Virus record (IMG/VR): IMGVR_UViG_3300028595_000063
Coordinates: 1-21,554 of that record
Strand: one strand, 5' to 3'
Origin: a virus
Length of the DNA: 21,554 nucleotides
Part shown: positions 1-21,554 of the stretch, piece by piece
How positions within the stretch are numbered: position 1 is the stretch's first letter
Layout of the letters: each line of letters begins with the position of its first letter
The notes under the pieces: model-generated
The model's database searches: none
The model's input: only the letters and a program-made list of their open reading frames with translations
Told to the model about the DNA's origin: nothing
Translations under genes and position numbers: made by a program

Positions 1-150
1 CAAAGTTGTTCCTTGTCCAGCCCAATTAACTAGAGCTGTTAAGTCTATGCCAAGGTTAGTCCTTGCTTGTGTAGCAGTTGTAGCTCCTGTACCACCTTCT
101 GTGATGGCTACTGGTGTATCTATTCCTGCTTTTGAAAACGCTGATCCCAT
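1..150 (-). CDS. Tail fibre-type protein, N-terminal fragment (runs off window)
   Basis: The first 50 codons of a gene starting at 150 and continuing past the left edge. The ATG follows an A/T leader (AAATATATGG) of the same form as the other genes here. The translation begins MGSAFSKAGIDTP and contains ITEGGTGATTATQARTNLGI at about residues 16-35, a motif common near the start of phage tail fibres and tail collar proteins. It lies 9 bases downstream of another fibre-type gene, so it is probably part of the receptor-binding or tail-tip module. Nothing can be said about its C-terminal domains. Confidence 0.75.
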   Translation of the reverse strand, partial: MGSAFSKAGIDTPVAITEGGTGATTATQARTNLGIDLTALVNWAGQGTTL

Positions 151-159
151 ATATTTATT

Positions 160-783
160 TTAAGCTTGTGCTATCCAAATTACTTGAATATTTTCTCCTG
201 TATTTTGTTTACTCCAAGATATTGTAAAATTTGTAGTATCAACTGCTGAAACCTGACCATACCATCCGTTTCCTCCTGAATCTATAACTCTTATGCTGTA
301 TGTATCGTCAATAGCGGTATTTTGTGAAGGTTCTTTATACATGCACTTATCATTTAAATCATCGTCTGTAAATCCATCTGACCAACCATCTCCATCAGCC
401 TGAATAACTCCTTTGAAAATTATAGTTTTTGGATCAACGCCCAATCCATGGGCAACATTCTGTGTTCCAGTACTGTCAGTTGTCAATCTTGAAATACTTC
501 CCAAGTTAGAAACCATTCCTGTCCCTCCACCATAACTACTCAATTGAGCAGGTGTGATAAATCGTTCTGTGTCTGTTCCTGCTGATGCTTCTGCGTCTGT
601 AGCTCTTTCTACTATTCCTGCAACTGTTTCAGAAGCTACTGGAATAACGTTGCTTTTTTGTACTCTTTTAAGAATACTGCTATCTGCACTATCAGAGATT
701 AAGAATTGATCTGCATCTACTAGAGATGTTTTCTCAACTCTCTCTGTAATGTCGTTTTGATTTGTTGGTATTGTTTTTGACAT
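160..783 (-). CDS. Putative tail fibre / minor tail protein
   Basis: A 207-residue protein without a signal peptide or membrane segment. Residues about 1-45 (MSKTIPTNQND, then VDADQFLISDSADSSILKRV) resemble the C-terminal part of the 432-residue fibre at 1288-2586 (NPVDADLIPINDSADSNNTK), so the two share a module. Residues about 50-85 (GIVERATDAEASAGTDTERF followed by ITPAQL) form a segment frequent in phage tail fibres. The C-terminal 110 residues are rich in G, D, S, T and aromatics and look like a beta-rich tip domain (AHGLGVDPKTIIFKG, then GWYGQVSAVDTTNFTISW). It lies in a run of fibre genes with 9-10 base gaps. The structural role is inferred from these motifs and the context. Confidence 0.7.
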   Translation of the reverse strand: MSKTIPTNQNDITERVEKTSLVDADQFLISDSADSSILKRVQKSNVIPVASETVAGIVERATDAEASAGTDTERFITPAQLSSYGGGTGMVSNLGSISRLTTDSTGTQNVAHGLGVDPKTIIFKGVIQADGDGWSDGFTDDDLNDKCMYKEPSQNTAIDDTYSIRVIDSGGNGWYGQVSAVDTTNFTISWSKQNTGENIQVIWIAQA

Positions 784-793
784 ATAATTAAGA

Positions 794-1288
794 TTAAGTT
801 GCTATAAAGCCATATAAAACATAGTCAGCTCCGTTGGCGTTTGTCCATGCTGATCCAGTCCAATAATAAAGTGCTGTTGATACACTTCTGTCCATTTCTT
901 GAATATCATAACTAGTTATAGTCACTCCGATAAGCGATGCAATTCTATCAGCTGAAGTTTGAGCATTTACCTCAGATGATCCACCAATAAAATGTTCCAA
1001 AGGAGGAGATGAAACAAACTGTATTCCGTGTACTATATAAAAATCTCCGTATTTTCTATATCTTATATAAGACGAAACCCCGTCATTAATTGTTTGTTCT
1101 GAACCAAGGCTGGCGCTACCTGTGTATGTTCCAGTTATGCCGTCTATTTCAACACCGCTCTTAATATTAGATGCTATTTTATCTGGATCAGTGATTATAT
1201 CCCATGTATTACTGGCTGCTGTATATTGATAAGATACACCATCTTTTACGTATATATCACCATTTGTTGGACTTGTAGGAAATGCCAT
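794..1288 (-). CDS. Putative tail fibre / receptor-binding protein
   Basis: A 164-residue protein. I chose the ATG at 1288 over one six codons upstream because it forms a TAATG stop/start overlap with the preceding fibre gene and gives MAFPTSPTNGDIYVKDGVSY, a common start of phage tail and collar proteins (NGDIYV..G..Y.Y....NTWDI). The middle region (IKSGVEIDGITGTYTG) is another recurring fibre motif. The C-terminus is aromatic- and glycine-rich (LYYWTGSAWTNANGADYVLYG), suggesting a beta-structured binding tip. Coupling to the upstream gene suggests a shared particle component. The exact role, fibre or chaperone-like tip, cannot be decided. Confidence 0.7.
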   Translation of the reverse strand: MAFPTSPTNGDIYVKDGVSYQYTAASNTWDIITDPDKIASNIKSGVEIDGITGTYTGSASLGSEQTINDGVSSYIRYRKYGDFYIVHGIQFVSSPPLEHFIGGSSEVNAQTSADRIASLIGVTITSYDIQEMDRSVSTALYYWTGSAWTNANGADYVLYGFIAT

Positions 1289-2586
1289 TAGTTTAATGCT
1301 ATCCAAGCTGTACCGTTACTCACATATAGAGTATCAGTGTCAGTCTTGTAGAATAATTTATTAGCGTTTGTTGCTGCATCTGGAGTACTTGTTCCAGTAC
1401 CAGCATCACCTTTAAATGGTGAGTTGCCTAATTGGATATATTTAGTGTTATTACTGTCTGCACTATCATTAATAGGGATTAAATCCGCATCTACTGGATT
1501 TGCTTTTTCTGAATAGTTAGTTGTTAAATCCTTTTCAATGTAAGTGCCTACTAGGTTTTGTGTTCCTCTAATAACTAGAGTAATTTTATCTGTGGCTAGT
1601 ACGTCATATACAAATACTGCTTGGTTATTGCCTGATGTCTGATAATCTTCTGTTGCTCCTTCAACCATTCTTACACCATTCTTAAATACTTCTAAGTACT
1701 CAGATGAGTCAAATGTGCCGTCTGTAGCCTCAAATGTCCTTAAATCGCCACCTTCTGCCTGTGATCCTAGCTTCTGAGTTACATCAATTCCTGTGATAGT
1801 TCCTTCTGTGTTCTCCATTCCTCTCATGTTGAAAAATATCATTTCTGAGTTGGCTATAGTAATAATGCCTAGAGGCTTTGAGATTTGACCACTAGTTGTT
1901 GGCTCTGTTGCTGTCAAAGCTCCAGCTGTAGAAGGATCAAGGAATAAAACTGTTCCTGCTGTTTCGTTAGGTACTGCTGCCGCTGTGCTTATATATCCTT
2001 GTAGTGTGTATGTAAAGTTATCTCCATCTGTTACTTCGGTTACTATTCCTGCTACTTCTGCATTAGCCTCTGAGTCTGCTTGTGCTTTCTGATATTCTCC
2101 ATCTGTTCCTGAGCTTCTAATAACATCACCTACTGCGAAGCCATGAGTTGTTTGGTTTACGTCTTTAGTAGATGCTCCGCCTCCACCTGTTACAGTTGTC
2201 CAAGTTGTGTCGTAATCAGTGTTAGAGTTTTTAACTAAAGATTGACCTGTAGTTCCTCCTGCTGGAACTCCTACTCCGTCAGCTCCGTCAGAGCCGTCAG
2301 CTCCATCTGCTCCTGCTGGTCCAGTTGCCCCAGTAGCTCCCGTTGCTCCGGTATCACCAGTGTCTCCTTTAGAGGCTATTAAATCCCAATATATTTCCCA
2401 GTTAGCACCTACTCCTGGTTCATCTATTGCTGATGAAGTATGTGCAAGTATACAAACATAAGTAGAGCCATCATTCTCTACTCCTTGCCCCTTTGTATAA
2501 TCTGTTGAGACAGCCCAAGCACCAGCCCAGTATGATATACCTGAGATTGTTGCTGATGAGCCGTCTTCGTATGTCCAAGTAGCCAT
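1288..2586 (-). CDS. Tail fibre protein with carbohydrate-binding-like and collagen-like segments
   Basis: A 432-residue protein. Residues about 18-70 have the pattern W..Y..G..V...GSTYVC...H.S...P..G..W, which resembles CBM5/12-type carbohydrate-binding modules found in phage tails. Residues about 74-106 are eleven Gly-X-Y triplets (GDT, GAT, GPA, GAD, GSD types), a collagen-like triple-helix spacer. Residues about 110-260 hold GQSLVKNSNTDYDTTWT and further beta-rich segments. Residues 370-395 share the VDADLIPINDSADS module with the gene at 160-783, and the end (NKLFYKTDTDTLYVSNGTAW) is a common fibre tip motif. A trimeric, host-surface-contacting fibre is inferred. The start follows AAATATATGG. 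Confidence 0.8.
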   Translation of the reverse strand: MATWTYEDGSSATISGISYWAGAWAVSTDYTKGQGVENDGSTYVCILAHTSSAIDEPGVGANWEIYWDLIASKGDTGDTGATGATGATGPAGADGADGSDGADGVGVPAGGTTGQSLVKNSNTDYDTTWTTVTGGGGASTKDVNQTTHGFAVGDVIRSSGTDGEYQKAQADSEANAEVAGIVTEVTDGDNFTYTLQGYISTAAAVPNETAGTVLFLDPSTAGALTATEPTTSGQISKPLGIITIANSEMIFFNMRGMENTEGTITGIDVTQKLGSQAEGGDLRTFEATDGTFDSSEYLEVFKNGVRMVEGATEDYQTSGNNQAVFVYDVLATDKITLVIRGTQNLVGTYIEKDLTTNYSEKANPVDADLIPINDSADSNNTKYIQLGNSPFKGDAGTGTSTPDAATNANKLFYKTDTDTLYVSNGTAWIALN

Positions 2587-2590
2587 ATAT

Positions 2591-3262
2591 TTATCTAAAA
2601 TTTAAGTCTTCTGGAGACATTAATATTTCTTTCACCTCTCCTCTATTAGAATAAAACTCTAAAATCTGTTCTCTTAAAGCTACCATTTGTCTTTCTAATT
2701 CTCTGCCTTTATTAAACATTTCTGTACTTAAACAGTACTTTTTAGCCGCATATAGTACAATATAGTCTACTGCAAAGTTCGGTAAATCAACTTCATCTGT
2801 ATCATCTACTAGATCATCTAATTCTTGTTGAAACCAAATCTTTAAACCGTTAGTTACGTCTTCAATGTCTTGGCTATAGTAAATAACTATTTTATTAAGT
2901 CTTAGGTCAAATTCTGGTGAGCTAGGAGTATATTGATCTTGAGAAGTTGGAATGCTCTGTAAATCAATCTGAGTAGCTGGCAAGTAGTTGTCTAGTGAAG
3001 CTATTGGCTTAACATCCACCTTGCTAATTCTTAAGAAGTCTGATGGTAGATCATATTTGTTTACACCTGCCTCTAAATTAACAGTAGCGTATGTTAAACC
3101 GTACTCCCATCTGCCACTCCTAGAGATTACAAATTCTACTAAATCAGCATATCCTTTATTGATCTCTCTTAGGACGTCAGTATCAGAAAACTCTGCATCG
3201 CTTGAGTCTCCTAGTGCTATGTAACGTGCGTTTTGTTTAATTGTTAGTAATGAAGTAGCCAT
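2591..3262 (-). CDS. Adaptor / head-tail connector-like protein
   Basis: A 223-residue protein. The N-terminus is helical (TIKQNARYIALGDSSDAEFS, then DVLREINKGYADLVEFV), followed by a beta segment with V.LE.GVNKYDLPSDFLRISKV at about residues 61-85 and a helical C-terminus with an A.KYCL...MFNKGRELERQM segment. The NKYDLPSDFLRI pattern and this layout are typical of phage adaptor or head-tail connector proteins that dock under the portal. Its place is unusual: such genes normally follow the capsid genes, but here it sits between the amidase and the tail fibres. It could alternatively be a tail-fibre attachment protein. The family call rests on pattern recognition only. Confidence 0.6.
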   Translation of the reverse strand: MATSLLTIKQNARYIALGDSSDAEFSDTDVLREINKGYADLVEFVISRSGRWEYGLTYATVNLEAGVNKYDLPSDFLRISKVDVKPIASLDNYLPATQIDLQSIPTSQDQYTPSSPEFDLRLNKIVIYYSQDIEDVTNGLKIWFQQELDDLVDDTDEVDLPNFAVDYIVLYAAKKYCLSTEMFNKGRELERQMVALREQILEFYSNRGEVKEILMSPEDLNFR

Positions 3263-3266
3263 TTAT

Positions 3267-3881
3267 TTAAAAATATTTTTTATCTTCTAATTTATCTAAG
3301 TATTCTTGATTTACAGTATCAACCCCAAACTCACGACTGATAACAGTCAATAATGCAGCTGTGCCTTTCGCACTTGCATCTATTTGTTGCTTTCCGTTAT
3401 CTCCTTTTTTAATAAACCAGAAGCCACCATTTGTGTCTCTTTTTAGTTCTTGTAAAGCCATAGTTTTATTTAATAGTTCCTTTGTAAAGTTATTTCCAGG
3501 ACAAGTCTTGTATGTTGCGTAGTCCCTATGAAATTTAACATTTTTACGAGGAATATTATATTTATTTCTTAAATCTTTTATCAATATTCTAAGAGTCTTT
3601 AATTGTTCATCTGTTGCTTTCTCCTCGTCTAAATCACCAGTTAAACAAACTCCAAATGATTTATAATTCATTCCCTCCTCTTTGCAGTGTGCACCTACTT
3701 CATTGTGATTTCTTCCAGCCATTAATGTCCCATCTGGTTCTATTAAATAATGATAACCAATCTTCCCCCATCCTTTTCCTTTGTGATAATTGTTTATAGC
3801 ATCATACTGAGCATTGTTCTTTTTTCTACTAACTGCACTGTGATGTAAAATTATATATTCTGGTTTATTTATGCTTGTCAT
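3267..3881 (-). CDS. N-acetylmuramoyl-L-alanine amidase (endolysin)
   Basis: A 204-residue protein. Residues about 8-140 match the type-2 amidase/PGRP fold of T7 lysozyme, a zinc enzyme that cleaves the bond between N-acetylmuramic acid and L-alanine in peptidoglycan. Visible residues are HH at 13-14 (first zinc ligand, in YIILHHSA), Y43 in GYHYLI (equivalent to the T7 catalytic Tyr), H118 in FHRD and C127 in TCPG (second and third ligands), with K125 in the position of the T7 catalytic Lys. GVCLTGDLD at 77-85 is also typical. The last 60 residues are a short extra region of unknown role. There is no signal peptide, so release would need a holin. Its start overlaps the upstream membrane protein gene by 17 bases, and together they form the lysis block. 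Confidence 0.92.
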   Translation of the reverse strand: MTSINKPEYIILHHSAVSRKKNNAQYDAINNYHKGKGWGKIGYHYLIEPDGTLMAGRNHNEVGAHCKEEGMNYKSFGVCLTGDLDEEKATDEQLKTLRILIKDLRNKYNIPRKNVKFHRDYATYKTCPGNNFTKELLNKTMALQELKRDTNGGFWFIKKGDNGKQQIDASAKGTAALLTVISREFGVDTVNQEYLDKLEDKKYF

Positions 3882-4170
3882 AATATTTTTTATTAACGCT
3901 TTTTAAAACAAATATTGAGAACATCATTATGTGAATCTCCCATATTATCCATAACCAATAATCTATTTTTTTAACATTATCATCGTCTGTAACGTCTAGA
4001 AACTGCCACAAAGAATTAATAAATATAAACCACAAGGCTATAAACATTACATTGAATATCATTTTTTTATGAAATTTACTAGTTTTATTAGAAAATAACA
4101 TCTCTAAAGACAATGTTATTGAATAAATTGCTATGCCTGTTTCTAGTAAATAAACATTTAGATCAATCAT
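3865..4170 (-). CDS. Small membrane protein, three predicted helices (holin candidate)
   Basis: A 101-residue hydrophobic protein with likely membrane segments at about 6-26, 37-58 and 70-90 and a short basic C-terminus (NKKYYDKHK). Its start overlaps the stop of the preceding gene by 4 bases (ATGA), and its end overlaps the amidase start by 17 bases, so translation is probably coupled. Three helices, small size and direct coupling to an amidase fit a class I holin, which would form the membrane hole releasing the endolysin. The neighbouring 69-residue protein is an equally plausible holin, so the role is inferred from context. Confidence 0.6.
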   Translation of the reverse strand: MIDLNVYLLETGIAIYSITLSLEMLFSNKTSKFHKKMIFNVMFIALWFIFINSLWQFLDVTDDDNVKKIDYWLWIIWEIHIMMFSIFVLKSVNKKYYDKHK

Positions 4171-4595
4171 TTTTTTTCAATATTAGTTAATTTTAATAAT
4201 ATTGTTGAATATGATCCCTTAATTTCCTTTATCTCTGTTCTAATTTCTGTTTGAAAGCTCCTTAAATCCTCTTTTGTTTCTGTCATGTCATCTTTAAAAG
4301 ATGCGTTTATCCAGTTTAAAGCCATTACCATTCCACCGCATATACCACTAATAACAAATGTAAACCAAGACTTTTTAATAAAGCTCTCTAATTTATCTCC
4401 TATAGCTTTAACTTTATCATTTAAAGCATCTATCTCTTTATGTACTAAGCCATTTCTCTCTATGCAAGCACTTTTGTCTACGTTTTTTTCGTCCATTTCT
4501 TGTAATAATTTAATTGTTTTAAGGCTAGGGGCTCTGAATTTATTTCCTGTTTCAAAGCCCCTGTTGTAGATTTCTGTTTTCTCGTCTTCGTTCAT
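4167..4595 (-). CDS. Membrane-anchored coiled-coil protein of the lysis block
   Basis: A 142-residue protein with one strong membrane segment at about 77-97 (WFTFVISGICGGMVMALNWI), preceded and followed by charged helical regions (HKEIDALNDKVKAIGDKLES before, EDLRSFQTEIRTEIKEIKGS after) that look like coiled coils. The architecture resembles phage membrane proteins annotated as holin-associated or spanin-like, but I see no lipobox. It sits 4 bases downstream of a small holin-like gene and overlaps the next membrane protein gene by 4 bases. A role in lysis, possibly regulating the holin or linking membranes, is inferred from position only. Confidence 0.65.
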   Translation of the reverse strand: MNEDEKTEIYNRGFETGNKFRAPSLKTIKLLQEMDEKNVDKSACIERNGLVHKEIDALNDKVKAIGDKLESFIKKSWFTFVISGICGGMVMALNWINASFKDDMTETKEDLRSFQTEIRTEIKEIKGSYSTILLKLTNIEKK

Positions 4596-4599
4596 GCTT

Positions 4600-4809
4600 T
4601 TATTGGTTAGCTTCTTCTCCTCGTTTATATTCTTCTAAAATTTTAATTAGATAAGCAAATGCTGGCACTAAAATACCTGTCATGTTACCAAAATCTGCTT
4701 TTGATAGTTCTTGAAGAACGTAAACTGCTAGTGTTGAGCCACCAATGATAGCTCCATTGACGATAAGACGTTTCATTGTCTCTTTGTCAAATGAATTTTT
4801 TTTCATCAT
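4600..4809 (-). CDS. Holin-like small membrane protein
   Basis: A 69-residue protein with a basic N-terminus (MMKKNSFDKETMKR), hydrophobic stretches at about 15-33 (LIVNGAIIGGSTLAVYVLQ) and 43-58 (MTGILVPAFAYLIKIL), and a charged C-terminal tail (EEYKRGEEANQ). Two short helices, a Gly/Ala-rich first helix and a charged tail fit small phage holins. It is the first membrane protein gene of the lysis block, 4 bases before the next one. Two adjacent ATG codons could both start it. The three-helix protein at 3865-4170 could instead be the holin. Confidence 0.65.
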   Translation of the reverse strand: MMKKNSFDKETMKRLIVNGAIIGGSTLAVYVLQELSKADFGNMTGILVPAFAYLIKILEEYKRGEEANQ

Positions 4810-4868
4810 ACGTTTGTAATTATTTAAATAAAAGTTATTTAATCCCCTCCTTAAATTATTTAGTAAGA

Positions 4869-5000
4869 CTATTTTTTTGCCTTATTAAGAATGTCTTTTA
4901 GATCAGCTATCTTTTTTTCAACCTTTTCTTTAATAGCTGTACCATTATTCATCATTCTTTGAAGATATTTTATCTTGCCCTCAATTTTTTCGGTATTCAT
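4869..5000 (-). CDS. Short basic coiled-coil protein (43 residues)
   Basis: A small ORF in an otherwise empty stretch. ATG at 5000 follows the leader AAAAATATG, like the other genes, and the frame ends at a TAG at 4869. The product begins MNTEKIEGKIKYLQRMMNNG and ends IADLKDILNKAKK. It is rich in K, E, I and L with heptad-like spacing and no hydrophobic segment, so a short helical or coiled-coil protein is likely. It lies between the LamG tail protein and the lysis block, 9 bases downstream of the former. Function unknown. Position, start leader and amino-acid composition argue for a real gene. Confidence 0.6.
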   Translation of the reverse strand: MNTEKIEGKIKYLQRMMNNGTAIKEKVEKKIADLKDILNKAKK

Positions 5001-5009
5001 ATTTTTATC

Positions 5010-7787
5010 TTAAAATTTATTTACAATACAACTCTTAGTCTCCCCTGAAACGTTTTTAATTGTCCAAGTTCTTGAGCCGATGTTAAAGCCGCTTGTGGTC
5101 GCTGTAAAACTTCCAGTTGCTACGCCATCTGTGAAAGTTGCCACTCTTGTTTCTACTCCGTCGTAATTAAATACTAAAGATGAAGTTTGAGGATTTGAAC
5201 TTACACTTGTTGTTTTTAGTGAAACTGCAATATCAATGTCATCTGCTACTGTCCAAGCGTCGTTCCAAATTGCGTCTGTGATTGCGTTAAATTGCGTTCC
5301 TGTTTGTTGGTTAGCTGTTACAGTTACGGCTTCTGAAATTGCGGCGTTTTGTTCATTTACGGTTGCGACTATCCAAGTCTCCGCTCCGCTTGCTCCTGTG
5401 TTGTAGCACCAAACTCCCTCTGTTTCTCCTGTTATTGCGTTGCTATTTGAGGCGATATTTCTCCAAGAAGTATCAGAAGTGTCGTAAATTCGGAAAGTTG
5501 CTTTGTCGTCAAATGAAACTGAATAAAAAGCACTTTGACCTGCTGTTGACTCTGTTACTGTTCCTGAATTTAAATCATCCCAAGTAGTAGTGTTAAATTG
5601 CCCTGTTGTGCTTGTTACTGCTGTGTAAGTTTGATTAGCTGGTGATGAACCTGCTCCGTAAGGCGAAGTAGGGACTGTGATTGTTGCACCAGTCCAAGTT
5701 CTGTCTGTTCCTTTGGAAACACGGATTTCGTCAATATAACCTGCGTAGTCTGTCCCTACGGTTGTGCCTCTCCCAATTCTTACATCGTAATTCCCAATAG
5801 TCCCTGAATAAGATGAATAAGTTGACCCGTCCTGCGAACCATCTACATACAATCTAATATTATTTGATCCATCTCTTGTTAAGGCTATATGATGCCAACT
5901 ACCATCATTAAGTACAGTTGATCCATCAATAGCAGACACTTTATTTATATAAACAACAACTGCGTTATCAATATTGTTTTTAAAGATATTAATAGAATTA
6001 TCTTGTGTATATTCTCCAATTTGAAATAATATGTCTCCAGGTACTACGGTTGTAGAATTAGTATTCACCCAAAAATCAATTGCAAAAGCCCCTGAGAATT
6101 GGAAATCAGAACTTGCAGGAACACTTAAATAATCCCCAGTCCCATCAAAATACATTGAAGTTGCACCGAATTTCTTTTCTGTGTCTTCGTGATGAACATT
6201 GCCTACTGGTGTGATTGTGTGAGTTGTCCCACCAACCGAAGTATCTTCAAAATCAGTATCACCATCAAAAGTATCCGATTCAATTAAAAGCACTGTATTA
6301 GAATCATTACCTATTCCAACACCATCGCTTGTTAATTTAATCACATCATCAACCATATTTGCCCCTCGTATCCAGTCAACATCATACTCGCCTGTTGCTA
6401 AGGTTGCAGTAGTTCCGTCATTGATTGAAAATTCTACTTCATCAGTTGCTTCTCCGTCGTCGGTGATTGTGTTGATTGTGTAAATATTTGAGTCGCCATC
6501 AAGTTGGAAGTTTACGTTTTCAATTACACGAGGTTCGGTGTTTCCTGTGCCGATGGTGATTGGGGTTGTTGAAGAATATGCTTCTGTTGGCTTTCCAACA
6601 ACTGAAAAATCAATTGCTTCGCCTTTTTGGATTCGGAGGTTAGCAATTTTCCCATCAAGATAATAATATGCATTAGAATACATCCTACCAATATTTATAT
6701 TGCCAAAATCTAATGTGCCACTATCACTCCAGTCTGAACCAAGTTGAGAACCATCTAAATATGCCTTTACAGTCCCTGAAGATCTAGATAGTCCAATATG
6801 TTTCCAAGCTCCAGTTCCAACTGTGCCAAAATCGTGCAGTGCGTTATCTATTTCTACCAACAAGCTATTGCTAGAACTTAATGCAATCCTATTTGCGTTT
6901 GGGGTTGAGCTCTCTGAAATAACCCCACCGGCACTAGAACTGTTTAAATAAATCCAGAAATCTATTGTGAAATCACCAGAAAGAGAGAAATCTGTTGAAG
7001 TTGGTACGGTTAAATAATATAAGTCGGAACTCCCTCCAAAATCCATCACTTGATCAATGCTCGTTCCTGTAACTGTTTCAGTTGTTGCTGTTACGTTGCC
7101 ACCAACATTTGTGATAGTGTGAGGTGAATCAGCCCCATTATAAGAATAATCAACAAAATCATTATCGTTCAAAGCCAAAACAGTGGAGTCGTTGATTTCA
7201 CCTAAACCACCCAAAAAATGCCCACTTGTATCTGCAGTATCAACTACAAATTTAGCAATAGTTCCTTTCGCATCTTCAAAGTCCCATTTAGTAGCGTTGG
7301 CATCTGAGATAATGTCTGTTGTGTCGTTGTTAGCTAAAAGGACTTTTTCCTCTACTGTTACTGTTTTTGCTGTTACTGTTTCTGTTCCGTTGTTTGGAAT
7401 ATCTTCAAAGATTTCTTGCGCTACTCCACTTCCACCACTTGCAGTAGATGAAATTTCCACTTCATCGTTTGCAGTTGCTGTTACGGTAATGTCTGTTCCT
7501 GCTTTGATTTTCTTAAATTCTAAATCTACGCCTGTTTTTTGATTAAAAACTCCGACTCCACTTGTGCCTACATTTGAGGCGGTGTTTGTTTCTCCACTTC
7601 CTCCTGCGCCAATTTCAGCTTCCGTTCCTGCGGAGTCTTTGGTGTAAATCTTTGTGGTCCCGCCATCATCTTTGGCGTAAAGTTTAATCCCATTTGCTGG
7701 AGGATTTGCAATAGTTGTTTGTTCGGAGATTTCAATTGCCCCGTCTTCTATTTTTAATCCTTTCTTGATTTTAAATTCGTTGCTCAT
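5010..7787 (-). CDS. Large tail / receptor-binding protein with two LamG-like domains
   Basis: A 925-residue protein. Residues 1-60 ([20 protein letters not shown], then [18 protein letters not shown]) form an N-terminal segment common in phage fibres. Two concanavalin/LamG-like jelly rolls follow. The first, at about 200-393, has [33 protein letters not shown] and [11 protein letters not shown]. The second, at about 496-699, has [40 protein letters not shown] and [11 protein letters not shown]. Between them and after 700 are beta-rich linkers, and the protein ends in a domain closing ...SCIVNKF. LamG-like folds usually bind glycans, so binding of host-surface polysaccharide is inferred. The two domains look like an internal duplication that has diverged. 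It is probably virion-exposed. Confidence 0.82.
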
Positions 7788-7826
7788 TTTATTAAATTAA
7801 ATTTTAAAATTTTCACTATCCAATTT

Positions 7827-9953
7827 TTAAATTTGAATGCGTTTTACTTTCACGCTCCAATCATCGCTTAATGTTGTTGCTTGGAGTCTCACTTGGTCTG
7901 CATTAATATCAACGGCAAAAGTTAAATCACTTGTGTCGCCAATATCGTTTGTTGTTTGTTCGTTATATTCAACTGTATCGCCAGTTGCCTCCCAAACGCT
8001 CATAATAATACCTGTGCGTAAGTTTGTTCCTTTTTTAACTACATAATGCCAATGACAAGCGTCCGCGTCGGTATCTGCGAAAGTGTCAACGGTTTCTGTT
8101 CCTGTGTCAATATCGGTATTTTCTGCACTGTCTAAACCACCCGATGCGTCTGCCCATTCGGGAGCAGTTGCCCCTGCATTCATTGTGAGTACTTGTTCGG
8201 CTGTTCCTTTCGCTAGTCTTGTTAAAGCACCGCCTGAACGGTAATAAACATCACCATCTGCGTCTGAACCTAATTCAATTCCAGCATCTTTTAATTTAAG
8301 CCCGTCAATTGTAACTCCTGTGTCTGCGGTGGACTCGCTGATTGTGTCAATGCTTTGAGTATTTGCCCCAAAGTCGTTGGCTTGATTTTGGTAAGCAACA
8401 TTTGTGAGTGTTCCAGCAGTGTTAATTGAGGCGTTATTTATCTTAAATTCTTTTCCTGTTGGAATATTTAAGTGTTCGCTTGAAGTAAAATTGTCGTTTG
8501 CATCGTCCCAAATAATCGTTTTGTCGGTTGTGCCTTTAAGTGTAATTCCTCCACCGTCTGCGGTTGTGTCGGTTGGAGTATCTACATTTCCAATTTCAAT
8601 ATTCTTGTCTTCAACAAGTAAAGTGGTTGTGTCAATTGTTGTTGTAGTTCCGCTCACTGTTAAATCTCCTGGAACAGTCAAGTTCCCATCTTTTAAAGTA
8701 ATTGTTTCAATTTGAACGCCGTTATCAGTGGTAACTTCGGTTATTGTATCCGCCACCATTGTTTTTGTGTAAATCTCCCAGTCAGTCGGATTTGTATCGG
8801 GTTGAGAATTGCTGTTAGCAGAAAGTGATTTATAGATCACTCCATTATAATTAACTAAATCACCCGCTGCATATGTATCGCCACTATCCCAAGAACCCAT
8901 TTTTGTTCCGCTTACTCCGACTGCTGAGATAGTCGCAAATTCAATTGCAGTTTCTCCTGCATTTACCTTTGCGTATTTACCAGCCTCCCCTGTGTAATTA
9001 GCAGGGGTGTCTGATAGTTCAGTAAATTGGTCTTTTGTCTCTACTGCTGCATCTACATAAGCAGTAGTTGCGACTTTCGTTGAGCTATCATCGGCTGATT
9101 GAGTAGTTGCTGTTGTTCCATCTGGTAAAGCAACGCTTGTAGACAGGACTCCTGATCCATCTGTCTGAACAATTCCGTTTGCGGTGTTTAAACCTGAAAT
9201 TGTAACTCCTGTATCAACTATTAAGTTATTATTTACTCTAACATCTCCGTCTGCTTTACATCTTAAAGCAAAATTTGTTGTGTTTCCCCCGCTAAATAAG
9301 TCAAGTATTACATCAGATGCTGATCCTATACTTGGACGAGTTGCTTTGATTTTAGCTCCGTCACCATCTGAAAACTCAAATGTAATTGAGTCTGACCTTG
9401 CACCTGTTGCATCTCCTGAGTTTTTAATTGTCAACTGATCATCATCAGCTGTTGAAATTACATTCTTGCCAGTGAAAGTGTTATCTAATGCTAATCCTGC
9501 TTTCTCGGTATCAAGTTCATTAATAGCTGCTTGAACATCAGTTGCGGCGATATTTCCGGCAGGAGTGTTAGTTGTTTGAGTAGCTGTTACACCGTGCGGG
9601 TTACTTGTATCGTCTATATGTGTTTTTATTTCTGCTGCTGTTTTTACATTTCCAGCACCATCATCAACGCTCTCAGCTTTATCTACGATAAGATTTCCGT
9701 CAGTGTCGTAATCTGACTTTTCCATATCTCCTGATATTATTGATGTTAATGTATCGTACCAAGCTGTTCCATTCCAAGCCCAAACTGTATCGGTGTCTCC
9801 ATTTTTAGCATAATCACCAATATTAGCAGTAGGATGAGCTGCTACTAACGCAGTCTCATCAACATAATAGCCTTTATCAGCTACGTCTCCTGTAAAAGGT
9901 GGAGCTGTTTGGTCAAGTCCTAGTTTTACTAAAGGGTTAAATGTTAATCCCAT
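7827..9953 (-). CDS. Large tail fibre protein
   Basis: A 708-residue protein. Residues about 25-70 (KGYYVDETALVAAHPTANIG, then AWNGTAWYDT) and 111-123 (THIDDTSNPHGVT, a phage tail repeat) followed by 136-152 (AATDVQAAINELDTEKA) are classical fibre motifs. Residues about 353-395 carry W.SGDTYAAGDLVNYNGVIYKSL and P.NPTDWEIY, a CBM5/12-like sugar-binding pattern resembling one in the protein at 1288-2586. Residues about 425-520 (TTIDTTTLLVEDKNIEIGN and following) are another repeat type known from fibres, and the C-terminus is beta-rich. It follows two small structural genes, and its start uses AAAAATATGGG. A side or central tail fibre is inferred. Confidence 0.8.
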   Translation of the reverse strand: MGLTFNPLVKLGLDQTAPPFTGDVADKGYYVDETALVAAHPTANIGDYAKNGDTDTVWAWNGTAWYDTLTSIISGDMEKSDYDTDGNLIVDKAESVDDGAGNVKTAAEIKTHIDDTSNPHGVTATQTTNTPAGNIAATDVQAAINELDTEKAGLALDNTFTGKNVISTADDDQLTIKNSGDATGARSDSITFEFSDGDGAKIKATRPSIGSASDVILDLFSGGNTTNFALRCKADGDVRVNNNLIVDTGVTISGLNTANGIVQTDGSGVLSTSVALPDGTTATTQSADDSSTKVATTAYVDAAVETKDQFTELSDTPANYTGEAGKYAKVNAGETAIEFATISAVGVSGTKMGSWDSGDTYAAGDLVNYNGVIYKSLSANSNSQPDTNPTDWEIYTKTMVADTITEVTTDNGVQIETITLKDGNLTVPGDLTVSGTTTTIDTTTLLVEDKNIEIGNVDTPTDTTADGGGITLKGTTDKTIIWDDANDNFTSSEHLNIPTGKEFKINNASINTAGTLTNVAYQNQANDFGANTQSIDTISESTADTGVTIDGLKLKDAGIELGSDADGDVYYRSGGALTRLAKGTAEQVLTMNAGATAPEWADASGGLDSAENTDIDTGTETVDTFADTDADACHWHYVVKKGTNLRTGIIMSVWEATGDTVEYNEQTTNDIGDTSDLTFAVDINADQVRLQATTLSDDWSVKVKRIQI

Positions 9954-9964
9954 ATTTTTAAAGT

Positions 9965-10195
9965 TTAGTATGTATAAGAAGCGCGTTCATCCCATTCAAA
10001 AGTATAAGCGTTGTCTCCCTCTGCGTGTCTTACTGAAATTACTTCACCAGCAGTAGAAGAAATTTTAATAATTCTCCATTTAGTTTCACTAGCTAAAGTT
10101 CCTGGCTTAGCGAAGCCAACGTAAGTAGTAGAAGTATCAACAACTTCCCTTAATACATCTTGCTCTTGGTTGAATGCGTAAATATCTTTATTCAT
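9965..10195 (-). CDS. Small virion-associated protein, unknown
   Basis: A 76-residue protein, MNKDIYAFNQEQDVLREVVD at the start and ending EWDERASYTY. It is beta-rich and lacks a signal or membrane segment. The pattern (TYVGFAKPGTLASETKWRII, then R.AEGDNAYTFEWDERASY) is similar to short proteins I associate with the fibre region of environmental phages, but I cannot name a family. It lies 11 bases upstream of the 708-residue fibre gene and downstream of a beta-rich structural gene, suggesting a virion or fibre-attachment role. Confidence 0.6.
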   Translation of the reverse strand: MNKDIYAFNQEQDVLREVVDTSTTYVGFAKPGTLASETKWRIIKISSTAGEVISVRHAEGDNAYTFEWDERASYTY

Positions 10196-10227
10196 AGGTT
10201 TATTTATTAATTAAAAAGAGACTGTTA

Positions 10228-10626
10228 TTAAGCCTCTTTAGTTACTACGCCATTAGCATAATATGCTTCGTAGTTACTTCCATTACATCTAATAGTTACG
10301 CTATTTCCAATAGTTCCAGCTACTACAACGTCTTTATCTGCTACACCACTACCATTTAAATAAATTCCATCTGCTGAATTAGGACTAACATTTATAATTT
10401 GAGCTGCTAGAGCTGCAAATTTGATTACTTGACCTTTAAGAGCTGACGAAGCAGCTGGTAGAGTAAAGGTAATTGCTCCACTTGCACCTGTATTAGTCAT
10501 TACTTTGCCAAAATCAGCTGCTGTAATTGTGTAATTAGCTGTTTTAGCTGATACTGTACCAGTAGGTTGGACTTCTGGTAGGATTTCATACCCTTTGTTG
10601 GTATAAACTGATGAAAAATGTGTCAT
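10228..10626 (-). CDS. Beta-rich structural protein (decoration or fibre tip-like)
   Basis: A 132-residue protein with TVSAKTANYTITAADFGKVM followed by GAITFTLPAAS..KGQVIKFA and VTIRCNGSNYEAYY. The pattern A.YTIT..D.GK...N..A.TFTLP is a recurrent domain of phage tail fibres and head decoration proteins, predicted to be a small beta-sandwich. The gene follows a 90-base structured intergenic region and precedes the 76-residue gene. Position between head and fibre genes suits either a capsid fibre or a tail component. Start ATG is preceded by ACAAAGAAATG, with no Shine-Dalgarno. Confidence 0.65.
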   Translation of the reverse strand: MTHFSSVYTNKGYEILPEVQPTGTVSAKTANYTITAADFGKVMTNTGASGAITFTLPAASSALKGQVIKFAALAAQIINVSPNSADGIYLNGSGVADKDVVVAGTIGNSVTIRCNGSNYEAYYANGVVTKEA

Positions 10627-10716
10627 TTCTTTGTTTTTTATCTGCTAAAATATATTCCCTTTAGGGTTTCCTCCTGCATGACTACAGGGTCTAGATAGCA
10701 AATAAGTATTTAGTAA
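10627..10716 (-). other. Structured intergenic leader
   Basis: On the minus strand this 90-base gap can form TTGCTA...TAGCA (10643-10647 with 10696-10700) closing two smaller hairpins. One is CCTG-8 nt-CAGG (10673-10676 with 10685-10688). The other is CCC-4 nt-GGG within CCCTTTAGGG (10657-10666). No coding frame of note is seen. It may be a leader controlling the downstream 132-residue gene. Weak evidence, because the stems are short. Confidence 0.35.
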
Positions 10717-11007
10717 TTATTTTTTAACTTCTTCTTTTGCTTCTTCTTTTGCTTCTTCTTTTGCTTCTTCTTTTGCTTCTTCTTTTGCTTCTTCTTTGAT
10801 CTCTTTCTTAACATTTTGTTTAACTTCTTTAACCTCTTTTTTAACTTCAACGTTTAAATCAAGGTTATCAATTAAAATTTGGTTTCCAGTTCCATCAACA
10901 AAGTAGTTTAGTTTACCAATTTGTCTAACTTCACCTTTACCTTCTTTAATTTGTGACTCTACGTAGTTTTTTACAACTTGCGGGTTGTTCATTTGAATAT
11001 AACTCAT
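10717..11007 (-). CDS. Small protein with C-terminal Lys/Glu-rich repeats
   Basis: A 96-residue protein. Residues 1-52 form a small folded region (MSYIQMNNPQVVKNYVESQI, then GKLNYFVDGTGNQILIDNLD). Residues 55-96 are almost only K, E, V and A, with the repeat KEEA occurring five times in a row, predicted to be a long charged helix. The DNA beneath is a perfect 12-bp tandem repeat. It lies between head and fibre genes. The function is unknown. Repeat number would easily vary by slippage, so length may be polymorphic in the population. Confidence 0.65.
   Translation of the reverse strand: MSYIQMNNPQVVKNYVESQIKEGKGEVRQIGKLNYFVDGTGNQILIDNLDLNVEVKKEVKEVKQNVKKEIKEEAKEEAKEEAKEEAKEEAKEEVKK
10729..10800. 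repeat. 12-bp tandem repeat, five perfect copies plus one partial
   Basis: The unit TTCTTCTTTTGC on the plus strand occurs at 10729, 10741, 10753, 10765 and 10777, followed by a degenerate sixth unit ending near 10800. It encodes the KEEA repeats of the gene on the minus strand. All copies are identical at third positions, which suggests recent expansion by slippage. It is an in-frame coding repeat, not a CRISPR. Confidence 0.9.
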
Positions 11008-11121
11008 TTGATTTAATTTAAAATTAATTTCTGCTTCAACGTGTTACTAACACAATCACTCCACAGACTCTACGGGTAACAACTACCCTGTATTTATTAG
11101 ATAATCACTTGGTTATTGTGA
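11008..11121 (-). other. Structured intergenic region with several short hairpins
   Basis: A 114-base gap without a gene. Hairpins that can be read off are TAATCAC...GTGATTA (11102-11108 with 11118-11124, 9-nt loop, overlapping the stop codon of the upstream gene), GGGTA-ACAAC-TACCC near 11074-11088, and GTGTT-ACT-AACAC near 11041-11053. A second AATCAC near 11054-11059 could compete with the first stem. There is no U-tract, so a plain intrinsic terminator is unlikely. mRNA processing or translational control of the 96-residue gene is conceivable. Confidence 0.4.
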
Positions 11122-11322
11122 TTAGAAATATTTACGTCTTTTATTAAATTTTCTCATATGTTCGTAATGTGGATTTCTTGTTTCGTCTACCCATTCCCCT
11201 CTTTGCTCTGCTCCCATTTTCTGGAAGTCTCCCTCTGATATTTGCTGTTCTTTTAAATACTCTTTTTGACCTCTAGACAACTTGAAAAAGTCATCTGATA
11301 GTTTGTTGTAGTTTTTTTGCAT
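11122..11322 (-). CDS. Small basic/acidic helical protein downstream of capsid gene, unknown
   Basis: A 66-residue, highly charged protein: MQKNYNKLSDDFFKLSRGQK at the start and MRKFNKRRKYF at the end. Probably mostly helical, without cysteines or hydrophobic segments. It follows the major capsid gene after a 92-base gap that contains a strong pseudoknot-like RNA, whose 3' strand ends 10 bases before this start codon. Its expression could therefore be controlled by that structure. I recognise no family. A head-completion or minor head role would fit the position but is not shown. Confidence 0.6.
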   Translation of the reverse strand: MQKNYNKLSDDFFKLSRGQKEYLKEQQISEGDFQKMGAEQRGEWVDETRNPHYEHMRKFNKRRKYF

Positions 11323-11332
11323 ATAAATTGCT

Positions 11333-11377
11333 TTCAGTCCTTACGTTGAGGACACGGACTGAAGTGTGCCCTCAACG
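11333..11377 (-). ncRNA. Pseudoknot-like intergenic RNA element
   Basis: On the minus strand, 5'-CGTTGAGG (11377-11370), GC, ACAC, loop TTCAGTCC (11363-11356), GTGT, CCTCAACG (11351-11344), TAA, then GGACTGAA (11340-11333). The outer 8-bp stem and inner 4-bp stem are perfect. The whole 8-nt loop is exactly complementary to the downstream GGACTGAA. The strands can form an H-type pseudoknot or two mutually exclusive hairpins. It lies between the capsid gene stop and the start of the 66-residue gene. A regulatory or processing role is inferred. Confidence 0.6.
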
Positions 11378-11414
11378 CAGAAACAATTAAATTGTGCTAA
11401 TGTTAGCGTAAATA

Positions 11415-12401
11415 CTAAACTGCTGACCCGTCCCCCTTGGTCGCAGCAAGGAAGCCAGCGCGGATAGTACCGAAGTCATAAAGAGCAGTTGTCATATATT
11501 GCCAAGTGCTTGACTCAAATACTTGTTCTGGAGCTTCAAACTGAATACCTTGAGACTGTTCAATAACAAATCCATTATCATCCATGTTTCCAAGGCTAGC
11601 TAAGAAACAATATCTAGCTTTATCGCTATTTCGTGTTTCATCAGCATCTAAGTCTAAGAAAGGAACGATAATATGATTATACATATAAAAGTCATTCTTA
11701 TCATTATCAGCTGTACCTTGCAGTCTATCTGATAATAAAATTCTTTTTACTGTATGAACAGTTGGAGCATGACGACCAGTAATGATTGAATCAAAGTTAG
11801 CTGGCATGCTTCGTCCGTCTGCTTCATCAATAAAGTTATTTCCTAGTTCTTCCAATTCTTCTAATACGTCAACGCTAATAGGTTTATGTGTACTAGAAAT
11901 TTCGTTAGAAAAAGTATTAGATGAACCATTAGCAGTGTGAGATGGGTTAATTAAAGATAAACCATCAGGAGTAGAAGTAGTAACAGTTTCACCGTCTAAG
12001 TTGGTATAACTAGTAGCCCAAGCATAACTTAATAATGAAGCTGCATCTAATTCCATTCTTCGTTCTGCTGAACGACCCATTTGACGCATACGTTTCATGA
12101 TTTCATCGTATTTATCAAACATTCTTAACTGTTTAGTAACATCTACTTGCAAAGCGATTTCAGATTGACTGAAATTTTTTGTATAACCTTGTTTTAAAGT
12201 TCCTTTGTAAGCATCATCACCTTCAGAACGTCTTCGTGCAGTTGGAGTTGAAGAAATATTACTATATTCAGAAGTTTTCTCTGAAACGTTAATAATATTG
12301 TACAAACTCTGACGCACTGAGTTAAACTCTTTACGAGCTTCTTCCCATTGAACCATAGCGTTCTTAGTAAGATCGCTAAATTGTGCTGTTGATATAGCCA
12401 T
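11415..12401 (-). CDS. Major capsid protein
   Basis: A 328-residue protein in the classical position after scaffold and decoration genes. The N-terminal third is helical and charged (WEEARKEFNSVRQSLYNIIN, then RMRQMGRSAERRMELDAASL), as in HK97-fold capsid proteins. The middle holds TPDGLSLINPSHTANGSSNT, a capsid segment often seen as D G..L....H. The C-terminus (IVPFLDLDADETRNSDKARY, GIQFEAPEQVFESSTWQYMT, then YDFGTIRAGFLA) matches the P-domain/A-domain end of many phage capsids. It should assemble into the icosahedral shell with the scaffold protein. Length and context fit well. No clear maturation protease gene is seen nearby. Start ATG follows TTTTAAACATATG without a Shine-Dalgarno. Confidence 0.88.
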   Translation of the reverse strand: MAISTAQFSDLTKNAMVQWEEARKEFNSVRQSLYNIINVSEKTSEYSNISSTPTARRRSEGDDAYKGTLKQGYTKNFSQSEIALQVDVTKQLRMFDKYDEIMKRMRQMGRSAERRMELDAASLLSYAWATSYTNLDGETVTTSTPDGLSLINPSHTANGSSNTFSNEISSTHKPISVDVLEELEELGNNFIDEADGRSMPANFDSIITGRHAPTVHTVKRILLSDRLQGTADNDKNDFYMYNHIIVPFLDLDADETRNSDKARYCFLASLGNMDDNGFVIEQSQGIQFEAPEQVFESSTWQYMTTALYDFGTIRAGFLAATKGDGSAV

Positions 12402-12433
12402 ATGTTTAAAATTAAAAAATTAATAAAGAAATA

Positions 12434-12856
12434 CTAAACTGTGTTACCACCTTGATAAGACTTGATATAACCAATAGCTTTAGTTGAACTAATAGCTTTA
12501 GTACAAGTAAAAAGGTCATTAGTAGTATCAGTTACATCTACAGTATAAGCATTACTAACACCATAAGATACACCAGGTGTAGCTGCTGCTGAAGTTGTAA
12601 TTTCTACTTCGTCACCTGGTTGGATAACTTCAACTTGTTTTACAGTTGTTGAAGCATAATCACTGTCAGTAGATGCAACTTCCTCTAAGATGATGCCTAA
12701 ACAATTAGTATCATTATCGGCTGTAGCAACTAATTTACCAGATGAAAGAGCTACTAAAGAGTTTTTATCTAAAGCTGTTGAAGCAGTTTTAGTAAATTCT
12801 TTAATAACAGGTTTTTTGCCATTCTTACGAATGATGCGTACATTTCTGTCTGCCAT
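12434..12856 (-). CDS. Capsid decoration / cement-like protein
   Basis: A 140-residue beta-rich protein. The pattern V.ALSSGKLVATADNDTNCLGI..E followed by VEVIQPGDEVEITTSAAATP, VSYGVSNAYTVD and KAIGYIKSY resembles the DUF2190-type or lambda gpD-like decoration proteins, which bind the outside of the shell and stabilise it. It lies 14 bases downstream of the scaffold gene and 32 bases upstream of the major capsid gene, the usual position for such a protein. Its start leader (CATATGG) and its 3' end (CAGTTTAGTATTT-like) closely resemble those of the capsid gene. The decoration role is inferred from pattern plus position. Confidence 0.75.
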   Translation of the reverse strand: MADRNVRIIRKNGKKPVIKEFTKTASTALDKNSLVALSSGKLVATADNDTNCLGIILEEVASTDSDYASTTVKQVEVIQPGDEVEITTSAAATPGVSYGVSNAYTVDVTDTTNDLFTCTKAISSTKAIGYIKSYQGGNTV

Positions 12857-12870
12857 ATGTTTGTTGTTAA

Positions 12871-13428
12871 TTATTTATAAACCTTTTTTGGATCGTTACC
12901 ACAGAGTTCAGCCATTTTACGTTGAGCAGGAGACACAAAGTTGTCGTTAGACTTTTCTGTCTTCGTGCTAGGGCGGGAAATAGCCTTCTTTACCCTCTGT
13001 CTTGCACTTGAATCACTTAGATAAGCTTTGAAAACTGGGTTTTCTAGGGCTTCATCAAGACTTTTGCCTGATCCTTTAGCAATGTCACGTAATGTTTCAA
13101 GCTCCTTGTCATTTAAGTTGTGTTTTTCCTTAAATGATCTTTCTACAACGTCAGATTCTATTTTGCCTTCTAGCTGATCAAGCTTGGCTTTTAGTTCTTC
13201 AATTGTAGGGTCTTTTTTATCTTGTTTTTTCTCAAGACGCTTCTGAGCAAAACTCTTATTCTTTTCTCTAATTTCTTTCAATCTTCTTTGGACCTCTTCC
13301 TCTATTAACTGTTCTTTATCATCTTGTTCACTCTCTTCAGTTTCCTCTTGAACAGTGTCCTCATATAATTCTTCAGTGTTTTCAAAATCTTCATCTTGAA
13401 TAAATTCTTGTTTTTGCTCTTCTGACAT
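12871..13428 (-). CDS. Capsid scaffolding protein
   Basis: A 185-residue protein. The first 50 residues are very acidic (EFIQDEDFENTEELYEDTVQ and following). Residues about 45-100 are a charged coiled coil (RRLKEIREKNKSFAQKRLEK, then TIEELKAKLDQLEGKIES), and the C-terminus is basic (RQRVKKAISRP, then FVSPAQRKMAEL). This acidic-helical-basic profile between portal and capsid genes is typical of internal scaffolding proteins, whose basic tail contacts the inside of the shell during procapsid assembly. No protease domain is visible. Start ATG follows CTAAATTTATG. Confidence 0.82.
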   Translation of the reverse strand: MSEEQKQEFIQDEDFENTEELYEDTVQEETEESEQDDKEQLIEEEVQRRLKEIREKNKSFAQKRLEKKQDKKDPTIEELKAKLDQLEGKIESDVVERSFKEKHNLNDKELETLRDIAKGSGKSLDEALENPVFKAYLSDSSARQRVKKAISRPSTKTEKSNDNFVSPAQRKMAELCGNDPKKVYK

Positions 13429-13520
13429 AAATTTAGTCTCATTTAATTAGAATTAAGTTAATAATGACTAATCAAACGGTGTTTTTATCTCGCCGTTAGG
13501 CGGTTATTAAAGTCTCCTGA
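13429..13520 (-). other. Intergenic gap with a short G+C hairpin
   Basis: A 92-base gap between the 75-residue gene and the scaffold gene. The minus strand contains CGCC-TAAC-GGCG near 13490-13502. An alternative pairing AACGG...CCGTT shares two bases with it. The remainder is A/T-rich and holds the non-Shine-Dalgarno leader of the scaffold gene. I see no coding frame and no U-tract terminator. Confidence 0.3.
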
Positions 13521-13748
13521 TTACTCAGGGTTATAAATAAAATCAATTATTCCTTCTAAATTCTCTACTAGATACATCTTTGACCTGTAAGCTTGTCCTA
13601 CTTTCTCGTTATCAGTTTTTAAATCTATCTTTAAACTCTTAGCGTTCTGTAATGCTGTCTCTAGAAAATCCTTAATAACTTGCCCTTGACTGCTAACTCC
13701 CGCTTTTCTTAGGTCTTCTATTTGTTTTTCGTCATTGAAATCAATCAT
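13521..13748 (-). CDS. Small head-module protein, unknown
   Basis: A 75-residue protein, MIDFNDEKQIEDLRKAGVSS at the start, then VIKDFLETALQNAKSLKIDL and ending IIDFIYNPE. Predicted helical and mixed-charge, with no membrane segment. Its start overlaps the portal stop by 4 bases (ATGA), so translation is probably coupled to portal. Small proteins of this size between portal and scaffold are common in phages, often without assigned function. It might be a minor head protein or assembly factor. Confidence 0.7.
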   Translation of the reverse strand: MIDFNDEKQIEDLRKAGVSSQGQVIKDFLETALQNAKSLKIDLKTDNEKVGQAYRSKMYLVENLEGIIDFIYNPE

Positions 13749-15658
13749 AATGTTTGTGGAGCTTCACCTAAGGCTTGCTCTTGTAAAGATTGTTCTGTTT
13801 GTGGGAGTTGATTGCCTTGCGGTAGTCTCCCTCCTTGCTGTTGTGGTTGCATTGCTTGCTGTGCCTGTATTGGTGGGAAATCACTGGCTTGTGTGTAAAA
13901 TCCTAAATCATTCATTATTTGTATTGCCATGTCTCTAGTTACTTGATTATTCATTACTTGTGGATTCCCTAATATAGGCATCATAGATATTCCGTTTGTT
14001 ACTCTAGCCTGTTTATTGAAGTTCTCACCTGTAATATTAACTGCTACGCCTATATCTGATTCTTTAAAGAAGTCTTTCTCTATCTTGAGGAAGTTCTTCT
14101 TGTTTGAAACGATCTCATTGGTTATCTGCTGCATTACCATGTCTTTAGCTTCATTTGGCAAAAAACCTCCTTGTGAGGCTGCCATTACTTCCATTTGGAT
14201 CAACTGTTTATTGGCAAGCATTTCAGCGTATTCCTGTAGGTATTTGTTATCTCCCATGATCTCAATCTTATCCTCTAGGTCTGTATACTTGATTAATGTT
14301 GGTATTACCCAGTCTTGATACAGATCTGATAAGAATAAGCCGTATTTCTCTCTGATATATGAATAATATTTACCTACTTGTTGATTTTGTACTGCTACTG
14401 CTGTTGCTGATGTAGAGCTTGGTAATTGTTCTCCTGTTGCTGCTTCAAAGGCTTTTAAGGTTCTATTTAGCTCTGTTACTGTCCTGTTCCATTCTTGTAC
14501 AAATGCTGCTAGGTTAGGAAATTGGTTATTTAATAGGTTTAATTGGTCTGTTCTTAGGATTTGACCATTCTTAATGCTGCTTAAAATGTTTTTACCTGCA
14601 ATCTTCTCATCTGGTGACCAAAACACTAACTTACTGCCAATATCTAGAGCTGCTTTGATCTGATTGCCAATCTCATTAGCTCTGTTCTGATATACTGTTC
14701 CCATCTGTCTATATCCTTTTCTTAACCAAGTACCATTATATTTGCCTAAATGTCCTTCAATGTATGGTTTATACTTCTTTATCTTCTTTCTACCAATCTT
14801 TTTAATCTTTGGTTTAAGTTCTTCTACGAATACTGCTACGCCAGTAATATCATCTGAGTCATCTTTCTCAAACTTCTTATCTTCTTCTTGTCTAACTTCC
14901 ACTACTACTGATAATGTTTGTATATATTCTTCTTTATCTTCATCTAATAGCTCGTTATCTTCTCCATACACCTCATTCTTAGCCTTTAAGAAGTCATATA
15001 CACTTAATTCCCCATATCTATAATAAACACGGTAATAAGGAGTTTCGTCTTCTCCTGCCATGTTTCCTAGTTCCTTTACTTTATCAATGTTCTCCCATGC
15101 TCCTGACATCTTATCTAGCTCTGAGATACTAAATATAGCCTTCTCAATAACTGTTGTATCTTCTAGTGTCTTTGCTGTCTGATCTATTACGTATAAGTTA
15201 AGTAAATTAACCTCTTCATAGATCATTCCTGAGTCTTCTTCGTTTGTTAGCTTTCTAAGTACAATGTTTCCATCATCCATGAATGTTTCAGCCATTTCAT
15301 TTAGTCTTGCTCCTTCTGTGACCTGTAGAAAGTAACCATTTAATAAAGAACGTGACAATAATGCTTGTCTTTGATCTCTATCGTTAATTGCGTAAGGTTC
15401 AATACTACTTGTATCTACATCAATATTAGCTACTGCTGTCTGCACTGCTGGTGTCACAACGTCATAAAAGTCTCTAGTATCTTTCTGTCCTGTGGCTGGT
15501 GATGTTAGAAATTCATTATTCTGATGTGTTTTTATTTGATTTACTGTTGTGTATTGATTGAATGTTGCTCTATCAGACAAATTAACTTTATCACCCTTAT
15601 AAGCTTCTATCTCTCGCATCGTTGTATCTACAACACCTCCTCGCTTTGAGTTCTCCAT
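13745..15658 (-). CDS. Portal protein
   Basis: A 637-residue protein placed after the terminase genes and before the scaffold, the standard place for portal. It forms the dodecameric ring at one capsid vertex through which DNA enters and leaves. Visible features include FYDVVTPAVQTAVANIDVDT near residues 65-85, the helical region RKGYRQMGTVYQNRANEIGN at about 320-340, the segment RTVTELNRTLKAFEAATGEQ at about 395-415 followed by a Ser/Thr/Ala stretch, and YSYIREKYGLFLSDLYQDWV near 435-455. The last 45 residues are Gln/Pro-rich (QAQQAMQPQQQGGRLPQGNQ) and probably disordered. Length suits large portals of podo- or siphovirus type. Start ATG follows AAATACTATGG. Confidence 0.85.
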   Translation of the reverse strand: MENSKRGGVVDTTMREIEAYKGDKVNLSDRATFNQYTTVNQIKTHQNNEFLTSPATGQKDTRDFYDVVTPAVQTAVANIDVDTSSIEPYAINDRDQRQALLSRSLLNGYFLQVTEGARLNEMAETFMDDGNIVLRKLTNEEDSGMIYEEVNLLNLYVIDQTAKTLEDTTVIEKAIFSISELDKMSGAWENIDKVKELGNMAGEDETPYYRVYYRYGELSVYDFLKAKNEVYGEDNELLDEDKEEYIQTLSVVVEVRQEEDKKFEKDDSDDITGVAVFVEELKPKIKKIGRKKIKKYKPYIEGHLGKYNGTWLRKGYRQMGTVYQNRANEIGNQIKAALDIGSKLVFWSPDEKIAGKNILSSIKNGQILRTDQLNLLNNQFPNLAAFVQEWNRTVTELNRTLKAFEAATGEQLPSSTSATAVAVQNQQVGKYYSYIREKYGLFLSDLYQDWVIPTLIKYTDLEDKIEIMGDNKYLQEYAEMLANKQLIQMEVMAASQGGFLPNEAKDMVMQQITNEIVSNKKNFLKIEKDFFKESDIGVAVNITGENFNKQARVTNGISMMPILGNPQVMNNQVTRDMAIQIMNDLGFYTQASDFPPIQAQQAMQPQQQGGRLPQGNQLPQTEQSLQEQALGEAPQTL

Positions 15659-15670
15659 AGTATTTATAAA

Positions 15671-15722
15671 TAAAAAAAAGACATACTCACTTATATCACA
15701 AAGATATAAACAAATATGTCTT
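15671..15722 (-). terminator. Terminator-like hairpin upstream of portal
   Basis: On the minus strand, AAGACATA (15722-15715) pairs with TATGTCTT (15685-15678). Inside this stem TTATATC pairs with GATATAA around a 5-nt TTTGT loop. The outer stem runs directly into a tract of eight T (15679-15672). Two perfect AT-rich stems plus the U-tract suit an intrinsic terminator or a 3' stabiliser. It separates the terminase-side small genes from the portal gene, so readthrough or a fresh promoter would be needed for the head genes. Confidence 0.6.
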
Positions 15723-15745
15723 CCTTCTATTTGATTAAGACAATG

Positions 15746-15892
15746 TTATTCAGTTGTCCTTACTCTAATTGTTTTATCTATTCTCGCTACCCTCCCCTCT
15801 TTAAATAATATTTCCATTCTGACGTTCTCTTTGTTATCTACAATAAACTCAATTAAGCTGACCAAATAATCTATATTTAGCTCCTTACTCAT
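15746..15892 (-). CDS. Small DUF2292 (YezD)-like protein
   Basis: A 48-residue protein. I chose the ATG at 15892 (leader ATACTATGAG, as for portal) over one 16 codons upstream that would overlap the preceding gene. The product starts MSKELNIDYLVSLIEFIVDN, and its second half V.MEILFKEGRVARIDKTIRVR resembles the small bacterial DUF2292/YezD proteins, whose core is a short V.I.I..GKV..I....R beta hairpin. The biochemical role of that family is unknown to me. It sits between terminase and portal and precedes a terminator-like hairpin. Confidence 0.6.
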   Translation of the reverse strand: MSKELNIDYLVSLIEFIVDNKENVRMEILFKEGRVARIDKTIRVRTTE

Positions 15893-15917
15893 AGTATATA
15901 TTATTATTAATAATTTA

Positions 15918-16214
15918 TCAAGTAGTAAATTCTTTTGCAATTTTTTTAACTTCTAACGCAAGGCGTTCCTTCACTCTTCCAGGATTTGTATCAAGAATCT
16001 TATCAATAACATCTTGTATCAATCCAGGGTTTAGCGGACAGTATGGATCAATGCTAATAGCAAATTCTTCAATAATTTCTTTTAATATCTTTTTGTCTCC
16101 ATACTGAAGCAGTATCCTGTAACATGTTTCATTTAATAATTCTTCATTTATTTCTTCGTTGCTAAAACTTGAAACGTACTTTCTTAATATATCTTCTCTT
16201 GACTTTGTTTCCAT
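15918..16214 (-). CDS. Small helical protein, unknown
   Basis: A 98-residue protein, METKSREDILRKYVSSFSNE at the start and ending LEVKKIAKEFTT. It is predicted to be all-helical, with two cysteines (in NETCYRILL and DPYCPLNP) and no membrane segment. It lies 26 bases downstream of the large terminase gene and upstream of the DUF2292-like gene. The start has an ATTATGGAA leader. I recognise no family. Placement in the packaging module suggests a minor head or packaging role, but nothing in the sequence shows it. Confidence 0.65.
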   Translation of the reverse strand: METKSREDILRKYVSSFSNEEINEELLNETCYRILLQYGDKKILKEIIEEFAISIDPYCPLNPGLIQDVIDKILDTNPGRVKERLALEVKKIAKEFTT

Positions 16215-16240
16215 AATTTCTTTTATTTAATTTAATTAAA

Positions 16241-17743
16241 TTATCTATAACCAAAGTTTTCATATTCTCTTTCATTTTGTTCCATTATTTTGTCTTGAGG
16301 ATCATGTCCTAAGACTTTCTCTGTTAATATTAATTGATAAGCTAGACTGTCCATAGTGTCATCGTACACACTTCTAGGAAAGTTATGTAACTCTTCTTCT
16401 AGGTCTTTGCATTCTCCTATAATGTGATATATCTGACCGTTAGAGTATCTAGGTATCAATTGTCTTATTCTTGTGTTCTTAGCCGTTCCGCCATGTTTAA
16501 GCTCTTCTATTGGGAGATATATGTTTCTACGCCTACATTCATCTTCTATGGCTATTTTTAGCCCCTCTGTGAATGCTGTCTTCTCTATTCCTATCTTCTC
16601 AAAGCTTCTCTTGCTATGCATGTCAAAGATATAGTTTATTAAGTCTCTTGAGTTGAGCTTGGTTCTATAACTCTTAATATTCCAGAAGTCATCTACATCA
16701 ATATAATTCTCTGTTATTCCTATAAAGTCACTCTTGTCATTAGGTCTCTCTCTTCCAGCTGTATCAATGGTCATAAACTTCCTTGTCTTCTTGTGTATCA
16801 CCTCTTCTAGTGTCCTATATTTAAACCATCCTTTATTAAATTCTCTCTCTTCATCAGTAATAGGAGTATTCATCATCTCTCTGTTATATGCTTGGTGTCC
16901 TAACAATCTCTTCTTGCTTTCTAGGCTTACTTTGTGTTTGTCCTTATTCTCTATGTCTTTGTTAAACTCCTTTGCTTCTTCATCTGTCTCTGTGTATTTG
17001 CTCTCCCATACTATTTTCCCTTTCTCTACCACTGGTATGTCATACACTCTATATCTTTCATCATCCTTAATCTTTTCCTCTAAGTAGTTAATGCTTCCGT
17101 TAAATGCTAGTCTGTTAGCTAAACATAATATAAAAGCATTGCCTGATAAACCTCCTAAGAGTTCGTCTATATAATCCTTTACCTGTTCTGTTTTAGCTTC
17201 TGATTCTATTGTTGTTAAACTTTCTATATCGTCTAGTATTATGAAGTCTGGTCTGTACTCTCCGTACACTTCTCCTCTGGGAGTCTGTCCTGTTGAATAT
17301 GCTTTAACTTTAATCTTATTTGTAGTGATAAACTCTCCTATGCTTTTCTTCTTACTCTGCTTATCAATATTATCTTCATAAAACAACTGTCCAAAGTCTT
17401 CTATGATCTTTTCGTTAGTCTGTAATTGTAATGCTATATCAAACAAGTTTCCTTCTGCCTTCTTCTTGTCATAGCTAGTCCAGATATTAAAGTGAGTCTT
17501 GCTATAAACTATGTTATGTATTAGCTTGATCTTTGCTATTGATGTCTTTGCTGATTCTCTGAATGTAATTAACAATAATCCCTTTAGCTCTTCATTACTT
17601 AAGTCTTTGTACCATTCCTTATGAAACTCTGGCATTGTGTATTTATGATATTGACTGAAGTAATAAAGGCTAAACAACATCAAAGACTTTTCACAAGCAT
17701 ATATTCTAGTGTCCTTTTTAGCTAGTACTTCTTTTATGTTCAT
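16241..17743 (-). CDS. terL: Terminase large subunit (DNA-packaging ATPase/nuclease)
   Basis: A 500-residue protein that pumps DNA into the procapsid and cuts concatemers. The N-terminal ATPase has a Walker-A-like LITFRESAKTSIAK with FRESAKTS at 61-68, in which Arg/Glu replace the usual Gly-rich turn, a variation known in TerL. Walker B is FIILDDIE at 167-174 (D171, D172 acidic), and CLANR at 207-211 is in the coupling-motif position. The C-terminal RuvC/RNase H-like nuclease shows D327 (FMTIDTAG), E387 (IGIEKTA) and DDTMD at 461-465. Its start overlaps the small terminase stop by 4 bases (ATGA), so the two are translationally coupled. Length is normal and the gene looks intact. Confidence 0.92.
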   Translation of the reverse strand: MNIKEVLAKKDTRIYACEKSLMLFSLYYFSQYHKYTMPEFHKEWYKDLSNEELKGLLLITFRESAKTSIAKIKLIHNIVYSKTHFNIWTSYDKKKAEGNLFDIALQLQTNEKIIEDFGQLFYEDNIDKQSKKKSIGEFITTNKIKVKAYSTGQTPRGEVYGEYRPDFIILDDIESLTTIESEAKTEQVKDYIDELLGGLSGNAFILCLANRLAFNGSINYLEEKIKDDERYRVYDIPVVEKGKIVWESKYTETDEEAKEFNKDIENKDKHKVSLESKKRLLGHQAYNREMMNTPITDEEREFNKGWFKYRTLEEVIHKKTRKFMTIDTAGRERPNDKSDFIGITENYIDVDDFWNIKSYRTKLNSRDLINYIFDMHSKRSFEKIGIEKTAFTEGLKIAIEDECRRRNIYLPIEELKHGGTAKNTRIRQLIPRYSNGQIYHIIGECKDLEEELHNFPRSVYDDTMDSLAYQLILTEKVLGHDPQDKIMEQNEREYENFGYR

Positions 17744-18135
17744 AGGTTATTTGAGTCTATTAATTCATCTACTTCTTGCTTCCTTTCATCTGTTAATGCT
17801 GATAACTCTTTATCATTGCTTGTTAAGTCATTCTCTACTCTAGTGCTAAATTCATGCTTTCTCTTTCTTTCTAGATACTTTAAACTAAATTCTGGATTGC
17901 CTGCTAGTCCCTTTACTACTTCTTGTCTTGCCTTTAGTATTGGTTTTTCTAGTAATCTCTTGCGTATTTCTGCAACCTCTGGTTTCTTTTGTAAAAATCT
18001 AGTAATTGAACTTTCGCTAACATTAGCATAATAAGAAGCCTCTGCATTTGTGCCTCCCATTGCCCAAACTTCTTGTAATTTAGCAAGGATTTCTTCCTCA
18101 CTTTTACCGTCCCATTGTATTCTTCCTGCTGGCAT
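17740..18135 (-). CDS. terS: Terminase small subunit
   Basis: A 131-residue protein. Residues about 13-60 form a helix-turn-helix (EEEILAKLQEVWAMGGTNAE, ASYYANVSESSITRFLQKKP) that would recognise the packaging site. Residues 60-110 have the usual terS tail LLEKPILKARQEVVKGLAGN followed by FSLKYLERKRKHEFS, a pattern typical of small terminases that oligomerise into a ring. The C-terminus is acidic. It directly precedes terL with an ATGA overlap. The gene starts 31 bases downstream of the tRNA-like sequence with the leader AAATATATGCC, so mom, the tRNA and the packaging genes probably share a transcript. Confidence 0.85.
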   Translation of the reverse strand: MPAGRIQWDGKSEEEILAKLQEVWAMGGTNAEASYYANVSESSITRFLQKKPEVAEIRKRLLEKPILKARQEVVKGLAGNPEFSLKYLERKRKHEFSTRVENDLTSNDKELSALTDERKQEVDELIDSNNL

Positions 18136-18165
18136 ATATTTATAATTTAATTGCTTATAAATTTG

Positions 18166-18238
18166 AGCGCCAAGGTCGGGTATGCTCCGCCTCTTTAGTT
18201 ATGGAATAACTATGTGCCACTAATTACACTATTGGCGC
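18166..18238 (-). tRNA. tRNA-Gly(UCC)-like gene with degenerate elbow
   Basis: A 73-nt cloverleaf on the minus strand. The acceptor stem is 7 perfect pairs (GCGCCAA with TTGGCGC). U8 and A9 follow, then a 4-bp D-stem (GTGT/GCAC) with the 8-nt loop AATTAGTG, and a perfect 5-bp anticodon stem (TAGTT/AACTA) with loop ATTCCAT, giving anticodon UCC with U33 and A37. The variable loop is AAGA. The T-stem is 5 bp (GGCGG) with a bulged A at 18176 and loop AGCATAC. The discriminator is U73 and CCA is not encoded. G1:C72, C2:G71, U73, C35 and C36 are the classical bacterial glycyl-tRNA synthetase identity elements. G18 is A, T54 is A, U55 is G and A58 is U, so the elbow contacts are lost. Its first 10 bases overlap the end of the mom-like gene, whose UAG stop is U8-A9-G10. 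Confidence 0.75.
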
Positions 18239-18810
18239 AATCTGTATATAAATAAATGTTTTTCTTCTATTGGGGCATAATCCCACTTATAAGGAACATT
18301 TGAAATCTTGCCCCACTTAGCTCTAACACTTCTTCCGTGAACCTTTTTGTTATTTATAATATAATAAGCATCCTTATTTGTGGTTCTCTCCCCTAAATAT
18401 TCCCAATTTCCTGCTTTGTAAATTGTTCCTTTATGTCCTTGATTGGTTTTATCAGCATAGCTAAAAACTAATTTAATACCAGGATTATGTTTTTTAATTA
18501 ATCTTAAAGTAATGGCTAAAATTTTTGTTGTTGGAGTTTTGTGTTTATTTAATGCTACTCTTACTAACTCACAACATTCTGTTTGTTTTAGTTTAAAGCT
18601 TTTAGCAGCATTATTATTTGCTCCTCTTCCATAAATAACAGTTCCTATAAATTTGTTGTTTTCCCATACACCATATTTCAATAATTTTCCAGAAGGCATA
18701 CTCTGAGAATAATGCCAATTCATAACTGCAAACTTAGAGGCCTCAAATGAGCAAAAATCAATTTTCAAATTCACATCCACATTCTGGACATTTGTTTTTT
18801 TTCTTTTCAT
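18229..18810 (-). CDS. mom: Mom-family adenine hypermodification (methylcarbamoylation) protein
   Basis: A 193-residue protein of the phage Mu Mom type (GNAT-like fold), which converts DNA adenine to N6-carbamoylmethyladenine and protects phage DNA from restriction. Motifs that fit the family are NWHYSQSMPSGK at 31-42, KYGVWENNKFIGTVIYGRGA at 45-64, CELVRVAL at 80-87, VFSYADKTNQGHKGTIYKAG at 115-134 followed by NWEYLG, and VHGRSV at 157-162. The start is uncertain. The ATG at 18810 overlaps the ParB-like gene by 53 bases, while GTG at 18774 or TTG at 18768 would leave the conserved core intact. The last codons are shared with the tRNA-Gly-like gene. The family call is by motif recognition. 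The exact product on this DNA is inferred. Confidence 0.82.
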   Translation of the reverse strand: MKRKKTNVQNVDVNLKIDFCSFEASKFAVMNWHYSQSMPSGKLLKYGVWENNKFIGTVIYGRGANNNAAKSFKLKQTECCELVRVALNKHKTPTTKILAITLRLIKKHNPGIKLVFSYADKTNQGHKGTIYKAGNWEYLGERTTNKDAYYIINNKKVHGRSVRAKWGKISNVPYKWDYAPIEEKHLFIYRLRQ

Positions 18811-19231
18811 CTAATCTTTCAAACCCACTTTCATCTGGTATAAAAGTTGGATCAATTAAATTAATATCAAATCCTGTTAGCTCTATCATTTCAGTATCTA
18901 ATCCCTTTAATTCTTCTATTACTAAGTCCATATCCCAATCACTCTCATTTAATTTATTGTCAGCTAATCTATAAGCCTTTATTTGCTTTTCTGATAAATT
19001 GTCTAGCTTAAGTACTGGTACTTCTTCTAGTCCTAATAATTTTGCTGCCTCATATCTTCCATGCCCTACTACTATTTCATTGTTTTTATCAATAACTATA
19101 GGCTGATTAAAGCCAAACTCCTTTATGCTATTAGCCACTTGCTCTATCTGCTTTTTAGGATGCTTCTTTTGATTCTTTTTGTAAGGCTTTATTTCCTCTA
19201 TCTTGATTGTCTCTCCTGTTACTGCTCCCAT
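18758..19231 (-). CDS. ParB-like (ParB/Srx fold) protein with C-terminal Cys motif
   Basis: A 157-residue protein. The N-terminal ParB domain has IEEIKPYKKNQKKHPKKQIE (about 11-30), VANSIKEFGFNQPIVID (32-48) and the nucleotide-binding box IVVGHGRYEAAKLLGL at about 53-68, followed by a small helical region with YRLADNKLNE. It ends in KCPECGCEFEN (147-157), half of a zinc ribbon. ParB-fold proteins bind CTP or ATP and DNA, and phage versions often accompany DNA modification or packaging genes. It overlaps the mom-like gene and lies 5 bases downstream of a small unknown gene, so it is probably translated with mom. Its role in modification is inferred. Confidence 0.85.
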   Translation of the reverse strand: MGAVTGETIKIEEIKPYKKNQKKHPKKQIEQVANSIKEFGFNQPIVIDKNNEIVVGHGRYEAAKLLGLEEVPVLKLDNLSEKQIKAYRLADNKLNESDWDMDLVIEELKGLDTEMIELTGFDINLIDPTFIPDESGFERLDEKKKNKCPECGCEFEN

Positions 19232-19236
19232 ATTAA

Positions 19237-19443
19237 TTATTTTATTAAACTATCAACCACCCACTCGTGATGTACTTTCTTGTTCTTCTTCTTACTATAT
19301 TTATATTTCCCATATAGCTCACTTTCACTTTCAGCTCCTTCTTCTCCTAATATATTTAAAGATTCACTATCTCCTATTTGTTTAAAATACTTTTTTGTAC
19401 CAAGCAATTTTCCTTTTAAATACTCTTTGTGTTCTTTTTTCAT
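19237..19443 (-). CDS. Small charged protein, unknown
   Basis: A 68-residue protein from an ATG at 19443 with leader AAATAATATGAAA, preferred over one 10 codons upstream that would overlap the previous gene. MKKEHKEYLKGKLLGTKKYF at the start, then a Ser/Glu-rich stretch and a Lys-rich YKYSKKKNKKVHHEWVVD near the end. No family recognised. It lies 13 bases downstream of the 82-residue gene and 5 bases upstream of the ParB-like gene, in the run of small early-type genes. Confidence 0.6.
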   Translation of the reverse strand: MKKEHKEYLKGKLLGTKKYFKQIGDSESLNILGEEGAESESELYGKYKYSKKKNKKVHHEWVVDSLIK

Positions 19444-19456
19444 ATTATTTATTTTA

Positions 19457-19705
19457 TTAACACATCCAGTCATTATTTACTAAAATATCAATATCATCAT
19501 CTGTTACCCTATCTTTATCTTTTTTTATGATAATTTCATCATTTGCATCTTTTATTAAATCTATAATGTCAAATAGACTTATCTTTTTACCATCATATTT
19601 TTCAATTACCTCTTTTGGTGACGAAAAATTATCTCCAGAATTATCAACAAAGCCAACCTTGTATTTTTTTTTGCTGAAAAGTAATATTTTTCTTAATATC
19701 CCCAT
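19457..19705 (-). CDS. Small acidic protein, unknown
   Basis: An 82-residue protein, MGILRKILLFSKKKYKVGFV at the start, with a charged remainder rich in D, K and I (SLFDIIDLIKDANDEIIIKK, then VTDDDIDILVNNDWMC). The N-terminal segment is mildly hydrophobic but too basic for a clear membrane helix. Start ATG follows AAAAATATGGG, and the gap to the previous gene is 4 bases. Function unknown; it may be an early host-takeover factor, but nothing in the sequence proves it. Confidence 0.6.
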   Translation of the reverse strand: MGILRKILLFSKKKYKVGFVDNSGDNFSSPKEVIEKYDGKKISLFDIIDLIKDANDEIIIKKDKDRVTDDDIDILVNNDWMC

Positions 19706-19709
19706 ATTT

Positions 19710-19925
19710 TTAATATACCTCTAAATTATTTTCAATAAGTTTATTAACTAACCTCTCTCTTTCTTTGCTGTACCAAATTAATTTCTCCTCATAACTCTTT
19801 ATCATTGCTCTTAATCCTCCATAATTCCAAACTATATGCATATATTTAAAATATAGTTTATTCTTCATTAATCTTTTGTGTAGTCTTGGTAATCTTTTGT
19901 AGATTATTTTCATTATTTGTTTCAT
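19710..19925 (-). CDS. Small basic protein, unknown
   Basis: A 71-residue, very basic, Tyr/Leu-rich protein, MKQIMKIIYKRLPRLHKRLM at the start, then YFKYMHIVWNYGGLRAMIKS and EERLVNKL-type charged helices near the end. The AAAAATATG leader supports the start, and a second ATG lies four codons downstream. It could bind nucleic acid because of its charge, but no motif shows this. It sits in the small-gene run. Confidence 0.55.
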   Translation of the reverse strand: MKQIMKIIYKRLPRLHKRLMKNKLYFKYMHIVWNYGGLRAMIKSYEEKLIWYSKERERLVNKLIENNLEVY

Positions 19926-19937
19926 ATTTTTTATTTA

Positions 19938-20204
19938 TTAACAAGACCATCTTCTTCTAGCTGCACATCCCCTTGTTTCTTTTCCTGCACATCCTCCTGC
20001 TGGTATCCAAGCTTTACTCCTAGAGCAAAAACTCTTTCTTCTTTTAGCAGCTTTAGATCCTGGTTTTACTTTCCCCGTTACCGGAGCTTTTAAGTTAGAT
20101 CCAGTCATTCTATTGTATTTCTTTCTCCCTTTAGCTGTTAATCCTGCCCCTTTGCTTGTTGGTCTTTTCTCTCCCCTGCCTACTGATAATTTTACGTTTG
20201 GCAT
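19938..20204 (-). CDS. DUF6321-like small basic phage protein
   Basis: An 88-residue basic protein. GLTAKGRKKYNRMTGSNLKA followed by PVTG...KPGSKAAKRRKSFC matches the signature of a widespread phage/environmental family annotated as DUF6321 (consensus-like L.AKG...Y.R..GS.L..PV......G.KAA.RRKSFC). The last part normally reads RMSGVKGPMK...KPTRKALALRKW.C, whereas here it diverges to SRSKAWIPAGGCAGKETRGC and AARRRWSC. Cysteines fall at 60, 72, 80 and 88, two more than I expect for the family, so a metal-binding variant is possible. Function of the family is unknown to me. Start leader AAATAATATGCC. Confidence 0.7.
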   Translation of the reverse strand: MPNVKLSVGRGEKRPTSKGAGLTAKGRKKYNRMTGSNLKAPVTGKVKPGSKAAKRRKSFCSRSKAWIPAGGCAGKETRGCAARRRWSC

Positions 20205-20214
20205 ATTATTTCTT

Positions 20215-20634
20215 TTAATAACTTAAATCAATATTATCATACTTTTCTGAGTCAAACTCAAAAACTTCATTGTTTATATGTATTCTTATTTTCAAAGTAT
20301 CAGAGTAATATCCATTTTGTTCATTATAACAATTTATTAAAATCCCCAATCTTTTTCCAAGATCTTCTGATCCACGCTCTGATGAAGTTAAAAAAATAAT
20401 AAATCCTTGATCTTTTACTTTCTTTATCTCTATCATTTTAATTCCAGGGAATTCTTTTATTTGTTCTTTATAATAATTTAAAACTGAAAAATCTGCATAA
20501 ACATTTTCACAACAATCCTGCTCATGATAATACTCAATTTTTATTCCACAAATCTCTATATATTCTTCCTCTATTTTAAGGTTAGCATTTTTAGGTTCTT
20601 TAAATTTTATTTCTTGGATACTTTCATTCCCCAT
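20215..20634 (-). CDS. QDCCE-motif phage protein (DUF7448-like)
   Basis: A 139-residue protein with IKIEYYHEQDCCENVYADFS at about 32-51, the HxQDCCExV motif of a phage/bacterial domain annotated as DUF7448, and a C-terminal beta-strand region (DTLKIRIHINNEVFEF). The motif's adjacent cysteines and His may bind metal. Function unknown. The gene starts one base after the stop of the preceding 43-residue gene (TAATATG) and lies 10 bases upstream of the DUF6321-like gene. Name of the DUF is from memory and should be verified. Confidence 0.65.
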   Translation of the reverse strand: MGNESIQEIKFKEPKNANLKIEEEYIEICGIKIEYYHEQDCCENVYADFSVLNYYKEQIKEFPGIKMIEIKKVKDQGFIIFLTSSERGSEDLGKRLGILINCYNEQNGYYSDTLKIRIHINNEVFEFDSEKYDNIDLSY

Positions 20635-20635
20635 A

Positions 20636-20767
20636 TTATTTCTTTAATACTTTGAGAGTCTCCTTGATTATCTCTCTTGCTTCTTCTAGATCAGTTATTT
20701 CATCAACGCTAAAAATAGCTCTAATTACTCTCCTTACTCCTCTATTAGTTTTATCGTCTTTGGTCAT
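20636..20767 (-). CDS. Small helical protein, 43 residues, unknown
   Basis: ATG at 20767 overlaps the stop of the preceding membrane peptide by 4 bases (ATGA), and the TAA stop at 20636 is one base before the next ATG. MTKDDKTNRGVRRVIRAIFS begins a helical, charged product, continuing with VDEITDLEEAREIIKETLKV. It is too short for most gene finders but clearly part of a coupled chain. Function unknown. Confidence 0.65.
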   Translation of the reverse strand: MTKDDKTNRGVRRVIRAIFSVDEITDLEEAREIIKETLKVLKK

Positions 20768-20865
20768 AGTGATTTAATAAAAAAAACGATCGCTGAGCAA
20801 ATCATTACAAATAATATAAATTCTACTGTGTGTATTTCAAAATACCTTTTTACTTTCTTGTTCAT
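20764..20865 (-). CDS. Single-helix membrane micropeptide, 33 residues
   Basis: ATG at 20865 lies inside the end of the zinc-ribbon gene, and the TGA stop overlaps the next ATG by 4 bases. MNKKVKRYFEIHTVEFI is followed by a hydrophobic stretch LFVMICSAIVFFI and the end KSL, giving one likely membrane helix with a basic inside end. The exact overlaps on both sides argue for a translated gene. Function unknown; small membrane peptides in this position could modulate host membrane processes. Confidence 0.55.
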   Translation of the reverse strand: MNKKVKRYFEIHTVEFILFVMICSAIVFFIKSL

Positions 20866-20965
20866 GTTTTTTGCATTTAGGACAGTAATGTTCTATGAGG
20901 ACTCTCCCGCCTCCGTATGTATAAACTAATACCTCCATTTCCTTTTTACATTTCTTACACTTCAC
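20837..20965 (-). CDS. Zinc-ribbon micro-protein (GTG start)
   Basis: A 42-residue protein with CKKC at the start (residues 3-6) and CPKC near 29-32, separated by a beta-hairpin-like stretch (EMEVLVYTYGGGRVLIEH), a typical small zinc ribbon. The GTG at 20965 is chosen because it lies at the same distance after the 24-bp repeat (20969-20992) as the methyltransferase ATG lies after the other copy (21410-21433). No other upstream start is available before an in-frame TAA. Its end overlaps the next small gene by 29 bases. Confidence 0.6.
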   Translation of the reverse strand: MKCKKCKKEMEVLVYTYGGGRVLIEHYCPKCKKHEQESKKVF

Positions 20966-20968
20966 TTT

Positions 20969-20992
20969 TTTGATATATAAAGCTTTTTAAAG
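20969..20992 (-). repeat. 24-bp direct repeat, copy 2
   Basis: Perfect copy of 21410-21433, 441 bp away. On the minus strand it reads CTTTAAAAAGCTTTATATAT followed by CAAA and ends 3 bases before the GTG start of the zinc-ribbon gene. It lies in a noncoding gap here, unlike the other copy, so it may be a conserved leader or the remnant of a gene duplication. Confidence 0.9.
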
Positions 20993-21013
20993 TGTTTAGT
21001 TTGTATACTTTAT

Positions 21014-21406
21014 TTATTTGTTAAATATTATTATAGCACTTGGAAAAGGTGCTGAATTTTTAGCCCCACCAAATTTTAATCTTCCCTTGATAAATCTTAT
21101 CTCCTTTGCCTTCATTATGTATTCATGCCAATAAATTGTATCTGTTCTACTAGGTATTAACATCACAACAGTTTTGCCTTTTAAGTGTTCATTATAAGCT
21201 TTTTTGCACCAATTTTTTATATCTGAGTATGGTGGATTAACAAAGCTTGACTTTCCCCATTCTATTTCTAAACCATTAAAATCTGGATATTCATTTAATG
21301 GACAAGGATCAAAGTCAAAGTTAAATTCATTGTTTAGTTTATTGTATACATCGTTTGGTGTTTTCCAATTATCACTAGCACTGGAAAACATTACTTTCGT
21401 GTTCAT
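21014..21406 (-). CDS. dam: Phage Dam-type DNA adenine-N6 methyltransferase
   Basis: A 130-residue protein of the phage DNA N-6-adenine-methyltransferase (Dam, PF05869-type) family. It has DNWKTPNDVYNKLNNEFNFD (12-31), DPCP at 33-36, the catalytic NPPY at 57-60 (SFVNPPYS), VVMLIPSRTDT at 80-90, IRFIKGRLKFGG at 103-114 and FPSAIIIF near the end. These are the signature blocks of the family, which transfers a methyl group from S-adenosylmethionine to adenine N6. A classic FxGxG motif is not seen, as usual here. Its ATG overlaps the previous zinc-ribbon stop by 4 bases. The modification may protect phage DNA or set up regulation. Confidence 0.9.
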   Translation of the reverse strand: MNTKVMFSSASDNWKTPNDVYNKLNNEFNFDFDPCPLNEYPDFNGLEIEWGKSSFVNPPYSDIKNWCKKAYNEHLKGKTVVMLIPSRTDTIYWHEYIMKAKEIRFIKGRLKFGGAKNSAPFPSAIIIFNK

Positions 21407-21528
21407 TTCTTTGATATATAAAGCTTTTTAAAGCATTTATGGCATATGATCTTCTTGTCTTCAACACAGTATTTGTGCTCCATCTTCTTGCCACACTTAT
21501 CACATTTTATATCCTTTAAGGTTTTCAT
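21403..21528 (-). CDS. Zinc-ribbon micro-protein
   Basis: A 41-residue protein beginning MKTLKDIKCDKCGKKME and containing CDKC (9-12) and CHKC (29-32), a small zinc ribbon similar in plan to the one at 20837-20965. Its C-terminal end FKKLYIS is encoded by the 24-bp repeat. The TGA stop overlaps the methyltransferase ATG (ATGA), so translation is coupled. Leader AAAGAAATG. The pair suggests a DNA-binding accessory role, but that is inferred. Confidence 0.7.
   Translation of the reverse strand: MKTLKDIKCDKCGKKMEHKYCVEDKKIICHKCFKKLYISKK
21410..21433 (-). repeat. 24-bp direct repeat, copy 1
   Basis: Perfect copy of 20969-20992. Here it lies inside the end of the zinc-ribbon gene and 3 bases before the methyltransferase ATG. 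It includes an AAGCTT palindrome. The identical placement relative to two start codons suggests a shared translation or regulatory leader. Confidence 0.9.
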
Positions 21529-21554
21529 TTCTTTATTCTAATAACTATTTCATC

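Follow-up and report, generated by a model that had tools for sequence, protein, structure and literature searches.

A glycine tRNA-like RNA accompanies phage mom genes and may supply the glycine for DNA hypermodification

The stretch of viral DNA analysed here (hereafter the window) comprises positions 1 to 21,554 of IMG/VR record IMGVR_UViG_3300028595_000063, 21,554 nt in all, and carries on its minus strand a ParB-N domain gene, a mom gene, and a small terminase-like gene, in that order. The mom gene (18229..18810; 193 aa; TAG stop at 18231-18229) encodes a Mom-family GNAT-fold DNA modification enzyme that matches PF25680 at E 3.9e-40 and 138.1 bits (curated Pfam cut-off 27.1 bits) and PHROG 1384 (phrog_1384) at E 8e-46. 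The ParB-N gene (18758..19231; PF02195, E 2.6e-11) lies directly upstream and overlaps mom, and the terminase-like gene (17740..18135; phrog_4102, E 2.4e-5) lies downstream of a tRNA-Gly(UCC)-like RNA at 18166..18238, likewise on the minus strand. As its second gene for DNA modification, the contig encodes a Dam-type N6-adenine methyltransferase at 21014-21406 (-) (PF05869, E 8.8e-22). At a separate site between two genes (11028-11067, minus strand), a sub-threshold Rfam RAGATH-18 match (29.4 bits against a cut-off of 44.9; E 0.063) features both conserved halves and a short hairpin, and its predicted folding is no better than that of shuffles.

The RNA is 73 nt in its mature form without CCA and was recognized both by ARAGORN, as tRNA-Gly(tcc) at 18165-18238(-), and by covariance model R1 (75.3 bits, E 2.4e-15). 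Its 3' CCA is not encoded; the genome reads CAA there. A preliminary description of this DNA, made from the sequence alone, had reported that the end of mom is shared with the start of a cloverleaf with perfect acceptor and anticodon stems and a UCC anticodon, and each of these points was confirmed. The first 10 nt of the RNA (18238-18229) coincide with the final codons of mom and its TAG stop, and the acceptor (7 bp) and anticodon (5 bp) stems are perfect. The acceptor stem pairs GCGCCAA (18232..18238, minus strand; positions 1-7, with G1, C2, and G3 as the glycine identity side) with TTGGCGC (positions 66-72, 18173-18167), and U73 follows at 18166, so that the 3' strand with its discriminator spans 18166..18173. 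The anticodon occupies 18203..18205 (minus strand; positions 34-36); in relatives C35 and C36 are invariant and position 34 varies. Together these features supply the complete bacterial glycine identity set of G1-C72, C2-G71, U73, C35, and C36 (PMC9976931), which the description had pointed out and which also proves to be the invariant part of the wider family.

The same description called the elbow degenerate, and this stands only in part. The window RNA lacks a TTC in the T loop and the canonical GG at positions 18-19 of the D loop, but the T arm (18174..18191, minus strand; GGCGG-AGCATAC-CCGACC) retains a full 5-bp stem, GGCGG/CC-GCC, with a single bulged A at position 63 (18176) that is conserved among relatives. 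The D arm (18214..18229, minus strand) reads GTGT-AATTAGTG-GCAC and is missing altogether in the class II relatives introduced below. The predicted fold reaches -23.7 kcal/mol (z = -2.6), a value equaled by 1 of 200 shuffles. Because the Rfam tRNA model yields no match to the window RNA even at E <= 1, ordinary annotation would tend to overlook such an RNA.

We gathered Mom relatives from viral contigs, bacterial genomes, and phage records. ARAGORN at default settings recovered the RNA in just a few of them and its loose setting returned noise, and covariance models built from relatives of both structural classes were used instead on 166 mom loci (1.13 Mb, both strands). With the class I model, 123 loci each yielded a single RNA next to mom, on the strand of mom everywhere but in L011, and there was no match away from mom in the 1.13 Mb; the class II model found 109, every one at a site also found by the class I model. 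Counted by Mom clusters at 85% protein identity, 102 of 135 have the RNA. The association also holds in the opposite search direction. A motif scan of viral contigs that made no use of mom returned 119 sites. At 111 of them mom lies on the same strand no more than 1 kb away, and the other four that are real RNAs lie close to where their contigs break off, at a distance of 73-298 nt on the side of mom. A complete scan with positions 66-73 unconstrained gave 83 distinct sites, of which 78 adjoin mom. In nine bacterial genomes the strongest matches all adjoin mom, and host tRNA-Gly genes, which are canonical, score lower (<=47 bits), with a few divergent mom RNAs falling within their range. Most RNAs without a mom match lie at contig ends on mom's side, and at two further loci (L282 and L298) Mom genes are present but were overlooked by the Mom profile. 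In these two, the Mom genes (L282:4518-4922 and L298:1749-2321) are divergent, and the RNA overlaps their predicted start, at the 5' end and not the 3' end of the gene. On the Mom tree, the RNA occurs in every deep branch and has rarely been lost; this tree was built quickly and many of its forks have weak support, so we take from it no more than the minimum numbers of changes.

Most closer relatives carry one of two forms at the mom end. Class I RNAs measure 74-78 nt and form a complete cloverleaf. Class II, at 67-71 nt, has no D arm and a short anticodon hairpin that still presents NCC in its loop. Both have a GCG...CGC-U(CCA) terminus and a T stem with the bulge, whose usual sequence is GGCGG-N7-CCGACC. 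On alignments made from sequence only, 98.9% of class I pairs are kept with 120 compensatory cells, and 100% of class II pairs with 50; sliding the partners by 1-3 columns as a control lowers pairing to 26-45%. Absence of the RNA from mom loci and uncompensated decay of its stems had been named beforehand as the outcomes that would count against the idea of a glycyl-tRNA-fed modification, and we looked for both; neither arose.

An initial hand-made scanner had imposed GCG, CGC, and U73, so their invariance in its output was not counted as evidence and was re-tested without sequence constraint. A structure-only search, which asked for an acceptor of 7 bp and for a T stem of 5 bp containing a single bulged base but fixed no letters, gave exactly one match beside mom in 84 of 116 representative loci. 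The match rate per kb is 10-fold higher beside mom than elsewhere in the loci, where it equals the shuffled rate, and the RNA is therefore not a product of chance. Among these 84 matches, G1-C72 and C2-G71 are each present in 82, G3-C70, U73, and the bulged A in 81 apiece, and an encoded CCA in 68. Acceptor pairs 4-7 vary freely and show covariation, and matches elsewhere show no preference at any position. The constrained structure of the RNA, its tie to mom, and a glycylation signal as its invariant part are thus direct observations.

C35-C36 is found in every parsed loop of the family, whereas the wobble base 34 is U in 53, A in 44, C in 4, and G in 3. T-loop position 55 is G in 83 of 107 RNAs, and a TTC T loop survives in 20 of 113. 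The T stem is bulged in about 98-99 of 113 and unbulged in 14, five-base anticodon loops occur, and CCA is encoded in 84 of 113. The D arm has been lost in roughly 40% of the RNAs, recurrently on many branches of the Mom tree, with at least 8 changes forced by supported branches. U73 is also the anti-determinant for D-aminoacyl-tRNA deacylase (DTD) and so shields Gly-tRNA (PMC6097841). Two mom RNAs (L005:5623-5698 and L149:1425-1501) have A73 instead, the archaeal and eukaryotic state. With the elements for glycine charging kept and the features of translation lost, the best reading of these sequences is that the RNA has been selected for glycylation and released from translation.

The placement of the RNA is more flexible. 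Relative to the open mom frame in the 123 loci, it lies wholly inside in 99, overlaps the end in 18, follows in 4, and is on the opposite strand in 1; in L206, L207, and L209 it stands just upstream of mom, and the first two fall among the 99 only since the open frame continues through the RNA. Location alone is therefore not the conserved feature. ParB is upstream of mom in 109 of the 123. In Appavirus, an ordinary tRNA-Gly sits right after mom on the other strand, and its anticodon differs between two phages (UCC and CCC), such that the wobble base changes and glycine specificity stays. Culturable phages with both mom and the RNA include Arthrobacter phages of the Shade/Martha type and Wyborn, Microbacterium phages Appa and Phonegingi, and Salinibacter phage B2_17. 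The suggestion that the RNA is dedicated to Mom holds for most close relatives but not universally. No RNA was found beside the distant Moms checked (Mu, ICP1, K64-1, Darwin, phiSHEF2, LP65, Vegas, and VSiP) or beside some close ones (phiEf11, Paenibacillus, Yersinia, and actinobacterial prophages).

A few RNAs of this type occur in other company. At L416:12970-13045 (-) and at L502-L505, an RNA scoring 70-89 bits follows a ParB gene and stands beside a different phage GNAT (PF22559), which in L503-L505 forms the C-terminal part of a longer protein; no Mom was found at these loci. A second enzyme family may be served by the RNA there. At L406:792-860 (+), a D-armless RNA has a C5-type DNA methyltransferase on one side and a terminase-like gene on the other; neither Mom nor a GNAT is present in the 1.5 kb of sequence covered.

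The base made by Mu Mom is N6-carbamoylmethyl-adenine. Its nucleoside is named as alpha-N-(purin-6-yl)glycinamide in the title of the 1983 report (Swinton 1983; cited in PMC3874153). The AlphaFold (AF2) model of the window protein has a pLDDT of 88.5 and adopts a GNAT fold; a VIA-align fold search places Mu Mom (8bv8) best, with Z 17.6 over 173 residues, and the next rows, at about 13, are ordinary acyl-CoA GNATs. The residues aligned to HYS, R, D, and S124 of Mu Mom are kept, with S124 corresponding to T95 in the window protein. Glycyl-CoA has been the published guess for the Mom donor (PMC7824862). The GNAT loop that binds the CoA pyrophosphate, [QR]xxGx[GA], is absent in 43 of 43 aligned Mom proteins, Mu included. 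As a negative feature this is supportive only, and it weakens the glycyl-CoA suggestion and recalls the GNAT-fold transferases of the FemX type that take aminoacyl-tRNA as donor (PMC12945691). No FemX chain is among the fold-search matches listed, which is no bar to a FemABX relationship.

Overall, we consider it likely that the locus is a two-part DNA hypermodification module, consisting of Mom and its own glycine carrier RNA. The RNA would be transcribed with the mom message and then processed out; in the window, its maturation would cut that message within the last codons, such that one transcript could give either the enzyme message or the carrier. Host glycyl-tRNA synthetase would charge the RNA through G1-C72, C2-G71, U73, and C35-C36. 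The bulged T stem, altered elbow, and often missing D arm would bar EF-Tu and the ribosome, and U73 would guard the glycyl ester against the deacylase. Mom, with its GNAT fold and no CoA-binding loop, would then move the glycyl group to adenine N6 of the phage DNA. N6-glycyl-adenine and N6-carbamoylmethyl-adenine are isomers (C7H8N6O), and we propose that the glycyl amine attacks purine C6 via a five-membered ring and expels the amide nitrogen. Such a Smiles-type rearrangement, for which we found no precedent, would yield the known Mom base without nitrogen from any further source. A Mom that has no RNA beside it would have to draw on host tRNA-Gly. Against the module weigh these Moms, the ordinary acyl-CoA GNATs that are the nearest folds after Mu Mom, and the RNAs of four relatives and one singleton that stand by genes other than Mom. 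The glycyl-tRNA-fed modification put forward in the preliminary description is supported by the co-occurrence, the compensatory changes, and the invariant glycine elements; the transfer of glycine from the RNA by Mom would be an inferred step.

Other accounts of the RNA must be set against this module. One is that it is an ordinary phage tRNA that boosts translation of glycine codons and stays beside mom by inheritance. The correct glycine anticodon, the commonly encoded CCA, and the near-canonical form in Appavirus and a few others would fit, but we regard this as very improbable, since the RNA is tied to mom in both search directions and its bulged T stem, missing TTC, often absent D arm, anticodon loops of five bases, and common A34 are incompatible with a tRNA for translation. 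It is unlikely, though less so, that the RNA is charged with glycine for another end, whether as the substrate of Mom in a GNAT-toxin-like acylation, as a decoy against tRNA-targeting defences, or as a regulator of mom. GNAT toxins that act on glycyl-tRNA are known, and the overlap of the RNA with the mom message, inside the reading frame in most loci, means that processing could limit mom expression. However, the Mom family modifies DNA in Mu and its residues are conserved with Mu Mom, a decoy has no need of a tie to mom, and the upstream and opposite-strand placements speak against a purely cis role.

Alternatively, Mom could use an acyl-CoA such as glycyl-CoA, with the RNA as a structural or guide cofactor, as the GNAT fold, the published prediction (PMC7824862), and the acyl-CoA GNATs among the nearest solved folds would allow. 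The missing CoA loop signature argues otherwise, and a guide RNA would have no reason to retain the exact GlyRS determinants, U73, and CCA; we hold this account to be about as improbable as that of the ordinary tRNA. The cloverleaf might also be a DNA element, such as an attachment site or, close to the terminase, a site for packaging, given that its position is often between mom and a terS-like gene, the window included. This seems hardly credible for a cloverleaf that is strand-specific and covarying, with G-U pairs, identity elements, and CCA; moreover, the reciprocal scan shows that it tracks mom and not terS, and it can stand upstream of mom.

The proposed module of Mom and carrier RNA has partial counterparts in known systems. 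In staphylococci, non-proteinogenic tRNA-Gly species with changed T and D loops, thought to evade EF-Tu, feed FemXAB in peptidoglycan synthesis. By analogy, these cell-wall glycine tRNAs would be the nearest precedent in kind, sharing a dedicated glycine tRNA, altered T and D loops, and a GNAT-fold transferase (FemX: PMC12945691); here the RNA comes from the phage and shares sequence with the enzyme gene, its T stem is bulged, some forms have no D arm, and its proposed acceptor is DNA. Similarly, DhpH, VlmA, and PacB of natural product synthesis are GNAT-fold enzymes that take an aminoacyl group from tRNA, but they have double GNAT domains, small-molecule acceptors, and host tRNAs with no dedicated RNA. 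D-armless mitochondrial tRNAs have likewise lost the D arm and kept the acceptor, anticodon, and T arms, whereas the present RNAs belong to bacterial phages, appear unsuited to bacterial ribosomes, and have a proposed role outside translation. Phage Mu Mom itself (momylation; PDB 8bv8) shares the protein family, fold, and conserved residues; in Mu, mom has no tRNA-like RNA beside it and is controlled by com, whereas here the RNA is in the mom 3' end and ParB is upstream.

To our knowledge, no donor has been established for the Mu Mom modification in the time since its base was solved in 1983. That these loci encode a glycine tRNA of their own points to the donor and renders the question testable in vitro. 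No paper linking mom to a tRNA was found in a literature search that covered mainly open-access journal papers. If the mechanism is true, we know of no earlier DNA base modification fed by tRNA, and aminoacyl groups from tRNA would have DNA as an acceptor in addition to proteins, lipids, the cell wall, and small molecules. With somewhat more confidence than doubt, we propose the wider picture of a widespread phage RNA family, many members D-armless, that would serve solely to carry glycine from host GlyRS to Mom, with DNA as the aminoacyl-tRNA acceptor, the base arising by N6 glycyl transfer and rearrangement, and other phage GNATs (PF22559) possibly sharing the RNA. The RNAs would form a class of their own among non-coding phage RNAs, a new one for the most part overlooked by standard finders, and no D-armless tRNA-like RNA has apparently been described before in a bacterial phage. 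Finally, two bacterial genomes (G004 and G005; Acidobacteriota and Thermoanaerobaculia MAGs) each harbor several mom-RNA loci (L344, L346, L352, L354, L359, and L360), which appear to be separate prophages.

Follow-up and report, generated by a model that had tools for sequence, protein, structure and literature searches.

The window, by which we mean the whole 21,554-nucleotide stretch of viral DNA analysed here, carries on its minus strand a small tRNA-like RNA locus that adjoins a gene of the Mom family. The features referred to below are:

17740 to 18135, minus strand: terminase small subunit, the next gene downstream on the same strand and context outside the module (PHROG 4102, E 2.4e-5)
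18166 to 18238, minus strand: Mom-linked tRNA-Gly(UCC)-like RNA (ARAGORN, covariance model, MFE fold, family covariation)
18229 to 18810, minus strand: mom-like DNA adenine modification gene, 193 aa (Pfam PF25680 Mom, 3.9e-40; PHROG 1384 Mom-like, 8.4e-46)
18758 to 19231, minus strand: ParB_N-domain gene, 157 aa, with a C-terminal CPECG, overlapping the mom start (Pfam ParB_N, 2.6e-11)
21014 to 21406, minus strand: Dam-type DNA N6-adenine methyltransferase gene (PF05869, 8.8e-22)

The gene order is ParB-mom-RNA-terS, with the terminase subunits downstream, and the last 10 bases of mom are also the first 10 bases (5′ end) of the RNA. The presence of a Dam-type methyltransferase gene suggests that the phage may carry two adenine modifications. 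A CxxCG C-terminus was seen in 43 of 78 such ParB genes, and recalls the zinc protein Com, which overlaps and controls mom in Mu.

The RNA extends from its 5′ end at 18238 to the discriminator U73 at 18166, with the anticodon UCC at 18205-18203. It is the single tRNA identified by ARAGORN in the window, as tRNA-Gly(tcc) at 18165-18238 on the minus strand. Written 5′ to 3′, its acceptor stem is GCGCCAA/TTGGCGC, followed by U73; the D-arm is GTGT(AATTAGTG)GCAC, the anticodon arm TAGTT(ATTCCAT)AACTA, the variable region AAGA, and the T-arm GG-CGG(AGCATAC)CCG-A-CC. These segments fold into a cloverleaf with a 7-bp acceptor, an NCC anticodon and a complete GlyRS identity set (G1-C72, C2-G71, C35, C36, U73). 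The canonical elbow (G18 G19; T54 U55 C56 R57 A58) is absent, the corresponding bases being A18 G19 and A54 G55 C56 A57 U58; U33 is retained. The MFE structure is this cloverleaf, including the bulged A, at -23.7 kcal/mol (z -2.9), and 2 of 200 shuffles are as stable. A covariance model of the family, R1, scores the RNA at 72.9 bits (E 3.6e-14), the window being among the model's 23 seeds.

Many of these features had been described in an earlier note on this DNA. Base-by-base reading confirmed the D-loop AATTAGTG, with A18 and with G19 kept, and the T-loop AGCATAC, with A54, G55, C56 and U58. The bulged A that the note placed in the T-stem at 18176 is present both in the sequence and in the MFE cloverleaf, CCA is indeed unencoded (CAA follows U73), and each of the remaining base-level claims, such as A48 and perfect acceptor and anticodon stems, was found to be correct. 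A low tRNA score had been predicted as well, and was borne out: the Rfam tRNA model (RF00005) has no match in the window at its gathering score, and none in a 201-base local stretch up to E=10, while the isotype given by ARAGORN is Gly(tcc), as expected. The note had also remarked that bases 54 and 58 look swapped; this is real in the window copy and peculiar to it, whereas the bulged A and G55 are traits of the family.

The protein encoded by the overlapping gene scores 138 bits against PF25680, for which the curated cut-off is 27.1. Its AlphaFold2 model (pLDDT 91) matches 8bv8, the Mu Mom crystal structure, with Z 18.4 and rmsd 3.5 over 168 aligned residues, compared with Z about 13 for generic GNATs. 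After Mu Mom, the best-matching folds are those of GNATs that depend on CoA, and there are no folds of the Fem or L/F-transferase type among the structure matches listed. Alignment with Mu Mom shows that H33, Y34, R84, D120 and Y131 are conserved; these match H48, Y49, R101, D139 and Y149, which are reportedly essential in Mu Mom. The inactive S124A mutant of 8bv8 was left out of this comparison because the relation of its numbering to the alignment is uncertain. The CoA pyrophosphate motif (R/Q)xxGx(G/A), after strand 4 and before helix 3, is absent from the alignment, with RVALNKHKTPTTKILA in the window protein and RMWLHDDMPRNSESRA in that of Mu.

Mu Mom turns DNA adenine into alpha-N-(purin-6-yl)glycinamide, a glycine-derived base whose chemistry was reportedly described by Swinton et al. 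in 1983, and the question of what donates the group that Mom adds to DNA dates from the 1980s. In a 2021 review, an acyl-CoA such as glycyl-CoA is proposed as this donor (PMC7824862). Recognition of Gly-tRNA by GNAT folds is documented elsewhere, in that most of the GNAT toxins tested acetylate Gly-tRNAGly (PMC9177977).

The association between the RNA and mom was counted from both directions. Mom relatives were collected from phage records, viral contigs and bacterial genomes with the protein as the only criterion, and were grouped into mom clusters at 85% identity (n=121). Reading the DNA of the first independent loci by eye showed a tRNA-Gly-like sequence after mom in most of them; phage Appa has such an RNA on the strand opposite to mom, and phiEf11 has no such sequence after mom. 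Wherever ARAGORN names an isotype at the mom 3′ end, that isotype is Gly. Used by itself the program undercounts, with only about 14 linked RNAs recognised as tRNA-Gly, and we therefore built a cloverleaf finder and a covariance model. With the finder, 69 of the 121 clusters proved to have a GC-acceptor match at the 3′ end of mom; CC is present in the anticodon loop of all 69, and 56 have a strict NCC in a 7-base loop, where the chance expectation for a tRNA-like match with a GC acceptor and NCC is 0.003 per locus. When the R1 model was added to the finder, the RNA was found to adjoin mom in 87 of 121 clusters, which is not a prevalence figure because the Mom set was partly drawn from RNA-bearing seeds.

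In most loci the RNA overlaps the mom reading frame or sits within it. Embedded RNAs, whose production would cut the mom message, lie at the mom 3′ end in phages and ahead of the Mom domain in Chloroflexota. Examples of RNAs embedded in the mom frame are L013, L015, L043, L070 and L148-L150, and there are many others.

From the RNA side, the T-arm pattern alone identified 120 viral contigs, with mom directly upstream on the same strand in 113. Four of the other seven are cut by contig ends (L241, L327, L332, L342), two (L297, L343) lack a convincing cloverleaf, and the last, L318, carries a strong RNA (89 bits) next to a different DNA-modifying GNAT. For the mini class, the pattern AGCAGGCGATG..ACAGCGGC gave 4 matches only, all by chance. 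Among 16 viral records that were searched whole, 15 have exactly one RNA match, located at mom. In about 600 bacterial genomes from two phyla, mom lies beside every examined match of at least 55.6 bits. Within the 301 genomes from the phylum of a Chloroflexi MAG, all examined matches at or above that score adjoin mom, and those of 52.8 bits or less are without mom and are ordinary tRNA-Gly where checked, a count that leaves out one match at 53.9 bits. Within the 297 genomes from the phylum of a Thermoanaerobaculia MAG, matches of at least 69 bits are mom-linked and one at 53.7 bits is unlinked. Between about 53 and 55 bits, linked and unlinked matches overlap. RNA and mom also occur together in bacterial chromosomal contigs of 1.4-2.1 Mb from the Chloroflexi-type phylum (L197-L200; genomes G070, G294, G051 and G038, contig C1).

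Alignment of 95 linked RNAs (A6) provides evidence of a conserved structure. Standard pairs occupy 98.5% of the paired positions, and 517 double changes are spread over 18 of the 20 pairs, compared with 122 in shuffles; when the helices are slid by 1-3 bases, pairing falls below 42%. Since A6 was fitted to the model, the alignment of the 23 seeds is the cleaner test of covariation: it is 99.8% paired with 102 double changes, a number reached in 0 of 500 shuffles, and the choice of seeds by the cloverleaf finder biases the absolute pairing upward but not the co-variation of the helices with position beside mom. Judged by these comparisons of sequence, the window RNA is more than a chance resemblance, as 95 relatives share its structure with strong covariation.

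The positions that are fixed and those that drift fall into different functional classes. All 95 linked RNAs have G1, C2 and CC at 35/36, 92 have U73, and 66 encode CCA. Among seven-base anticodon loops, 27 of 71 have U33 and 33 of 71 have A34. A TTCRA T-loop is seen in 31 of 90 RNAs, U55 in 39 of 90, and a reduced D-arm in 29 of 95. By comparison, a set of 17 ordinary tRNA-Gly, taken from genomes covered by these searches, shows U33, GG and TTCRA without exception (17 of 17) and never A34. The bulged A in the T-stem occurs in 84 of 95 linked RNAs, the short type and the upstream type of Chloroflexota among them, and three linked RNAs (L007, L011, L010) are near canonical. A short class of 64-68 nt (alignment A3; loci L008, L021, L024, L035, L044, L052 and similar) has a reduced D-arm (AAGCAGGCGATG) and an unchanged T-arm with the bulged A, and is missed by ARAGORN. 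The affinity of tRNAs for EF-Tu is set by the T-stem pairs 49-65 and 51-63 (PMC4052509), and the bulged A sits among these pairs, in the EF-Tu contact region. Identity bases that are fixed, together with decoding and elbow bases that drift, form the pattern expected of selection for charging and none for decoding. There is almost no doubt in our minds that the RNA is real, under selection and partnered with mom. The earlier note had proposed an RNA that can be charged with glycine, is poor for translation and is not a product of decay; the comparison of 95 relatives gives strong support to this suggestion, and adds the partner gene, mom, which the note had missed.

A gene for ParB lies directly upstream of mom in 57 of the 73 RNA-bearing clusters with enough flank. 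In Chloroflexota the order is RNA-mom-ParB, with the RNA just ahead of the Mom domain and ParB directly downstream of mom; the Mom proteins there are only about 30% identical to that of the window and form a separate clade in the tree. The order flips and yet the linkage persists, and therefore the module consists of ParB, Mom and the RNA in either order. Mapped on the Mom tree, presence of the RNA requires about 13 changes over 152 proteins, far fewer than with shuffled labels. A large clade that includes the Mom proteins of ICP1, Listeria and Klebsiella phages is without the RNA. Complete Mom phages that lack the RNA at mom (Mu, phiEf11, ICP1, K64-1 and others) have no unlinked copy in a whole-record scan; its filters were stricter, and the weak RNAs known from Appa and Jeon escaped it as well. 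In Listeria phage LP-083-2 the scan gave one RNA match, far from mom. Another RNA-less group, from Yersinia, Serratia, Paenibacillus, Lysinibacillus and phiEf11 (L112, L114-L116, L103, L105, L113, L009), is nested among RNA-bearing kin, where the RNA was either lost or never present.

The GNAT beside the strong RNA that lacks a mom neighbour belongs to a second family, PF22559. In relatives of this locus (L349-L352), RNAs scoring 70 to 89 bits adjoin ParB and a PF22559 GNAT. Examples of RNAs in this family are:

L318, 12973 to 13045, minus strand: RNA of the second GNAT family, 89 bits
L366, 1559 to 1630: RNA of the second GNAT family, in a PF22559 GNAT context with ParB
L365, 1504 to 1574: RNA of the second GNAT family, in a PF22559 GNAT context with ParB

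The full form of the enzyme, a fusion of a Dam-like domain with the GNAT (PF22555 + PF22559), occurs in mycobacteriophage Jeon and Gordonia phage Clawz. The Jeon annotation includes a tRNA-Gly(tcc) that overlaps the beginning of the fusion gene, with ParB after it, and Clawz has a weak RNA copy (24 bits) in the same place. The distant viral relatives of this family that were examined (L353-L364) have no RNA.

From sequence, it appears quite likely that the RNA is a dedicated glycyl donor for Mom, which would make this an aminoacyl-tRNA-dependent DNA modification. Charging, avoidance of EF-Tu, transfer to DNA, rearrangement and the role of ParB are steps that we infer, as follows. The RNA would be co-transcribed with parB and mom, trimmed, and supplied with CCA, and host GlyRS would charge it with glycine by way of the retained acceptor end and C35/C36. 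Because of its altered elbow and the A bulged from its T-stem, the RNA would be kept from EF-Tu and the ribosome, and the Gly-tRNA would stay available to Mom. Mom, with its GNAT fold and without the usual CoA-binding motif, would then pass the glycine to phage DNA, at N6 of adenine. In the resulting N6-glycyl-adenine, the free glycyl amine could attack C6 in a Smiles-type rearrangement through a five-membered spiro intermediate; the product, purin-6-yl-NH-CH2-CONH2, would be unchanged in mass and is the known Mom base. ParB may guide Mom on DNA, or may regulate it.

The lack of the GNAT CoA motif in Mom, along with the GNAT toxins that act on Gly-tRNAGly, supports Gly-tRNA as the donor. Several observations weigh against it: the nearest non-Mom folds are CoA-dependent, and Mu and several other Mom phages are without the RNA and must use host Gly-tRNA if Gly-tRNA is the donor. 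In addition, the window RNA keeps U33 and has no encoded CCA, and there are the three near-canonical RNAs mentioned above. In a broader form, it is likely that GNATs of at least two families (Mom and the Dam-like/GNAT fusions), each with ParB, attach glycine from a neighbour-encoded, ribosome-avoiding tRNA-Gly to DNA adenine, and that rearrangement then gives the glycinamide base.

Different models can be proposed for an RNA in this position. The main rival, prompted by the overlap with the mom frame at most loci, is a cis-acting tRNA-like element in the mom transcript that tunes mom expression, with no glycine given to DNA. The element might be cleaved by RNase P, sense Gly-tRNA or GlyRS, or be bound by the ParB/zinc protein, and it has a precedent in the RNA-level control of Mu mom by Com (PMC6483171); the overlap of the mom start by parB also fits. 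However, the RNA occurs on the 3′ side, on the 5′ side and, in Appa, on the opposite strand, an arrangement that a cis element could hardly tolerate. Such an element also sits poorly with CCA encoded in 66 of 95 RNAs and with the retained glycine identity bases, and in the second GNAT family the RNA is found at the ParB end or ahead of the enzyme gene. We regard regulation in cis as unlikely.

Phages often carry tRNAs, and ARAGORN reads this one as tRNA-Gly, so it could in principle supplement translation of GGN codons and lie near mom by accident. The family counts given above for U33, A34, the reduced D-arm and the T-stem bulge (27/71, 33/71, 29/95 and 84/95) speak against this, as do the 17 of 17 host tRNA-Gly that keep U33, GG and TTCRA; furthermore, the isotype is always glycine and the location nearly always mom. 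A role in translation is very improbable. Equally improbable is a decoy or replacement tRNA that shields the phage from host effectors hitting Gly-tRNA, such as GNAT toxins: most of those tested do act on Gly-tRNAGly (PMC9177977), but this does not account for an RNA that pairs so strictly with mom in contigs of viruses and bacteria. Temperate phages use tRNA genes as attachment sites and the elbow looks degenerate, but the least credible reading is a decaying tRNA or attachment-site remnant from integration, given 517 compensatory double changes, 98.5% of pairs retained, and mom, ParB and terminase as neighbours with no integrase seen beside the RNA in the loci inspected. Covariation, neighbourhood and lost decoding bases are the grounds on which the decay, attachment-site and translation readings were set aside.

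A dedicated glycyl donor would have wider significance. The conserved, glycine-specific tRNA partner points to glycyl-tRNA as the Mom donor and makes the question directly testable. To our knowledge, no DNA modification is known to use a charged tRNA; if the proposal is true, this would be the first DNA base modification, as far as known, to draw on one, and would link the protein-synthesis machinery to phage evasion of restriction. A further outcome is a widespread class of tRNA-like RNAs, which standard annotation mostly misses. A search of the open-access literature, with subscription papers and preprints outside its range, found no report of the link between the RNA and mom. The system may offer a tool for placing glycine, and perhaps other amino acids, on DNA.

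Comparison with known systems highlights both precedents and differences. Phage Mu Mom (PF25680; 8bv8) shares its protein family and fold with the window Mom; unlike the window, Mu has no such RNA in its genome, and has the small zinc protein Com in place of a ParB-zinc protein. FemX/MurM, L/F-transferase and MprF use charged tRNA as an amino-acid donor outside translation, which is the role proposed here, with peptides, lipids and proteins as acceptors. We know of no aminoacyl-tRNA transferase that acts on DNA.

In Staphylococcus aureus, a non-proteinogenic tRNA-Gly works with FemXAB in a way that resembles the putative role of the window RNA: glycine identity is kept, translation features are weakened, and a non-ribosomal transferase is the recipient (PMC4052509). 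The earlier note had drawn attention to this likeness, which holds as an analogy only, since details of the T-stem and elbow differ and the partner is mom, not peptidoglycan synthesis; no Fem gene was found beside the window RNA, whose neighbours are ParB, Mom and terminase. The S. aureus tRNA-Gly is without GG18/19 and has weak A49-U65/A51-U63 pairs (PMC4052509), whereas the window family has strong G-C pairs at these positions and a bulged A. EF-Tu is avoided in S. aureus by weak T-stem pairs and loss of GG18/19, and here perhaps by the bulged A and altered elbow; the acceptor is peptidoglycan, via FemXAB, in the one case and would be DNA, via Mom, in the other.

The GNAT toxins TacT and AtaT2 resemble Mom, as proposed here, in having a GNAT fold that recognises Gly-tRNAGly (PMC9177977). 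They differ in acetylating the charged tRNA with acetyl-CoA, and have no dedicated tRNA and no DNA target. The Dam-like/GNAT fusions of Jeon and Clawz belong to a separate GNAT family joined to a Dam-like domain, not to Mom, and yet they share with the window module a GNAT-type putative DNA modifier, ParB and a tRNA-Gly-like RNA.
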